Shown here piece after piece: positions 1 through 48,511 of a DNA stretch of 48,511 nucleotides; within the stretch, counting starts at the first letter, position 1; each line of letters starts with the position of its first letter. The notes under the pieces were generated by a model. The model saw only the letters and a list, made by a program, of their open reading frames with translations, searched no databases and had not been told where the DNA came from. Both the position numbers and the translations under genes were made by a program. Source of the DNA: a virus; IMG/VR virus record IMGVR_UViG_3300047384_000444, positions 1 through 48,511 of that record; one strand, given 5' to 3'.

Positions 1-324
1 TCATTTTTGAGACAAAAGCGCCTTTAATTCTTTTAGATTTATTTCAATATTCGATATAATAGTCTCCGGTAATTTTGGTACCTGGTAGGTAGAACCTTCT
101 TCCCTGGCAATTTCTTGCGAAGAGGCATCGTCGCGCATGAGCCAGTTTAGATCTACGTCTGAGAAATACTCAATCGTCTTATTGATGAATTCCACAGGCG
201 GTGTTCTGCTGCCTTTAATATATTGACTTATAGAAACTTTGTTCCAGTCAATTTCCTCCGCAAATTTTGTTTGCGTGATCTTCCGCTCTTTCAGCAATAG
301 CCCAACCTTTCTACCAAATTCCAT
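1..324 (-). CDS. CI/Cro-type HTH repressor
   Basis: This 107-aa protein has an XRE-family helix-turn-helix at about residues 6-60 (KERKITQTKFAEEIDW followed by SISQYIKGSRTPP), the pattern of phage CI/Cro proteins. The C-terminal part (65-107) is short and carries no recognisable peptidase, so it is not a LexA/CI protein that cleaves itself. The gene is divergent from the early operon, and two near-identical 16-bp palindromes lie in the 90-bp gap between them. The likely role is the lysogeny repressor, which would bind those operators and shut the rightward early promoter. The stop codon is at the first base of the window. How it is induced cannot be seen. Confidence 0.85.
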   Translation of the reverse strand: MEFGRKVGLLLKERKITQTKFAEEIDWNKVSISQYIKGSRTPPVEFINKTIEYFSDVDLNWLMRDDASSQEIAREEGSTYQVPKLPETIISNIEINLKELKALLSQK

Positions 325-342
325 ATTTAGATTGATTATAAA

Positions 343-388
343 TTAGCATATACGCTAATTATATCTTGTTTGTTAGCACATACGTTAA
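343..388. promoter_or_regulatory. Two repressor operators (16-bp palindromes, 30 bp apart)
   Basis: Two imperfect palindromes, TTAGCATATACGCTAA (343-358) and TTAGCACATACGTTAA (373-388), share the consensus TTAGCAYATACGYTAA. Their starts are exactly 30 bp apart, about three helical turns, so bound dimers would sit on the same DNA face. The second overlaps the space between the -33 and -7 elements of the rightward promoter. They are the natural binding sites for the adjacent repressor. Confidence 0.75.
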
Positions 389-396
389 TATATTTG
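366..396 (+). promoter_or_regulatory. Early rightward promoter
   Basis: An exact Bacteroidota -7 element, TATATTTG (389-396), is preceded about 20 bp upstream by TTGTTTG (366-372), a fair -33 element. The right-hand operator (373-388) lies between them, so repressor binding would block RNA polymerase. Transcription would start near 402, a few bases before the first early gene. Confidence 0.65.
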
Positions 397-414
397 TGAA
401 ACAAAATAACACAA

Positions 415-684
415 TTGAAAACAAAAGTAAACAAGTTAGCGGAGTTGTACAATATGCGTCCGCATAAAGCGAAGGACATTGTTTCCAAGATAGATAAGTA
501 CCTGCCTAGCACCTACACAGATGATATAATTGAACGCTGTAAGGAGGCAGATATAGTTGTGAATTCTCAAAAGGTTAGATACGTAAAAAATTTCATCAGA
601 AAAGATGCAGCGGTTCTTAAGGTCATTCTCGAATTCGCACGCGAGAAAGAAAAGGAACATAAAGAGCTGGAGGCAATAGAATAA
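415..684 (+). CDS. Small early protein, possible Cro-like or excisionase-like regulator
   Basis: First gene of the rightward early operon. It encodes 89 aa from a TTG start at 415; an in-frame ATG at 454 is an alternative that removes 13 residues. The protein is basic and helical; residues 6-20 (KLAELYNMRPHKAKD) could form a winged or ordinary helix-turn-helix, and the C-terminus is charged (AREKEKEHKE). Position directly across from the repressor is where Cro or excisionase genes usually sit, but no family is recognised, so the regulatory role is inferred from place alone. Confidence 0.6.
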   Translation: MKTKVNKLAELYNMRPHKAKDIVSKIDKYLPSTYTDDIIERCKEADIVVNSQKVRYVKNFIRKDAAVLKVILEFAREKEKEHKELEAIE

Positions 685-701
685 TCAAATCAAATTTCAA
701 T

Positions 702-1277
702 ATGACTACAACAACTACTCCCGGAATTCGAGTATATCCAGGCCTGCTATGCAGCTCCATCGAATTCTTTAATGGCCACACCGGCAAATTCAAGGTTCTA
801 AGCGGCGGCAGCGTGAAAGAGTTCAAAGATGCGCCCTACAGTTATCACCAGATTCTAAAAGAAGCAATTCAAGAAGAGCCTGAAACAGAAAAGATTTTAT
901 TCGAATGGTACCCGAAATCTGAGCTTAAGCGATTAATCCAGTTTGGAAGCTGCAGGTTTGGCGGATTGGATTTCGTGCCCGATGTGACTGACTCCAAATT
1001 ACAAAAAGGAGAATACAGCCCATGTGCGGCCCGGGAATTTTGTCCTGGTGCCGGGATCTTGTGCCAGGCTCCACGTTACAACGATGTGAAGCTCTCCTTT
1101 ACCGAAGTGAAAGTATTGAAGGCTCTGGCCACTACCGATACGAATGAAAATATTGCTTTTAAGCTGACTATGCCACTGGGGACTTTTCACCTCCTGAAGA
1201 AAAAGCTGTATCAAAAATTAGGAATACAAACAAAACCGGAAGCGGCGCTCATTGCCCGTGACCTAAACCTTCTTTAG
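702..1277 (+). CDS. LuxR/GerE-type HTH transcription regulator
   Basis: This 191-aa protein ends in a GerE/LuxR-type DNA-binding domain at about residues 127-191: LSFTEVKVLKALATTDTNENIAFKL starts the motif and KLGIQTKPEAALIARDL closes it. The N-terminal 120 residues are not a known sensor domain but hold a cysteine group (C83, then three cysteines around 108-121) that might bind metal. It is followed by a strong terminator, so it forms a short transcript with the preceding gene. As the only clear activator-type regulator in the window, it is a candidate to control later phage promoters; that link is inference. Confidence 0.75.
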   Translation: MTTTTTPGIRVYPGLLCSSIEFFNGHTGKFKVLSGGSVKEFKDAPYSYHQILKEAIQEEPETEKILFEWYPKSELKRLIQFGSCRFGGLDFVPDVTDSKLQKGEYSPCAAREFCPGAGILCQAPRYNDVKLSFTEVKVLKALATTDTNENIAFKLTMPLGTFHLLKKKLYQKLGIQTKPEAALIARDLNLL

Positions 1278-1342
1278 CCACGGCTAAATACCACGTTCTT
1301 TCAATTACCCAACACTTTTTAATAAGTGTTGTTGCTGAGTAA

Positions 1343-1372
1343 GGCTCGTACCCTACTACGGGCCTTTTTTTT
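1343..1372 (+). terminator. Intrinsic terminator after the first early genes
   Basis: The stem GGCTCGTA (1343-1350) pairs with TACGGGCC (1357-1364) over a CCCTAC loop, with one G-T wobble, and eight T follow. A smaller hairpin, AACACTT/AAGTGTT (1311-1330), sits just upstream, and a 14-bp palindrome TTAGCCACGGCTAA (1274-1287) overlaps the stop codon of the regulator gene. Transcription past this point may need antitermination or read-through. Confidence 0.8.
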
Positions 1373-1401
1373 AAAAGAGTACTAATTCAAAATCAAATAC
1401 T

Positions 1402-1665
1402 ATGACTACAACAGCAGAAATTGGCCAGGCCAAAGACGTAAAGTTCCTCCAGGAGTTGGAGAAAATTTTCTCTCATCCTTTTAACGCTAAGATCTATCCG
1501 GGTGCTAACGGTGAAGTTGAAAAAGCCAGGGTGAATACAGATCAGGAAATTTCCGGAGAACGGTTGCTTTCGATTATCGAACTGGCTGGATCCAACAAAC
1601 TGAACTTAACGGTGGCTAGATCTGGTGCCGGACTTAAAATTTTATTCTCCAAAAACAAAAAATAA
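1402..1665 (+). CDS. Hypothetical early protein
   Basis: An 87-aa protein of unknown family. It begins MTTTAEIGQ, like several neighbours (genes at 702, 6513 and 7032 also start MTT), and has an AATCAAAT leader just before the ATG. The C-terminal half (GERLLSIIELAGSNKLNLTVARSG) looks like a small alpha/beta fold. It lies alone between two terminator-like hairpins. No function can be assigned. Confidence 0.6.
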   Translation: MTTTAEIGQAKDVKFLQELEKIFSHPFNAKIYPGANGEVEKARVNTDQEISGERLLSIIELAGSNKLNLTVARSGAGLKILFSKNKK

Positions 1666-1672
1666 TTGGAGG

Positions 1673-1700
1673 GCTCGCTTCCCCTACGGCGGGCTTTCCT
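1673..1700 (+). terminator. Weak terminator-like hairpin
   Basis: GCTCGC (1673-1678) pairs with GCGGGC (1689-1694) around a CCCCTACG-containing loop, followed by TTTCCTCT. It closely resembles the stronger terminator at 1343-1372, including the CCCTAC loop, but the T-tract is interrupted, so termination is probably partial. Confidence 0.45.
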
Positions 1701-1715
1701 CTAAAATCAACAATA

Positions 1716-1949
1716 ATGGCAAATAATAGATTACTTCTTTACTCAATTCTGTGGAACCGAATGACTGGCATTTCCGGTGAATATGAAGGACATGTAATTG
1801 ATTCGGATGATGGAGAAAACGATACCCTTGATGAAGCCCGAACGAATGTAGCAACATCGCTACAAGAAACCATTGATGAGTTAATTCTTTTGAAACGTGA
1901 AGTGGAAAAGGAACCAATGAAAAAGCTAAAAAAAAACTACCTAGAGTAA
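1716..1949 (+). CDS. Hypothetical early protein
   Basis: A 77-aa protein with a hydrophobic start (MANNRLLLYSILWNRM), an acidic middle and a basic C-terminus. Residues 43-66 form a plausible amphipathic helix. Its stop codon overlaps the next start (TAATG), so the two genes are translationally coupled. No family recognised. Confidence 0.6.
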   Translation: MANNRLLLYSILWNRMTGISGEYEGHVIDSDDGENDTLDEARTNVATSLQETIDELILLKREVEKEPMKKLKKNYLE

Positions 1950-2284
1950 TGGCTATCAAAAAAATTAAAGTCCAGGTCACGCGTACAGATGAGTACGTCG
2001 TTGAAATTGACGAGGCAATTTACAATGAAGAATGGAGGGAAAAATTTGCAACTGTTTTCTGGCCACTTGAAAGTACAGAGGACATTGCCCAGGATCTCGC
2101 ACAAAAGCAAATGATATCCGGACAGGGTTTCTGGGAAGGATACGGCTTTGTGAAACAAGATGGAAGGCTTTGGTTCCCCATTCATGCACAGAAAGCTACT
2201 GAAGGTTTGAATGTGCGAGTGATCAGTAAGGAAGACTACGAATTTGATATTGAAGAAATAATTGAATCTGAAGTACAAAATTAA
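1949..2284 (+). CDS. Hypothetical early protein, acidic C-terminus
   Basis: A 111-aa protein that starts inside the stop codon of the preceding gene. The N-terminus (KKIKVQVTRTDEYVVEIDE) reads as a beta hairpin, the centre holds aromatic residues (FWEGYGFVKQDGRLWFP) and the tail is strongly acidic. The lone beta-rich shape and early position are common for small host-takeover proteins, but no function can be named. Confidence 0.6.
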   Translation: MAIKKIKVQVTRTDEYVVEIDEAIYNEEWREKFATVFWPLESTEDIAQDLAQKQMISGQGFWEGYGFVKQDGRLWFPIHAQKATEGLNVRVISKEDYEFDIEEIIESEVQN

Positions 2285-2294
2285 CTCAAGAACT

Positions 2295-2501
2295 ATGTCT
2301 GTCCCCATACGATTACTAAGATCAAAAATAAATTTCCTGAATGCTCAATTAGCGGGCTACCATGATTGTGGCTTCTTTTCCCCCGAAGAGATCGCAACAC
2401 TGGCAGCTCCTATTGCCCCCCAGGTTCAGGAGCTACATGAAGAATTAATCCGATTACAAGAAAAGCAAAATACCGGTGCTTTAACCCCCGAAAGACTGTA
2501 G
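2295..2501 (+). CDS. Hypothetical small protein upstream of primase
   Basis: A 68-aa protein from ATG 2295 (MSVPIRLLRSKINFL). A longer reading from 2262 overlaps the previous gene and is less likely. The C-terminal half (QVQELHEELIRLQEK) is a clear short coiled coil. It ends five bases before the primase start and is likely co-translated with it. Function unknown. Confidence 0.6.
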   Translation: MSVPIRLLRSKINFLNAQLAGYHDCGFFSPEEIATLAAPIAPQVQELHEELIRLQEKQNTGALTPERL

Positions 2502-2505
2502 AACT

Positions 2506-5500
2506 ATGCCCTTTATCAAACCAGACATTGTAGAAAAAGTTTTTGAGACTTCAGATTTAGTTGACGTCATCAAGGACTATGTGGCGCTGAAGAAATCAGG
2601 GGCAACCTTGAAAGGCCTCAGTCCTTTTGTAGATGAGAATTCCCCCAGTTTTATGGTGTCTCCATCAAAAGGGATCTGGAAATGTTTTTCCTCCGGGAAA
2701 GGTGGTAATCATGCCGTTTCTTTCCTTAAAGCTAAAGAGGGCTTTTCTTATATCCAGGCTATTGAACACCTTGCTAAAAAATATTCAATCACCATTGAAT
2801 ATGATGATAGCGAATATGCCAAAGAGTGGCAGGAAAAAGAAGAAAAGCGCGAAGAGCTGCGTCCGCTCCTGGAGAGTGTGATTAGGAAATATGAGGAAGA
2901 ATTTGAAAAGCTTCCGGAAGATCACCCGGCCAAGATCGAGGTTTATCAAAAAAGAAAGTACACTCCCGAAATCGTTGACCGCTACAGGATTGGTTATGCT
3001 CCAGGCAGGAAATTCATTTACGATTTGTGTGTGGAAAATGGCAGAAAACTAGATGCCATGGAGCTAGGATTGATAAGTGAGAACGGTGATAAATGGTATG
3101 ACCGGGTAGTTTATCCGCTTATTGACCGTAAAGGAACCAGCTTTTTCCCTGTCGGTTTAGCCGGCCGCCGGTTGACTGAGGATAAGAAGTATGCAAAATG
3201 GATGAACTCTGCAGACAGTGAGCTGTACAAGAAAGATCTCTTTTGGTATGGCCTTGACAAGGCAAGGGAGTCCATTGTAAAACGTGGTGAAGCCTGGTTA
3301 GTTGAGGGCTACAATGATGTAATTGCCTGGCAGGAAAATGGGATCCCGAATACCATTGCTTCCTGTGGAACTGCCATTGCCAGGAAACAAATGAAAGCCC
3401 TCAAGAAACTCGCAGATAAAATCATCTTCTGTTTTGATCCGGATGGTGCCGGGAAAGCTGCTATGCTAAAATATATTCCGGAGTTTATTCGCCAGGGCTT
3501 TCGTGTGCAGATGGTTTTTTTATTCCCAACGCTGGATCCCGATGATTTTGTGAGGTTCTGGGCTCCTTCCATAGAAAAATACGGGCTCAAGGAATTAGGA
3601 ATAAATGTGGAATTCAGGGATGACGGATTCAAATTCCTTATGGAAGAGAGCTTCAAAGGAAAGGATGAAGTAGATATCGCCAAAGAGGCCAAGGAATTAG
3701 CAGGAGTGATCGCCACTATTGAAGACGAAGCTATGCGCGGGATCTATACCGACTGGCTGGCTAAAGAAAGCGGCGTGAAGCTCTCGCAGGTAAAATCCTA
3801 TTTAAAAATAAATTCTGAAGAGAAAAAGAAGATTAGACTGTCCCCCGAAGAGGATGAATTTTACCGTCTCCCCCCGACGGTAAAAGAACCTCTGAACAAA
3901 TTGAAGCCGGTGATAGACAAGTATCAGCTGTTCATGGCTAATAATCAAATCTGGGTGCAGGGAAAAGACGGGCCACCTTATTCTTTTAGGTCTGTTTCTA
4001 ATTTCACAATAGAGATTATTCAGCACATGCAGGATGAAAAATTTCCTATGAAACTGGTACGTGTAAAGAATGTTCATGGAATGGAGCGCATTTTCGATAT
4101 GCAGTCGAGCGACATGAATTCGCCTATGGCTTTTGAAAATGCAGTGACAGCTCACGGGAATTTCCGTTGGAAAGGTGGCCGTAACGAACATGAACTGCTC
4201 AAGACCTTTTTGTTTGACGGAATGGGAACCGGTCGAAAAATAGATGTTTTGGGATGGCAGCCCGAAGGGTTCTGGGTGTGGAACAACAAAATATCTGTTC
4301 CCTCCGGAGAACAAGTTGAACTGGACGCAAACGGTGTCTTCGAAAAAGATGGTGTTTCCTATTACATTCCGTCGGCCAACACCATATACCGGTCGAATAT
4401 ATACAAGTATGAAGCACAGAAGAAAGTTGTTTGTATAGAACCTGCAGTGACTTTCCAGCTTTATACTTCCCAGGTATTGAAGGTTCACCGTAAGCATGGG
4501 ATGATGGGAATTTTGTTTGCTGTGGCCAGTATGTTCCAGGACATCGTGGTTTCGGAACTAAGTTTTTTCCCTATGCTATTTCTGTTTGGCCCGGCTTCTT
4601 CCGGAAAGGATCAGCTGGCCGATGTATGTCAAAGTTTCTTTGGCAATCCGCAGACAGCCATTAACCTGGAAGGCGGGGTTTCGACCATTAAAGCCCAGGT
4701 TCGGGAATTTGCCCAGTTCATGAATACGATCTCCCAACTTTCAGAATACAAAAACGGGGATCCTAAACTGGATGGGGTTTTAAAAGGACTGTGGGACAGA
4801 CGGGGATATAAGCGGGGAAACATTGATAGCCATGTTGGAACCGAAAGTATTCCCATTCTCTCTGCAGTATTGATGACCGGCAACTATGCTCCAGACCAGG
4901 AAGCACTTATTACCAGGTTTATTTGGGAGTTTATGGACAAAACTATTTTCTCTGACGAGGAAATAAAAGAATATGAGAAGCTAAGCGATATGACCAAAAA
5001 GGGGATCAGCGCTTTTACCGATCAATTCCTGAAGCACAGGGCGGCCGTAAAAAACAATTTCAAATATAAATTCAGGGAATTCAAGGCTACGCTTGGGCAA
5101 CGACGTCCGGAGGCGGTTAGTAGAATGGTGGCCAACCTTTCTGTGCTGGGCACATTCTACCAGATGTTCCAAAATGAAATGGAATTCACTTTTACGCACC
5201 AGGAAATGATGGCGCATTTCGAGGAAACTATCGACAAGCAAATGAATAAGATGAGCAGCGCGAGCATAATAAACCGCTGGTGGGATTGCTGGCTTGCTTC
5301 TATGCGTGGAACCATGGCCGATCAGCTTAGAGTTCATCAGGATTTCAAAATATCTGGAGACAAAATCTTTTTCAATTTCACAAGCTGCTATAACAGGATC
5401 TCTCGGCAGTGGTTTTCTCAATATAAAGAGAGCGCTCCTGGGAAGAGTGTAATGATGGAAGCTTTGCAGAATGACGAATCCTGGATAGAAAAGAAGAAAG

Positions 5501-5724
5501 GGGAGCGCCTGGCACCGGGAAGAGACTCAAGGAGTACCAGCGTGTATGTGGTAGACCTTCACAAGATCCCAGTAGAAGAAGAGCTCCAGTTCGCACTTGA
5601 TTTTCAGCTTAATGAAAATTCGCTTTTTGCGAACCAGGGCGGCGACGAGCATAATTCATCTCGACCCCCTGCGACCCCCAATAAAAAAATAAACGGTGAG
5701 AAGGGTGATGAGCTGCCGTTTTGA
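2506..5724 (+). CDS. Primase-helicase (DnaG-like N-terminus, Toprim, C-terminal ATPase)
   Basis: This 1072-aa replication protein has three parts. Residues 1-100 match the DnaG CHC2 zinc-finger region in spacing, but three of the four metal ligands are replaced (S39, V42, S63; only C60 remains), as I recall for flavobacterial host DnaG. A Toprim domain follows with E267 (VEGYND) and the D311-x-D313 motif (FDPDGAGKAA). The C-terminal part contains a Walker A motif, GPASSGKD at 695-702, and resembles DUF927/superfamily-3-type phage helicases. It should make primers and unwind DNA at the phage origin, and the iteron cluster starts at its stop codon. The last residues, GDELPF, resemble the acidic tip of single-strand binding protein. 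No separate DnaB-type helicase is present. Confidence 0.85.
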   Translation: MPFIKPDIVEKVFETSDLVDVIKDYVALKKSGATLKGLSPFVDENSPSFMVSPSKGIWKCFSSGKGGNHAVSFLKAKEGFSYIQAIEHLAKKYSITIEYDDSEYAKEWQEKEEKREELRPLLESVIRKYEEEFEKLPEDHPAKIEVYQKRKYTPEIVDRYRIGYAPGRKFIYDLCVENGRKLDAMELGLISENGDKWYDRVVYPLIDRKGTSFFPVGLAGRRLTEDKKYAKWMNSADSELYKKDLFWYGLDKARESIVKRGEAWLVEGYNDVIAWQENGIPNTIASCGTAIARKQMKALKKLADKIIFCFDPDGAGKAAMLKYIPEFIRQGFRVQMVFLFPTLDPDDFVRFWAPSIEKYGLKELGINVEFRDDGFKFLMEESFKGKDEVDIAKEAKELAGVIATIEDEAMRGIYTDWLAKESGVKLSQVKSYLKINSEEKKKIRLSPEEDEFYRLPPTVKEPLNKLKPVIDKYQLFMANNQIWVQGKDGPPYSFRSVSNFTIEIIQHMQDEKFPMKLVRVKNVHGMERIFDMQSSDMNSPMAFENAVTAHGNFRWKGGRNEHELLKTFLFDGMGTGRKIDVLGWQPEGFWVWNNKISVPSGEQVELDANGVFEKDGVSYYIPSANTIYRSNIYKYEAQKKVVCIEPAVTFQLYTSQVLKVHRKHGMMGILFAVASMFQDIVVSELSFFPMLFLFGPASSGKDQLADVCQSFFGNPQTAINLEGGVSTIKAQVREFAQFMNTISQLSEYKNGDPKLDGVLKGLWDRRGYKRGNIDSHVGTESIPILSAVLMTGNYAPDQEALITRFIWEFMDKTIFSDEEIKEYEKLSDMTKKGISAFTDQFLKHRAAVKNNFKYKFREFKATLGQRRPEAVSRMVANLSVLGTFYQMFQNEMEFTFTHQEMMAHFEETIDKQMNKMSSASIINRWWDCWLASMRGTMADQLRVHQDFKISGDKIFFNFTSCYNRISRQWFSQYKESAPGKSVMMEALQNDESWIEKKKGERLAPGRDSRSTSVYVVDLHKIPVEEELQFALDFQLNENSLFANQGGDEHNSSRPPATPNKKINGEKGDELPF

Positions 5725-5901
5725 GTTTCCAACACATCAACACATTATTTAAATAATTAAGAATGAAAAAGTTAAGTATTAAAAAAGGTGTTGAAAGTGT
5801 GTTGAATGTGTTGGAATGTGTTGGAAGAGGTTTTGAGTTTCAAACACAATCAACACATAAACCGAAATAAGTTACTGAAAATGAGGTGTGTGGATGTGTT
5901 G
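5719..5901. repeat. Iteron cluster, candidate replication origin
   Basis: Eight exact copies of GTGTTG or its complement CAACAC lie within about 175 bp: plus-strand copies at 5788, 5799, 5808, 5818 and 5896, minus-strand copies at 5730, 5738 and 5851. Two long direct repeats, TTTTGAGTTTC followed by an A/C-rich block (5719-5745 and 5831-5858), flank the inner run, where copies recur about every 10 bp. An AT-rich stretch (5747-5787) lies between. The first repeat contains the primase stop codon. TGTGGATGT (5889-5897) is two bases from a reversed DnaA box. This layout, beside a primase and a DnaA-like gene, is typical of an iteron-type origin. Confidence 0.65.
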
Positions 5902-5952
5902 AAACAGACAATAGGAATTAACTATAACGCGAGAGCAACTAAATTTTTTTCA

Positions 5953-6237
5953 ATGGAACTAAATGTAAAATTCAGACAGGCAGTACCGGCAGACTTAAAA
6001 ACGGGTCCCCGGACTCTTAATGTCGGACAGACCTATGCCATTACTAAAGATGATGGAAAAACCGTGAATGGAGTTTTCTCTTTACGAGGAGATGAAGATC
6101 CTTTCATTTTGAAATACTACCTGGATCACGGCTGGCTCCTGGTCCCTGAAAACGATCCAAGTTTTGTGGAGTGGATCCAGGACAACGAGGAGCAGCTATC
6201 CTTGAATACTGATTACATGGAACTAAATCAACAATAA
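5953..6237 (+). CDS. Hypothetical phage protein
   Basis: A 94-aa protein read from ATG 5953 (MELNVKFRQAVPADLK). The open frame extends upstream to 5806, but that part runs through the iteron repeats and is probably not translated. The protein is acidic, with an aromatic-rich middle (FILKYYLDHGWLLVPENDPSF). Its start lies about 50 bp after the last iteron. No family recognised. Confidence 0.6.
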   Translation: MELNVKFRQAVPADLKTGPRTLNVGQTYAITKDDGKTVNGVFSLRGDEDPFILKYYLDHGWLLVPENDPSFVEWIQDNEEQLSLNTDYMELNQQ

Positions 6238-6239
6238 TT

Positions 6240-6419
6240 ATGAACTACAACCCTATAGAAATCGCACTCATCTTGGGGAACTGCAAAACCAAAGATGAAG
6301 TATACCAGGCATGCACAAGCTTTAGGTATCTCATTGACAATGCCAAGCAAAAACATAAACATCTTATGGAGCGCCTGTCCTGCAAAAGGATCAAATATAT
6401 AATTGAAAAACAAAACTGA
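6240..6419 (+). CDS. Small helical protein
   Basis: A 59-aa reading frame starting three bases after the preceding stop and ending in a TGATG overlap with the next frame. The sequence (MNYNPIEIALILGNCKTKDE, then a basic helical half) is plausible as a small soluble protein. Tight spacing on both sides and matching orientation are the main support; there is no family match. Confidence 0.5.
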   Translation: MNYNPIEIALILGNCKTKDEVYQACTSFRYLIDNAKQKHKHLMERLSCKRIKYIIEKQN

Positions 6420-6493
6420 TGCAGGAAATAGTCACTGGAGTGGTACTGGGGATCATCCTTTACCATGCCTTCTTTAAAAATTCAAATCAATAA
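6419..6493 (+). CDS. Tiny membrane peptide
   Basis: A 24-codon frame, MQEIVTGVVLGIILYHAFFK plus four residues, whose ATG overlaps the preceding stop (TGATG). The central 15 residues are hydrophobic enough for one membrane helix, and the end is basic. Coupled tiny membrane peptides occur in phage early regions, but this could also be chance. Confidence 0.4.
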   Translation: MQEIVTGVVLGIILYHAFFKNSNQ

Positions 6494-6512
6494 ATAATCA
6501 AATATAAGCACT

Positions 6513-7004
6513 ATGACTACAATTCGCACTTCAGAATTAAAAGCCTTAAAAAAAGAAGTTGAGAGGGAATTTGATATTCCAGATTTATCATCTAAAAAAA
6601 GATCCGTAAAATATATTTTGGCCCGATCCATTTACTTTAAAATAGTGAGAACCCGTACTGGATTTTCCTATGAGGCCATAGGAAAATTAGCAAACAAGGA
6701 TCACGCAGCAGTCTTCTTTTCGATACAAAAATTTGAAGAATATTTAGAAGCTTATCCTGAATGTGAAAATATATTCAAAAAGCTTTCGGGTAATGAAATC
6801 ATTTTCTCTGATGGTGACGGCTGGAAAAAATATGAGAAAGCTCTCAAGCAAATAGAATCTCTTAAGAACGCCTTGAAGTTAGCCAAAAAAGGGTCCTATA
6901 AGACCTCACACAAACGGCTGTTCGAAATTTTAGATAGTGTTCCAGAAAAACATGTTGAAACCGTCTATACCAGGTTAGAGCCTATAGTAAAAATGCTTCC
7001 GTAA
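6513..7004 (+). CDS. DnaA domain IV-like DNA-binding protein, candidate replication initiator
   Basis: In this 163-aa protein, residues 30-80 align by eye with DnaA domain IV, the DnaA-box-binding helix-turn-helix: VKYILARSIY corresponds to the LAR-containing helix, and FSYEAIGKLANKDHAAV to the signature S-x-x-x-IG-x-x-x-x-x-RDHTTV. The AAA+ ATPase part of DnaA is absent. The remaining 80 residues are basic and helical. It lies 600 bp downstream of the iteron cluster and after the primase, so it may recognise the origin and recruit replication proteins. An AATCAAAT leader precedes the ATG. It could instead be a transcription factor or a competitor of host DnaA. Confidence 0.7.
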   Translation: MTTIRTSELKALKKEVEREFDIPDLSSKKRSVKYILARSIYFKIVRTRTGFSYEAIGKLANKDHAAVFFSIQKFEEYLEAYPECENIFKKLSGNEIIFSDGDGWKKYEKALKQIESLKNALKLAKKGSYKTSHKRLFEILDSVPEKHVETVYTRLEPIVKMLP

Positions 7005-7031
7005 ATAATTTATCAATAATCAAATTTTAAT

Positions 7032-7253
7032 ATGACTATGACTACAGCAAACACATTAAGAAAAATTGGAACGAGCTTAGGAAATCTCATTCCTGCAGGC
7101 TTCTCCTTTAGCCTCATTATTTTCCCAAAGGACCGCCCGGGACTGGGCTGCTACATTTCTACTGCAGACCGGAACCATTCAGTTCACGCGCTTCGCACAG
7201 CTGCCGTGAGACTGCAGAGAAATGAAACCACTAAACCAATTGAAAGTAATTAG
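7032..7253 (+). CDS. Hypothetical small protein
   Basis: A 73-aa protein starting MTMTTANTLRKIG after an AATCAAATTTT leader (7018-7028). The middle is hydrophobic (GNLIPAGFSFSLIIFPKDRP), which may form a buried beta hairpin rather than a membrane helix. It ends four bases before the next start and is surely in the same operon. No family recognised. Confidence 0.55.
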   Translation: MTMTTANTLRKIGTSLGNLIPAGFSFSLIIFPKDRPGLGCYISTADRNHSVHALRTAAVRLQRNETTKPIESN

Positions 7254-7256
7254 GCT

Positions 7257-7916
7257 ATGGCAATTAAACCGATATCATTTAGCACTCCCATGGTTCAGGC
7301 TGAAAGGGCAGGTAAAAAAACTCAGACCAGGAGAACTCAGGGCCTCGAAAAAATAAATGAAGATCCCGATAGATACTTAATTAGGAAAGGAGCTGATGAT
7401 TTTTTTGTAGATGATCTAGAAACTCTAGAGGATTTTGACATCAAACCGAAGTTCAATTCTGGTGATATTCTTTGGGTAAGGGAAACTTGGTTTCCTACCA
7501 GATATGATTATCTGGATATGTTAAGGCGAGGAATTAAACACTTTATAAAGTTTAAAGCGGATAATGATTATGATCCTAAAAAGGATTGTGTGGGGCGATC
7601 CTGGAAACCCTCTATTCATATGCCTAAAATAGTCTGCAGGGAATTTTTGGAAGTTACAGGAGTGAGAGCTGAGCGCCTTCAGGATATTTCTTCCAAAGAT
7701 GCAAAAGCTGAAGGAGCAAAAGATCACTTAAAGCATCATGAAATGGAAATGTTGAAAGATCTTGATTGGATAATTCCTTCTCCTTTTAATGAATTCCAGT
7801 TTGGTTTTCTTTCTATCTGGTGCTCTATCAATGGATGTAAATCCTGGGAAGCAAATCCCTGGGTTTGGGTGTATGAGTTCCGCCGCACTAACAAACCGGA
7901 AAATTTCCTGAAATGA
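7257..7916 (+). CDS. ASCH-like phage protein
   Basis: This 219-aa protein fits a widespread phage family related to the ASCH/EVE RNA-binding fold. Family marks visible here are KPISFSTPMVQA and KKTQTRR near the N-terminus, GDILWVRETW in the middle, SWKPSIHMPK, VRAERLQDIS, and SWEANPWVWVYEFRR at the C-terminus. ASCH proteins are thought to bind RNA or modified nucleotides; the phage members have no settled function. The gene overlaps the next start by four bases. The family call is from memory of the motif string. Confidence 0.75.
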   Translation: MAIKPISFSTPMVQAERAGKKTQTRRTQGLEKINEDPDRYLIRKGADDFFVDDLETLEDFDIKPKFNSGDILWVRETWFPTRYDYLDMLRRGIKHFIKFKADNDYDPKKDCVGRSWKPSIHMPKIVCREFLEVTGVRAERLQDISSKDAKAEGAKDHLKHHEMEMLKDLDWIIPSPFNEFQFGFLSIWCSINGCKSWEANPWVWVYEFRRTNKPENFLK

Positions 7917-8404
7917 AAAACCTACTCTTTTTATTAATTCTGGTTCCGGGGATCTGCGCCGGCCAAAAGGTCAACTGGTTTGAAAAGGAAACCTTCTTTT
8001 TCGTATCAACCGAAGTAGATCCCAGGAATGCCATTTTTGGCAGCCCTGTAAATCCACCGGCTTATGATGGCGTCCTGAACATTGGATATAGAAACCATGG
8101 TTTCCAGATCCAGGCCAGCTACGAGAATTTCAAAGCAATTGATTTCTACTCTTTCGGCTTCCAGGCCGGTCATGTTTTTAACCATGGGGAAGTATGGAAC
8201 TACACTTTGTTAGGTGGCCTTGGATGGATCCAGCGGAATGTGGACTGGATCAAGAACTATCTCTATGCTTCTGCAAGTATTTCGAGCCAGCTGGAATACC
8301 ATTATTACAGCTTCTTTTTATTTGTCCGAGGGGAAGGCCGTTACAGGCATGACCTGGATAAATTCAAACCTTCCGGATATGTCGGGATAGGATATAAATT
8401 TTAA
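7913..8404 (+). CDS. Exported outer-membrane beta-barrel protein (lysogenic conversion candidate)
   Basis: A 163-aa protein with an N-terminal signal peptide (MKNLLFLLILVPGICAG, cleavage near Q18). The mature part consists of alternating polar and aromatic strands (for example YEHYYSF-like and GRYRHDL segments) and ends in GIGYKF, the terminal aromatic typical of outer-membrane barrels. It sits inside the early operon, overlapping the ASCH-like gene by four bases. An exported protein among replication genes suggests a surface change in the infected cell, for example exclusion of related phages or masking of a receptor. That role is inferred. Confidence 0.65.
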   Translation: MKNLLFLLILVPGICAGQKVNWFEKETFFFVSTEVDPRNAIFGSPVNPPAYDGVLNIGYRNHGFQIQASYENFKAIDFYSFGFQAGHVFNHGEVWNYTLLGGLGWIQRNVDWIKNYLYASASISSQLEYHYYSFFLFVRGEGRYRHDLDKFKPSGYVGIGYKF

Positions 8405-8424
8405 TTAACCTAAAACTAAATTAT

Positions 8425-8595
8425 ATGAAAACACTTACTTCAAAATGTTGTGGTACCGCAGTTCGAAATGTAGGCGATACCAGTAAATATGCAATCTGCC
8501 TTAGCTGTAACAAACCCTGTGATGTTACTGTATCGCTTGACAGCGGCGGCGGATCTATAGGAGATAGAAACGATAACAATTTTAATATCCATTAG
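8425..8595 (+). CDS. Small zinc-ribbon-like protein
   Basis: A 56-aa frame from ATG 8425 with CC near residue 8 and a CLSCNKPC group at about 31-38, giving four to five cysteines in a ribbon-like spacing. The C-terminus is rich in Gly, Asp and Asn. It lies between the barrel protein gene and a second Cys-rich gene that starts two bases after its stop. Function unknown. Confidence 0.55.
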   Translation: MKTLTSKCCGTAVRNVGDTSKYAICLSCNKPCDVTVSLDSGGGSIGDRNDNNFNIH

Positions 8596-8597
8596 CC

Positions 8598-8966
8598 ATG
8601 CCACGAATCCAAAGTGTAAATACAATAGACATTACTCCGGAGAAATTCCTGAATGCCTGTGGTAGTTCGGAACTTAACGAAGTGGCGCTCCTTTTATCTT
8701 CTCCCAGGTACCAGGCAAAAATGAATGAGGAGGAAAATAATGAAGAGTGGCCACCGGAAGAATTTGAAGGAGATCTTCCAATCGCTGGCCCAATTCCCCG
8801 GGAACTATTAGAACAGTACGAAGAAAAAAGAACCTGCCACCAATGCGGTTGTACAGATTATGACTGCCGGCAGTGTATTGAAAAGACCGGTGAACCCTGT
8901 CACTGGGTAGCTGAAGATTTATGCAGCGCCTGCGCTGAAAATTCACCTTTAAGTAAAGAATCATGA
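8598..8966 (+). CDS. Cys-rich zinc-binding phage protein
   Basis: A 122-aa protein whose C-terminal third holds seven or more cysteines: CHQCGCTDYDC, CIEKTGEPCHW and DLCSAC. This string recurs in small proteins of phages and mobile elements and probably binds two zinc ions. The N-terminal two thirds are acidic, with no domain that I recognise. It overlaps the next gene by four bases. The exact role is not known. Confidence 0.6.
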   Translation: MPRIQSVNTIDITPEKFLNACGSSELNEVALLLSSPRYQAKMNEEENNEEWPPEEFEGDLPIAGPIPRELLEQYEEKRTCHQCGCTDYDCRQCIEKTGEPCHWVAEDLCSACAENSPLSKES

Positions 8967-9316
8967 AAAATAAATTTATAAACTGGATTACCAGTCCATT
9001 CAAAAAAGACAGCGAAGATCTTGATCAACGCCTGACAGCTCTCGAGATAAGGCTTCGTGATTTCCAGGAGAATTCTACAGTAAACCTGTACCTCTATGTA
9101 GATGGGAAAAAGATTGCTGTTAAGGAAGATTATTACAGTATACCACCAAAGGGATCTTACCTGGATTATGATGAAGACAGCAACTTATTATTTAGAGTAG
9201 ATCGAATAATCTATTCCGAATTAGGATTTTGTATTGATGTTCATGGTCAGTTTTGTTATAGGAACGAAATTAATGAACGATCTGTGGGCGAACTTCTTAA
9301 AGAAAATATGATATGA
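8963..9316 (+). CDS. Hypothetical early protein
   Basis: A 117-aa protein with an N-terminal basic and coiled-coil segment (residues 15-38, EDLDQRLTALEIRLRDFQ) followed by a beta-rich half. It overlaps its neighbours by four bases on both sides, placing it firmly in the early operon. No family recognised. Confidence 0.6.
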   Translation: MKNKFINWITSPFKKDSEDLDQRLTALEIRLRDFQENSTVNLYLYVDGKKIAVKEDYYSIPPKGSYLDYDEDSNLLFRVDRIIYSELGFCIDVHGQFCYRNEINERSVGELLKENMI

Positions 9317-10185
9317 AAGCAAAACCACACGTAACAATATCAATGAAGGGCGGGGACGCAGTTCTGTTTTTTGGAGTAGATCTGCACGCAAATAACTTCC
9401 GGAGAAATAAGGCTAGTTATAAGCGGGTCCGGCCAAGCTTCATCATTTATCAGGATACGCTGTACACCCATCCCAGGGTGAGATTCAAAACAGGCGATGC
9501 CGGGAATAACTACTTCAAAAAAGCTAATCCCTTGAGCCTGGATGAATATGATTGCCTGTACGGGATGATCATGGATGAGTATATAAAAAGCCATCGCAAA
9601 AGAGAAATGAAACCCAATATTCCATTAAATACCGGCAGCGGTACCGCATTTTTTTTCTTTGAGACCGGCGTAGCGGCAAAGCTTTTTGATGCTAAAGGCC
9701 TGAATAGTTATGGAGCTTCAATTCCCAGCTTCATCATTCACCAGGAAATATTGTTCTGCAGGCCCGGGTTTTATTTTGTGGCGGGCGATGCGGGAGATCA
9801 TTATTTTTCGTCTACCGATGTTCTCTCCAGTAAAGAATTTCTTTTGCTGTGTGAATTTATCTATTCCTCACACCAGGAATTAGAAAAGTCCATGGAAACT
9901 GCAAAAAAGCTATATAATTCAGATCATATGGTTGATGCCTTTGCTTATGCTGCACACCACATGCAATCAAATTTACCTGTGAATGCTATTGAAAAGAAGC
10001 TCATCGACCAGCTGGACATTTCCGGACTGGAGCGCAGTCTTCGCGAAGCTTTGAAAAGGGAAAATTATGAAGCTGCAGCGCATATAAGGAATCGGGTCCA
10101 GGAAAAAGGCTATATCATTTTTGAAATGGATGGAAAGCTTTTGATCCGCAGGCCTGCACTAAAAACTACAAATCAAAACAAGTAA
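9313..10185 (+). CDS. Protein with an internal duplication and a C-terminal UVR-like motif
   Basis: This 290-aa protein contains one domain twice. PSFIIYQDTLY with RFKTGDAGNNYF (residues 41-68) is repeated as PSFIIHQEILF with YFVAGDAGDHYF (138-165), 97 residues later, and each copy is preceded by a glycine-rich strand ending in FF. Residues 239-266 (LERSLREALKRENYEAAAHI) match the UVR motif, a helical hairpin of UvrB, UvrC and McsA used for protein contacts. The repeated domain is not one I know. The UVR-like end suggests an adaptor that docks to a host or phage protein. Confidence 0.6.
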   Translation: MKAKPHVTISMKGGDAVLFFGVDLHANNFRRNKASYKRVRPSFIIYQDTLYTHPRVRFKTGDAGNNYFKKANPLSLDEYDCLYGMIMDEYIKSHRKREMKPNIPLNTGSGTAFFFFETGVAAKLFDAKGLNSYGASIPSFIIHQEILFCRPGFYFVAGDAGDHYFSSTDVLSSKEFLLLCEFIYSSHQELEKSMETAKKLYNSDHMVDAFAYAAHHMQSNLPVNAIEKKLIDQLDISGLERSLREALKRENYEAAAHIRNRVQEKGYIIFEMDGKLLIRRPALKTTNQNK

Positions 10186-10190
10186 TTACT

Positions 10191-10364
10191 ATGGCTAAAA
10201 GAAAATTTACAAGAATTGGAGAAACCCCTACAAAATTTCAGTGTACAAATAAAAAATGCAAATGGGAGGGTACAGAAGATGATAAAGCAAAAAAGAAGGA
10301 TGATGGTTGGCTCGTGTCCGTATGTCCTGATTGTAAGAATGAAGAATTTTACGGAATTGTTTAA
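10191..10364 (+). CDS. Small zinc-ribbon protein
   Basis: A 57-aa frame beginning five bases after the preceding stop. Two cysteine pairs, CTNKKC (about residues 17-22) and CPDC (46-49), form a classical zinc ribbon with a lysine-rich loop between them. Such mini-ribbons usually bind nucleic acid or RNA polymerase. No closer assignment is possible. Confidence 0.6.
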   Translation: MAKRKFTRIGETPTKFQCTNKKCKWEGTEDDKAKKKDDGWLVSVCPDCKNEEFYGIV

Positions 10365-10375
10365 ATAGAAATAAA

Positions 10376-10561
10376 ATGGAAAAGGCAGACCAAAGAGCAA
10401 AAGACAGTTACATTAAAGATATGGACAGATTGATGAAAAAATATCAACAGAAAACAATGACATCACCGGGTAATAGCTGGCGATTCAGAGCTTCAATTGA
10501 TGTTAGACAAAAGATCTTGGAGATTAAATATCATTTGGCAACTTTAAAAGTTAGCGAATAG
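10376..10561 (+). CDS. Small helical protein, last gene of the early operon
   Basis: A 61-aa basic helical protein (MEKADQRAKDSYIKDMDRLM start, RQKILEIKYHLATL near the end). It lies 11 bases after the ribbon gene and is followed by a terminator at 10606. Its charge pattern would suit nucleic-acid or protein binding. Unknown family. Confidence 0.55.
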   Translation: MEKADQRAKDSYIKDMDRLMKKYQQKTMTSPGNSWRFRASIDVRQKILEIKYHLATLKVSE

Positions 10562-10605
10562 GGCATTACATAGAACATAGAAATAAACGTACCCAATCCA
10601 CTCCC

Positions 10606-10628
10606 AACCGCCCACTGAGGCGGTTTTT
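10606..10628 (+). terminator. Terminator ending the early operon
   Basis: AACCGCC (10606-10612) pairs with GGCGGTT (10619-10625) over a six-base loop and runs into a five-T tract (10624-10628). An outer pair, GGGCAT (10561-10566) and ATGCCC (10631-10636), could extend the structure. The first late-type promoter begins 19 bp downstream. Confidence 0.85.
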
Positions 10629-10646
10629 CTATGCCCTAAAATAACC

Positions 10647-10682
10647 TGTCACACCTTATCCTGAATTTCGCGTCTATGTTTG
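10647..10682 (+). promoter_or_regulatory. Late promoter 1 (lysis operon)
   Basis: TGTCACACCTT (10647-10657), 17 bp, then TATGTTTG (10675-10682), an exact TAnnTTTG -7 element. It is the first of five copies of the same arrangement, and it lies between a terminator and the holin gene. Confidence 0.75.
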
Positions 10683-10708
10683 GTTTCTCAAATTAAACGC
10701 CCCCGAAT

Positions 10709-11254
10709 GTGAATACCTTGAAAATTTTTACGCTAAAAATCTACTGCAACCTTATCCTTTTAGGCTACCGCGAACTTACCTGGACAGATAGATTCTGGAG
10801 CGCACTTAAATCGTTTGCTGCTTTTGCTCCTATCGCCTTTATTCTGGCGGCCATTCAAAACTGGTACATAGACAATGAGCATTTTATTTATGGTGTAATC
10901 ATCCTGGTGATCATCAATATGATTTTCGGCGGTATTATGCATTGGAAGAAAAAAGCTTTTGATGTGAAAATCTTCCTAAACAAAACTTCAGAAATGATCA
11001 TTAGTCTTTCGCTTATTTACCTGGGCCTGGAGATGATCATTAGCCTGGGCGGAGAAAATTCTGTTACCGCCGGGTTCCGTGCTGCCCTCCAGATGACTTC
11101 CCTTCTTTACCCTTTCAGTAAAATAGCCAAGAATGTACATATCATCTCCAAAGGGAAGTACCCTCCTGAATGGATCATGAAAAAGCTCTTCGACTTTGAA
11201 AAGAATGGAGATCTACATGAATTCTTTAACAAGCCCCAAAACCCAGCTATATGA
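10709..11254 (+). CDS. Phage holin family membrane protein
   Basis: A 181-aa protein with membrane helices at about residues 33-50, 57-76 and 90-112 (FAAFAPIAFILAAI, FIYGVIILVIINMIFGG, MIISLSLIYLGLEMIISLG) and a long basic cytoplasmic end. The shape and the place directly before the endolysin fit the Bacteroidota phage holin family, which forms the inner-membrane lesion that triggers lysis. It starts with GTG at 10709 and overlaps the endolysin by four bases. Confidence 0.75.
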   Translation: MNTLKIFTLKIYCNLILLGYRELTWTDRFWSALKSFAAFAPIAFILAAIQNWYIDNEHFIYGVIILVIINMIFGGIMHWKKKAFDVKIFLNKTSEMIISLSLIYLGLEMIISLGGENSVTAGFRAALQMTSLLYPFSKIAKNVHIISKGKYPPEWIMKKLFDFEKNGDLHEFFNKPQNPAI

Positions 11255-11751
11255 CACCACATTTCGAGAAAGCATTTATTGAACTCATAGGCATTGAAGG
11301 TGGCTATGTGAATGACCCTACAGACAGAGGCGGTGAGACCAAATATGGAATTTCGAAAAGATCCTATCCTCACCTGAACATTAAGAACCTTACTCTCCAG
11401 GACGCAAAGGAGATCTATTACCGGGATTTCTGGAAAGCGAATGGCCTGGACAATATCATTAAGTATGAATTAGCCCTGGAGCTTTTTGATACTGGAGTGA
11501 ATATGGGTGTTGGCATTGCTCCGCGGTTTCTCCAGGAAGCATTGAATTTAATGAATAGGAATCAGCGGGATTTCCCAGATCTAAAAGTAGACGGGAAAAT
11601 CGGCCCTATTTCCATCGAAGCATATAAAAAAGTAGATGATCGTATTCTCCTCAAGGTTCTGAATGGACTTCAGTTCCGGAGGTATGCAGAAATCTGTGAA
11701 CGAAATCCTTCACAGGAAAAATATTTCAACGGATGGATGAAACGAGTTTAG
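11251..11751 (+). CDS. Endolysin, glycoside hydrolase family 108 (N-acetylmuramidase)
   Basis: A 166-aa cell-wall hydrolase. Residues 16-34 (EGGYVNDPTDRGGETKYGI) are the GH108 signature, with E16 as the expected catalytic glutamate. The C-terminal 60 residues (from FLQEALNLMNR to YFNGWMKRV) match the peptidoglycan-binding domain usually found with GH108. The reaction is cleavage of the glycan strand between MurNAc and GlcNAc. It has no signal peptide, so it depends on the holin encoded just upstream. Length is normal for the family. Confidence 0.92.
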   Translation: MTPHFEKAFIELIGIEGGYVNDPTDRGGETKYGISKRSYPHLNIKNLTLQDAKEIYYRDFWKANGLDNIIKYELALELFDTGVNMGVGIAPRFLQEALNLMNRNQRDFPDLKVDGKIGPISIEAYKKVDDRILLKVLNGLQFRRYAEICERNPSQEKYFNGWMKRV

Positions 11752-11763
11752 AACAACATGTAG

Positions 11764-11952
11764 GCTTATCCGATTATTGATCCTTAGTTATCGCTAATGT
11801 TGGCCGTCGTAATGGTTGTTTCAAAGGGGTGCGGATAAGCTGACTGTATTTCATTCGCCCCAAATTACGATAAGATTGACAGCCTGGAAAGACAGGCCTC
11901 CCCGCTGCCCATAGGTAGCATCCCCTCCCGTAAGCGGAGGGGAACTTTGGGG
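11764..11952 (+). ncRNA. Structured gene-free region inside the lysis operon (candidate RNA element)
   Basis: The 232-bp gap between endolysin and the next gene holds no convincing ORF but many exact inverted repeats. GCTTATCCG (11764-11772) pairs with CGGATAAGC (11832-11840), enclosing a TTAGT/GCTAA hairpin. CCCCAAA (11858-11864) pairs with TTTGGGG (11946-11952), enclosing GCCTG/CAGGC (11882-11897) and CCCCTCC/GGAGGGG (11922-11942). As RNA this makes two branched domains in tandem. No T-tract follows, so it is more likely a cis-acting element or processed RNA than a terminator. Confidence 0.5.
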
Positions 11953-11983
11953 ATGTATCGAGAGTAATTTAACTACACCTGCC

Positions 11984-12085
11984 ATGGGAAAAATCAAGCA
12001 TTACTTTGTCATCCTGGGCCTAGCCCTGGGAGTGTTCCTTTTCTTATTTGCTGCACTATACATTCAACTTAAATACGGAATATGA
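11984..12085 (+). CDS. 33-aa single-helix membrane peptide
   Basis: A 33-codon frame from ATG 11984. Residues 7-29 form one strong membrane helix (YFVILGLALGVFLFLFAAL). It overlaps the following lipoprotein gene by four bases (ATGA), so the two are translated together. Small membrane peptides beside holin genes often act as antiholins or accessory holins; that role is inferred from position. Confidence 0.55.
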   Translation: MGKIKHYFVILGLALGVFLFLFAALYIQLKYGI

Positions 12086-12576
12086 AAAAGAAATTATCTA
12101 TCCTACTAATAGCCCTAGTGGCTTGTCTGCTTTTCACCTCCTGCAAATCCAGGGAAAAAACCCTACGGAAAAAATCTGAAAAGGTTTCGGAACTGAAGCA
12201 ACAGGATCTCGAGATCCGGGAAAAGATCAAAGCAGATGTTTCCACCTTCAGGATCTCCGAAAAAGACCAGGTGATCATTACCCCAATGGACAATGAAAAA
12301 TCTGTCCAGGTGATCAAGGGAAAAGACACGCTGCAGTTCAACAATGCAAAAATAGATATCAATTCCTCCAGGGATCAGGAACAAATCACTGACAAATCGG
12401 AAACTGAAAAAAGCTCGAGGGAAAAGAATGTTTCAGAGAAAGAATCTGAACTGCAGGAAAAAGACTTGGACAAAAAAAGTACAGGTACTTCCCCTGCCCT
12501 TATTTGGGGCTTGATTATAGCCGCATTGGTTGTTGGTGCCTTTTTCTACTTCAAAAAGAAGATTCCTTTCCTATAG
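12082..12576 (+). CDS. Lipoprotein with C-terminal TM helix, candidate unimolecular spanin
   Basis: This 164-aa protein has a lipoprotein signal (LLIALVACLLFTSC, lipidated Cys about 21), a long charged and helical middle (residues 22-138, rich in Lys, Glu and Ser) and a C-terminal membrane helix at about 141-159 (ALIWGLIIAALVVGAFFYF) followed by KKK. Outer-membrane anchor at one end and inner-membrane anchor at the other is the defining layout of u-spanins such as phage T1 gp11, which fuse the two membranes in the last lysis step. It is the last gene of the holin-endolysin operon, where a spanin is expected. Confidence 0.65.
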   Translation: MKKKLSILLIALVACLLFTSCKSREKTLRKKSEKVSELKQQDLEIREKIKADVSTFRISEKDQVIITPMDNEKSVQVIKGKDTLQFNNAKIDINSSRDQEQITDKSETEKSSREKNVSEKESELQEKDLDKKSTGTSPALIWGLIIAALVVGAFFYFKKKIPFL

Positions 12577-12586
12577 CCTAAAAACC

Positions 12587-12622
12587 TGTCACACCTCCCC
12601 TGACACCCTTCCTATACTTTAG
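12587..12622 (+). promoter_or_regulatory. Late promoter 2 (head operon)
   Basis: TGTCACACCTC (12587-12597), 17 bp, then TACTTTAG (12615-12622). The upstream AACC before the motif matches late promoter 1. It is the only one of the five with C at the last position and no terminator directly before it. The protease ATG lies 17 bp downstream. Confidence 0.65.
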
Positions 12623-12638
12623 CTCAAAATCAAGAATC

Positions 12639-13574
12639 ATGAAGGTCAACGCCTTATTATCTGACTTATTTCGCGCACAATGGCTTATCGATGTTCACAG
12701 CATCGCCGGCTTTGCCCCCATTGTACAAAAGATCATTTCCGGTGAAGAGCTGGCCCTGGGAAACAATGGTGTTCACAGGACTATTATTGCCAGTGATGGC
12801 AGTGTAACCATTAACCCTAATGCTATTCTGAATGTAGTGGATAAGAATGGCCGTCGTGTCTCCAGAGATGAAGACGGGGCTTTTGATGCAATACCCAAAG
12901 GATCTGTAGCACACGTGTACATGATGGGAGCCGTAATGAAGTACGGGGACTGGTGTACGTATGGTGCCGATGAGATCCTGGCTGCTTTAAGATTTGCTAA
13001 TGAAAATCCAAACATCAAGGGAATCGTACTTCACGTGGATGGTCCCGGAGGTGCTGTTTCAGCTATTGGATTGTTCCTGCAGTTCGCAAAAGAAAAGAAA
13101 AAGCCGGTAATAGGTTTGGCAGATGCTGCCATGAGCCTCCATTATTGGGCCCTTGTTTCTGTCTGCGACTGGATCATTGCAGACAACGATGTTTCTGCAA
13201 GGTTTGGAAGTGTTGGTGTGATGTGCAGCTTTCAGGATTCTAAGGCAGTGTATGAAAAAATGGGCTATAAATTCCACGAGATCTACCCCGATGAAAGCCC
13301 ACACAAAAATGAAGCTTTCCGCCTTGCGCTGGAGGGAAAGTATGACATGATTAGAGAGGAACATCTTTCCCCTACTGCTAAAAAATTCCAGGCAGCGGTT
13401 AGAACCGGAAGGCCAAGATTAAAAGAAGAGACCGGCGTACTTACCGGTAAAACATTCAGCGCAGATCAATCTATAGAATATGGAATGATTGACGCAATAG
13501 GCAGCCTGCAGGATGCCCTGGCACATATAGACATGCTCACTGAGCTTAACGATTATACCAAAACCAAATTTTAA
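12639..13574 (+). CDS. S49-family (SppA-like) capsid maturation protease
   Basis: A 311-aa ClpP/crotonase-fold serine peptidase of family S49. The DGPGG turn is at residues 134-138 and the nucleophile candidate S166 in DAAMSLHYWALV, followed by ARFGSVGVM, all in the usual order. In phages these enzymes cleave the scaffold or capsid N-terminus during head assembly. It stands directly before the capsid gene, and no separate scaffold gene is present. The catalytic serine is preceded by Met rather than the more common Ala or Gly; I see no sign that the enzyme is dead. Confidence 0.85.
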   Translation: MKVNALLSDLFRAQWLIDVHSIAGFAPIVQKIISGEELALGNNGVHRTIIASDGSVTINPNAILNVVDKNGRRVSRDEDGAFDAIPKGSVAHVYMMGAVMKYGDWCTYGADEILAALRFANENPNIKGIVLHVDGPGGAVSAIGLFLQFAKEKKKPVIGLADAAMSLHYWALVSVCDWIIADNDVSARFGSVGVMCSFQDSKAVYEKMGYKFHEIYPDESPHKNEAFRLALEGKYDMIREEHLSPTAKKFQAAVRTGRPRLKEETGVLTGKTFSADQSIEYGMIDAIGSLQDALAHIDMLTELNDYTKTKF

Positions 13575-13592
13575 TTTAAAACCCCAAAAACC

Positions 13593-15776
13593 ATGTGGAA
13601 AAGGATGGCGGCTACCGCCGCATTTTTAATGACTTTCTTCAACCTTAAGGAATTACCTGTTGTTGAAGGAAAGGTCTCGTTTAAGGATGACCAGAACGCC
13701 CAGCTGAATAAAGTGCTGGGAGAAGAAAAAGCCAAGCAAGTTATTGAAGCCCTCAATAAGGAGCTGGCAGACGCGGCAAAAGAAGATGCCAATTTACAGG
13801 TTGCCAATGAAACGCTTGAAAAAATGAAAGCTGAAGTTGATGCAATGCTGGACGAAGCAAATTTATCTGCTGAAGAAAAAGCGAAACTCCTCAATGGAGA
13901 TGAGAAAGCTGAAGGCGGCGACATGAATGCAAAATTGGCTGCTCTACAGGCTGCTCAAAAGAAGCAGAATGACATGATCAAAAAATTAATGAGTGATCCT
14001 GAAGGGGATGCCCCGGAAGCGATCGTGCAAAAGAGAGTTCAGGACATGAAACACACCCCTACTCACCTGTTTGGAACAGGAAAACAATGGGATGCTTTTG
14101 ATAAGCGTCCATGGAATGCCAGGTTAAAAGACGGTGGTATGAAAGCTACTGACTTTAATGACTCCGGAGCTATTCCAACGCTACAGGATGATATGGATCA
14201 TTTTGTGCGTGAAAATCCGCAGGCGCTGGAGAGCTTATTCAACGATTTCGCAGAATTGCCAAAGCAGTGGTCCAGAAAAACAGGAGTACTTGACAGGACT
14301 TCTTCCGGAAGAATCATTCCAGATGAAATCGTACAGGGCAGGAAAAAAGGTTGGGCTGCAAAGAACAACTTTAAAATTGCTGCTGAAGAAGGTCGCGTTT
14401 TTCGTAAGAAAATAGACATCACTTTCGATGGATATGAATTACAGGAAATTGAGAATACCTGGGTTGGACAGATTTATAATAAAGATGGATCTCACCCATG
14501 GAAAATGTCTTTCATCGGGTTCCTTCTTGTGGAGCTAGTGAAACAACAAAAGCTTGATGACCGTATTGCGCAAATCAACGGGATCTATGCGAAGACTCCT
14601 GATGGTCCTGGAAAAGCAGGAAGAGCTGTAAACTCTCAAAATGGTCTTTTGTTCCTATACTGGATGTACCGTGATGTATTGAAAAAATACCGTCCGTTCA
14701 ACTTAGGAGAGGTTACCGAAGCGAATGTGGTTGATTATGTTGATACTTTGATCAAGTCTATTCCTGAAGAGGACAGAAACCGTCCTGGACTGGAACTGCA
14801 GATCTCTACAGAAAAACTAGGATGGTACCGTAAAAAAGCCGGGATTCTTTATCAAATGCATTTGAGCGATGATGAAGGTAGAACGACTTACAACAAGAAC
14901 CATCCAGTGAATTATCCAAACATCATCTTCCAGGAACTTACAGACATGACGAATACCAGCTTTATGGTTGTGACTCCGTCTAAGAACGTGGAGATCATGG
15001 ATTATAAAACTTCAGAGAAAACAAGGTTTACGTTCACTCACGATAAGAGAGACACTAACATTTTTGCAGATTACAGATTGGGGATCCGTCTTCAGTTTGT
15101 TGGTACAAAGTTATTGCCTGGAGAGCCTGCAGGATTTGAAAAGCAAGTTGTTTGGAGTAACGATGTGCCAATTTTTGATTCATCTGTTACTGTTCCAGCT
15201 TTCGATTTAGGAAACGGTATCCTTGAAGTGAACTACACCAATGTGAAAATTGATGAAGATTTCAAGACCGATATTGCAGCCATTGAAGGTGCGAAGCCTG
15301 GACAGGTTTTGAGAATCACCGGAAATACTTCTATTGCAGCTGCCCAGAACATCAAGAGCAACGAGCAGTTGTTATTGACTGCAGACTTCAACATGAAAAG
15401 CGGTGGAACCCTTACTCTTTATGTGATGCCTGACGGAAAGCTGAAAGAGCTTAAGAGAACTACAGAGCCGGAAGTTTCTGCAGCTAAATCTCAAAGCGAA
15501 TTTTCAGAGGATATCATCGATGCAAAATCTCTTAATGAATTCTTCTACACCGGTGCTGCCAGTGGAGAATTAGCGGAGATCATCAATGGAGTTGATAATA
15601 AGATCATCAAGATCTACGGAAGCGATACTGCAAACGTGAGCTTCACTGTGAAGAATGTAGCAGATAACATTGCTGTTACTGCAAATGCAGTACTGGCCTC
15701 TAAAGCCGATTCTATCGAGCTTGTGAAGTTGGATGGTGTATGGACTGAAGTAAGCAGGACCATAGCAGCTGTCTAA
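13593..15776 (+). CDS. Major capsid protein with N-terminal scaffold-like domain
   Basis: A 727-aa protein placed directly after the protease. Residues 20-145 are charged and coiled-coil forming (EEKAKQVIEALNKELADAAK onward), like a scaffold or delta domain that the protease would remove. The central part (about 160-560) is a long alpha/beta region consistent with a capsid fold, and residues 560-727 look like added beta domains rich in Ala, Val and Asn, perhaps a decoration domain on the capsid surface. No specific capsid family is recognised; the call rests on gene order, size and the N-terminal coiled coil. Confidence 0.7.
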   Translation: MWKRMAATAAFLMTFFNLKELPVVEGKVSFKDDQNAQLNKVLGEEKAKQVIEALNKELADAAKEDANLQVANETLEKMKAEVDAMLDEANLSAEEKAKLLNGDEKAEGGDMNAKLAALQAAQKKQNDMIKKLMSDPEGDAPEAIVQKRVQDMKHTPTHLFGTGKQWDAFDKRPWNARLKDGGMKATDFNDSGAIPTLQDDMDHFVRENPQALESLFNDFAELPKQWSRKTGVLDRTSSGRIIPDEIVQGRKKGWAAKNNFKIAAEEGRVFRKKIDITFDGYELQEIENTWVGQIYNKDGSHPWKMSFIGFLLVELVKQQKLDDRIAQINGIYAKTPDGPGKAGRAVNSQNGLLFLYWMYRDVLKKYRPFNLGEVTEANVVDYVDTLIKSIPEEDRNRPGLELQISTEKLGWYRKKAGILYQMHLSDDEGRTTYNKNHPVNYPNIIFQELTDMTNTSFMVVTPSKNVEIMDYKTSEKTRFTFTHDKRDTNIFADYRLGIRLQFVGTKLLPGEPAGFEKQVVWSNDVPIFDSSVTVPAFDLGNGILEVNYTNVKIDEDFKTDIAAIEGAKPGQVLRITGNTSIAAAQNIKSNEQLLLTADFNMKSGGTLTLYVMPDGKLKELKRTTEPEVSAAKSQSEFSEDIIDAKSLNEFFYTGAASGELAEIINGVDNKIIKIYGSDTANVSFTVKNVADNIAVTANAVLASKADSIELVKLDGVWTEVSRTIAAV

Positions 15777-15804
15777 TCAATTAACCTGAAAATTTAAAGA
15801 AACT

Positions 15805-16641
15805 ATGAGAGTAGTAAAATCGGTGCCAAAACCGCAGAGAACATCTGCGGGGGCACCTACCCCAAAAGATCCAGATCTTGTCCTGGTAAAGACAAAAGAT
15901 ATTTTAGCCTGGCCTGCAGTAGATGCCGGAGGCGTGAACATGCTGGGAAGTTATGTTACTAAGCCTGGTGCAACAATGCATAAACTGTATACTACCCCAT
16001 CTAAAACCGGAGGCGGATTTGAATCTGAAGGTGATGAAGATGCAGTTGGAGTAATGCAAAAAGTTGATGCCAGCCACCCTGGTAACAGTGTGGAAATCCG
16101 TGAGTTTATTCTTGCTGCCTTAGGTGAAGATTTTATCATCATCCAGGGAACCTGCAGGGATAATAACAAAACCGTGTACGGAACCAAATGTTCACCAATG
16201 AAGTTGAAGCCCACTTTTGCGGACAATAGCGACGGTACCACACATACATTCGTTTTTGAGCAGTATATGAGAACCGACCAGGTTCCTTACAACTATACTG
16301 GATCATTAACTTTTGATGCTCCTTTTAATGTTCCTGCGGCCGATATCAGCCTTTTACAGGCAAACGGACTTGCTTACCAGTTAACTGCTTTTGCAGACGA
16401 ATTGGGAACTGCCCTTGATATCGCAGCTCTTGACATGGAACATGGAAAAGTGGTGAGCCTTATTGGAGGCGGTGGCGCTGAGCCTGCAGTATTATCTGGT
16501 GGCGCTGCTACAGCTGCGGCAAATGTTACAGTTATACTGAAAGAAGACACAGACTGGACGGCACTTTTAAATGCTACAATTACCCTCGAGGTATTCGTGG
16601 CCGGTGCTACAACCTACTTGATAGAAAGATCCAGAGCCTAG
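15805..16641 (+). CDS. Structural protein (head decoration or tail tube candidate)
   Basis: A 278-aa mostly beta protein with no signal peptide. The sequence is rich in Gly, Ala, Thr and Val, and the C-terminus (residues 225-278) contains a glycine-alanine stretch followed by a strand pair. It follows the capsid gene by 28 bp and is the last gene before a strong terminator, so it is made in the same amounts as the capsid. A head decoration protein or a tail tube protein are both possible. Confidence 0.6.
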   Translation: MRVVKSVPKPQRTSAGAPTPKDPDLVLVKTKDILAWPAVDAGGVNMLGSYVTKPGATMHKLYTTPSKTGGGFESEGDEDAVGVMQKVDASHPGNSVEIREFILAALGEDFIIIQGTCRDNNKTVYGTKCSPMKLKPTFADNSDGTTHTFVFEQYMRTDQVPYNYTGSLTFDAPFNVPAADISLLQANGLAYQLTAFADELGTALDIAALDMEHGKVVSLIGGGGAEPAVLSGGAATAAANVTVILKEDTDWTALLNATITLEVFVAGATTYLIERSRA

Positions 16642-16678
16642 ATTTTTCGTTTGTGTTGTGATAACCCCTGCATTCCTG

Positions 16679-16699
16679 CCCCGGAAAGCGGGGGTTTTT
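16679..16699 (+). terminator. Terminator of the head operon
   Basis: CCCCG (16679-16683) pairs with CGGGG (16689-16693) around GAAAG, followed by G and five T. An outer AACCCC/GGGGTT pairing can extend it. The next late promoter begins four bases after its T-tract. Confidence 0.85.
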
Positions 16700-16702
16700 G
16701 TT

Positions 16703-16738
16703 TGTCACACCTTAAGAAATGCGCAATTGCAATATTTA
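16703..16738 (+). promoter_or_regulatory. Late promoter 3 (morphogenesis and packaging operon)
   Basis: TGTCACACCTT (16703-16713), 17 bp, then AATATTTA (16731-16738), the weakest of the five -7 elements. It starts four bases after a terminator and lies 32 bp before the next gene. Confidence 0.65.
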
Positions 16739-16769
16739 CAATCATTAGTAACAATCAACACATTTCAAA

Positions 16770-17720
16770 ATGAAAGAAAAAGTCATTGAATTTCTGGGCA
16801 ATCTTCCAAATTCGGGTTCAGAGAGCTTTAATAAGGCCCTGGAGCTTTATCGTAAAACGAAAGGCCATTCTGCAGAGCAGGTTCGGTACATGAATAACCA
16901 AGGTTATTCTCCCGATCGCCTGGACACGCTGAAATATGAGCTCAAGAAACTGCACACCGTTACAGACCTGGAGGTGGCAAAAGCCAGGAGAAAAAAGGTT
17001 AAGGAAGTGAAGCCGGAAAATGTTTCCAAAATCATTGTTTTAGTAAAGGGTCTTATGACTTATGATCCGGAAAAAGCTACTGAGGAAGAAACTGCTCAAG
17101 CTGCAGAAACTATTCGTATCAATTTGGGATTAGAAGGAAATCCTGTTGATGAAAACAATGAACTTGTTTCAGATGCTGAATTTGTAAAGGCAGTGAGAGG
17201 TTATTTTGAAGCTCACCAGGCACTCGACGAGGATCCAGAAAAAACATTCCGGGATCTAGTACAAATTGCTGCAGAGAGTAAAAAGACACCTCCAGTAATT
17301 AAGGATCCTAAAATTGTGGCTTTTCCTGTTGCTGATTTTGATAAAGTTCCTTCCGGAGCTGATGATCAGAAAGATCTTAATCCAGGGGAATCAGATGCTA
17401 CCGGTACCGGAACCAATGAAGATAAAACTTCAGAAGGTGAAAAGGATCCTGTAAATGATAATCAGGAAACTCCGGATTCTGTTGAGAATAAAATGTCTTC
17501 AGAAGAAATTGATGAGCAGGCAAAGGGAGCTGCGGCAGAGCGTGAAAAATTTCTGAAAGAAGATCTTTCCGAATTTGATGTAGAAGAGAAAAAGTACAAT
17601 GATATCAAGTCGTTTGCTGCGGAACTTTCTGATTATATCAATGAGGATCCCAAAGATCAAAAAGGTGATACGCTGAAGGCGTTTATCCTGGATGCAAAAA
17701 AAAAGTTTCCCGCGAACTAA
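16770..17720 (+). CDS. Acidic structural or assembly protein, frame-0 product of a probable -1 frameshift pair
   Basis: A 316-aa protein with a basic helical N-terminus (1-90) and a long acidic, low-complexity stretch (about 190-265, rich in Asp, Glu, Thr and Ser). It ends DAKKKFPAN. Four codons before its stop is the run GCA AAA AAA AAG, which contains the heptamer A AAA AAG in frame, and the -1 frame is open from there through the next gene. Standard translation gives this short form; slippage would give a 482-aa fusion. Frameshift pairs of this kind encode tail assembly chaperones in many phages, but here the tape measure gene is 20 kb away. Confidence 0.65.
   Translation: MKEKVIEFLGNLPNSGSESFNKALELYRKTKGHSAEQVRYMNNQGYSPDRLDTLKYELKKLHTVTDLEVAKARRKKVKEVKPENVSKIIVLVKGLMTYDPEKATEEETAQAAETIRINLGLEGNPVDENNELVSDAEFVKAVRGYFEAHQALDEDPEKTFRDLVQIAAESKKTPPVIKDPKIVAFPVADFDKVPSGADDQKDLNPGESDATGTGTNEDKTSEGEKDPVNDNQETPDSVENKMSSEEIDEQAKGAAAEREKFLKEDLSEFDVEEKKYNDIKSFAAELSDYINEDPKDQKGDTLKAFILDAKKKFPAN
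17699..17705 (+). other. Candidate programmed -1 ribosomal frameshift site (A AAA AAG)
   Basis: A run of nine A (17696-17704) followed by G contains A AAA AAG in the correct phase (AAA at 17700, AAG at 17703). This is the same heptamer used by E. coli dnaX. After a -1 slip, translation resumes at GTT 17705 and stays open to 18217. About 30 nt downstream, GGAAGGA and TCCTTTCC (near 17739-17756) can form a hairpin with one bulge. The 30 residues between the slip and the only later start (GTG 17795) read like real protein, including FRKEYPFLDKDDCPDEF. Confidence 0.7.
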
Positions 17721-18217
17721 CAGATAATTCTTCTTTCCGGAAGGAATATCCTTTCCTGGACAAAGATGATTGTCCTGATGAATTCAAGATCCTGGTGGCA
17801 GATAAGATCTCTGCTCACCGAAAGTTCGAGAGGCTACACGAAGAGCTCACCGGGAGAATTCAAAACGGGGAAACCATTAGCCAAAAAGATTTCCCGCAGG
17901 TTGCAGCAACGGTCAACAGTTTTGCACTTAACCAGTCTATTTATGATGAGCTGAACCATTACGATGAGTTTGGGGAAGTTCTGGGAAAACATCCAAAGCT
18001 GTGGAAACTGAGACTTGAGCAGGAAGTGGGGAGCTATGATAAGCTTCAAGCTTACAGGCGCCGGAATACTCTTAGAGCAAATATCTCCAGGGATAAAAAA
18101 AAGCTCAATAAAATGAAAGTGTACAGCCCAGAGTGGAAGAAGTTCGAAAAGACACTCGAGCGATACGTGCTAGAGCAAAAAATTATTGAATCAAAGTTTG
18201 ATTTTACAACTAAATAA
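17705..18217 (+). CDS. Frameshift extension of the 16770 gene
   Basis: The open frame from the slip site to 18217 codes for 170 residues; from its only later start, GTG 17795, it would be 140 aa. It is charged and helical, with a basic C-terminus (DKKKLNKMKVYSPEWKKFEK). No ATG lies near the beginning, and coding-like sequence continues upstream of the GTG, so I favour production by -1 frameshifting from the preceding gene. It overlaps the next gene by one base. Family unknown; a morphogenesis role is inferred from the operon. Confidence 0.6.
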   Translation, partial: VSRELTDNSSFRKEYPFLDKDDCPDEFKILVADKISAHRKFERLHEELTGRIQNGETISQKDFPQVAATVNSFALNQSIYDELNHYDEFGEVLGKHPKLWKLRLEQEVGSYDKLQAYRRRNTLRANISRDKKKLNKMKVYSPEWKKFEKTLERYVLEQKIIESKFDFTTK

Positions 18218-18843
18218 TGGCAAACAGATTTTTTGACATAGCCGGTTCCAAGGACACCTCTCCAGAGGAAGATCCGGAACGTCATTACAAATCAAAGTTT
18301 CTCCTGGCACATTTTGAAAATGTAAATAAGCTGGAGACAAACCTTCAGAGGCTGCCAAGTGAAGAGGAGTTTTTTTTCCTGCAGACAAACAATTCGTTCA
18401 ATGCTTTCACTTTTATCCCTTTCGTATGCAAGTATGTTACAGTGCGCCGGCTCTTTGCCAGCACGTACAGTATTAGCCGAAAGGTGATAGAAGCATTGAT
18501 GGAATTGCAGCGCACGGGACTTGTGGACGAAATAACTCTTTTGATTTCTGATTCGATGATTAAGCGAAACCCGATGACCATTGATGTGTTATTGGGAATA
18601 GCAGCTACTAATGGAAATCTTAATGTGTTATTCGGTTGGAACCATTCTAAAGTTTGCCTCCTGGAGACCGCCTCCGGATTTTATGTAATTGAAGGTTCCG
18701 GGAACTGGGCAGACAATGCCCAAATGGAGCAGTACACCTTTGCAAACTGCAAAGGGCTGTATGATTTCAGGATGGATTTATTCGCTCCGGAAAAAGCGAG
18801 ACAAGTTGCATCTGGAGGGTATTTAAAAACAGTAACTAATTAA
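18217..18843 (+). CDS. Phospholipase D-like (HKD) protein
   Basis: A 208-aa protein whose residues 138-173 carry a PLD-superfamily-like active-site half: WNHSKVCLLE (H143, K145) and, further on, EGSGNWADNAQMEQY, matching the H-x-K plus GS-x-N pattern. The usual Asp after H-x-K is not in the standard place, so the motif is a variant. Only one copy is present, so an active enzyme would have to dimerise, as in the nuclease Nuc. It may be a DNA-processing enzyme or a structural relative. Its place between morphogenesis genes and terminase suggests a link with packaging. Confidence 0.6.
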   Translation: MANRFFDIAGSKDTSPEEDPERHYKSKFLLAHFENVNKLETNLQRLPSEEEFFFLQTNNSFNAFTFIPFVCKYVTVRRLFASTYSISRKVIEALMELQRTGLVDEITLLISDSMIKRNPMTIDVLLGIAATNGNLNVLFGWNHSKVCLLETASGFYVIEGSGNWADNAQMEQYTFANCKGLYDFRMDLFAPEKARQVASGGYLKTVTN

Positions 18844-18857
18844 ATCAAAACACTAAT

Positions 18858-19208
18858 ATGAATAAGAATATTACTTACGGACAAGCTTTAGAAGCTGTAA
18901 AAGAAGGAAAGTTGATAGCCCGAAAAGGCTGGAACGGAAAAGGAATGTTTGTCTTTATGCGACCTGCGGATGAAATACCGGTGAATGTAGTTGTGAATTG
19001 TGTGAAATCCTTACCACAATCGGTGAAGGATTACTTCAAACCCTTTCAAGCATTGCACGACACCGATTCAAGTTTGGATACCGGGCATGAAACAGTGGTG
19101 AAATTCACTGCTTACTTATGCATGAAAGCTGCAGATGGAAGCATTGTGAACGGTTGGTTGGCTTCTCAGACTGATATGCTTGCGGAAGACTGGTGTATTC
19201 TGGATTAA
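18858..19208 (+). CDS. tad2: Tad2-like protein (DUF2829), candidate Thoeris antagonist
   Basis: This 116-aa protein matches DUF2829 from end to end: ITYGQALEAVKEGKLIARKGWNGKGMF-type N-terminus (YG-x-AL, GK-x-x-ARKGWNGKG) and the closing GWLASQTDMLAEDW. The family is now called Thoeris anti-defence 2; characterised members bind the cyclic-ADP-ribose-type signal made by ThsB and so block activation of the ThsA effector. It stands alone with a short leader in the packaging operon. Late expression is odd for an anti-defence protein. Ligand-binding residues were not checked against a structure. Confidence 0.85.
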   Translation: MNKNITYGQALEAVKEGKLIARKGWNGKGMFVFMRPADEIPVNVVVNCVKSLPQSVKDYFKPFQALHDTDSSLDTGHETVVKFTAYLCMKAADGSIVNGWLASQTDMLAEDWCILD

Positions 19209-19224
19209 TCAAAAAATAGAAACT

Positions 19225-19452
19225 ATGCACACCATTATTATTAGTTCAATTATCGCCATTGCGGCGCTTATCGTCTTCAGGTTTTCCTCTCGAGGGGAGC
19301 TGCTTTTCTTCTTCACTTTTTTGGTTTCCACTGCCTTTGTGCTGGTGAGCCTTATTGTTATTGAAGAATACAAACTAGCTGCAATCCCTGCAGCTTTCCT
19401 CTCAGCTGCAGTGTTGAGAATGTGGCAGGCGTATAAAGGATTTGAAGATTAG
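19225..19452 (+). CDS. Small membrane protein
   Basis: A 75-aa protein read from ATG 19225 (MHTIIISSIIAIAALIVFRF). Two to three membrane helices are visible at about 2-18, 26-45 and 51-66. It lies 16 bp after the Tad2 gene, and the HNH gene begins four bases after its stop. Function unknown; accessory membrane proteins in this position are common in temperate phages. Confidence 0.6.
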   Translation: MHTIIISSIIAIAALIVFRFSSRGELLFFFTFLVSTAFVLVSLIVIEEYKLAAIPAAFLSAAVLRMWQAYKGFED

Positions 19453-19456
19453 AATT

Positions 19457-20014
19457 ATGGAAATATTGAAATTCTTTCTTTGGCTTTTGGGCTGTTCCAG
19501 TTTAGAAAATCCGGAAGAGTCTTTTGGAGTTCCTGAAATGTCAAATCCTCCGCCACCGCCTCCCAAAAAATTTACTTCTATCCGTGGGTATGATCGATAT
19601 AGAATAAGTCGGTACGGAAAGATTGTTAACTGGCGTACTGGTCGAATTTTAAAAACCAGGATAGCTAACAATGGACTTGAGAAGGTGAATTTATTCGACG
19701 GAAAGAAGCAGAAAACCTTCTATGTACATCGACTGGTTCTTTCATCTTTTACAACTTCAGAAGATCTGAACATCAAACATAAAGATGAAAATAAGCGGAA
19801 CAATTGCCTTGACAATCTGGAATATGATTATGACACTCCTTTTCATAAGCCTAAAGAAGGGGTTTCTCATAAAATGGTTGTCAATAAATCTACAGGTGAG
19901 GAATATGAAAGCATTCGGGAAGCATCAGAGGCTTTAAATATGAACTATGGGAATTTATCTGCGATGCTCTCCGGAAAATCTAAAAATACAACAGATCTAT
20001 GCCTGAAGATGTAA
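19457..20014 (+). CDS. HNH homing-type endonuclease with NUMOD domains
   Basis: From ATG 19457 this is 185 aa. The order of parts fits a free-standing homing endonuclease: NUMOD4-like YRISRYGKIVNWRTGRILK, an HNH core VHRLVLSSF followed by IKHKDENKRNNCLDNLEY, and a C-terminal NUMOD1-like DNA-binding helix (SIREASEALNMNYGNLSAML). Such genes often lie beside terminase and may nick DNA of related phages. Odd feature: the first 35 residues (EILKFFLWLLGCSSLEN, then a six-proline run) look like a lipoprotein signal and do not belong to the family; the true start may be MSNPPPPPPKK at about residue 33. Confidence 0.75.
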   Translation: MEILKFFLWLLGCSSLENPEESFGVPEMSNPPPPPPKKFTSIRGYDRYRISRYGKIVNWRTGRILKTRIANNGLEKVNLFDGKKQKTFYVHRLVLSSFTTSEDLNIKHKDENKRNNCLDNLEYDYDTPFHKPKEGVSHKMVVNKSTGEEYESIREASEALNMNYGNLSAMLSGKSKNTTDLCLKM

Positions 20015-20334
20015 GACTTTCCCAGGAGGAATATGAGCAGATCGAAGATCTGGCGGCATGCAATTACTCTCCGGAGCAAATTGCAAAGTACCTCGATATC
20101 CGGAAAGAGGATTTTATGGCTGCCTGGTATAAAAAGAAGCATCTGGTTAGGCATCACTATGATCGTGGCCAGCTGGTCGCCGAATTTGAAATAAACCAGA
20201 AAGCCCTGGAGACTGCAAAAGCCGGAAACCTTACGGCAATGCAGCAATTTCAAAAAAACAGGGATGCCGTAAATGTGGAGAATTTAAAAAGGCAGATCCT
20301 GTTTGGCGGGGAAACCCTTGATGACGAAGAATGA
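19999..20334 (+). CDS. Terminase small subunit-like HTH protein
   Basis: A 111-aa protein with an N-terminal HTH of the kind found in terminase small subunits (YSPEQIAKYLDIRKEDFMAAW, about residues 27-47) and a helical C-terminus that would form the oligomer (ETAKAGNLTAMQQFQKNRDA). It overlaps the HNH gene by 16 bases and the next gene by four. It probably recognises the packaging site. The following gene is also subunit-like, so which one binds DNA is open. Confidence 0.7.
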   Translation: MPEDVRLSQEEYEQIEDLAACNYSPEQIAKYLDIRKEDFMAAWYKKKHLVRHHYDRGQLVAEFEINQKALETAKAGNLTAMQQFQKNRDAVNVENLKRQILFGGETLDDEE

Positions 20335-20978
20335 AAGCAATTCAGAAATATAAAGATATTCAGGATATCGACCTGGATGCGATCTATGATTTTATAGACA
20401 ATGGCGATCGCAGTAAAGCCCCTCCGGAGGTTGTGGATTATCTGCACCTTATGGACAAAATTCGGGCGATGCACCTGCGTATTGACCGTTATGGCAGTAA
20501 GGATGCAATTGTAAACCACTTGATGAAAGTGGAAGGCCTTAGCCGGTACCTGGCTAACAAAGCTTACAATCAATCGATGGAATATTTCTATGCAGATAAT
20601 GATATTTCAAAAGAAGCCTGGAGAAACATTTTAGCGCAGCGCATGGAAAAAAATATTTCCATTGCTCAAATGCTGGTTAAAGATGTTTCTGATAATGCCA
20701 AGGTAAATAAAATGTACATCGAGATGGCGCAGGCGCTTGGTCTTCACCTTCCAGATCCTGAACCGGTACCTGAAGGAGCTTATTCCAGGCCGAATAAGAT
20801 TTACACTTTATCTATGGAAGACCTGGGCAGGGTACCACAACCTAAAAAAGAGCTTCGTGATTTCATTATGGGTCTGCCTGAAGTTTCTGAAAAAGTAAAA
20901 CAAATGGCATTACAGGAAGCACTCCTGGAACCAATGCAAATATTCCCAGACGAGAATGAGGATCCCCGAAAGTCTTAA
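20331..20978 (+). CDS. Packaging-associated protein, second small-terminase-like subunit
   Basis: A 215-aa protein between the HTH protein and the large terminase, overlapping both. It is mainly helical (SKDAIVNHLMKVEGLSRYLA; ISIAQMLVKDVSDNAK), a pattern seen in Bacteroidota phage packaging operons. No catalytic motif is visible. It may bridge the HTH subunit and the ATPase. Confidence 0.55.
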   Translation: MKAIQKYKDIQDIDLDAIYDFIDNGDRSKAPPEVVDYLHLMDKIRAMHLRIDRYGSKDAIVNHLMKVEGLSRYLANKAYNQSMEYFYADNDISKEAWRNILAQRMEKNISIAQMLVKDVSDNAKVNKMYIEMAQALGLHLPDPEPVPEGAYSRPNKIYTLSMEDLGRVPQPKKELRDFIMGLPEVSEKVKQMALQEALLEPMQIFPDENEDPRKS

Positions 20979-22662
20979 GAAAGCCAAAGATGCAGAAATG
21001 CGCTTTGGTACCTGGGCGAAACAAACAATAGATCTTGTCTCGCCAAAAAACCTCATTGTGGTTGCCGGCCGTGGAACCGCAAAAACAAGTGATATTACTG
21101 CAGAGCGTTCCATGGACATCGTGCACGATATGCCCAGGGGTTATTCTGCTTTTGTGGCCAATACATACGATGATGCTGTGAGGAACATTGCACCTTCCAT
21201 GATTGAAGGATGGCTGAGAAAAGGCTGGAAAGAAGGATTGCATTTTGTGACTGATGAGCGGCCGCCAAAAAAATGGGATCAGCCTTATAAGCCCCCAATG
21301 ACCTACAAGCATACTATTTCTACGTTTACGGGCCATTTCTTTAACATAGGAAGTTTGGCGCAGCCTTCATCCCTTGCCGGTAACTCTTACCAGCATATGT
21401 TTGTGGATGAAGCCAAGAACTGTAACTTCGATAAGCTCAAGAAACTTTTCCCTGCCCTGCGTGGTGATTTTACAGTTTTCGGCCATTCTCCCTATTTCCT
21501 TGGGATGACCATTACAAGCGATATGCCCCGTGTTGGTGATGGGGAGCACGACTGGATCCTGAACTACGAAAAGGAAATGAACAAAGAGCGGGTCCTTGCT
21601 GCCCTGCAGGCAGGAATGGAGCTTAATCAGATCAAAATAAAATTGATCAAGGCAAGGAAGCAGCGTAACAAAGCAAGGATAAAAAGCCTCTGCAATCAAT
21701 ATGTAATGTGGTACGAGCTGTGGATACGATCGCGAATGGATCTTACCATGTTTTTTACCGTTTCCACTTTTGCAAATGCGGAGATCCTCCGGAAAGTGTA
21801 TTTTGAAAATGCGCTTCTTTCCATGGGTACCGAAGAATTTAAGAGTGCCATTCTTTCCCTCAAGGCAGAGCTCAGGGCCGGGGAAAAATTCTATCTAAAC
21901 CTGGGCGAACACCATTTTTATGATGATGGCCTTTTAATCGATTTTTACCAGGATAATTACAGGCTTACCGATACGATCGGAATTGGAAGCTCTCAGGGAC
22001 TCCGGTACATTCAACACAACAAAAAATTGGAATGTGGAATTGATTTCGGGAATCAATGTTCCATGGTCCTTGGACAGCCAAAGGGACGTTACTATTACCT
22101 TTTAAAGAATTTGCATACGTTGGCCCCACATTCCAGTAAAGAGCTGGCAAAACAGTTTATTGACTTTTTTAAAGGACATAAAACAAAAGTTCTCGATATG
22201 TATTACGATCGTTCCGGGAACCAAGGTAAAAGTGTAAAAAGAGACTGGGCTACAGAAATCAAGGATCATATCGAGAAATATAATGGATTTTCTACAGGTT
22301 GGACAGTAAACCTGAAGTCAAGGAACCAGGGAAACCTGACCCAGGAAGCAGAATATAATTTTGCCAAAAAGCTTTTAGGGGAATATTATCCGGGCCTTCC
22401 AAAAATGAAGATCGACAAATACCAGGCTAAACATTTGAAAAGTTCCCTGGAGCTTACCAAAACAAAAATGTCAAAGGACAGGAATGGATCCAGTAAGCTG
22501 GAGAAAGATAAAAGCTCAGAAAAAAACCTGCAGCTTAAGAATTTGCCGATGTTTTCCACAAACTTTTCGGATGCTTTTAAATACCTGATCATGCGGCCTG
22601 AATGGATTCGCCTGGCAGACAAGAAAACCGGTGGTACCCTTGTGGAACCGGAAGTGGTGTAA
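20956..22662 (+). CDS. terL: Terminase large subunit
   Basis: A 568-aa packaging motor. Walker A is at residues 37-44 (AGRGTAKT) and Walker B with the catalytic Glu at about 147-152 (HMFVDE). The C-terminal nuclease shows the acidic motifs CGIDFGNQCSMVLG and MYYDRSGN. It pumps DNA into the procapsid and cuts the concatemer. The start at 20956 overlaps the preceding gene by 23 bases, which is long but gives the only full N-terminus. A small RNA gene follows 13 bp after the stop. Confidence 0.92.
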   Translation: MRIPESLKKAKDAEMRFGTWAKQTIDLVSPKNLIVVAGRGTAKTSDITAERSMDIVHDMPRGYSAFVANTYDDAVRNIAPSMIEGWLRKGWKEGLHFVTDERPPKKWDQPYKPPMTYKHTISTFTGHFFNIGSLAQPSSLAGNSYQHMFVDEAKNCNFDKLKKLFPALRGDFTVFGHSPYFLGMTITSDMPRVGDGEHDWILNYEKEMNKERVLAALQAGMELNQIKIKLIKARKQRNKARIKSLCNQYVMWYELWIRSRMDLTMFFTVSTFANAEILRKVYFENALLSMGTEEFKSAILSLKAELRAGEKFYLNLGEHHFYDDGLLIDFYQDNYRLTDTIGIGSSQGLRYIQHNKKLECGIDFGNQCSMVLGQPKGRYYYLLKNLHTLAPHSSKELAKQFIDFFKGHKTKVLDMYYDRSGNQGKSVKRDWATEIKDHIEKYNGFSTGWTVNLKSRNQGNLTQEAEYNFAKKLLGEYYPGLPKMKIDKYQAKHLKSSLELTKTKMSKDRNGSSKLEKDKSSEKNLQLKNLPMFSTNFSDAFKYLIMRPEWIRLADKKTGGTLVEPEVV

Positions 22663-22674
22663 GTGGAATTTGGT

Positions 22675-22682
22675 TATATTTG
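22675..22682 (+). promoter_or_regulatory. Promoter of the tRNA-like small RNA
   Basis: An exact TATATTTG -7 element lies 13 bp after the terminase stop. Transcription would start near 22687, exactly at the beginning of the RNA's closing stem. No clear -33 TTTG is visible at the normal distance. Confidence 0.55.
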
Positions 22683-22685
22683 ATG

Positions 22686-22805
22686 AACTGGTAGCAACCT
22701 TGACGAAGGGAGTTATGTACGCTTAGGTAACAGCTGCAGCGTTGAAATACGGGGAGATGTAAGCGAGGTTCGAATCCTGCCTCCCAACTTGGCTACCAGT
22801 TTTTT
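22686..22805 (+). ncRNA. Stand-alone tRNA-like small RNA (Y RNA/YrlA-like)
   Basis: About 120 nt between a perfect -7 element and a six-T tract. The ends pair exactly: AACTGGTAGC (22686-22695) with GCTACCAGTT (22792-22801). Inside are GGGAG (22708-22712) with CTCCC (22781-22785), a D-arm-like hairpin GCT-TAGGTAAC-AGC (22721-22734), a competing CGCTTA/TAAGCG helix (22720-22725, 22760-22765) and a canonical T-arm, AGG-TTCGAAT-CCT (22766-22778). The anticodon arm is degenerate and no CCA end follows the inner stem, so it is not a normal tRNA. A long end-to-end stem plus a tRNA-like module is the plan of bacterial Y RNAs, also known from phages. Confidence 0.6.
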
Positions 22806-22821
22806 AAATCAAATTTTGACT

Positions 22822-23292
22822 ATGACTCGTGAAGCCGAAAACTTTTTAAGATCTCTGATAGAGCTGAATCCTTCTGTTATGTATGAATGGAAAGAGGAAC
22901 GGGGTAGAATAACTTCTGTAAAATTGAAAAGATCTGAATTATCTGAGAAGGAAATCGAGATGGCGATGTTCTTCAGTAAAAATGGTAGTCCTGAAATTGC
23001 CGTTGAATGGAGAGAGGAAGACGGCGGTCCCAGAGGATTATCATTTAATCATCTAATCATTGATGATTTTGTCGATGAAGCTCTTGAATTTGACGTTGAA
23101 GCCTTTAAGTACTTTCATGTAGCCAGGAAAAGTGGTCGTAATCCATGGGTCACCGGAACGGTAGGCCTCGAATTCATGTCCAAAAATGGACTTATACAAG
23201 AGCTTGTGATCGCTGAAAAGGAAGAAAACTACGAGAGGTGCGCAGAGATCCTGAAGTGCGCTGAATCTAATGGATGGGAACTAAAAAAATAG
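22822..23292 (+). CDS. Hypothetical protein with UVR-like C-terminus
   Basis: A 156-aa acidic protein from ATG 22822, after an AATCAAATTTT leader; the longer frame from 22789 would overlap the RNA terminator and is unlikely. The last 35 residues (LIQELVIAEKEENYERCAEI) resemble the UVR hairpin also found at the end of the 9313 gene product. The rest is unknown. The gene lies in the accessory island between terminase and portal. Confidence 0.55.
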   Translation: MTREAENFLRSLIELNPSVMYEWKEERGRITSVKLKRSELSEKEIEMAMFFSKNGSPEIAVEWREEDGGPRGLSFNHLIIDDFVDEALEFDVEAFKYFHVARKSGRNPWVTGTVGLEFMSKNGLIQELVIAEKEENYERCAEILKCAESNGWELKK

Positions 23293-23296
23293 CTTT

Positions 23297-23527
23297 ATGG
23301 CGGGAAAGCACATTTTATCAGAAAAAGAAGAGGCAGATCGTCTATATATGATGATGCGGGCGCAAATAGCTCCCTTTCATGACAAAAAATTTCTTCACAC
23401 TACAACAAAATCTGTTTGCGGGGAAGCTATCGATCTTGCCTCCAGGAATGGGGATTCTTCTTATTGGTATAGTGTAAAAATTGAACTGGGAAAAATACCG
23501 GATCCGGAAGGACGGGAAATTGGTTAA
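23297..23527 (+). CDS. Hypothetical protein
   Basis: A 76-aa protein starting four bases after the preceding stop. It is mixed helical with one cysteine and no recognised motif. Its TAA stop overlaps the stop of the convergent minus-strand gene within the four bases TTAA (23524-23527). Confidence 0.55.
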   Translation: MAGKHILSEKEEADRLYMMMRAQIAPFHDKKFLHTTTKSVCGEAIDLASRNGDSSYWYSVKIELGKIPDPEGREIG

Positions 23528-24045
23528 TTTTCGTCTAATCTAAAACGAATATAAGTACCTGCATCCTCGTATGCCAATATACCTTTATTCTTTCCCCAGG
23601 AAGGTCCATCAAAATCACCTCGAGCATATTTTAAACTTCCTTCACCTAATGAGACAGAAGCGAGTGGGTACCTTTCTTTTTCGTAAATGTTTTTAATCAG
23701 ATCCTCTCCTGTCACGATTAAGTCGTTGTTTGCATCATAAGCCCTCCAATGAATCAGTTTATCGAGTAGTTCTTTGGATTTATCCAAAGTTAAAAAGCCA
23801 AAAGGTTCATGATTTATGGTTCTTAGCAAATCGTAAGTTTCCGTTTTTTCGCTTATACCGAAGGTGTATTCTTCATTTAATCCCAGATCATGCGTGAAAT
23901 ACAATCTAAGGTGGAAGCCATCCTTATTCTCTAAAAGAGCTAGTTTACGATTATTCTTGAAAGCAAAAGGAAGATTTGGTTCAGTTGTATGTATTGTGTA
24001 TCCTTGATCTTCTGCTAATTCTTTAAGTCTTTCTAACAAAGTCAT
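23524..24045 (-). CDS. Hypothetical accessory protein
   Basis: A 173-aa acidic protein with an N-terminal helix (LLERLKELAEDQGYTIHTTE) and an alternating strand-rich body. It ends with aromatic and charged strands (YARGDFDGPSWGKNKGI). Its own minus-strand promoter is probably the TACTTTTA element at 24066-24073, since the upstream RadC operon terminates at 24087-24114. An AATCAAATTT leader precedes the ATG. No family recognised; a defence or conversion gene is possible given the cassette-like setting. Confidence 0.55.
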   Translation of the reverse strand: MTLLERLKELAEDQGYTIHTTEPNLPFAFKNNRKLALLENKDGFHLRLYFTHDLGLNEEYTFGISEKTETYDLLRTINHEPFGFLTLDKSKELLDKLIHWRAYDANNDLIVTGEDLIKNIYEKERYPLASVSLGEGSLKYARGDFDGPSWGKNKGILAYEDAGTYIRFRLDEN

Positions 24046-24065
24046 TTTTTGAAATTTGATTTCTG

Positions 24066-24090
24066 TAAAAGTAGAAATTCTTAAAACAAA
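24066..24090 (-). promoter_or_regulatory. Promoter of the 173-aa accessory gene
   Basis: On the minus strand, TACTTTTA (24073-24066) matches TAnnTTTG in seven of eight positions. A TTTG lies upstream (24090-24087) within the T-tract of the RadC operon terminator. One operon would end and the next begin within about 30 bp. Confidence 0.45.
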
Positions 24091-24114
24091 AAAGGCTTAC
24101 TGTGGTAAGTAAGC
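24087..24114 (-). terminator. Terminator of the RadC cassette (minus strand)
   Basis: Read on the minus strand, GCTTAC (24114-24109) pairs with GTAAGC (24100-24095) around an eight-base loop, and C plus six T follow (24094-24088 region). It ends the leftward RadC transcript. Confidence 0.75.
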
Positions 24115-24123
24115 TCCAAGCCC

Positions 24124-24144
24124 TCGCCCGAAGGGCGATTTTTT
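24124..24144 (+). terminator. Plus-strand terminator facing the cassette
   Basis: TCGCCC (24124-24129) pairs with GGGCGA (24133-24138) around GAA, followed by six T. It would stop rightward read-through coming from the terminase side before it enters the minus-strand RadC operon. Confidence 0.75.
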
Positions 24145-24180
24145 GAAAAAACCGCCACATTCGGAAATCGAAATGTAATT

Positions 24181-24660
24181 TTAAAATTCGCCTTCGTCGG
24201 CGAAGCTGTAATAACTTTCTGAAGTTATTATAAGATGGTCCAAGAGTTTTATATCCAGCGTTTCAGATGCTTTTTTCGTTTTCGCTGTTATATTCTTGTC
24301 AGCCTGTGAAGGTCTAAGGGTTCCGCTCGGGTGGTTGTGGAACATAATAAAAGCCGTTGCATTCGCTTTGATAAGGTTCTGGAACATTATGCGAATATCT
24401 ACCACCGTACCTGTAATGCCTCCCTGTGATATTTTAGAAACCCCTAAAACCTGATTGCTATTATTAAGCATCATAATGTACATACATTCGTGGTGCTCAA
24501 TGTGGTCTTTTGCTATTTCCCTTGCAATTAAAAAAGCACAATGAGATGAGCCGATTTTGTTCCGGTCTGCGGTGTGTGTTCCTGCTTTGTAGGATATAGA
24601 TACTTCCGCAATTTCAAAAAGTGACTGAGTTTTTTCCATTTCCAAAAAATTAAAATTCAT
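24181..24660 (-). CDS. RadC-like JAB-domain protein
   Basis: A 159-aa protein of the RadC/JAB (MPN-like) fold. The metal-site motif HNHPSG followed by PSQAD is at about residues 106-120, with the upstream conserved stretch MMLNNSNQVLGVSKISQGG. It is shorter than chromosomal RadC and lacks the N-terminal helix-hairpin-helix. Such short versions are common on mobile elements of Bacteroidota. The old repair role of RadC is doubtful and the activity unknown. The start at 24660 overlaps the upstream gene; ATG 24639 (MEKTQSLFEIAE) is an alternative. Confidence 0.85.
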   Translation of the reverse strand: MNFNFLEMEKTQSLFEIAEVSISYKAGTHTADRNKIGSSHCAFLIAREIAKDHIEHHECMYIMMLNNSNQVLGVSKISQGGITGTVVDIRIMFQNLIKANATAFIMFHNHPSGTLRPSQADKNITAKTKKASETLDIKLLDHLIITSESYYSFADEGEF

Positions 24661-24871
24661 ATTCTAGAAAGTCGCTTTCTGTGCGGTACTCTTCAATAAA
24701 CATTTGCGCTACTGCTTGCGCCTGGTTAAATGCCCTTTTCGCTCTGTACTTGAAAAGTTCATAATCTCGGTAATTGAAAACCTTAGAAAGTCCGTGATTG
24801 TGTAGGATTAATTTTACTTGCTCACTAGTCTTTAATGATTTACTTTTGCCTGTGTTAGGTTGTTTAGTCAT
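24650..24871 (-). CDS. Hypothetical protein of the RadC cassette
   Basis: A 73-aa basic helical protein (SEQVKLILHNHGLSKVFNYR) encoded just upstream of RadC and overlapping it. An AATCAAATTT leader precedes the ATG (plus-strand positions 24881-24890). Small partner proteins like this travel with mobile-element RadC genes. Function unknown. Confidence 0.55.
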   Translation of the reverse strand: MTKQPNTGKSKSLKTSEQVKLILHNHGLSKVFNYRDYELFKYRAKRAFNQAQAVAQMFIEEYRTESDFLEYEF

Positions 24872-24891
24872 AGCCTTACGAAATTTGATTT

Positions 24892-24934
24892 AATACCCCT
24901 TTACCGTGCGAGGTTCAGGGGTATTTTTGTTTTT
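24892..24934 (+). terminator. Plus-strand terminator-like hairpin between cassette genes
   Basis: AATACCCC (24892-24899) and GGGGTATT (24918-24925) pair exactly, with an inner ACC/GGT pair, and TTTGTTTTT follows on the plus strand. It lies between two minus-strand genes, so it either stops antisense RNA or acts as an intercistronic structure in the leftward message. Confidence 0.6.
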
Positions 24935-24936
24935 AA

Positions 24937-25320
24937 TTAGATTTGAAATTGTACGATTTCTTTTCCTGTCTGGTCTTTAAGCTCCCTTAGTTCCTGCTCT
25001 ACAAATCCCAGAAGCTTTCCTATAGTTACAGGATTGCTAATGGTAAAATGGTAGTCACTGTTAGAAGAAAATTCCATTTTTGAAATTGTTCCGTCATTAC
25101 TGGCGTTGTAGTTTACCAGTTCATCCAGTTTCCTGTCTATCTTCTGCTTTTTCTCCGCAAGCCTGTTAAGGGTTTCCAGTTTTTTAATTCTGTCGTCTGC
25201 GGATGGGTTCAGGATAGAAACAACTTTTTCAGTTGCTTTTTTCACTTCTGCGCTTTTTAGATCCTGCGCTTTTTCTGTTTTTGCAGTTTCTTTTTTTACT
25301 GCTGTCTTTGTGTTACTCAT
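24937..25320 (-). CDS. Coiled-coil accessory protein
   Basis: A 127-aa protein, first gene of the leftward cassette. Residues 3-40 are a lysine, alanine and glutamate-rich segment, 45-75 a coiled coil (RIKKLETLNRLAEKKQKIDR), and the C-terminal part ends in a second helix (LLGFVEQELRELKDQTGK). Proteins with this plan are frequent on Bacteroidota plasmids and integrative elements, but I know no function. A TATGTTTA promoter element lies 22 bp upstream. Confidence 0.6.
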   Translation of the reverse strand: MSNTKTAVKKETAKTEKAQDLKSAEVKKATEKVVSILNPSADDRIKKLETLNRLAEKKQKIDRKLDELVNYNASNDGTISKMEFSSNSDYHFTISNPVTIGKLLGFVEQELRELKDQTGKEIVQFQI

Positions 25321-25341
25321 AACGTATGAAATTTGATTTGT

Positions 25342-25349
25342 TAAACATA
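25342..25349 (-). promoter_or_regulatory. Promoter of the leftward accessory cassette
   Basis: TATGTTTA on the minus strand (25349-25342) matches the -7 consensus in seven of eight positions. It lies upstream of the coiled-coil gene and its AATCAAATTT leader. Confidence 0.5.
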
Positions 25350-25380
25350 CTCTAATATACGAAAAAGTAAATTAATAATC

Positions 25381-25797
25381 GACATTTTAGCCTGATTTTT
25401 AGCAGGTTAACCTTAAAAAAACCATCTTTTTTGACCTCCAGACAGAAAAAAAAGACCTCAAAACGGCATCCGTTAAAAACCTAAAAAATTAAAACCCTGT
25501 AAATCAGTCTTCAATCCCTTTGCAATGAAATTGCAAAAGGGATTGAGAGACGATTGACCCCGTCCCGCTCTCTCCCGTCTGGGCAATTGCGAGGGAGTGA
25601 AAAAATGAGAGATATGACCCCTCGACCCCTGCCCAGCGCCCTGCCTGTGGGTGTTTTGCGGTCATTTACAGGTGTTTAAATACCATTTGATGCCCCGTGT
25701 CCATACAGGGGTTCCTTGCTTAGATGGCCTTATATGCCCTCCTATGGCCTGCCCAACCAATAGGCTGCAACCGCCTGTGTTTACAGGGGGTTTCGAC
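25381..25797. other. Gene-free region with several hairpins between accessory cassette and portal operon
   Basis: No convincing gene lies in these 417 bp. The largest structure is a 15-bp stem with one bulge, CAATCCCTTTGCAAT against ATTGCAAAAGGGATTG (25512-25545), with a GAA loop and no T-tract. Three CCTGT/ACAGG-type hairpins follow (from 25644, near 25700 and at 25774), and the sequence becomes rich in C on the plus strand. ATGGCCT occurs twice (25723-25760). It could hold an RNA, a packaging site or an insertion scar; nothing decides between these. Confidence 0.5.
25769..25793 (+). terminator. Terminator before the portal operon
   Basis: AACC-G-CCTGT (25769-25778) pairs with ACAGG-G-GGTT (25783-25792) over a GTTT loop, with one G-G mismatch. 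Three T follow, so it is a modest terminator. It ends five bases before late promoter 4, matching the terminator-promoter pattern seen at 16679, 38336 and 10606. Confidence 0.6.
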
Positions 25798-25833
25798 TGT
25801 CACACCTTCAACCACTTGCTATCCCTACACTTG
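25798..25833 (+). promoter_or_regulatory. Late promoter 4 (portal operon), probably leaderless
   Basis: TGTCACACCTT (25798-25808), 17 bp, then TACACTTG (25826-25833). The ATG of the first gene is at 25838, only four bases after the -7 element, so the message would have almost no leader. Confidence 0.7.
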
Positions 25834-25837
25834 TAAC

Positions 25838-26125
25838 ATGAACGCAACCACTAGAACCAGTCAGCTCTATGCAGTCCTTAAAAGGATGAGGGAACTAACC
25901 AAAGCAGGTGTTCCCTTTGATATAGAGTTCATCTCGTACCAGGAAACCGCAGGTATAACCGAAGGGTTGAAGTCGGCGTCCGGAATTCAGTTAAGAACCG
26001 GAATGAGCAAAGCATACAGTGATAAGGCAGATGTACTCATAGGCTATGTAAAAGACGGCAAGAACCGGTGGTTCAATCTTCCCCTACTAATCAAGTTTAA
26101 TAACAAGTACATCCATGAATATTGA
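25838..26125 (+). CDS. Hypothetical protein upstream of portal
   Basis: A 95-aa protein from ATG 25838. The N-terminal half is helical (TSQLYAVLKRMRELTKAGVP), the rest strand-rich (GIQLRTGMSKAYSDKADVLIG). It overlaps the portal gene by 11 bases. It is first in the portal operon, and its message may be leaderless. Possibly a small connector or head-completion factor; no family recognised. Confidence 0.6.
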   Translation: MNATTRTSQLYAVLKRMRELTKAGVPFDIEFISYQETAGITEGLKSASGIQLRTGMSKAYSDKADVLIGYVKDGKNRWFNLPLLIKFNNKYIHEY

Positions 26126-27491
26126 ATTCTACGGGCAGAATGCCCTTGTCGAGGCAGATGATAATGTCTTCTCCTTTGAAGTAGCAGAGAATCCCCGGGA
26201 TCTGCATGAAAGCAGGTCGAAGGATAACGATTCCCTTGACTGGAGTAATACCGTAAACAATTATCATATCGATGATTGGGGAATACTTCCATTTGGTAGT
26301 AACAATGATCTTCCTAAGGTGATTAAGAATGTGGTACAGAATAACTCCAAGGTACCCGGGATCATGAAAAAGAAGAACGGTATGTTGTGGGGGAAAGGCC
26401 CCAAGCTATACAAGGAAGAGTTTAATGAGAAAAATGAACTGGTGCGAAAGTGGCAGGATGACGGTGAAGTACAGGATTGGCTTGACAGTTGGGATGCTGA
26501 GTCGTATTTGTATAAGTGTAATACAGATGTTACCCACATCGAAGGCGCCTTCACTAAATTCTACCGGAGTAAAGGTGGTCGATTCGGCCAGGGAAAGATT
26601 GCTAAGCTGGAGCATGTGTCCTCAGAGAAAGCTCGCCTGGCCTATAAGCTAGCAAGTAATCGTCCGGATCCGACCCATGTGATCATTAATGACTGGTTCC
26701 TTACTCACCTGGATCATTTAACGAACTTTAAAGTCTACCCAAAATTCGACTTCAGCAAACCATTTGAGCATCCCAATAGCATTTACTATTCCAACATGTA
26801 CAGCTTCTGTACGGACTATTATACGGTCCCGGATATCTATGGTTCCCTGGAATGGATAAGAAGATCCACAGCTGTCCCACTTATACTCAAGGCGCTTTCC
26901 AAGAATTCCATTAATGCCAAGTATCACATCACTTCCCCTCAAAGCTTTTGGGATAAAGTGGAGGACCAACTTAAACAACAGTGTACTGATAAAAACAAAG
27001 ATTATAAGCCTTCAATGCTGACAGAATACAGAACTAAATTCCTCCGGAAGATTTCCAATGTTCTTTCTGGTGAAATCCAAAGCGGAAAGTACTGGCATAC
27101 TGTAAAAACAATGAATGTGGATGGATCCAATATCATTGAAGAAGGTTGGGAAATCAAACCAATTGACCAGAACATAAAGGAATTTGTAGAAACTCAGATT
27201 AAAATCGGGGAAACTGCAGATCAATTTGCGTCTGCCAGTGTTGGGGTGCATACCTCCATAGGTGGTACCGGAACCGCAGGAAGATCAGATTCGGGAAGTG
27301 AGCAGCTTTATGCGCTCCAAAATTATATGCTTACGGGAGTGGATATCCCTGAAATGATAGTGATGAAGCCTCTTAACTACGCTCTCAAAGCGAATTTTCC
27401 GAAGAAAAAATTAAAGATTGGCTTCTATCGTATGCCTGCTCAACGTGAGGAGGACAAAAGCGAAAATGACCGACTCAAAAAACAAAATTAG
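26115..27491 (+). CDS. Portal protein
   Basis: A 458-aa protein with the general plan of Bacteroidota phage portals: an N-terminal segment with DWGILPFGSNNDLPKVI, a central part rich in aromatics and in helices typical of the portal stem and wing (SLEWIRRSTAVPLILKALSK), and a C-terminal helical region ending in charged residues. It would form the ring at the head vertex through which terminase pumps DNA. In most phages it lies next to terminase; here 3.2 kb of accessory genes separate the two. The call rests on length, order and general shape. Confidence 0.7.
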   Translation: MNIEFYGQNALVEADDNVFSFEVAENPRDLHESRSKDNDSLDWSNTVNNYHIDDWGILPFGSNNDLPKVIKNVVQNNSKVPGIMKKKNGMLWGKGPKLYKEEFNEKNELVRKWQDDGEVQDWLDSWDAESYLYKCNTDVTHIEGAFTKFYRSKGGRFGQGKIAKLEHVSSEKARLAYKLASNRPDPTHVIINDWFLTHLDHLTNFKVYPKFDFSKPFEHPNSIYYSNMYSFCTDYYTVPDIYGSLEWIRRSTAVPLILKALSKNSINAKYHITSPQSFWDKVEDQLKQQCTDKNKDYKPSMLTEYRTKFLRKISNVLSGEIQSGKYWHTVKTMNVDGSNIIEEGWEIKPIDQNIKEFVETQIKIGETADQFASASVGVHTSIGGTGTAGRSDSGSEQLYALQNYMLTGVDIPEMIVMKPLNYALKANFPKKKLKIGFYRMPAQREEDKSENDRLKKQN

Positions 27492-27493
27492 CC

Positions 27494-28504
27494 ATGAAAT
27501 TACTTTTCAAAGAAGGCGCTGAAGAGATCAAGGAACTACTGGGTTTTGTGGATGCTGATTTCGATAATGACAAAATCAAAAGTCAGTTGTACACTGCCAC
27601 TCGGGAATTAAAAAAACTGATAGGTTCTGAAGCCTATGACTATTTCTATTCTCTATACACCAAACCAGCTGAAGAGGAAGTCGGGGCAATCACCGAGGAG
27701 GAAGCATACCTCCTTTACAACGCCAGGTATCCTATTGCTCTGGATGCCGTTAGAAATTATGCTCCTTTAGGGGATGTGAACTTCACCCCAAACGGGCGAA
27801 AGATGCGAAATGAAAATAACCAGACTGCGGCGTGGGAATGGATGATTAACCGAAGCGATGAATCCCTGGAGAAACACTTCTACAAGTCTATAGATACATT
27901 GCTGGAGGTTTTGGATGAGATCAATCCCATTTTTAAACCAACTGACGGGGATACGCCTGCAGTAAAGTGGAAAGATACTGAAGCTTACCAGAAAACGCAC
28001 AGGCTTTACGTGCGCAGCACAGCCGATTTTGATGATTATTTCCCTATCAGTTCACGTCTTCTTTTATTGAAGCTGCAACCTGGGCTTTCACAATGTGAGC
28101 GCATTAATATCGTGCCCAGGATTGGAAAAGAAAGAAATAAAGAACTGAAAGCAGCTCTTCTGAAACCAAATTCAGAGGTCGATGAGGACTTACTTGAGCT
28201 TATAAAAGAAGCGTGCGTATACTATGCGTTAGCATGGGCAGTACGCAGGCTTCGGGTGTCGCTCTTGCCGGAAGGTATTTTGCAGCGTTACCACGGGGAA
28301 CGGGTTAACTCTAGGAATTCCAAAGTTCCGGAGAAAATGGAGGCCGAATTGACCGCCCAAACATTCGAAGCTGACGCGGAAAAAGTCCTGACGGCTATCG
28401 AGAGCTACATCACTGCCCTTAATTCAATAGGGGAACCAACTTCAGAGTTCAGTACAGATCCTGACTTTGAATTTGGTGATGATGACAATTTTGTATCAAT
28501 GTAA
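27494..28504 (+). CDS. Head-tail connector-like protein (DUF6712-like)
   Basis: A 336-aa mainly helical protein starting three bases after the portal stop. The beginning (KLLFKEGAEEIKELLGFVDA) and the repeated helices with LIGSEAYDYF and YALAWAVRRLRVSLLPEG resemble a Bacteroidota phage family that I recall as DUF6712, placed where head-tail adaptors sit. It ends in an acidic tail. The family name is from memory and not checked. Confidence 0.6.
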   Translation: MKLLFKEGAEEIKELLGFVDADFDNDKIKSQLYTATRELKKLIGSEAYDYFYSLYTKPAEEEVGAITEEEAYLLYNARYPIALDAVRNYAPLGDVNFTPNGRKMRNENNQTAAWEWMINRSDESLEKHFYKSIDTLLEVLDEINPIFKPTDGDTPAVKWKDTEAYQKTHRLYVRSTADFDDYFPISSRLLLLKLQPGLSQCERINIVPRIGKERNKELKAALLKPNSEVDEDLLELIKEACVYYALAWAVRRLRVSLLPEGILQRYHGERVNSRNSKVPEKMEAELTAQTFEADAEKVLTAIESYITALNSIGEPTSEFSTDPDFEFGDDDNFVSM

Positions 28505-28522
28505 CACCAATATCAACACACA

Positions 28523-28831
28523 ATGAAACTACTTAGAAAAATCGGGCAATTGTTCTTTTCACTATGGAACTGGAGAAAAGGCTGGAAAATCAAACAGATC
28601 AACAAAAAATTAAAAAAGGCAGTTGAAAATCAGGAGAAGGAACGAATTCAGTTCCTTGAGGAATTGAGGGTTTACCTTCATAAATATCTCCGGAAAGATG
28701 CCAGGGGAATTTATATTCCAATCAAGGGGAGGAATAAGGCCGAAATCTATGAGACAGTGATGCACACGCATGGAACCAGGATGAAGGAACTGAATATTAA
28801 ATTTTCCAGAAAACTGAAGCTCTCCCTATGA
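28523..28831 (+). CDS. Small basic protein in the connector operon
   Basis: A 102-aa very basic protein with an amphipathic N-terminus (LLRKIGQLFFSLWNWRKGWK) and a coiled coil at about 24-55. The end overlaps the next gene by four bases. The high charge suggests DNA or head-interior contact; no family recognised. Confidence 0.55.
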   Translation: MKLLRKIGQLFFSLWNWRKGWKIKQINKKLKKAVENQEKERIQFLEELRVYLHKYLRKDARGIYIPIKGRNKAEIYETVMHTHGTRMKELNIKFSRKLKLSL

Positions 28832-29742
28832 TCACTCTTGAGATTCCTGAAACCGGAAGGTATCTTAAACTTCCGGAGGAACTAGCAGAATGCGATTCCC
28901 GCCAATATGCCGAGGCTTGTCTTCTTATATACCGGTACCAGCAGGACGAAATATCGTATGAAGATTTTAGGGTTGAAATGGTATACAAGCTTTTGGACTT
29001 GAAGAAAGGAACCAGAAAGGAGGTTGGCGATTCAGATGAGTTGGAAATGTTGAGTAACATTTATGGGCTTTCGAAATTCATCGATTCCTTCTTCGAGAAA
29101 GACGAGGAAGAGGAAGCGGATGAGAAAATTGATAAGCTGAAGATTAAATTGTACTACATAGACAACAAGGTGCCTAAAATCAAATACTTCAAACCGGAAC
29201 TTATAGGACCTGCAGACGAGTTTGATAACATTACTTCTGGCCAGTATATGGATGCCCTGGAGATCTTTTATATGATGGAAATCACTCCATCCAAAGAGCT
29301 TATGTATGAGCTCATGGCCATCTTCTATCGTCCGAAAGGAAAAAAGTATGATCGCACAAAAACCAATAAGTACAATAACCAGATAAAAAATGTTCACTTT
29401 GGCCAGGTGTACGGGTTCTATTTACTGTTTTCTAGCTTCCAGACTTACCTATCTTCAGCAACTGTATTTTACCAGGGTCAGGAACTGGATCTAAGCATCC
29501 TATTCCAGAAACCCGGAGAGGAAAACAAAAAAGAAGAAACTAAAAGTCAGATCCCCGGCCTCGGAATGAAAAGTATTTATTTCCAACTGGCAGAAAGCGG
29601 GGTGTTTGGACCTTTGAAGGAAGTGCGGAAAACCGACTTCTGGGAAACCATCCTAAGGCTCTATGATATCAGGAAACGTGACCTCGATGCGGAGGCAGAT
29701 CGCCAAAGACAGGAAGAAATTGCAAAATCGAAAAACAGATGA
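28828..29742 (+). CDS. Hypothetical virion or assembly protein
   Basis: A 304-aa protein with helical N-terminal half, a strongly acidic patch (EKDEEEEADEKIDKLKIK, about residues 90-107) and a C-terminal charged helix. It overlaps the genes on both sides by four bases. Bacteroidota phages commonly have a protein of this size at this place, but I cannot name its function. Confidence 0.55.
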   Translation: MITLEIPETGRYLKLPEELAECDSRQYAEACLLIYRYQQDEISYEDFRVEMVYKLLDLKKGTRKEVGDSDELEMLSNIYGLSKFIDSFFEKDEEEEADEKIDKLKIKLYYIDNKVPKIKYFKPELIGPADEFDNITSGQYMDALEIFYMMEITPSKELMYELMAIFYRPKGKKYDRTKTNKYNNQIKNVHFGQVYGFYLLFSSFQTYLSSATVFYQGQELDLSILFQKPGEENKKEETKSQIPGLGMKSIYFQLAESGVFGPLKEVRKTDFWETILRLYDIRKRDLDAEADRQRQEEIAKSKNR

Positions 29743-30194
29743 TACTAGTTTCAGAACTTAGAAAATACGTGAAGGAAAAAGAGGAATTACTGCCTGCAGT
29801 GAATTCCTCTTTTGTGGTTGTGGAAAAAGGGGAATTGTCCTCTTACCTTACAAACCTGGGGAAAGATCAAAACCAGATCATGGTAGCAGTAATGCCCGAT
29901 GCTCGTTCAAAAGGAGGAGACGAGGACAATATTTCAATGAATAATTCCCTGGGATTTTTGTTCCTGGAGAAAACCGATTACAGTGTAGCTAAACAGGATA
30001 AATGGTTGGATATTTTTGAACGCACACAGCTGACAGCTGTTGAATTCATGCGAATGATCGTTGATGATATTTTTAAAGGTAAATGTGACTTCAGCCAATT
30101 CCTGGATACGAAAACCATGAGTATTGAACCGGAGTCTGGTCTTTCTGGATGCAATGGCTGGAGCGTGGAATTTTTCTTTGATGTTCCGTTGTAA
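29739..30194 (+). CDS. Minor structural protein (tail completion candidate)
   Basis: A 151-aa alpha/beta protein. Its size, the pattern of strands around QIMVAVMPDARSK and the closing strand (GWSVEFFFDVPL) are compatible with tail-terminator or neck proteins, which fall in this part of the gene order. No sequence family recognised. A palindrome overlaps its stop codon. Confidence 0.5.
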   Translation: MILVSELRKYVKEKEELLPAVNSSFVVVEKGELSSYLTNLGKDQNQIMVAVMPDARSKGGDEDNISMNNSLGFLFLEKTDYSVAKQDKWLDIFERTQLTAVEFMRMIVDDIFKGKCDFSQFLDTKTMSIEPESGLSGCNGWSVEFFFDVPL

Positions 30195-30215
30195 TGTCGT
30201 AAATTAATCGACATT
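30193..30215. promoter_or_regulatory. Palindrome upstream of a small HTH gene
   Basis: AATGTCG (30193-30199) and CGACATT (30209-30215) form an exact inverted repeat with a 9-bp AT-rich centre, directly followed by TATATATAAAG. It overlaps the preceding stop codon and lies 13 bp before the HTH gene. A 23-bp two-fold site fits an operator, possibly for the adjacent HTH protein. Confidence 0.5.
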
Positions 30216-30227
30216 ATATATAAAGCT

Positions 30228-30407
30228 ATGACTGAAAAGGAAATTAAAGATCTTTTCTATGAAGAGATAAATAAACGTGAAACCAAAAAGAAATTGGGGG
30301 TCACCCGGCACCAAATGTACCGATACAGGCATCATCCAGATGTTTCAGTGATGGCCATGCTCGAAGTACTCTGGAGGCTTGATAAACTTGAATTCAAATT
30401 GGAATGA
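30228..30407 (+). CDS. Small HTH DNA-binding protein
   Basis: A 59-aa frame from ATG 30228. KKKLGVTRHQMYRYRHHPDV (about residues 19-38) has the spacing of a phage-type HTH, and the end (MLEVLWRLDKLEFKLE) is a helix. It resembles tiny HTH proteins of Bacteroidota phages that contain little more than the DNA-binding unit. It overlaps the next gene by four bases. An exact palindrome upstream could be its own operator, making it a local regulator inside a structural operon. Confidence 0.6.
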   Translation: MTEKEIKDLFYEEINKRETKKKLGVTRHQMYRYRHHPDVSVMAMLEVLWRLDKLEFKLE

Positions 30408-30784
30408 AAATTTTAGATAGAAGAAGCGAAGAATTCGAAGCCGTTATGAAAGGGCAGTTTATCCTGGATCAGCTCACAGAAGAATCCCGGGACATGGATC
30501 GGGATCAGGTTTCTTTGATGGCTCGCCGTGGCTTCCGCAGTTCCGAATGGTATGATAACAGGAGGTTTGAAGTCTCAGGGAACCGATTGGATTATTATCA
30601 CATGCCCAGGCACAGGTTTGCAGATATGAAGACCAGGCAAACCAAGACCAGGGGAAAGATCCGCAAAAAGAATCACCCTATTCACAACCGTTTTTTGTTT
30701 GGCCGTGCAAACAACGTGATAAAGCGCCTGCACTATGGCTACACTGAAGCTGTAAAAGAAGAACTCATGAACAGAGAGATTTAG
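30404..30784 (+). CDS. Basic structural or assembly protein, last gene of the portal operon
   Basis: A 126-aa protein that is very basic in the centre (KTRQTKTRGKIRKKNHPIH, about residues 77-95) and helical at both ends. It is followed directly by a strong terminator that overlaps its stop codon. A virion component such as a head-tail joining protein is likely from the place; there is no motif proof. Confidence 0.55.
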   Translation: MKILDRRSEEFEAVMKGQFILDQLTEESRDMDRDQVSLMARRGFRSSEWYDNRRFEVSGNRLDYYHMPRHRFADMKTRQTKTRGKIRKKNHPIHNRFLFGRANNVIKRLHYGYTEAVKEELMNREI

Positions 30785-30813
30785 AAAAGCAGCACTACAG
30801 CTGCTTTTTCTAA
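30781..30813 (+). terminator. Terminator of the portal operon
   Basis: AAAAGCAGC (30785-30793) pairs with GCTGCTTTT (30800-30808) around ACTACA; outer TTAG/CTAA lengthens the stem to 13 bp with one bulge. It is nearly symmetrical and could work in both directions. Confidence 0.85.
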
Positions 30814-30845
30814 TTTAATAGGTTATTAATCTAAAATAACCATAT

Positions 30846-31013
30846 ATGAAAGATTTACATGAAGAGCTAGAGGCTATTGACACCAAGGAAAATCACCTAA
30901 AAACTCTCGACACCCTTTTAATAGTTTATCTCAGTAGTGAGGAAGCCAATAACCACAAAGAACGTGTGGACACTCTAATGCTCTTGTGCGCTCTTCGTCG
31001 GCTTTTTATTTGA
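30846..31013 (+). CDS. Small hypothetical protein
   Basis: A 55-aa frame from ATG 30846: an acidic N-terminal helix (KDLHEELEAIDTKENHLKTL) then a hydrophobic stretch (LLIVYL) and a C-terminus ALRRLFI. It stands between two terminators. No family recognised. Confidence 0.45.
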   Translation: MKDLHEELEAIDTKENHLKTLDTLLIVYLSSEEANNHKERVDTLMLLCALRRLFI

Positions 31014-31021
31014 TTTAAACT

Positions 31022-31049
31022 GCAGTGTCCCTACGCACTGCTTTTTTTT
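31022..31049 (+). terminator. Intrinsic terminator
   Basis: GCAGTG (31022-31027) pairs with CACTGC (31036-31041), and eight T follow. The loop TCCCTACG shares CCCTAC with the hairpins at 1343 and 1673. Confidence 0.8.
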
Positions 31050-31077
31050 GTAAGTTTATTCCAGCAACAACCTTATT

Positions 31078-31290
31078 ATGAAAGAATCTACAAAGGCCAG
31101 GGATTTTGTAAAAAAACCACTGGAAGAAAGAACCGATCGTGAGTTGGAAATGACAAAGATTATCCTCCAGAGAAAAGCTAACAAGAGTCTCGAATCGATT
31201 TCCAACAACATCAAATTCTTCTTTTATCTCACTCTTTTGGTAATTGCAGTGTCAATTATAGTTTACATTGTGATGGAGTCAAACTCCTAA
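31078..31290 (+). CDS. Small single-pass membrane protein
   Basis: A 70-aa protein with a charged N-terminal half (EERTDRELEMTKIILQRKAN) and one membrane helix at about 46-65 (FFFYLTLLVIAVSIIVYIVM). TAAGTTTA (31051-31058) is a possible weak promoter element. The arrangement would suit a membrane-anchored helper, for example a superinfection or lysis-timing factor; this is only a guess from topology. Confidence 0.55.
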   Translation: MKESTKARDFVKKPLEERTDRELEMTKIILQRKANKSLESISNNIKFFFYLTLLVIAVSIIVYIVMESNS

Positions 31291-31315
31291 GCTCGCCGGG
31301 TTATTTTTTATTCTC

Positions 31316-31323
31316 TATATTTG
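31316..31323 (+). promoter_or_regulatory. Promoter of the structured leader gene
   Basis: An exact TATATTTG -7 element. Transcription would start near 31329-31330, at the first copy of the repeated TGCACGA motif. No good -33 TTTG is visible. Confidence 0.6.
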
Positions 31324-31326
31324 CTG

Positions 31327-31495
31327 TGCACGATTAAACACAACAAAATGGTACTAGAGAAGTTAAAAAAAATGGCCCAGGGGAGCGCCGGTGAGGATTC
31401 ACATCCAAGTCCGGCTACTTCAAACGTTGTGTTTGTCGTGCACCACCCCTGGGCCTCTCTATTTAATCCATTTTGTTATGCACGACAAACACAAC
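31327..31495 (+). promoter_or_regulatory. Leader with two mutually exclusive folds around a start codon
   Basis: A 17-bp element, TGCACGACAAACACAAC, occurs as an exact copy over the start codon (31479-31495), as an exact reverse copy (31426-31442) and as a near copy at the 5' end (31327-31344). A second set of pairs forms one long hairpin: AACAAAATGG/CCATTTTGTT (31342-31351, 31468-31477), TAGAGA/TCTCTA (31355-31360, 31456-31461) and GGCCCAGGGG/CCCCTGGGCC (31374-31383, 31446-31455), with nested GCCGG/CCGGC and GGAT/ATCC. The first fold would hide the AUG at 31478; the second leaves it just outside the stem. Confidence 0.6.
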
Positions 31496-31675
31496 AGCTC
31501 AGGGGAATCCCTGTATTATCGAAACAAAAACGACCTGGAGAGCCGTGAAGGCATCGAAGTCGAAGCCGGAAGCCTCTGGAAACTCAATCCCGAAACCAGT
31601 GAACTGGTTTTAGTAGATGAAGATCAACATATCACGGCAATTTTTGACACTTCAATTTTTCAACAAATTGACTAA
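31478..31675 (+). CDS. Small acidic protein under the structured leader
   Basis: A 65-aa protein from ATG 31478 (MHDKHNSSGESLYYRN). It is acidic and probably a small beta fold (SLWKLNPETSELVLVDEDQH). The longer frame from 31391 would run through the leader hairpins and is unlikely. The start codon lies in the last copy of the repeated leader element, so translation is expected to depend on leader folding. Function unknown. Confidence 0.55.
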   Translation: MHDKHNSSGESLYYRNKNDLESREGIEVEAGSLWKLNPETSELVLVDEDQHITAIFDTSIFQQID

Positions 31676-31731
31676 GCATTTTATGTTGATTTACTGTGTA
31701 TTTACTGTTGTTTTGGTTTTTTATGAACAAA

Positions 31732-31750
31732 TTCGGAATAAAAGTCCGAA
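31732..31750. promoter_or_regulatory. Palindromic site TTCGGA-N7-TCCGAA
   Basis: TTCGGA (31732-31737) and TCCGAA (31745-31750) form an exact 6-bp inverted repeat, and CCGAACAAAA is then repeated. It lies about 55 bp before the promoter at 31803 and looks like a regulator binding site. The factor is unknown. Confidence 0.35.
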
Positions 31751-31802
31751 CAAAACCCGAACAAAAGATAGACAACATATAGACTAAACAAAGACCTTTT
31801 TC

Positions 31803-31810
31803 TATATTTG
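31803..31810 (+). promoter_or_regulatory. Promoter of a small structured RNA
   Basis: An exact TATATTTG -7 element. Transcription would start near 31815, shortly before a perfect 9-bp hairpin. Confidence 0.55.
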
Positions 31811-31830
31811 TAAAACATTTACAAAACAAG

Positions 31831-31853
31831 AAACCCACCGTGTAGGTGGGTTT
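31831..31853 (-). terminator. Possible minus-strand terminator behind the tiny hydrophobic ORF
   Basis: The hairpin AAACCCACC/GGTGGGTTT is symmetrical; on the minus strand it is followed by CTTGTTTTG, a moderate T-rich tail. It lies seven bases after the stop of the 16-aa minus-strand ORF. Confidence 0.4.
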
Positions 31854-31859
31854 GAGGAA

Positions 31860-31910
31860 CTACAATTCTCTCAGAATCATGTAGATCAAAAGCAAATAAA
31901 TCGCTTCCAT
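31860..31910 (-). CDS. 16-aa hydrophobic peptide, possible type I toxin
   Basis: A minus-strand frame of 17 codons, MEAIYLLLIYMILREL and stop. The peptide is almost entirely hydrophobic with a charged end, like type I toxins and small holin-like toxins. It lies wholly antisense to the candidate small RNA (31816-31972) and is followed by a hairpin with a T-rich tail on its own strand. A possible minus-strand -7 element is TATTTTTA near 32010. Such a short frame can occur by chance. Confidence 0.3.
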   Translation of the reverse strand: MEAIYLLLIYMILREL

Positions 31911-31939
31911 TACTAACAGGTATTTGAGCGTTATACAAG

Positions 31940-31972
31940 AACCGGAGCTGGAACCTTCGGTTTTTGTTTTTT
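31940..31972 (+). terminator. Terminator of the small RNA
   Basis: AACCGGAG (31940-31947) pairs with CTTCGGTT (31955-31962), one G-T wobble, seven-base loop, followed by TTTTGTTTTTT. Confidence 0.8.
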
Positions 31973-32119
31973 CAGTGCTGATTATGCTCTGTTACAACAC
32001 AGATGTAAAAATACCACTAATCCAATCCTTTCTGCTGAACTCCAAGAAGTTGTTTTCAACTACTCCCTGTTGAAAAAAATTCTAAAATAATTTTCCAGTT
32101 TGGCTTCTGTAGATTTTAC

Positions 32120-32140
32120 AAGGGCTGAAAGCCTTTTTTT
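32120..32140 (+). terminator. Terminator in the gene-free region before the fibre genes
   Basis: AAGGGCT (32120-32126) pairs with AGCCTTT (32130-32136) around GAA with one G-T wobble, and the T-tract runs to 32140. No ORF precedes it within 400 bp, so it may end a second small transcript; a GTTG-TTTT-CAAC hairpin lies upstream near 32049-32060. The rest of 31973-32259 shows no gene. Confidence 0.65.
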
Positions 32141-32259
32141 GGAAATTTTATTTTCCATTTTCAGAAAAGAAACTCAATTTTTTAAGAAACAATTATTTTC
32201 CAAAACCTTCATCTGCTAATTGTCACAATTAAATTAACACCCGTGCTAACTTTTTAATA

Positions 32260-32267
32260 TATATTTG
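32260..32267 (+). promoter_or_regulatory. Promoter of the fibre/surface gene operon
   Basis: An exact TATATTTG -7 element 16 bp before ATG 32284. Upstream, TAACACC (32235-32241) resembles part of the late motif TCACACC but at one base different spacing, and TGTCACA occurs at 32221. It may be a variant of the late promoter class. Confidence 0.55.
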
Positions 32268-32283
32268 GTAAAAGTTTTCCTAC

Positions 32284-32787
32284 ATGAACTTAGCCGAAAA
32301 GGTTCCTAATTTGTCAAATATATGTGGAATCGCCCTTGACTTTTCAGCGGTGCCAATTCCTTCTTATGCCGAATTTGGTCAACCGTTTTATGACTCTTAT
32401 CTCCAGTCGAGCGAAGCTCAATCAGTTTATTTTGGCAAGCGAAGCGTAAGCTTTTCAGAAAATATTAAAGAGTCTCCAGCAGGTGATTATTGGGAGATCA
32501 AAGTAAACATTCAGTTCCCAAACAATGATAAAGACAGGGTTTTGAGAATTGAAGAATTCCGGAAAGCAAAATATGTCCTGGTACAACTTAGCGGGGGGAA
32601 AGTTTTGATCGTTGGCCGAAACGATTTTTTTCAGAACGCCAAACCGAAGGTGAAGATCAAAAATACTGAGCAGTTAACAGCTGTGGAATTTACGGCCACT
32701 TCAATTTCTGCGACCGGATTTCTTCCGGAGTATAACGCCGGACTCTTCCCACATTCTATTCCTATTAATTTCTTAAATGCTTCTTAA
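32284..32787 (+). CDS. Structural protein (tail or baseplate candidate)
   Basis: A 167-aa beta-rich protein. It has no signal peptide. Strand-like pieces include YWEIKVNIQFPNNDKDRVL and KYVLVQLSGGKVLIVGRN. It starts the operon that leads into fibre-like genes. No family recognised; a small tail adaptor is likely from the neighbours. Confidence 0.55.
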   Translation: MNLAEKVPNLSNICGIALDFSAVPIPSYAEFGQPFYDSYLQSSEAQSVYFGKRSVSFSENIKESPAGDYWEIKVNIQFPNNDKDRVLRIEEFRKAKYVLVQLSGGKVLIVGRNDFFQNAKPKVKIKNTEQLTAVEFTATSISATGFLPEYNAGLFPHSIPINFLNAS

Positions 32788-32789
32788 AA

Positions 32790-34667
32790 ATGCCAGTGCC
32801 ATTTAACATAGAACTAAAGCAAGATGATGCTCAGAGAGTGATTGAGCTGAACGGGGTACCTACCAGGTTCTATGCGTCCGCTCAGGAGTTCAATATCATC
32901 ACATCTACGATCGCTTACCTTTTAGGTGGCGAAAATCAGTTGTACAAAGGCGAATTTGACTACATCCAGGAGATCGAAGCTGCTTTTCCCCTTCCGGAAC
33001 CAGGTTCGACAGCATCTTTAAAAGTGGTTGATGGTGATGATATCCATGTACGTTGGGATAACACGAGTAAAAAATGGGTAAAGGACGGATTTGTAAAAGA
33101 CAATCAGCCGGCAGTGATCAGTATGGCCGAAAACATTCGGGCAGTACTGGAGGCCTCGGGAACCAAATATTACGGAACCAAAAACGGTGTGCCTGGTGTG
33201 TATGATCTTCCTGCCATGGGCGGCGGATCTTCTTCTCCTACTTACCTGCAGTCTTTTACCGCAGGCTGGCAATCTGGATTGACTTATCAGCCATACGCGT
33301 CCTGGTACTATAACGGGGTTGCATACAGTGATACTAGCACTCTTACTGCGGTTGCCGATGAAACTCATGATCGTCTTATTCTATTTGTGGTAGATCTTCC
33401 TACGGGACAGGTTCAATTACTCCAGGGCGAACCATCCGAAAATCCTGAGGAACCGCCTTTCGACCCGGTAACACAATTAAAGGGGCCTCTGGCAATTATC
33501 AAAGCTAACGCCACCGAACCCGATGGAGTTACCGGCCAAACCATTTTTGCTGAAGGTGCTCCAGGGGAATGGACTTTCTCTGAATTCGCCGGTCCTAAAT
33601 TTTATTTTACCAGCCCAATAAATCCTCACTCGGGGAATATATGTGTGGAAACCATTGAGCCATTGGATGAAAGCCAGTCATTGATCATCAATGCCCCCCA
33701 ACCTGTCCCTGCTGAAGGACTGGAGCTGCAGTATTGGCTTAAAAATAAAACAGGCGGTGCGCACCGTTGGCTTATACGAGGAACAAAAACCAATGGAGAC
33801 AATGCTAGTGTGTGGTTAGATGCGCCCGCCAATTACGATCCTGCTTCCACCGCATGGCAAATGTTAACCCTCGTAGTTCCGGCTTCACAAATCTCACACA
33901 TCACCGATGTGCGGCTGATTTCCGGCTTTGATGGCTTCTCTTACTTCTTAGATGATATTCGCCTGGTTGGCGGTACCGATAGCGTGGGAGATATACAATA
34001 TGCTACACAAAAATGGGTGCTGGAGCAACTTTCGCAAATCTCCGGAGGCGGAATTACTGCAGCACAACTGGAAGCAGCAAAACAGGAAGCCATCACGGAA
34101 TCAAAAGCCTACGCAGACAGCCTGGTCATTGGAGGCGGTGACAATGTTCACGACTCTTACGACACCATGGCTGAAATGATAGCTGCCCAAGCAGATCAAG
34201 TCGACGGGGAATATTTTGTAGTGATCGATGCCTCTGCGCATTCTACTGTAGATGCAGGTTGGGCGTTCTTTGAATACCTGGGAACGAATCTTGGAACTGA
34301 AGAAGATTACCGGAAGCTTTCTGAAGAGGAAAGCCTGGATCTTGTTTTTGATTATGAAACCAGGATTGCTGAATTAGAGGCAAAAGTGGCTGCTAACGAA
34401 GCAAAAATTGCAGAGCTTGAAGCTGGTACCGGTGGCGGTACCGGTGGTGGTTTTGTAACAATTGACTTTCCTGCTCATATAACAGGAGCTGTGGATGGAA
34501 CAAATAAAGTTTTTCAAACCTCTGGGACTTTCTCTGCAGGGAAGGTACTGCTATTTCTTAATGGTGTTGGTCAGGAACTTGGAGGAGATTACACCGAAAG
34601 CACAAATCAAATTATTGAATTCATTGAAGCTCCACACGTGGGGGATAAAATAATGGCAATTTATTAA
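32790..34667 (+). CDS. Tail fibre / receptor-binding protein candidate
   Basis: A 625-aa protein with a modular fibre layout. The N-terminal 110 residues (VPFNIELKQDDAQRVIELNG) probably attach to the tail. The middle (about 280-400) looks like a carbohydrate-binding beta sandwich (YWLKNKTGGAHRWLIRG; SYFLDDIRLVGG). A coiled coil at about 520-550 (YETRIAELEAKVAANEAKIA) is followed by a glycine-threonine hinge, and the last 70 residues form a small beta tip. Trimeric coiled coils with a C-terminal tip are typical of fibres. The receptor cannot be told. Confidence 0.7.
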   Translation: MPVPFNIELKQDDAQRVIELNGVPTRFYASAQEFNIITSTIAYLLGGENQLYKGEFDYIQEIEAAFPLPEPGSTASLKVVDGDDIHVRWDNTSKKWVKDGFVKDNQPAVISMAENIRAVLEASGTKYYGTKNGVPGVYDLPAMGGGSSSPTYLQSFTAGWQSGLTYQPYASWYYNGVAYSDTSTLTAVADETHDRLILFVVDLPTGQVQLLQGEPSENPEEPPFDPVTQLKGPLAIIKANATEPDGVTGQTIFAEGAPGEWTFSEFAGPKFYFTSPINPHSGNICVETIEPLDESQSLIINAPQPVPAEGLELQYWLKNKTGGAHRWLIRGTKTNGDNASVWLDAPANYDPASTAWQMLTLVVPASQISHITDVRLISGFDGFSYFLDDIRLVGGTDSVGDIQYATQKWVLEQLSQISGGGITAAQLEAAKQEAITESKAYADSLVIGGGDNVHDSYDTMAEMIAAQADQVDGEYFVVIDASAHSTVDAGWAFFEYLGTNLGTEEDYRKLSEEESLDLVFDYETRIAELEAKVAANEAKIAELEAGTGGGTGGGFVTIDFPAHITGAVDGTNKVFQTSGTFSAGKVLLFLNGVGQELGGDYTESTNQIIEFIEAPHVGDKIMAIY

Positions 34668-34670
34668 GCT

Positions 34671-35510
34671 ATGGCATTAACAAGAGTAAGAGCATCGCAA
34701 GTAAGAGGGTTGACAGGGCAATATCCCGCAATATTATCAGGTATAGAGCCGGTCTCAGTTTTGCCCAACACCACTAGAGACATCGTTTTTTATGGAGTTT
34801 TTTTTACTCCCGATATGACAGTACAAGTACCTGGGCAAACTGTTAATGATATAACCTTTGTTAATACACAGGAAATCAAAGTAAACATGACTGCCGGCGC
34901 AAGCGAAGGTGAATACGATGTGATATTAAATAACGGCATTCAATCTACTTATTCAGGTGCTTTGATTATTAGTTTAGGTCAGGTTAGCATACTTGGCTCT
35001 GATGACTGGAACATTCTTCAGCAGCCTGTAAATATTGAACCCGGAAAATTATCTATAACTACCTATCAAAGCGACTATATTGCTGAATACCCCTTGGATT
35101 TTAGCAAAGATTTTCAATTTCATTTTAGTACAGCAGAAAGCCCACTTTCACCACCAGATCGTTCAAGAATTTCAAGAGGAGGTTTTATACAATTTTACTC
35201 AGGAAACACTCAATATATGTATATGGCTTTTAATATAAAAGCAAAAGACGGAAGCGGCAGTAGTGGTAGTATATCAATTTTTGAGAACGGAACTGGAAAA
35301 GGCTCGTTCACTTCTTATCAAGATTTTGATGCTTGGAGTTTAAAAACATTCAAGCTAGTGTGGAAAGATTCTCTCTTATTCCTTTATGAGGGTAGTTCTT
35401 TGATTTTTACATTCAGCGATATATCCCCGATCATAGGAGACAAAATGAGATTAACAACAGGAGTTTTCAATTTTGATAATTTAAAAATGGTAATTCCTCC
35501 ATCAAATTAA
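34671..35510 (+). CDS. IPT/TIG plus lectin-like surface protein
   Basis: A 279-aa protein. Residues 22-100 resemble an IPT/TIG immunoglobulin-like domain (IEPVSVLPNTTRDIVFYGVFF; EGEYDVILNNG). Residues 105-279 resemble a concanavalin-A-like sandwich (KDFQFHFSTAES; FKLVWKDSLLFLYEGSSLIF). By eye the gene is richer in A and T than its neighbours, which suggests recent exchange, as is common for receptor-binding genes. It starts three bases after the fibre gene. A cooperating adhesin or fibre tip is likely. Confidence 0.6.
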   Translation: MALTRVRASQVRGLTGQYPAILSGIEPVSVLPNTTRDIVFYGVFFTPDMTVQVPGQTVNDITFVNTQEIKVNMTAGASEGEYDVILNNGIQSTYSGALIISLGQVSILGSDDWNILQQPVNIEPGKLSITTYQSDYIAEYPLDFSKDFQFHFSTAESPLSPPDRSRISRGGFIQFYSGNTQYMYMAFNIKAKDGSGSSGSISIFENGTGKGSFTSYQDFDAWSLKTFKLVWKDSLLFLYEGSSLIFTFSDISPIIGDKMRLTTGVFNFDNLKMVIPPSN

Positions 35511-35515
35511 CTGAT

Positions 35516-36073
35516 ATGAAATTAATACCAATTACCGGAAAATACGTTTCTCCTATTGAAAATCAGGGAACATTTGAAAATGTTACAATCGAAGATCGCG
35601 AAATGATCATACGGCGGAAGGAAAAATTCTTGGCTGTCAAATTCGTGCTCTTTTACGAAAAGGATGGCAAAGAAATCATTCTTGGTTCCAGGTTAGTCGA
35701 ATTCCAGGGAATGGAAGATGATGAAGTTAGTACGAATCTGACAACCTATTTTAAATATCCAAATCCTGATTTTGCTCCACTCTTTCAACCAGACGAAAAT
35801 TCGACTGAAGAGGATTGGAGTAAAACAATGGAGTGGTTTGAACGTGTTCCATTAATGGATTATCTAGAAGAAAATGCAGGAGTTATGCCTGAAGGTGCAG
35901 TAATTACCGAATACGGTTTTGCTACCTATGAAGCTGTACTCAATTATTTCCAGGGCGGAACTCTCCAGTCTCCAGAAATTCACATTACAGATCCTTTGGC
36001 AGTTGGTTTCCTGTTAAATAAACTCACCATCAACGGCGAAGTGGTTGGCAAACAATTCAAATTCGCAGAATAA
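35516..36073 (+). CDS. Hypothetical protein of the fibre operon
   Basis: A 185-aa acidic protein beginning five bases after the preceding stop. The first half is strand-rich (EMIIRRKEKFLAVKFVLFYEK), the second mixed. Its place behind two fibre-type genes suggests a fibre accessory, for example a chaperone or tip protein, but no motif supports this. Confidence 0.55.
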   Translation: MKLIPITGKYVSPIENQGTFENVTIEDREMIIRRKEKFLAVKFVLFYEKDGKEIILGSRLVEFQGMEDDEVSTNLTTYFKYPNPDFAPLFQPDENSTEEDWSKTMEWFERVPLMDYLEENAGVMPEGAVITEYGFATYEAVLNYFQGGTLQSPEIHITDPLAVGFLLNKLTINGEVVGKQFKFAE

Positions 36074-36081
36074 TAAAAAAC

Positions 36082-36191
36082 AACAGCACCCGGACTCACC
36101 TCAAATTTCCATTTGTATCGACAAAGAAATGTTTGGGAAGCCCTAAGAAGCAAAAACCGGAAGACCTTGGACAGATCCCGGTGCTGTTTTT
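36082..36191 (+). ncRNA. Structured intergenic element ending in a T-tract
   Basis: AACAGCACC (36082-36090) pairs exactly with GGTGCTGTT (36180-36188), enclosing a second long hairpin: ATTTC-CA-TTTGT (36105-36116) against ACAAA-GAAAT (36121-36130), with an ATCG loop and a two-base bulge. Five T end at 36191. The enclosed length of about 90 nt is too long for a plain terminator, so this may be an sRNA or a processed 3' end. It fills the gap between the fibre operon and the next genes. Confidence 0.5.
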
Positions 36192-36203
36192 AAATAACCT
36201 ACT

Positions 36204-36827
36204 ATGAAAAACCTACTCCAAATCTTCCGTAGTTCAAACAACTACTTTCGCCAGGATCCTGCAATCCTAAAAGCGAACCGCAAAAAAGTCGATGAATATC
36301 TTTTCCTCAAAGGCTATGAAGTCCTTCAGCGGGATATTTATTTAATGGCCTACGATTATTTCACCTACTTCCCTGAAGATTTTGACGGGGCTACCATGAC
36401 CGAAGATCTTTACGATATCGAGAACCTGGAACTGGCCGCCATGCTTCACGATTATCTGTACATTAAACCAAATGCATCCGGAAGTTTTAAATATTCCTGG
36501 ATTGCAGATAAGCTCATGCGTTTGGAGATGCGAAAGATGAATAAATCGTCCTGGAATACGGGAGTTAGATTTGTTCTGCTCCTTTTGAAAGCTCCCTTCT
36601 TTGTGCCATTTACTTATTTGTTCAAGGGGCGCAGGATGGATGCAGAAAACAAGGCTTTGGTGAACGGCATCTTCCTGAAACTACAAAATAGGGTACCACA
36701 GGTATGGCACAAAGAATACCGCGGGGAATTAACCTGGACTTTTATTGTGCTCGTTGTGGCCATCGGATATGTCTGGAGGATATCGTTACATGATTTTGTT
36801 CAAGCTATAATGTGGATCTTCCGATGA
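36204..36827 (+). CDS. DUF1353-like membrane-associated protein
   Basis: A 207-aa protein. LAAMLHDYLYIKPNA (about residues 78-92) recalls the HDYLY motif of DUF1353 phage proteins. Hydrophobic segments at about 118-138 (VRFVLLLLKAPFFVPFTYLF) and 177-195 (WTFIVLVVAIGYVWRISL) look like membrane helices, so the protein may be anchored in the inner membrane. It overlaps the following secreted protease gene by four bases. The role of DUF1353 is unknown. Confidence 0.55.
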   Translation: MKNLLQIFRSSNNYFRQDPAILKANRKKVDEYLFLKGYEVLQRDIYLMAYDYFTYFPEDFDGATMTEDLYDIENLELAAMLHDYLYIKPNASGSFKYSWIADKLMRLEMRKMNKSSWNTGVRFVLLLLKAPFFVPFTYLFKGRRMDAENKALVNGIFLKLQNRVPQVWHKEYRGELTWTFIVLVVAIGYVWRISLHDFVQAIMWIFR

Positions 36828-37333
36828 AACGAATTTTGCCCCTCATCTTTTTTTTAGCTTCCATGGTCTCCAGTGGCCAGAATATGCACGTAAATTATCC
36901 GGAACTGGTGTACCCTGTCCTGGAAGAATTCGTTTCAGAAAATTTTGAACGCTCCACCCCTACCTTCGAAAAGCTTGTGCGCCTCGATAGTATCGTGGTG
37001 AAAGATCTTGGATATGAACGCAACGGTCCTTTTGAAAAAAAGAACTACGGGTTCCATCACCGGCAAGGTGATAAAGAGTGGATTGAGATTGATATTTCCC
37101 TGGTCAATTATCCGGAGAAATTTGAAGAAACACTCAAGCATGAGCTCGGTCACGTTTTTGGACTGCAGCACATAGATGTTGATCACCTTCCGCAATCAGA
37201 TAAACTTCATCTGGAGATAATGAGCAGCCCCAAATACCTGCTTCCTTATAATCACGTATCCAATACAGATCCCGAGCTATGGCGAAGGGTCAATGATAAT
37301 TTTTACAATCACCTAAAAACCCTCCAAAAATGA
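36824..37333 (+). CDS. Secreted metzincin-like zinc metalloprotease
   Basis: From ATG 36824 (overlapping the preceding stop as ATGA) this is 169 aa with a signal peptide MKRILPLIFFLASMVSSG. Residues 106-116, HELGHVFGLQH, are a full metzincin zinc motif (H106, H110, H116 as ligands, E107 as base), and a Met-turn candidate follows at M133 (LEIMSS). It should act in the periplasm or outside the cell. Phage genomes rarely carry an exported metzincin, and it sits in a small group of exported proteins between the fibre and tape measure genes. Substrate unknown. Confidence 0.75.
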   Translation: MKRILPLIFFLASMVSSGQNMHVNYPELVYPVLEEFVSENFERSTPTFEKLVRLDSIVVKDLGYERNGPFEKKNYGFHHRQGDKEWIEIDISLVNYPEKFEETLKHELGHVFGLQHIDVDHLPQSDKLHLEIMSSPKYLLPYNHVSNTDPELWRRVNDNFYNHLKTLQK

Positions 37334-37695
37334 AAAAACTTTTCCTTCTCTTAGTTCTCTTTTCCCTTCAAAGCTGCATTGCTCAGCAGCCATTTGAAGA
37401 TGCCGAATACCAGGCACCGGTATTCCTTACCGTTACTGGGGTTCTTTCCATGAATTCAGATGGTACCGCCAGCATTGTTCAGAACAATGAATACCAACGG
37501 GTATTCCATTTTGACGGTAAAAAAGATATGGTGGAGGGCTGGAAATATACAGTAGGCCTTAGGATTGAAAATCCCGGGGATCTTAAAAACAGAAACCTCA
37601 TAAGAGCTACCCTTGTCGATTATGGTATTTCTGTAGGACAGGCGCGGATAAATGCCGTGAGGATTTCCCAAATGGGGAAAACAGATAAACTGTAA
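37330..37695 (+). CDS. Exported lipoprotein
   Basis: A 121-aa protein with a lipoprotein signal (LLLVLFSLQSC, lipidated Cys about 16) and a compact beta-rich body (VFLTVTGVLSMNSDGTASIV), a pattern like a small OB-fold or barrel. It overlaps the metalloprotease gene by four bases and may be its partner, inhibitor or target. No family recognised. Confidence 0.6.
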   Translation: MKKLFLLLVLFSLQSCIAQQPFEDAEYQAPVFLTVTGVLSMNSDGTASIVQNNEYQRVFHFDGKKDMVEGWKYTVGLRIENPGDLKNRNLIRATLVDYGISVGQARINAVRISQMGKTDKL

Positions 37696-37704
37696 TTACC
37701 GTAA

Positions 37705-38313
37705 ATGAGTAGATCTACCATTCCGGTACACATCCACCCCCACCTGGTCCCCTTCTTCTTTGAAGAATTTGAGGGGATTGAAGCTTTGTACTTAAACAAA
37801 AAGGTCAAAGCTGCCAAGATCTCTACCAGTAAGCCTCTGGGAAAAATTCTAAGGCTACTCATTGAAAAGTCAGATTCACCTGTAAAGCCCGAAAAATTTC
37901 ATATGTACCTATCTATCCAGGACAGGGAACGTTCTAAGTTTTTTGGACAGTTTTACAAATGCGAATCTGGCAGGAATTCTTTTCTTCGGTTGCCAGCGGA
38001 GGGTGCCAAGCTCATCAATGATCATCTGGAGAGTGTTTTTCGCACCTCGATGTACTATTATGTGGAAGGGCATGTGGCCGAAAATGGGCATGGCGCTGTG
38101 CGACATGCAATAGATCTTTTCCTGGTGAAGTATGAGCTGCTGGAATATTCTTTCGAAAATGAATCTTTACGCCGGTATTATTATCGCATCATAGAATCTG
38201 GCTACGCTCTTAAAAAGATGCAGCATGAAGGCGCTGTGAAATTTAAAAAGAAGGAAAGAAAAAAATTGGATCCTGTCAACATCTTTCCGGCGGGTCAACA
38301 ATCACTCTTTTGA
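37705..38313 (+). CDS. Hypothetical phage protein before the tape measure
   Basis: A 202-aa basic alpha/beta protein without signal peptide. A segment RHAIDLFLVKYELLEYSFEN and a lysine-rich end (KFKKKERKKLDPVNIF) are notable. It is the last gene before the terminator at 38336. In related phages a conserved protein of this kind often sits here, but I know no function. Confidence 0.55.
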   Translation: MSRSTIPVHIHPHLVPFFFEEFEGIEALYLNKKVKAAKISTSKPLGKILRLLIEKSDSPVKPEKFHMYLSIQDRERSKFFGQFYKCESGRNSFLRLPAEGAKLINDHLESVFRTSMYYYVEGHVAENGHGAVRHAIDLFLVKYELLEYSFENESLRRYYYRIIESGYALKKMQHEGAVKFKKKERKKLDPVNIFPAGQQSLF

Positions 38314-38335
38314 TTTGACTAAACAACTATATATA

Positions 38336-38361
38336 AGCCCTGCAATTGCGGGGCTTTTTTT
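38336..38361 (+). terminator. Terminator before the tail operon
   Basis: AGCCCTGC (38336-38343) pairs with GCGGGGCT (38348-38355) around AATT, one wobble, and at least six T follow. Late promoter 5 begins at once after the T-tract. Confidence 0.88.
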
Positions 38362-38362
38362 A

Positions 38363-38398
38363 TGTCACACCTTACCCGCATTCTTCGCGGTAAACTTG
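38363..38398 (+). promoter_or_regulatory. Late promoter 5 (tail operon)
   Basis: TGTCACACCTT (38363-38373), 17 bp, then TAAACTTG (38391-38398). The tape measure ATG is 18 bp further downstream. Confidence 0.75.
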
Positions 38399-38415
38399 TC
38401 TAAACATTACCCCAA

Positions 38416-41400
38416 ATGGCCAAAAGAATAGTTGACGAAGAAATGCGCTTTTCCATTGTTATCAATGGCAATGAAGCGCAGAAAGAACTCTTCGAGCTTG
38501 AGCGATCTACCCGAAAACTTACCCAGGAGAATAAAGAGCTGCGTACCGAAAAGGTTAGGCTGGAGTCCCAGGGCAAAAAAGAATCTGCTGAGTACAAAAA
38601 ACTCACAGCAACCATAAAGCAGAATAATGCTGAACTCCGAAAAAACAAAGCTCGAACTAAAGAGCTTCAGCAGGAAATAGGCATAACCGGCCTAACCATG
38701 GGGCAGCTGTCCAAGAGGGCTTCGCAGTTAAAGCTCGAGCTCCGGAACATGATTCCCGGAAGTGCTGAATATAAAAGGATCCAGGCCGAACTTCGTGCCA
38801 TTGATGGAAGGATGCGGGAATTAAGCTTGGGAGCCCGCCAGGCAGAATCTTCTATCTCCCGACTGGCCAATGGCTTCAATAAATATTTTGCACTGGCCAC
38901 TGGTGTCATTGCTACGGGAACCGGGATGGTTCTATCTCTTCAAAAGGTGATCGATTTTAACGGGAAACTTTCCGATTCCCAGGCCGATGTGATGAAGACA
39001 ACCGGCATGACCCGTGAGGAAGTTGATGACCTTACCAAATCTTTCGGTTTGATGAAAACCAGGACTGCCAGGATCGAGCTTTTAAATCTGGCTACCGATG
39101 CGGGACGGCTTGGTATTACGGGAGTAAAGAATCTGCGCGATTTCGTGGAGGAAATGAACAAGATGAAGGTGGCTCTTGGGGATGATCTTTCCGATGAACA
39201 AATAAAGGAAGTGGGTAAAATCACCGATATATATGATGTAGGTTCCCAGACAGGAAAAGAATTTTCCGGGGCAATGAACGCGGTGGGATCTGCGATTAAT
39301 GAAGTTTCCGCTTCCGGTGCCAATGCTGCCCCATACCTGGTTGATTATCTCAAGCGCCAGGCAGGTATTGCGAAGCAGGCTAAGATAGGTGCAGATCAAA
39401 ACATAGGTTACGCTGCCACTTTTGATGAAATAGGACAAAGTGTGGAAGTTTCTGCTACTGCCATGAACAAAGTGTGGATGGATATTTTTGATGATCCTTC
39501 TACCTATGCGAAGATTGCAGGCATGTCTCTAAAAGATTTCAATAATCTCCTGCAGACAGATTCCAATGAAGCCATGATACGGTTCCTCGAGGGATTGAAC
39601 GGAAATAACGAGGGCTTGTCTGTAATGGTAGAAAAACTGAAGGATATAGATGTTGGCGGTGCACGTGGGGCGCAGGCTCTTTCGGCCCTGGCAGGAAGTA
39701 CAGATAAGCTTCGGGAAAAACAACAATTGGCAAACCAGTCACTTGAGGAAGCTACTTCTCTTACCAATGAGTACAACATTAAGAACAACAACTTTGCAGC
39801 TACCATTGATAAGATCAATAAAAAAATGATGGGATGGTTAGCTTCCGAAACTATCGTGAACAAACTGGAAAGCTGGGCAGTTGCATTTGCCAAATTAATT
39901 GGAGCTACTGAAGATCACTCCGGAGAAATATCTATCTGGAGGGAAAGAATAGTAGCTGCTTTTAAAGTTCTATTAATCCTCATTGCTGCTGTTCTCAGCT
40001 ACAAGGCTGCCATTCAATTAGCTTCCATGTGGACCGCCAGGGCTAGTGCCGTCACAAAAATTCATTACGCCCTGCTAATTGCCCAGGAAATTGCAACCAA
40101 ATCCCTTGCAATCGCAAAAGCCCTTCTCACCGGTAACATCAAGAAAGCGATAATTGCCTACAGGGGATTATCGGCTGCGATGTCGTTAAACCCAATCGGC
40201 GCTGCATTTGCTTTAGTTGCTGCCCTGGCAACTGCTTATTATGCATTTTCTGAAAGCGCAGAGGAGGCGGCTACAGCTCAGTCAATATTGAATGACGCCA
40301 CAACGGAAGCCAACAGATCTACCAGATCTCAGGTGAACGAAATCAATGGACTCCTGGCAGTGGCCAAAGATGAAAAAATTAGCAAAGAGGAACGTATCAA
40401 GGCTATCAATAAGCTAAACGAGATCTCTCCGGAATATTTGGGTAACCTTTCCCTGGAGAACATCAATACCAAGGAAGCCACTACTTCCCTGGATGCGTAT
40501 GTGGAAAGCCTGGTGCGTGCTGCCAAAGCAAAAGCACTAAAAACTCAGCTGGATGCCAAGGCGGAAGAATTGGCAAAAGCTGAAGGCTCTAAGCTTCAGG
40601 ACAATATTGAATGGTATGAGAAGCTGTGGAACCAAATTACTGCATTGAATGATCCGTATGCTGCAGCTGCCAATAATATGAAGACTGCTATCGACAACAA
40701 AAATGAATGGATAGAAGCTACAAAAGAGGAGCTTAAACTTATAGAAGAGCAGTACAAGGCACAGCTGAAAGAAAACGCGAATCAAAATCCAAAAAAGGAA
40801 TCGACGGGTCCTAAGGAAGGAGATACCCAGGTGATTGGAGAGCAGCTGTTCCGTTTCACTAATGGCAAATGGATGGCGGTGAAAACTCCGGTACCTGGAG
40901 GGGATGACAAAAAGAAGAAAGAATTCAAAGTAGATCCTGAAAAAGAGGAATCTGAACTCCGCAGGATCCAGGAGGAAAATGACCGATTGAAGGCTACCCT
41001 TATCGGTGATTCATTTAAGAAAGAAATTGCCTTGGCGGAAGCAAACCATGAAGCGAAGCTCCAGAAACTTCGGGAACAAAAAATTAAGGAAGCTCAGATT
41101 GAGGCATTAGATGTTGAGATAGATAAGGCTGTAGCCTCTGGAGATACAAAAAAGGCCGATTCCCTTAGCCGTACCAAAGAGATCTGGATCCAACGGAACC
41201 GCGAATTAAATGCCCAAATGCAGTACGAAGAGGAACTGCACCAGCTGTCTATCGGTAAAATAATCCAGAAGGGCCTTGAGGAAGACCTTAAGGATAAACA
41301 GAAAGCGTTTGATCGGGAAACAGTTCTTCGGGAAACCGCACATAATAACGCCATGGCTGCCCTTGGCAATAATGAAGCTGCCAAAAAAGTCCTTCAGGAA

Positions 41401-42591
41401 CAATTCAACGAAGAGGAAGCACAGCGCCAGGAAAAGCATTTGCGGGAATTGATTGCCGAAATGAATGGCATTATCCAGGGCGGCGAATTCGAAGGTTTTG
41501 ACCTGGAGCTACTTTCTCCGGAACAAAAACAGCAGCTACTGGATTTTCTTGATGAAGCCAATTTAAAACTGAGCGATTTACTTAATAAGGGGTCAGGAAA
41601 TAAGAATCAAGATTCCAGGCTGGATGCCGATGTAGATGTTTTAGGTTTTAGTATCGAGCAATGGGATCAGGTTTTTGCAAACCTGGATACTACTGCAGGC
41701 AAACTGGAGATGGCACAAATGGCTGTGGGATCTCTGATGAATGCCTGGTCCATGTACAGTGATTTTCAGAATAAGCGCCAGCAGGCCGACCTTCAGAAAT
41801 TCGAACAAGCCCAGGAAGAAAAACAGGAAAGGCTTAAGCGGCAGTTAGATTCAGGGTACATCAATCAACGACAGTACAATCGTGCAGTTGAAGAGATGGA
41901 AAAAGAAAGCCGGAAGAAACGCGCCGAAATGGAGTACAAGCAGGCGAAGCGCGAAAAGGAAATGGCTATTGCCAACATCGTGATGAACACCGCTATAGGG
42001 GTTTCAAAAGCTCTTGCACAAGGAGGCATGGTATTAGGTGTGCCGTGGGCTGCTATTGTGGGCGCTCTTGGTGCAGCACAATTAACGATGGCTCTGGCCA
42101 CTCCATTACCGGCCAAAGGATTTGAGGATGGTCTTTATCCTGTTCAACGTGAACAGGACGGGAAAATGTTCAACGCTTCCTATGGCGGTGAAACGAGATC
42201 TGGCTTAATAAATAAACCTACACTGTTCCTCGCTGGAGAAAGAAGAAAACCCGAAATGGTGATCGATGATCGTGCCTGGGCAAAAATGGATCCGGACGTC
42301 AAGAATTCCCTGTATCGGGAACTTGGCCGAATGGGTCGGGTACCGGGATATGAAGGCGGCTACTATCCGCAGATGGATGTTGTGAGGGATAATTCACAAT
42401 CAGTAACTTCTGAAGTTGATTCTTCTGCTTACATGCTATTTACTGCAGCACTCAACAGGAATTCTGCAGTAATGGAACGAATAGAAAAAGAAGGGGTTCG
42501 GGCCATCCTGTTGCGAAGCCTGGAAAACGCGAAGAAAATTGATGATGACATCAAAAAATATCACGAATTGAGAAACGAAAATAAGAGATAA
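38416..42591 (+). CDS. Tape measure protein
   Basis: A 1391-aa protein, the longest in the window. Coiled coil dominates residues 20-110 and several later segments (for example 830-1010). Hydrophobic helices lie at about 510-535 (FKVLLILIAAVLSYKAAIQL), 590-612 and 1190-1232, as expected for a protein released into the host membranes during DNA entry. The C-terminal block (LKRQLDSGYINQRQYNRAVE and the following GVPWAAIVGALGAAQL) is typical of Bacteroidota tape measures. It sets tail length; at about 1.5 angstrom per residue the tail would be roughly 200 nm. No frameshift chaperone pair lies directly upstream. Confidence 0.88.
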   Translation: MAKRIVDEEMRFSIVINGNEAQKELFELERSTRKLTQENKELRTEKVRLESQGKKESAEYKKLTATIKQNNAELRKNKARTKELQQEIGITGLTMGQLSKRASQLKLELRNMIPGSAEYKRIQAELRAIDGRMRELSLGARQAESSISRLANGFNKYFALATGVIATGTGMVLSLQKVIDFNGKLSDSQADVMKTTGMTREEVDDLTKSFGLMKTRTARIELLNLATDAGRLGITGVKNLRDFVEEMNKMKVALGDDLSDEQIKEVGKITDIYDVGSQTGKEFSGAMNAVGSAINEVSASGANAAPYLVDYLKRQAGIAKQAKIGADQNIGYAATFDEIGQSVEVSATAMNKVWMDIFDDPSTYAKIAGMSLKDFNNLLQTDSNEAMIRFLEGLNGNNEGLSVMVEKLKDIDVGGARGAQALSALAGSTDKLREKQQLANQSLEEATSLTNEYNIKNNNFAATIDKINKKMMGWLASETIVNKLESWAVAFAKLIGATEDHSGEISIWRERIVAAFKVLLILIAAVLSYKAAIQLASMWTARASAVTKIHYALLIAQEIATKSLAIAKALLTGNIKKAIIAYRGLSAAMSLNPIGAAFALVAALATAYYAFSESAEEAATAQSILNDATTEANRSTRSQVNEINGLLAVAKDEKISKEERIKAINKLNEISPEYLGNLSLENINTKEATTSLDAYVESLVRAAKAKALKTQLDAKAEELAKAEGSKLQDNIEWYEKLWNQITALNDPYAAAANNMKTAIDNKNEWIEATKEELKLIEEQYKAQLKENANQNPKKESTGPKEGDTQVIGEQLFRFTNGKWMAVKTPVPGGDDKKKKEFKVDPEKEESELRRIQEENDRLKATLIGDSFKKEIALAEANHEAKLQKLREQKIKEAQIEALDVEIDKAVASGDTKKADSLSRTKEIWIQRNRELNAQMQYEEELHQLSIGKIIQKGLEEDLKDKQKAFDRETVLRETAHNNAMAALGNNEAAKKVLQEQFNEEEAQRQEKHLRELIAEMNGIIQGGEFEGFDLELLSPEQKQQLLDFLDEANLKLSDLLNKGSGNKNQDSRLDADVDVLGFSIEQWDQVFANLDTTAGKLEMAQMAVGSLMNAWSMYSDFQNKRQQADLQKFEQAQEEKQERLKRQLDSGYINQRQYNRAVEEMEKESRKKRAEMEYKQAKREKEMAIANIVMNTAIGVSKALAQGGMVLGVPWAAIVGALGAAQLTMALATPLPAKGFEDGLYPVQREQDGKMFNASYGGETRSGLINKPTLFLAGERRKPEMVIDDRAWAKMDPDVKNSLYRELGRMGRVPGYEGGYYPQMDVVRDNSQSVTSEVDSSAYMLFTAALNRNSAVMERIEKEGVRAILLRSLENAKKIDDDIKKYHELRNENKR

Positions 42592-42879
42592 ATGGAAAAA
42601 ATAATCTGTGCAGCAATACATTTTGACGACGGTAGGGAATATCCCCAGCAGCCATTTAATATCAAAAAGGGATTAGTCATAGCAGGCTTGAGACATTGTA
42701 ACTGTTTTGGAACCATGAGCGCTACCCGATTTTCAAAAGCAACTCCAAATATCCAAGGGTTTATAACGAATAAAAACAGGTTTGTAAACCGAAAAGAAGC
42801 CTTTGTCATAGCTGTGAAGGCAGACCAAATAATAACACAACTTCAAAGCGATAATCTTTTCAGTGAAGATCTCTACTAA
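42592..42879 (+). CDS. Small conserved phage protein behind the tape measure
   Basis: A 95-aa protein whose ATG follows the tape measure stop with no gap. The string IICAAIHFDDGREYPQQPFN and GLRHCNCF is one I associate with Bacteroidota phages and prophages, where it recurs as a small free-standing protein. The conserved His and Cys (RHCNC) could bind metal. Function unknown. Confidence 0.6.
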   Translation: MEKIICAAIHFDDGREYPQQPFNIKKGLVIAGLRHCNCFGTMSATRFSKATPNIQGFITNKNRFVNRKEAFVIAVKADQIITQLQSDNLFSEDLY

Positions 42880-42892
42880 AACAAATTAATAC

Positions 42893-45499
42893 ATGGCCTA
42901 CGATAAATTTTCTACCCAAAAGGTTTTCCAGAATGAACTGGTAAACATTTATGCAAACAAGATCCTGGAGAATGTTCACTCCACAATTGAAGCTTCAGAA
43001 ACGAAGCTATTGGCCGCCGGTGATCTTTCTAGAATGATCCAGGGTGCAGCGCTTTTTGAACTTCCGGTGGTTTCTTTTGTTACAAATGAGCCTGCCATTT
43101 ATTCGCACCTGGTCAAGAACCTGCAGACCATTATTTCTGTCGATACGCAGCTGTCTTTTCAAAACAGGATCCAGGTGGTAACCTCTTATGCTTTCTTCGA
43201 GTTTTGGCTCGATGAGACGGCGGCCTCTGTGGTTGTAAATGGAATAAACTGTGCAGATCTAGGGGAAGTATACAATGCCCCGGCGCCTCCTTATAATATT
43301 ATTATTGCAGATCTACAGGAATTCTCTGAGAGTTCAGAAAATGAACTTTATTTCCAGGGATGGAAGTCTGATACCAAAGAGGTTTTTATCAGACGGATTT
43401 TGGGAGAGCCAAGTCCGGAAACGTTGCAAATTGCTTTTAGGGTTGAAGATGTGTTTCTTACCTTGCCTCAAGGAAAATATTCTTCTTTCCGTATTTCTAC
43501 GGTTGCAGCTTTTTGGCGCGGACAAGCCAATACAGGTTTCATTAGCCTGGTGCCTCCGGTTCCTTACTCAGATCCGGCAGGTTATGAAATCACTCCCGAA
43601 ACGCTTGATCAGACAATAGATGTGGCGTTCCAGGATTTTTCGCTGGTAAGCCCTGGAAGCATCACCTTCCTGTTGCGCATCATGGTGCACGGCATTCGTT
43701 CAGATTCAAATCTTTTAGATCGTAATATCATACGGCATGAGATTCCTTTTGAAATTCAAATCCTTTCCCCTGAAAGTCTGGTGACAGATAAGGATGAATT
43801 GCATTTGCCACATATAAGGGAAGCTGTACCATTGGCAGGACAGGAAGTCGAAGTGATCACCGGGAACAATTTTGGCTTAAGTATTCCTGATTATTTCGAG
43901 TTAACTGGAGGTAACCTGGTCGAGGGAGATCCAACGTATGGAAGGAGGAATTACACCGGTAGCGGAAGGCAGGTTTTAACCGTTTCCCTTTCCGAAGAGT
44001 TTGATGTGTATGAAAATCCTGTGTTTTCAGATTCGATGGTCTTCACGTATAATACTACAAGGCGCGGACGGCCAATGATGGAAACCCACACGGTTAGGCT
44101 TTCTGCTTACATGTTTCCTGCTCATGGGTTCATTGTAACACCGGAGGCACTGGAGTTCTTCAGTATAAAAGGAATTGAAGCCGGCGATCCACAATCCCTG
44201 CAGGTGATATCTACACAGGATTTCACTGTGAAAGCTCCGTTTTGGCTGAAAGTGGATCCGACTGGAGGCGGGAAATTTCAGGAATTAACAGTTGAACCGA
44301 TTAGTGCAGACAACCTGATATCGGGTGATTACTCAGGCTTTATTGTGTTGACTTCCGAAGCTGCAGAAATTGAAGTTCCGGTAAGCCTCAAGGTCGTGGA
44401 AAGCATTGATGCTGCACTTTCTGAAACAGGATTGAATTTCACGCACGAAAATAAAGCCTTTTCTATGTTGTACAGTGATGACCTTACGCAAAGGGCGTCT
44501 ACTTCTCTTGCCATCACTGCTTACAATATGAAAGGATTTCCTGTAATTTCAGAACATAATTTCAAAACAACCTTTTTTAACCAAAGGACAAAAATTCACC
44601 TTGGGGAAATTGTGTCCAGGCGCTTGCAAAAGTTATCCAGTCCTTCAAATATTGGGTACCGGAATTATGATCTGGAGAACGAGGAACCTCAATTGTTCCG
44701 GATTTTGAATTATTACAGGCCTGCCAGTGTAGATGTGCTTTTTGAGATTGAGAACCGCTCCAACAGTGTAACATCCGAAAGTAAAAGGTTCGATGATGTT
44801 TTGTTCCTCTCCGGACGAAAGCCAAAGCAATTTCGTGATGATTTTGGAATTCTTAATTATGAAGCGGTTCCGGTAAGGGTGACTTCCAAATCACAACTGC
44901 TTTTTAATTTTGTGAGGCGATTTTTAAATCATGAGATAAAAGTTTTTAAAAACAATCTCCTCTATAAAACCATCACTCATACTCCAGGAAACAATTCTTT
45001 ATTTGGCCTGGCCATGTACTTTCATCTTTTCAAGGCCGGCGATGTTATCGAAGTAAGGATGTATGAAAATGATACCGACTACTTTGGCCAGAAGTATTTA
45101 ATGTTTCCAGATCAGCATCACAGCAACCACATTGCTTTTTCCGATGAATATAAAGTCCTGGAGAGTTTTGAATTTACAGGAGAATATAAATTCACCGGCA
45201 ACTACAAAAATATAACATCAAAAAATTATACTAACCTGGTAGAGCATATTGAAAACCTGGAGTCAAACAAAGAGCAGCGGCTTGTAATCAACACAGGTTG
45301 GATTCTTAAATCTAACGTGGTGATCATAGATGCGATTCTAAGAGCAGACAGGGTATGGCTTCTTAAGGGAGAAAAAGAAATTTCTTTGAGGCCTGTAGAA
45401 AAGGAATTTGTGCTGGAAGATTCCCAGGAGGCACTTTACCAATACAACGTTGAATTCATAATAAATCCCGAAAATGATCTTGAAGTTTACATGTCCTAG
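42893..45499 (+). CDS. Distal tail protein with BACON-like domain
   Basis: An 868-aa protein, mostly beta, without signal peptide. Residues of about 415-502 (FIVTPEALEFFSIKGIEAGD ... FWLKVDP ... GDYSGFIVLTSEAAEIEVPV) have the strand pattern of a BACON domain, an immunoglobulin-like fold common in Bacteroidota surface proteins and also found in crAss-like phages. Other parts resemble repeated tail sandwich domains. It overlaps the next gene by 26 bases. A place at the tail tip in contact with cell-surface glycans is plausible. Confidence 0.65.
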   Translation: MAYDKFSTQKVFQNELVNIYANKILENVHSTIEASETKLLAAGDLSRMIQGAALFELPVVSFVTNEPAIYSHLVKNLQTIISVDTQLSFQNRIQVVTSYAFFEFWLDETAASVVVNGINCADLGEVYNAPAPPYNIIIADLQEFSESSENELYFQGWKSDTKEVFIRRILGEPSPETLQIAFRVEDVFLTLPQGKYSSFRISTVAAFWRGQANTGFISLVPPVPYSDPAGYEITPETLDQTIDVAFQDFSLVSPGSITFLLRIMVHGIRSDSNLLDRNIIRHEIPFEIQILSPESLVTDKDELHLPHIREAVPLAGQEVEVITGNNFGLSIPDYFELTGGNLVEGDPTYGRRNYTGSGRQVLTVSLSEEFDVYENPVFSDSMVFTYNTTRRGRPMMETHTVRLSAYMFPAHGFIVTPEALEFFSIKGIEAGDPQSLQVISTQDFTVKAPFWLKVDPTGGGKFQELTVEPISADNLISGDYSGFIVLTSEAAEIEVPVSLKVVESIDAALSETGLNFTHENKAFSMLYSDDLTQRASTSLAITAYNMKGFPVISEHNFKTTFFNQRTKIHLGEIVSRRLQKLSSPSNIGYRNYDLENEEPQLFRILNYYRPASVDVLFEIENRSNSVTSESKRFDDVLFLSGRKPKQFRDDFGILNYEAVPVRVTSKSQLLFNFVRRFLNHEIKVFKNNLLYKTITHTPGNNSLFGLAMYFHLFKAGDVIEVRMYENDTDYFGQKYLMFPDQHHSNHIAFSDEYKVLESFEFTGEYKFTGNYKNITSKNYTNLVEHIENLESNKEQRLVINTGWILKSNVVIIDAILRADRVWLLKGEKEISLRPVEKEFVLEDSQEALYQYNVEFIINPENDLEVYMS

Positions 45500-47333
45500 C
45501 TTTGAGCTGGATTTCGCAGGAAAAGAACTCAATATAGTAGAGGAAAATCATTGGTTCAATGACCAATTTTTCACGAAATATTCTTTCCCTTTTGAATTTG
45601 ATATCGATGAAGAGCTGGATGCAGCTCTCGAGATGATCACTCATAACAATGCAAGGCGTAGCGATAAAACTTTTGAAGGATACCTGCAGAAATTTGGTGG
45701 AGAATCGGAAGCAATTCTGGTGATTGAAAGAATTCAGGGTAAACGCGGACAGGGGAAAATGCGCTATGGCCTGGAAGAATTCCCGAATTTCGATAAAAAG
45801 CTTTCAGAATTGCCGCTTGAGCAATTCAGGCTAGAAGTGCCTATTGCAGATTTCGCACTGGCCAGACTGGATGAAACATATCCAGCAGTAAATTTTAATT
45901 TTCCGCAGCTTATCGTAGATCATTTCGATACCAATACGGCGCAATGGCTGTATTTTGAAGGGATCATCAACAATTACAAATCGGGTGCTTTTCTCAAAAA
46001 CGAATACAACAGTACGACTGCAGAGCAGATCAACCGAAATATTATGCAACCGGTTCCATACCTGCTTTATGTGCTTGCACAAGGCTTCGCAGATGCCGGA
46101 CTGGAGCTTAGGGGGGAGATCCTTCAGGATCCAGAATTCAAGGACGCGGTAATAACTATGATCTCAGATTATTACAGCTCTTCATCTGTAGACAATATGG
46201 AGGCTACCATGCAGGCGAATGAGTACTCCAGCATTACCAGGGAAACAGAAAACAGGATTTATCTTGCCAGGTATGCTAAGAGTATTTTTTTACCCTCTTC
46301 CGGAATTTATAAAGTTTCGGGGAATATTATTATAAGATCGATTGCTGTTGAAGCTTTTGCGGAACTTCATTTAGGCCTGGACAATGTCATTTGGCGGGCT
46401 ACAGATCATAACCTGGGCTATGAAGAAAAATTCTTTTCTATAGATCTTGATATTGATATTCCTTCCACACAATTTGGAGAGACATTGAGATTTATTTCTG
46501 AACAACTTCCGTTTGCCAGCGATCCACAAATGAATGAGCAGGATCCAACTGCAATGATCCTTGATCTAACTATTACGAAAATTGCAGGGTATGATTTGGA
46601 GGGAAACCTAGTTCCTACCCTGGTGTCACCGGAAAAAATTGACCTTCAGAAATGTGTTCCCGACATGACCTTTGGAGATGTACTGAAGGCTCTGAAGAAC
46701 TGGAAAAACTACGATGTTACTATAGGTGACGGGTATGTAGAGATGAACAAGATCAAAAGCATAAAGGATGCTACAGTGGCCATTGATCTAACAGATAAAG
46801 AAGTCAAGGAACCTATCCGGAATTTTTACCAGGATAATACTTTTATCCTCCAGTTACAGGAAGTAGGATCTGATGAGTATAAATTCGCCAAGCTATTTGT
46901 GGATTCCTCCGGAAGCCGTACTTCTTCTTTCGTTAAGAATGACAATACGAAGGAGATTACCATTAATGGAATTCCGTTACCTATGAAGGAATCTGGAGGG
47001 GTAAGCACTGCCCATCTTTTTACTGATGCAAAATCCATTCTGGCTCTGAGTATTTATCCAGGCCTTGATAATGGATTAAATACCTGCAGGGATACTTCAA
47101 AATTACTTATCCCGGCAGTCTATCAAAGCGACTGGAAGGAGTGGATTGACTTCAGAATTAATTCAGAAGGTTTTGAGTGGCCATTCTTTATAGATTCAGA
47201 AAGGGCCGGTGCCATATCTGAAAAATCAAAGATTTATGCCTATGCACGGGAATTTATTGTACGTCGTGTGAGCAAAAAAAATGTTTCCCAAAATTGGTGG
47301 GAGATAACGCTGGAGTGTGATGGGGCAGATTAA
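45474..47333 (+). CDS. Distal tail / baseplate hub protein
   Basis: A 619-aa protein. The N-terminus (LKFTCPSFELDFAGKELNIV; NHWFNDQFFTKYSFPFEFDI) and the repeated beta modules resemble hub proteins of long-tailed phages. FGDVLKALKNWKNYDVTIGD (about residues 401-420) is a small alpha/beta unit. It is the last structural gene; its stop overlaps the stop of the integrase gene on the other strand (TTAA 47330-47333). Specific family not recognised. Confidence 0.6.
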   Translation: MILKFTCPSFELDFAGKELNIVEENHWFNDQFFTKYSFPFEFDIDEELDAALEMITHNNARRSDKTFEGYLQKFGGESEAILVIERIQGKRGQGKMRYGLEEFPNFDKKLSELPLEQFRLEVPIADFALARLDETYPAVNFNFPQLIVDHFDTNTAQWLYFEGIINNYKSGAFLKNEYNSTTAEQINRNIMQPVPYLLYVLAQGFADAGLELRGEILQDPEFKDAVITMISDYYSSSSVDNMEATMQANEYSSITRETENRIYLARYAKSIFLPSSGIYKVSGNIIIRSIAVEAFAELHLGLDNVIWRATDHNLGYEEKFFSIDLDIDIPSTQFGETLRFISEQLPFASDPQMNEQDPTAMILDLTITKIAGYDLEGNLVPTLVSPEKIDLQKCVPDMTFGDVLKALKNWKNYDVTIGDGYVEMNKIKSIKDATVAIDLTDKEVKEPIRNFYQDNTFILQLQEVGSDEYKFAKLFVDSSGSRTSSFVKNDNTKEITINGIPLPMKESGGVSTAHLFTDAKSILALSIYPGLDNGLNTCRDTSKLLIPAVYQSDWKEWIDFRINSEGFEWPFFIDSERAGAISEKSKIYAYAREFIVRRVSKKNVSQNWWEITLECDGAD

Positions 47334-48511
47334 AAAAGCTGATCCATGATCTTAACCTGCTCACAGGCTTCAGATTCTACAATGTGCACATAGATCATCG
47401 TTTCTGAAATTTTGGAGTGTCCCAGGATCTTTTGTAGGTCCTGGACCTTTCCTCCCATCCTAAGAAAATTTGTTGCGAATGAATGCCTGGCAACGTGGAA
47501 ACTCAGATTTTTTTGGATATCACATAGGTTTGCGATCTTTTTCAGAACCCGATTGATTTCCTCGGGCGTTGGCATCTGCACGAAAAGCCGCTCATCGTGA
47601 TCAAGGATCTCCCTTAGTTTATTGGAAATGCTGATCCACTGTCTTTTTTTGGATTTTACACTTACAAACTGGAACATATCTTCCTCCAGTTGTTTTCGGC
47701 TTAACTGTTGCACATCTGAAATTCTAAGGCCTGTAAAACAGGAAAACAGAAAGTACCCTGCAGTTAGGCGATACCTTTCATTCATGAAGGGAGAAAAGAA
47801 AAGCTGATATATTTTCTTGATTTGTTCCGGACGCAGATCCGTTCGATGCCCCTTTGTGCTACCTACCTTTACATCATCTTTGGATATAGCCATACGAATA
47901 CCGGCTTTTTCCGCGGCATGGATATATTTTTTTACTACCGCAATATTACTTTCAATAGTTGTGGGCTCATTTCCCAGGGCTTTAAAATGAGTTCTCATTT
48001 TCAGGATTAGATTTTCATCGACTTCAGTGAAGTAGATTTTCTTTTTCCATTTACGCAGCTTGGTGACAATTGATTTATGCCTTCGCACAGTTCCTTTGGC
48101 TAATATTCTTTTTTCAGCCTCAATTTGGTAATCCATATATGCCAGGAAATCTATTCGGGGAATGCTGTTCCTGAATTCCTGGACAAACTTGTCAACCGAC
48201 AATTGCTTATGGGATAGGTGGTACATTGTTTTAATCCCGGTGATCTTTGAATCTACATTGTCCAGAACTAGGTTCATCTCGGAGTACTTAGGATCCGAGG
48301 TTTTTAGCCTGGCCTCTTTTGGATCCCATAATTTTGGAGGAACAAATATCTCCAGGGGAATCCTTTCCCGTTGATAATTTTTGGAGACATGCAAATAGAG
48401 TGGCGATAAGCCATCGGAATTCACATATTTTCTTTTTACGATTCTTGTTTTCACTGACACAAACATTTTTTTTGTGTCAACCAGTGTGTCGAAAACCTGA
48501 TCTTGCAGCAT
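47330..48511 (-). CDS. int: Tyrosine-type integrase
   Basis: A 393-aa site-specific recombinase as read to the window edge. Catalytic residues are complete: R263 (TGLRISD), H339 and R342 (HVARHSF), H365 (GHSKISE) and Y374 (MIYVHI); K286 or K288 in the beta hairpin may be the catalytic lysine. An arm-binding type N-terminus (VKTRIVKRKYVNSDGLSPLY) and a SAM-like core-binding domain (about 110-205) precede it, as in Bacteroidota phage and transposon integrases. The true start is more likely M16 (48466), because the family usually begins there and the first 15 residues do not fit. It would insert the phage genome into the host chromosome. Confidence 0.9.
   Translation of the reverse strand: MLQDQVFDTLVDTKKMFVSVKTRIVKRKYVNSDGLSPLYLHVSKNYQRERIPLEIFVPPKLWDPKEARLKTSDPKYSEMNLVLDNVDSKITGIKTMYHLSHKQLSVDKFVQEFRNSIPRIDFLAYMDYQIEAEKRILAKGTVRRHKSIVTKLRKWKKKIYFTEVDENLILKMRTHFKALGNEPTTIESNIAVVKKYIHAAEKAGIRMAISKDDVKVGSTKGHRTDLRPEQIKKIYQLFFSPFMNERYRLTAGYFLFSCFTGLRISDVQQLSRKQLEEDMFQFVSVKSKKRQWISISNKLREILDHDERLFVQMPTPEEINRVLKKIANLCDIQKNLSFHVARHSFATNFLRMGGKVQDLQKILGHSKISETMIYVHIVESEACEQVKIMDQLF
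48456..48478 (-). promoter_or_regulatory. Hairpin enclosing the integrase start codon
   Basis: GACACAAA (48456-48463) and TTTGTGTC (48471-48478) form an exact 8-bp inverted repeat; outer CACT/AGTG can extend it. The probable start codon of the integrase (CAT at 48464-48466 on the plus strand) lies in the seven-base loop. It could limit translation of the integrase or be a binding site. Confidence 0.45.

Follow-up and report, generated by a model that had tools for sequence, protein, structure and literature searches.

The repeat array at 5728-5904 of the viral DNA analysed here is very probably the replication origin of a temperate Bacteroidota phage, and the product of the gene directly upstream of it (2506-5724), a fused primase-helicase of 1072 residues, its initiator. 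This DNA, hereafter the window, is a 48.5-kb IMG/VR virus record whose two ends carry an HTH regulator and an integrase respectively; it also has genes for an S49 (prohead-type) protease and a tape-measure protein, and on these grounds its phage is a temperate tailed phage. The primase gene of the window is ~43% identical to those of two members of Duneviridae, the Flavobacterium phages laban6-1 and 2A. The argument is carried by the observed anatomy of the array, its conservation beside the gene, the fold of the modelled helicase half and the replacement of the iteron word across whole arrays between lineages. The features referred to throughout are as follows, with the basis of each in brackets.

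702-1277: GerE-type regulator, upstream of the array; such a regulator lies upstream in many relatives too
2506..5724, plus strand: fused DnaG-type primase and SaPI-Rep/Cch-like helicase, 1072 aa, proposed initiator (Pfam and model)
4588..4611, plus strand: motif GPASSGKD (residues 695-702), which we take to be the Walker A motif of the helicase (conservation in 12 homologues)
5353..5610, plus strand: predicted C-terminal winged helix (residues 950-1035), proposed iteron reader (secondary structure of the model)
5728..5744, minus strand: block 1, two iteron copies (word copies)
5745..5786: AT-rich spacer 1, 42 bp (array alignment)
5787..5825, plus strand: block 2, four direct iteron copies at steps of 11, 9 and 10 bp (word copies)
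5840..5857, minus strand: block 3, two iteron copies (word copies)
5858..5886: AT-rich spacer 2, 29 bp (aligned in 33 arrays)
5876-5884: spacer 2 core TGAAAATGA, TGAWAATCA in most relatives (aligned in 33 arrays)
5887..5904, plus strand: block 4, two direct iteron copies (word copies)
6513..7004, plus strand: DnaA domain IV protein, 163 aa, with a helical C-terminal extension, best read as an accessory gene (HMM and model)

Anatomy of the repeat array

A sequence-only reading of this DNA had proposed an iteron origin at this position, and that candidate is now well supported, the array being real and origin-like. The eight exact copies of GTGTTG/CAACAC that it described are present (5730, 5738, 5788, 5799, 5808, 5818, 5851 and 5896, spanning 5730-5901) and represent 8 of the 26 copies in the whole window, while 9 of the window's 37 near-copies of TGTGTTGRA (at most one mismatch) fall within 5728-5903. 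The top 8-mer count in 5722-5921 is 9, compared with a mean of 4.0 and a maximum of 7 in dinucleotide shuffles and with at most 6 in the other 200-bp segments of the window. Of the two long direct repeats said to flank the copies, one was confirmed as a 19-nt direct repeat (5718-5736 / 5830-5848); the other pair proved to be inverted (5727-5744 / 5887-5904, 18 nt, 89%), and the array is a mixture of direct and inverted copies. The cumulative GC-skew minimum anticipated near 5.8 kb does not exist, as the curve climbs almost throughout, and this failure of GC skew to mark the array counts against the origin reading. Nor was the partial likeness of CAACACA to the DnaA box core borne out: no DnaA box within one mismatch occurs in 5000-8000, and the exact box TTATNCACA is absent from the whole window, where 1.8 would be expected. 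Just after the last iteron block, at 5922-5935, lies a sequence like CTATAACGCGAGAG, which recurs after the arrays of L005, L019, L035, L009 and L057 whatever their iteron word.

Conservation of the array beside the primase-helicase gene

Homologues of the primase-helicase were drawn from IMG/VR, bacterial genomes and isolate phages, and an array of like layout is present in the 38 cases analysed, a set that includes the window and some near-duplicates. The layout shared among these Bacteroidota phages and prophages consists of two minus-strand copies, AT-rich DNA, four plus-strand copies, two minus-strand copies, AT-rich DNA with the core, and two or three plus-strand copies. The array begins no more than ~140 bp after the stop of the gene in 36 of the 38 cases (the window and 35 further); the exceptions are the distant L044 and Porphyromonas phage 023a (L048), whose arrays are found 1.1-1.3 kb downstream of it. 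As in SaPI/PICI replicons, iterons flank AT-rich DNA directly downstream of the proposed initiator gene. The word count exceeds that of ten shuffles of the same DNA in 33 of the 38 cases, and in L006, L019 and L020, where copies are degenerate and counts alone do not rise above shuffles, it is the layout that reveals the array. We detected no array near two distant homologues, those of Cellulophaga phage Ingeline_1 and of L060, nor beside the short gene copy L034/L059, and a search of plasmids returned only a weak match (24%) to the C-terminal part, in a Persicobacter record. Spacers vary from 29 to 80 bp across arrays, and an analysis of whether their lengths are phased with the DNA helix gave no more than a hint (R 0.45 at 10.5 bp; the best period was 11.6). 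The spacer 2 core TGAWAATCA is kept in many lineages regardless of the word, and may be a melting element or a site for a host protein.

The position of the array between two early-operon genes, together with the GerE-type regulator found upstream in many relatives, might instead indicate an operator or promoter for the downstream early genes, bound by that regulator (702-1277) or by another repressor. We consider this improbable. A homologue of the regulator is undetected in the array-bearing L020-L022, L025, L028-L031 and L033, and the array persists where it would have no close co-directional gene to control: L020, L029 and L031 have no co-directional ORF of at least 70 aa within 700 bp after it, and in L022 the next ORF of at least 70 aa is convergent. 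The region also shows no promoter-like excess, in a scan that does not cover Bacteroidota promoters. Among the early genes of the window, the 219-aa gene at 7257-7916 matches phrog_874 (unknown function, E 2.6e-54); its place relative to the primase gene is not constant, some relatives having it upstream and others downstream.

The primase-helicase as proposed initiator

The 1072-aa protein carries the Pfam domains Zn_ribbon_DnaG, DNAG_N and Toprim, making its primase DnaG-type. Its second half matches no Pfam family at E 0.1 in 12 homologues, DUF927 included, so that assignment of the helicase rests on the predicted fold. A model of residues 440-1072 (633 residues), built from 28 homologues with a pLDDT of 83, has as its best structural match Cch of SCCmec (5dgk; Z 25.6 over 464 residues), followed by SaPIbov1 Rep (8tch; Z 21.8 over 454 residues). 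Matches below these two reach a Z of at most 15.4 and are mostly MCM proteins, which cover the ATPase core and are uninformative on the C-terminal domain. Foldseek ranks the model in agreement with this, with Cch and SaPIbov1 Rep well above other matches. As judged from this predicted structure, the window encodes an initiator helicase of the Rep/Cch fold, as a SaPI/PICI-type replicon does, and the apparent sharing of this fold by the C-terminal half counts in favor of the origin reading. We accordingly regard the product of 2506-5724 as a fusion in which a primase precedes an initiator-type helicase that has a predicted C-terminal winged helix. Within the putative Walker A motif, G695, S698, G700, K701 and D702 are invariant among the 12 homologues. 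The modelled fold suggests that the helicase half works like Cch and SaPIbov1 Rep, but outside their sequence family (DUF927). In the Flavobacterium chromosomal elements L028-L031, the primase half (N-terminal 370 residues) is shorter and weakly DnaG-like; the helicase, the C-terminal domain and the array are retained.

The DnaA domain IV protein

The sequence-only reading had paired the array with the 163-aa protein encoded at 6513-7004, described as DnaA domain IV alone, which would bind the array and mark the origin, leaving its opening to host DnaA or to the primase-helicase. Domain IV itself is genuine. The profile search that had been suggested gave a Bac_DnaA_C match above the curated cut-off (E 7.9e-9, 35.9 bits against 31.5) over residues 14-73, and the model of the protein fits the DnaA domain IV crystals 1j1v and 3pvp (TMt 0.77, rmsd 1.7-2.0). 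It makes up only part of the protein: after it comes a mostly helical stretch of ~70 residues, some of it in common with Olleya phage Harreka_1. In an alignment by eye, the residues opposite R399, D433 and H434 of DnaA, whose roles are general knowledge, are retained, and because of this the protein may well bind DnaA boxes.

That the array is bound by this protein is nonetheless highly improbable. In the window 0.6 kb separates the gene from the array, and the retention of residues aligned with D433 and H434 would suit a DNA-binding role, but the array contains no DnaA box and almost every array-bearing relative lacks the gene. No DnaA domain IV was detected in the 13 IMG/VR records from which the first relatives with an array came (L004-L016), in 6 of 8 further IMG/VR records or in 4 of 4 phage records; since such records can be incomplete, single absences are weak, but the overall pattern is consistent. 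In the two relatives that have both (L036 and L041), the homologue adjoins the tape-measure gene at 12-13 kb upstream of the primase gene, which puts 15-16 kb between it and the array. In Harreka_1 the gene lies between those for a single-strand binding protein and a methyltransferase, with no array detected, and among the cases examined only the window has it near an array. Moreover, the iteron word changes between lineages that lack the gene altogether. The proposed pairing is not supported, and both co-occurrence in relatives and the lack of DnaA boxes at the array speak against it; the alternative of opening by the primase-helicase came closer, as the array tracks the primase-helicase gene. 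This protein is best read as the product of a separate, sporadic accessory gene rather than as the partner of the array, and it may plausibly compete with host DnaA at host boxes.

Searches of viral contigs with the protein (full length or first 98 residues) found no relatives, and a search of 397 Flavobacteriaceae genomes, run without a positive control, found none at E 1e-6. A 97-aa homologue of the domain adjoins the tape-measure gene in the related phages L052 (10004-10297, minus strand) and L053 (10452-10745, minus strand). The fecal "bacteriophage" record MT837552.1 (L003) was considered as a second case of DnaA with an array and rejected: it encodes a complete 438-aa DnaA (1803-3119), beside which lie TTTTCCACA-like, DnaA-box-like sites at 3200-3420, and it is probably a fragment of a bacterial chromosome.

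Turnover of the iteron word

The iteron word differs by lineage, and the plus and minus copies of any one array share one word, as follows.

GTGTTGRAA or GTGTTGAAA: window, L004-L006, L019
GTGTGGAAA: L007, L020, L035
TGTAAGGAA: L036, L041
TGTTGGATG: L009, L043
TGTCGGGAA: L010
TGTTGAGAA: L026, L027, L040, L045, L046, L058 (laban6-1 has TGTTGAGAA)
GTCGAGAAA: L042
TGTTGGAAG: L021, L022
TGTTGGAAC: L031
TGTAGAAAT: L011-L014, L016, L024
TGTAGGAAA: L015, L025
TGTAGGTTT: L028-L030
TGTGTGCG: L033
TGCAGGAT: L057
TGTCCGAT: L044
TGTTGGAC: L048

Comparison of these arrays shows that relatives keep the repeat layout and have exchanged the word many times, all copies together. It is very hard to credit that the inverted copies are instead paired RNA (a leader, an attenuator or an antisense-controlled element) and the array not protein-binding DNA: its transcript folds better than shuffles (z -3.2) and inverted copies change together between lineages, but RNA pairing needs no likeness among four direct copies at ~10-bp steps, the 29 to 80 bp range of the spacers argues against an RNA element, and the protein encoded next to the array matches helicases for which binding to DNA iterons in this position is known.

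Word distance correlates with whole-protein distance (r 0.58). With overall divergence removed and p obtained by permutation, residues 976-1020 (predicted helix and wing) have the top partial association with the word among the several regions tested (r 0.149, p 0.004), and the AAA+ domain gives r -0.18; given the small size of this effect and the examination of several regions, we take it as no more than supporting evidence. When the window is compared with L004, identity is 91% in the ATPase domain but only 51% in residues 976-1020. One contig of Flavobacterium circumlabens P5626 holds two elements with different words, TGTAGGTTT (L029) and TGTTGGAAC (L031), whose helicase domains are 76-87% identical. 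The same three genes lie ~1.5 kb on in both elements, the last of which starts MNLKHIEKTHTLQLDQSDCGVACL and looks like a peptidase-containing exporter.

We tentatively suggest, as a possibility with less than an even chance of being correct, that origin geometry is frozen while the word, completely and in each of its 8-12 copies, turns over jointly with the surface by which the fused initiator reads it, giving a radiation of mutually incompatible origin codes that are kept diverse by co-resident prophages or by origin-targeting enemies. For the phages considered here, no origin-cutting nuclease is known.

Proposed mechanism and implications

Most likely, the primase-helicase both recognizes and opens the origin. 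From the organization described above we infer binding, melting and replication at the array. In the mechanism we propose, the C-terminal winged helix of the primase-helicase would bind the iterons and, because each AT-rich spacer has oppositely oriented copies to its left and right, helicase assemblies would face each other across the spacer. Their ATP-driven action would then melt one spacer, for which spacer 2, having the conserved core, is the likeliest candidate; the helicase would load itself, and the fused DnaG-type primase would prime the exposed strands for a host polymerase.

For many temperate phages of Bacteroidota, a broad group that includes the Duneviridae isolates laban6-1 and 2A, many prophages and Porphyromonas phages, this provides a candidate for both the origin and its initiator; the literature searched names neither for them, and has nothing specific on origins of Duneviridae or Flavobacterium phages. 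The roughly dozen natural words on one fixed layout represent a data set for how winged-helix initiators change specificity, and also bear on whether word identity governs prophage incompatibility.

Comparison with known systems

The alpha protein of phage P4 (ori, crr) combines primase, helicase and origin recognition in one polypeptide and, set beside the window from general knowledge, is alike in domain order only. Cch of SCCmec (5dgk), the top structural match over residues 33-593 of the 633-residue model, is 11% identical to it and has no fused primase. DnaA domain IV (1j1v, 3pvp) shares fold and HMM with residues 14-73 of the 163-aa protein, which differs from DnaA in lacking the ATPase domain and in its helical extension, and DnaA boxes are absent from the array. 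In the PLE satellites of Vibrio cholerae, iterons vary with the DNA-binding domain of RepA, and a change of iteron can give escape from an origin-cutting nuclease (PMC8263062); the RepA_N initiator is, however, unrelated to that of the window, and PLE has three iterons of ~30 bp.

The closest likeness is to the pri-rep-ori segment of SaPIs and PICIs. The C-terminal domain of SaPI Rep recognizes an iteron origin directly downstream of its own gene (PMC7581432), and in PICIs the origin comes after the genes for primase and initiator, which are fused in some cases, and consists of an AT-rich region with a set of iterons on either side; a cloned segment replicated (PMC6092414). The window has the same predicted helicase fold, an iteron origin candidate directly downstream of the gene, iteron sets flanking AT-rich DNA and a primase fused to the helicase, as these elements have it adjacent or fused. 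It differs in its DnaG/Toprim primase, which is of the AEP type in SaPIbov1 and SaPI5, in its two inverted modules with four copy blocks, and in having no Pfam match to DUF927. Whereas PICI satellites have no virion genes of their own, the window has its protease and tape-measure genes, and the carriers here are complete Bacteroidota temperate phages. The system would therefore carry the replication design of SaPIs and PICIs over to phages whose primase is DnaG-type, and is best described, on its predicted fold and layout, as a SaPI/PICI-like initiator-origin replicon in Bacteroidota temperate phages, a variant of a known design.

Follow-up and report, generated by a model that had tools for sequence, protein, structure and literature searches.

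A candidate terminator-ended leader RNA with a T-arm-like hairpin in the TerL-portal slot of a Duneviridae-like phage

Y RNAs of the YrlA class (Rfam RF02553) are about 120 nt long, carry the letters of the Ro motif, and combine paired ends with a tRNA-like module that contains a T-loop. In the covariance model, and in the copies aligned from two Bacteroidota loci (L263 and L270), this module is circularly permuted, with the order T-arm, acceptor hairpin, and D-arm. The bacterial Ro motif, which we take to be GNCGAAN0-1G, presumably lies in the stem that joins the two ends of the RNA. Another RNA of ~120 nt with paired ends, the pRNA of phage phi29, is required by the packaging ATPase. In riboswitch and attenuator leaders with a P1 helix, a promoter is followed by a multi-hairpin junction and a closing helix whose end is a U-tract immediately upstream of an ORF. 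That phages encode Y RNAs is already a known idea: a paper on a Listeria phage cites mycobacteriophage Y RNAs and puts forward certain RNAs of that phage as further candidates (PMC12282133). Here, we compare with these systems a putative structured RNA of a phage, which an initial annotation had described as a stand-alone tRNA-like unit resembling a bacterial Y RNA; it is not established as a phage Y RNA.

The window, i.e., the whole stretch of DNA that was analyzed, is a 48,511-base record of a Duneviridae-like temperate phage of Bacteroidota. Its TerL and portal are related to those of Duneviridae phages of Flavobacterium and Cellulophaga, and also to those of Porphyromonas and Bacteroides phages. 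Behind TerL follow, in this order, TATATTTG, the arm AACTGGTAGC, the T-arm-like GGTTCGAATCC (22767–22777), the arm GCTACCAGTT, a T6 tract, and an ORF that we call the cargo ORF (Table 1). The perfect -7 element, the exact 10-bp stem joining both ends, the canonical T-loop (TTCGAAT, 22769–22775), and the six-T end reported by the initial annotation are all present in the sequence, and, as it had stated, there is no CCA and no recognizable anticodon arm. The T-arm, with a T-loop of the form TTCRANN, spans 22766–22778. No second copy of the unit occurs in the window. In the minimum free energy (MFE) fold, GACGAAGG, which the initial annotation had not mentioned, belongs to a small hairpin as its loop and 3′ arm. 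Outside the closing stem, ATTTGAT (22678–22684) and ATCAAAT (22808–22814) lengthen the inverted repeat into the promoter, and this extension resembles terminal inverted repeats. The cargo ORF returned no match in Pfam, PHROGs, PADLOC, or NCBIfam; its C-terminus (23220–23289, EKEENYERCAEI) looks by eye like a UVR motif, without a family match.

Table 1 Features of the RNA unit and its flanks (positions in the window)
Feature	Position	Strand	Basis
Terminase large subunit (TerL)	20956–22662	+	52% to laban6-1 protein; homologous to annotated terminases
Putative Bacteroidota-type -7 promoter element TATATTTG	22675–22682	+	Sequence; same element just 3′ of TerL in two relatives, L120 and Flavobacterium phage laban6-1
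Putative structured RNA, 116–120 nt, with paired ends and terminal T-run	22686–22805	+	MFE −37.2 kcal/mol (22686–22801); z −2.35 vs. shuffles; joint chance ~4e-4
Closing helix, 5′ arm AACTGGTAGC	22686–22695	+	Exact complement of 22792–22801; pair probabilities 0.55–1.00
GACGAAGG	22702–22709	+	Matches letters of the presumed bacterial Ro motif; outside closing stem; easily chance
D-arm-like GCT-TAGGTAAC-AGC	22721–22734	+	Pair probability 0.05 (weak support)
Extended T-arm-like hairpin GGGAG-ATGTAA-GC(G)AGG-TTCGAAT-CCTGC-CTCCC	22752–22785	+	Second GGGAG/CTCCC 0.97–0.98; T-arm pairs 0.58–0.76
Closing helix, 3′ arm GCTACCAGTT	22792–22801	+	Exact complement of 22686–22695
T6 tract, terminator-like end	22800–22805	+	Sequence
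Cargo ORF, 156 aa	22822–23292	+	Begins 16 nt past T-run; L120 homologue, pair E 1e-12
Portal	26115–27491		
Integrase	47330–48511	−	Far end of window

Each of these elements is weak by itself. The octamer TAnnTTTG alone is ordinary (41 in the window vs. 45.5 expected), a closing stem with T-run is expected 0.15–0.22 times per window, and T-arm-like strings 1.7 times. A stem and T-run that enclose a T-arm are expected ~0.0004 times per window and appeared in 0 of 200 shuffles, in a joint test that was designed post hoc with the sequence already seen. The folding energy indicates a somewhat more stable RNA than its shuffles (Table 1). The ordinary frequencies of the octamer and the stem, and the post hoc choice of features, are consistent with a chance meeting of an octamer that looks like a promoter, an inverted repeat, and a string resembling a T-loop, which are never transcribed as one unit; however, the small joint expectation, together with a promoter position that is kept in relatives, makes this reading decidedly unlikely.

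The predicted fold departs from the one proposed initially. Two copies of GGGAG, at 22708 and 22752, compete for CTCCC at 22781. The initial annotation had built its inner stem from the first copy, which pairs with a predicted probability of 0.00, the second copy taking CTCCC instead (0.97–0.98). The D-arm-like hairpin that it had also proposed rarely forms in the prediction, and its fold as a whole (−30.0 kcal/mol) is ~7 kcal/mol worse than the MFE of −37.2 kcal/mol. The MFE fold is predicted to be a junction of hairpins. An alternative fold, less stable than the minimum by only 1.1 kcal/mol, places D-like, anticodon-like, and T-like arms in the order of a tRNA, so the RNA may be able to take a tRNA-like shape.

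Covariance searches against YrlA, tRNA, and tmRNA models had been proposed as checks. Even at E ≤ 10, RF02553 returned no match in 261 and 131 bases of the region, and RF01053 (Deinococcus Y RNA) returned none in the region. A genome search with RF02553 gave no candidate at the window RNA. As a positive control, TROVE (Ro/Rsr) genes were sought in 395 Bacteroidota genomes and found in 27; beside several Bacteroidota Rsr/TROVE genes, RF02553 recovered RNAs with E values of 1e-17 to 1e-5 (up to 73 bits, most of them under the 69-bit gathering score), and RF01053 did match in L263. The order of arms in the window RNA is unpermuted, with the D-like hairpin first and the T-arm after it, unlike the YrlA plan. 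No TROVE/Ro gene (PF05731) was matched within the window, in agreement with the initial annotation. A YrlA Y RNA was rejected on the missing covariance match, the unpermuted arms, and the lack of a Ro gene in the window. A divergent Y RNA whose partner is a Ro/Rsr protein of the host would fit the end-paired stem, the tRNA-like module, the presence of GACGAAGG, and the TROVE genes among the sampled Bacteroidota, but the missing covariance match, the unpermuted arms, and the lack of a TROVE gene in the window argue against it, as does the position of the Ro-like motif outside the closing stem, and we regard it as highly improbable. The window RNA offers a clean test for telling Y RNA look-alikes from real ones, by arm order and RF02553 score. 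Several YrlA-type and Deinococcus-type Y RNAs stand in arrays beside Bacteroidota TROVE genes (L263:2460–3090, L270:2398–3030, and L249:2761–2863; genomes G225 and G244), and since these mostly score below the Rfam gathering threshold they are likely unannotated.

ARAGORN called no tRNA at the window RNA, and the tRNA model RF00005 gave no cloverleaf with an anticodon arm, matching the T-arm only (13 nt, 22766–22778; model positions 49–61; 8.9 bits, E = 3.6). A recognizable tRNA was rejected on these results; nor is this the good match to a tRNA remnant that the initial annotation had named as a result that would speak against its claim. A tmRNA was rejected as well, there being no match by RF00023 or ARAGORN. 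The 19-mer GGTTCGAATCCTGCCTCCC, from the 3′ half of the RNA, occurs in 39 viral contigs (23 of the 39 are ARAGORN tRNAs), and phage tRNAs carry it with GGGAG upstream. Together with the T-arm GGTTCGAATCC and the GGGAG/CTCCC complement, this likeness to tRNAs, including atypical phage tRNA-like genes, would suit a degenerate phage tRNA gene between flanks that are complementary by accident. However, we estimate that sharing of the 19-mer is expected for any T-arm extension, because viral tRNA genes are so many; no copy of the 19-mer occurs in 249 Flavobacteriales genomes. None of the 39 contigs has a clear closing stem like that of the window. The window RNA also differs from tRNAs in having an extra closing helix with a T-run, and a degenerate tRNA gene, which we consider unlikely, would leave this exact stem and T6 unexplained. 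Some other tRNA-like phage sequences with GGGAG and GGTTCGAATCCTGCCTCCC have no ARAGORN call either (L324:11760–11860, L327, L320, and L333). An attP core derived from a tRNA 3′ end was rejected on the absence of the 19-mer from those Flavobacteriales genomes and on the location of the integrase at the far end of the window.

The stretch from TerL to portal (22662–26114) is a variable cargo slot across the Duneviridae-like phages compared. Its content in laban6-1 is methyltransferase and SymE-like genes; 6H has convergent genes there, and L280 apparently only a short head-tail-side ORF. In L120, whose TerL is 76% identical to that of the window, and in laban6-1, TTATATTTG is kept directly behind TerL; both have the same promoter and neither has the RNA. 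The L120 homologue of the cargo ORF (26% identity) stands directly behind this shared promoter. Because relatives keep the promoter without the RNA, one of them with the ORF homologue right behind it, we interpret the RNA as an orphan element, inserted after a conserved promoter and ahead of a cargo ORF; it would have been inserted in the window phage or lost in L120. The slot of the window also contains a RadC-like JAB domain gene (24181–24660, E = 3e-37), of which L120 7618–8073 is, by eye, the apparent counterpart. The initial annotation had found the place beside terminase unusual, but the cargo slot accounts for it and no packaging role is needed. The RNA shares length and paired ends with phi29 pRNA, whereas close TerL relatives of the window phage have no such RNA behind TerL; a packaging role is therefore unlikely, and a packaging RNA was rejected.

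In a further relative, L121, the corresponding place is taken by another leader with a helix and T7, which precedes a different ORF; the fold of this leader is unexceptional (z = −1.15). This ORF looks antirepressor-like by eye. In L121:2715–2850, GGGTTAC may pair with an upstream GTAACC or with a GTAACCC beside the ATG, the helix and T7 lying between, and by eye these alternative pairings look like a switch.

Tentatively, and with somewhat less than even confidence, we prefer to read the unit as an orphan leader RNA with a terminator end, inserted between the conserved cargo-gene promoter and the cargo ORF, in the TerL-portal slot of a Duneviridae-like temperate phage. If the promoter is active, it would give a transcript beginning at ~22686, which would fold as a hairpin junction with one hairpin resembling a T-arm. 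The first ten bases would pair with a ten-base arm leading into the T-run, and the closing helix would thereby work as a terminator; most transcripts would then end at ~22805, giving a discrete RNA of 116–120 nt, and the cargo ORF would be expressed by read-through only, throttled by the leader. The layout is that of an attenuator, in which a promoter, a structured RNA, and a terminator-like end come directly before an ORF in the same direction. Evidence for such a leader comes from the recurrence of TATATTTG immediately behind TerL in both L120 and laban6-1, followed directly in L120 by the ORF homologue; from the position of the window RNA exactly between promoter and ORF, where 16 nt separate the T-run from the ATG; from the 10-bp helix running into T6; and from the L121 leader at the same place and the low joint chance. 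Against it stand the lack of any RNA homologue found, a terminator helix that encloses 96 nt, an uncommon span in intrinsic terminators, a second promoter that is weak and was seen by eye (TTG-N19-AAATTTTG) but may serve the ORF independently, and the low z of the L121 leader. The RNA resembles riboswitch and attenuator leaders in its promoter, junction, and closing helix, but it matches no Rfam family, has no known ligand, and is absent from the L120 leader of the homologous ORF. Even so, a terminator-ended leader appears, in our cautious judgment, to be the reading with the fewest assumptions.

Homologues of the RNA were found neither by exact patterns in viral contigs nor by blastn against phage and plasmid sequences, and broader sequence patterns returned mostly tRNAs. 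A one-sequence covariance model found none in sets of 395 and 249 genomes, which is weak evidence of absence given a model without a positive control; a further search gave one match, inside the replicase-like gene of an apparent RNA phage, which was taken as chance. Two other roles were considered and rejected. A Type III toxin-antitoxin system is contradicted by an ORF that matches no toxin family and by L120, where the ORF occurs but the RNA does not; for the cargo ORF, the AlphaFold model was too poor for a structure search (pLDDT 55.6). An antisense RNA to a phage gene is contradicted by the lack of a complementary match of at least 11 nt elsewhere, the matches present being shorter than for most random segments.

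The main rival to a leader is a stand-alone small RNA acting in trans, whose T-arm-like hairpin would imitate a tRNA and engage a host T-arm-binding protein as decoy or tether, with TruB, TrmA, RNase P, PNPase, or a tRNA-cutting defense enzyme as candidate partners. The RNA's own promoter and terminator-like end, its closed ends, the canonical T-loop with GG/CC, the low-lying fold with tRNA arm order, and the location in a variable cargo slot are all in keeping with it. However, 13 nt alone match the tRNA model, the D-like hairpin rarely forms, and neither a homologue nor a known partner was found; we consider a trans-acting RNA possible but rather doubtful. The T-arm-like module may be sensed by a protein, or the short RNA itself may act in trans as a tRNA mimic. 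What probably stands of the stand-alone tRNA mimic initially proposed is a separate promoter-to-terminator unit with one T-arm module; its resemblance to Y RNAs does not. A more specific version, which we think quite improbable, is a new kind of phage tRNA mimic, with an unpermuted module whose acceptor side is closed by the terminator helix, so that it could not be processed or charged and would be a decoy for proteins of the host that bind T-arms or cut tRNAs. If true, such a mimic would matter for counter-defense.

Because it passes none of the sequence tests for a bacterial Y RNA, we regard the RNA as an orphan regulatory RNA that is plausible but ordinary. If it is transcribed, the TerL-portal slot of these Bacteroidota phages would carry structured RNAs besides genes.

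Follow-up and report, generated by a model that had tools for sequence, protein, structure and literature searches.

The window, that is, the whole 48.5 kb stretch of DNA analysed here (IMG/VR record IMGVR_UViG_3300047384_000444), has genes for an integrase and a repressor-like protein at its ends and comes from a temperate Duneviridae-like phage in which positions 31328–31480 form the predicted mRNA leader of the tail module. The integrase is of the tyrosine type and its gene lies 16 kb from the leader, and the tape-measure gene is located at 38416, at a distance of 6.9 kb. The AUG of the first gene, p65, occupies 31478–31480 and its U is hence the first nucleotide of the repeat copy A3. The features of the leader are as follows.

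31316–31323, plus strand: promoter box TATATTTG of the Bacteroidetes −7 type (pattern TAnnTTTG), followed by 4 nt and G(+1), the usual spacing among 36 leaders
31328–31344, plus strand: A1, where the mRNA is predicted to begin (G at +1), an imperfect copy of A3
31344–31351, plus strand: outer arm CAAAATGG, which pairs with 31468–31475 and is peculiar to the window phage
31374–31383, plus strand: B1 (GGCCCAGGGG), 5′ strand of the conserved crossing helix
31387–31415, plus strand: hairpin C, formed by GCCGG..CCGGC around an inner GGAT/ATCC helix; most relatives have a predicted hairpin at this place, of varying sequence
31426–31442, plus strand: A2, the shared strand, partner of A1 (5′ end) or of A3 (start codon)
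31446–31455, plus strand: B2 (CCCCTGGGCC), 3′ strand of the conserved crossing helix
31456–31477, plus strand: AU-rich spacer 5′ of the start codon, about 15–30 nt in most relatives
31468–31475, plus strand: outer arm CCATTTTG, which pairs with 31344–31351 and is peculiar to the window phage
31478–31675, plus strand: p65 gene, encoding 65 residues, a predicted small SH3-like β-barrel resembling phrog_38077
31479–31495, plus strand: A3, 17 nt starting from the U of AUG, the exact complement of A2

A sequence-only reading had described a 17 bp element present three times in this leader. The second and third copies (31426–31442 and 31479–31495) are indeed exact complements over 17 nt, but the first, TGCACGATTAAACACAAC (31327–31344), is inexact, with a length of 18 nt and one substitution and one inserted U relative to A3; the A1:A2 pairing in the window includes one G·U pair and one bulged U. 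Further inverted arms are found at 31363–31383/31446–31466, with the core GGCCCAGGGG/CCCCTGGGCC, and at 31339–31351/31468–31480. The nested tip helices noted in the same reading are present, with GCCGG..CCGGC at 31387–31391/31411–31415 and GGAT/ATCC at 31395–31398/31403–31406, and its view that so much complementarity exceeds chance is borne out by folding of the leader (z = −3.9 and −4.5), which none of 200 shuffles matched. A −33 TTTG box is not apparent in the window, but many relatives have TTTG near −35. Directly after A3, the segment GCTCAGGGG (31498–31506) is a near copy of B1 that can pair with B2 and that enters a predicted centroid fold of the window; it was not seen as a general feature.

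Relatives of the leader and the genes behind it

Neither the leader alone nor the 65-residue protein alone (the latter searched against viral and GTDB collections) retrieved relatives from the databases. The neighbouring 167-residue protein led to L002 and an alignment of the 65-residue protein led to L006, both of which carry a homologous 65-residue gene behind a leader of other sequence and the same plan. The annotated Duneviridae phages 2A, 6H and laban6-1 were recovered through neighbour proteins, and an alignment of a 304-residue neighbour yielded 43 IMG/VR loci, some found before and a few representing the same contig or near copies. A scan of GTDB genomes with the 304-residue alignment gave no relatives, and the leader set contains no host prophages. 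Exact 17-mer matches in IMG/VR (L003 and L004) were discarded as chance hits to two unrelated GC-rich contigs.

The loci were scanned for an ATG preceded by an exact 8 nt complement (A2) and by one more copy (A1), which gave about 25 leaders with a TAnnTTTG box at one fixed distance from A1. A block-shuffled control over all loci yielded A1/A2/A3 triples at a rate of 5.4 per pass, and in none of them did the promoter box stand at that distance. The refined set comprises 36 leaders in 34 phages or contigs, with L031 added by eye, and the group belongs to Bacteroidetes viruses. The order of elements is constant: promoter box, A1, an A-rich loop (about 20–45 nt between A1 and B1 in most leaders), B1, hairpin C (predicted in the majority), A2, a short joiner of 0 to about 14 nt, B2, the AU-rich spacer and the AUG in A3. 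The first A2-pairing nucleotide is G in all 36 leaders and as a rule stands four nucleotides after the box, a position that fits the +1 of a Bacteroidetes −33/−7 promoter and would place the start of transcription at A1.

One leader copy was found per complete phage checked, as in 2A, laban6-1 and the window, and three genomes contain two leaders with different keys: L012 (at 10210 and 10576), L035 and the contig IMGVR_UViG_3300033553_000688 (L010 at 1949 and L002 at 4113). The element is absent from Bacteroides phage B124-14 and from the first 50 kb of crAss001 and was not seen in the examined stretches of Ingeline and BT-TP2; matches in FCL-2 were rejected as AT-rich chance similarity. Five loci with a p65 gene were missed by the scanner (L027, L028, L030, L031 and L037), and among the last four of these no clear case was seen of the situation that would have counted against the sequence-only reading, namely a phage that keeps the 65-residue gene and has lost the repeats. 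L031 has the repeats. Inspection by eye showed that the 5′-end pairing is kept in L028 and L030, with another arm (ACCAAAT) repeated just before the ATG, and in L037, with TCTCAAA repeated 8–14 nt before the ATG; A3 is not on the AUG in these three, which seem to keep a third copy at the start region by other means.

Two observations concern individual leaders. A GGA-GCAA-UCC mini-hairpin with a GNRA loop overlaps the 3′ part of A1 in the L034, L036, L016 and L066 group and might form at the expense of the inner end of A1:A2. In laban6-1, the annotated hypothetical gene laban61_gp010 (QHB38981.1; L017 9887–10120) overlies the RNA leader and is probably a spurious gene call.

The leader had been tied to the 65-residue gene; it is itself conserved, but the first genes vary between phages. 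They encode p65 (65 residues), proteins of about 90–120 residues, mostly without a family (phrog_33690 in 2A), or a 15-residue peptide in laban6-1. Nearly all loci nevertheless have a p65 domain, which makes up the first or the second gene or forms a C-terminal domain, and in many traceable p65-domain loci a long open reading frame that fits a tape measure starts within about 50–1100 nt. In laban6-1 the annotated tape measure is separated from the leader by other genes; a DNA methyltransferase gene and an HNH-annotated gene (Pfam PF03235) are inserted there in reverse orientation, with the p65 gene on one side and the tape measure on the other (L017 10542–12904), and are possibly defence cargo. 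The predicted structure of p65 is a small SH3-like barrel (pLDDT 85), for which the best PDB matches in a fold search are SH3 domains with E values of about 0.05 that offer no functional clue. A role as a tail-assembly chaperone is a guess from gene position only.

Conservation of two pairings of one strand

A2 is complementary to both of the near-copies A1 and A3, so that A1:A2 and A2:A3 exclude each other. Since the first scan had used A3, the selection was repeated blind to A3, the criteria being a promoter box with G at +1 and an A1:A2 pairing of 7 bp or more in which the two strands lie at their usual distance. In 29 of the 37 candidates obtained in this way a downstream ATG is present whose G and following nucleotides pair with A2 for at least six positions; the remaining eight have no ATG in range or no match and look like chance candidates. 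Pair energies were counted outside the 8 nt seed, which had served for selection. Beyond the seed, A1:A2 averages −10.3 kcal mol−1 with its own partner versus −3.2 kcal mol−1 when partners are swapped, the true partner being best in 29 of 36 leaders; A3:A2 averages −5.5 versus −2.4 kcal mol−1, with the true partner best in 10 of 36.

Within the seed, all four Watson–Crick pairs occur at positions 4 and 5 and three of them at position 3, and there are 27 distinct 7 nt keys among the 36 leaders. In 34 of 36 leaders A2 has a purine (A or G) facing the U of AUG, even though this base often mismatches A1, an indication of direct selection on A2:A3. At positions 2–8, ten of the 13 differences between A1 and A3 preserve a G·U or Watson–Crick pair in the plus strand, while the A·C type, which would be expected for the opposite strand, does not occur; this pattern points to selection on plus-strand RNA. 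The close relatives L016 and L066 show matching changes in A1, A2 and A3. When A2:A3 and B1:B2 were scored jointly in MAFFT alignments of two groups of ten, none of 500 shuffles reached the observed covariation score in either group and slid controls scored far lower in both, although such counts are not probabilities and are inflated by relatedness. Covariation in related phages, which had been proposed as the test of two competing A2 pairings, supports both of them. The leaders fit a mutually exclusive RNA switch as judged from their sequences, with one strand, two conserved partners and one of these covering the start region. Covariation of three segments (the 5′ end, the inner strand and the first codons) is a rare form of direct evidence that selection acts on both states of a switch.

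A hairpin of 10 + 6 + 10 bp had also been described in the window as an alternative that excludes pairing at the start codon. Its inner helix, B1:B2, is conserved, whereas the outer 6 + 10 bp are peculiar to this phage, and B1:B2 crosses both A2 pairings as a pseudoknot. In the second alignment group B1:B2 appears as two parts with 85% and 100% of cells paired. The B helix was taken as the best helix in each leader and, considered alone, is in roughly half of the leaders no better than a few of 60 shuffles; the support for B1:B2 therefore comes from its conserved position and from the group alignments.

Proposed translational switch and alternative explanations

The two conserved alternatives for A2 lead us to read the leader as a switch. 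In our judgement, this leader of a tail-assembly/tape-measure operon probably contains an RNA switch that acts in cis and controls translation initiation at the first start codon. During transcription, A2 would meet A1 long before A3 exists, and because A1 and A2 are made before A3 the ON state should form first. B1:B2 would lock A1:A2 as a pseudoknot, leaving the spacer and the AUG open so that ribosomes could start. A1 might then release A2 by slow refolding, through an RNA-binding protein or through attack on the 5′ end, and the freed A2 would cover the U and G of the AUG together with the next codons, such that initiation would stop (OFF). As the trigger we would favour feedback by a product of the tail operon, given that the leader is found together with p65-domain proteins in almost every phage; our second guess is that the 5′ end is lost.

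The calculated energies give no single default state across the members. Nested models, which leave out the crossing helix, favour ON in 25 of 36 leaders. For the window, ON and OFF are about equal (−55.1 and −55.5 kcal mol−1) and the free minimum is a B-based fold. The duplex energies in the window are −29.3 kcal mol−1 for A2:A3 and −23.6 kcal mol−1 for A1:A2; similar members likewise favour A2:A3, whereas others strongly favour A1:A2, and in about half of the members A2:A3 consists only of the 8 nt seed and is weak against A1:A2. Since the balance of pairing differs between members, the leader may act as a simple timer in some and would need a trigger that removes A1 in the rest; refolding time alone could suffice for members like the window, in which A2:A3 is the stronger pairing. 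Removal of the first 20 nt increased the predicted sequestration of the AUG in only 14 of 36 leaders in nested models, which are blind to the crossing helix.

A further proposal, which we regard as unlikely, is a key-and-lock arrangement in which the key of 7–8 nt diversifies such that a tail operon responds to no RNA but its own. If this were true, the 5′ end would mimic the message's own start codon, and the message would be translated only with a matching intact 5′ end or when no matching A2 RNA of a foreign phage is present, amounting to a check of message identity or to exclusion between related phages at the RNA level.

The leader looks previously undescribed as an on/off switch for protein synthesis. 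No Rfam family reached its gathering score for the window or ten related loci, weak E-value matches being chance, and no published description of the leader was found in the literature (open papers only). In the IncI plasmid repZ leader and in T4 gene 32, a pseudoknot upstream of the start codon governs initiation, as proposed here. To our knowledge, neither of them has a three-copy strand exchange with the 5′ end, unlike the present leader.

Other systems share single aspects of the arrangement. In the type I toxin mRNAs hok and aapA and in the leader of the MS2 maturation gene, alternative or transient helices time access to the start (PMC6733600). In hok and aapA the guarded product is a toxin, an antisense RNA serves as antitoxin and the hidden element is the Shine–Dalgarno sequence, whereas in the present leader the start codon itself would be covered, the genes are structural and no antisense RNA was seen. 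A type I toxin–antitoxin mRNA was rejected as an identity for the leader; the first genes are varied and p65 is a predicted SH3-like barrel.

A further likeness is to the seqA/seqB/seqC immunity leader of phage P4, also a phage operon leader, in which one RNA segment has two targets: CI RNA pairs with seqA, which lies upstream of it, and with seqC, which lies downstream (PMC4825925). A2 is likewise a segment complementary to both upstream and downstream sequences of the same leader, so that the P4 order is shared (PMC4825925). This raises the alternative of a trans-acting RNA immunity, in which A2 RNA from a prophage would pair with A3 (and A1) on other messages and stop their translation or transcription, the key being the immunity or incompatibility type. 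The diversity of keys (27 in 36 leaders) would suit such a role, as would the different keys of tandem copies in one genome (the L010/L002 contig, L012 and L035) and the U-rich stretches after B2 in some members. The CI RNA of P4, however, is a processed antisense RNA that terminates transcription of replication genes, whereas here A1 lies at the predicted RNA 5′ end, A3 lies on the AUG, a crossing helix is added and the leader precedes not a replication operon but late tail genes, with p65 and the tape measure downstream in most cases. The members do not generally have a classical terminator after B2, each RNA already occupies its A2 with its own A1, and the window phage has an ordinary repressor-like gene; we consider this explanation quite improbable. 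An intrinsic terminator at B2 was also rejected as a general function, with U-runs in some members only.

A ligand-sensing riboswitch, in which hairpin C and the pseudoknot would form a metabolite pocket that stabilizes A1:A2, appears very improbable. The core is pseudoknotted and a tip loop CCGG-UGNAAGU-CCGG is common to a subgroup, but tip sequences and loop lengths are wholly different between subgroups, with no common core sequence apparent, Rfam gave no riboswitch match and such a sensor would be unusual for phage tail genes. The response to temperature that had been suggested for the window would resemble that of the λ cIII leader, which has two mutually exclusive folds that are open or closed to ribosomes and is temperature-dependent (PMC4166951). 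The present leader has two such folds but uses a copy of the start codon at the RNA 5′ end and shows no predicted flip: the ON/OFF balance calculated with the nested model reverses its sign within 10–45 °C in only five of 36 leaders, the window not being among them. An RNA thermometer is thus extremely unlikely. We give hardly any credence to a DNA element (an invertible segment, as had also been suggested, a recombinase site or operator repeats): there are inverted and direct repeats and a tyrosine integrase, but the G·U-type differences described above point to plus-strand RNA, the register is fixed to the promoter box and the start codon, A1 is imperfect and the integrase gene is distant.

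Two other candidates were discarded. In an HDV-like ribozyme the order of helices is alike (P1, P2, P3 hairpin, P1′, P2′), but P4 and J4/2 are lacking here, the joiner of 0 to about 14 nt has no constant C and A1 begins at the predicted transcription start. A leaderless mini-ORF in A1 is left without a start codon by the predicted start at G.

Returning to the translational switch that we favour, the leader raises the question of how these phages time or balance the synthesis of their tail proteins, and would offer a natural and compact blueprint for controlling translation in Bacteroidetes.

Two additional elements were noted in the vicinity of p65. On its 3′ side, at 31798–31975 of the window (L002 4485–4725), a TATATTTG box, a hairpin AAACCCACC/GGTGGGTTT and a terminator-like end occur together like a second transcription unit (z = −5.1), and the minus strand of the same segment encodes a hydrophobic peptide of 16 residues, MEAIYLLLIYMILREL, which is identical in L002; the arrangement bears a resemblance to type I toxin–antitoxin systems. 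Just before the gene for the 167-residue protein, a promoter-like block TTGTCACA..TTAA..ACTTTTTAnATATATTTGG is strongly conserved in all three relatives, at about 32215–32270 in the window, about 4935–4990 in L002 and about 5260–5310 in L006.
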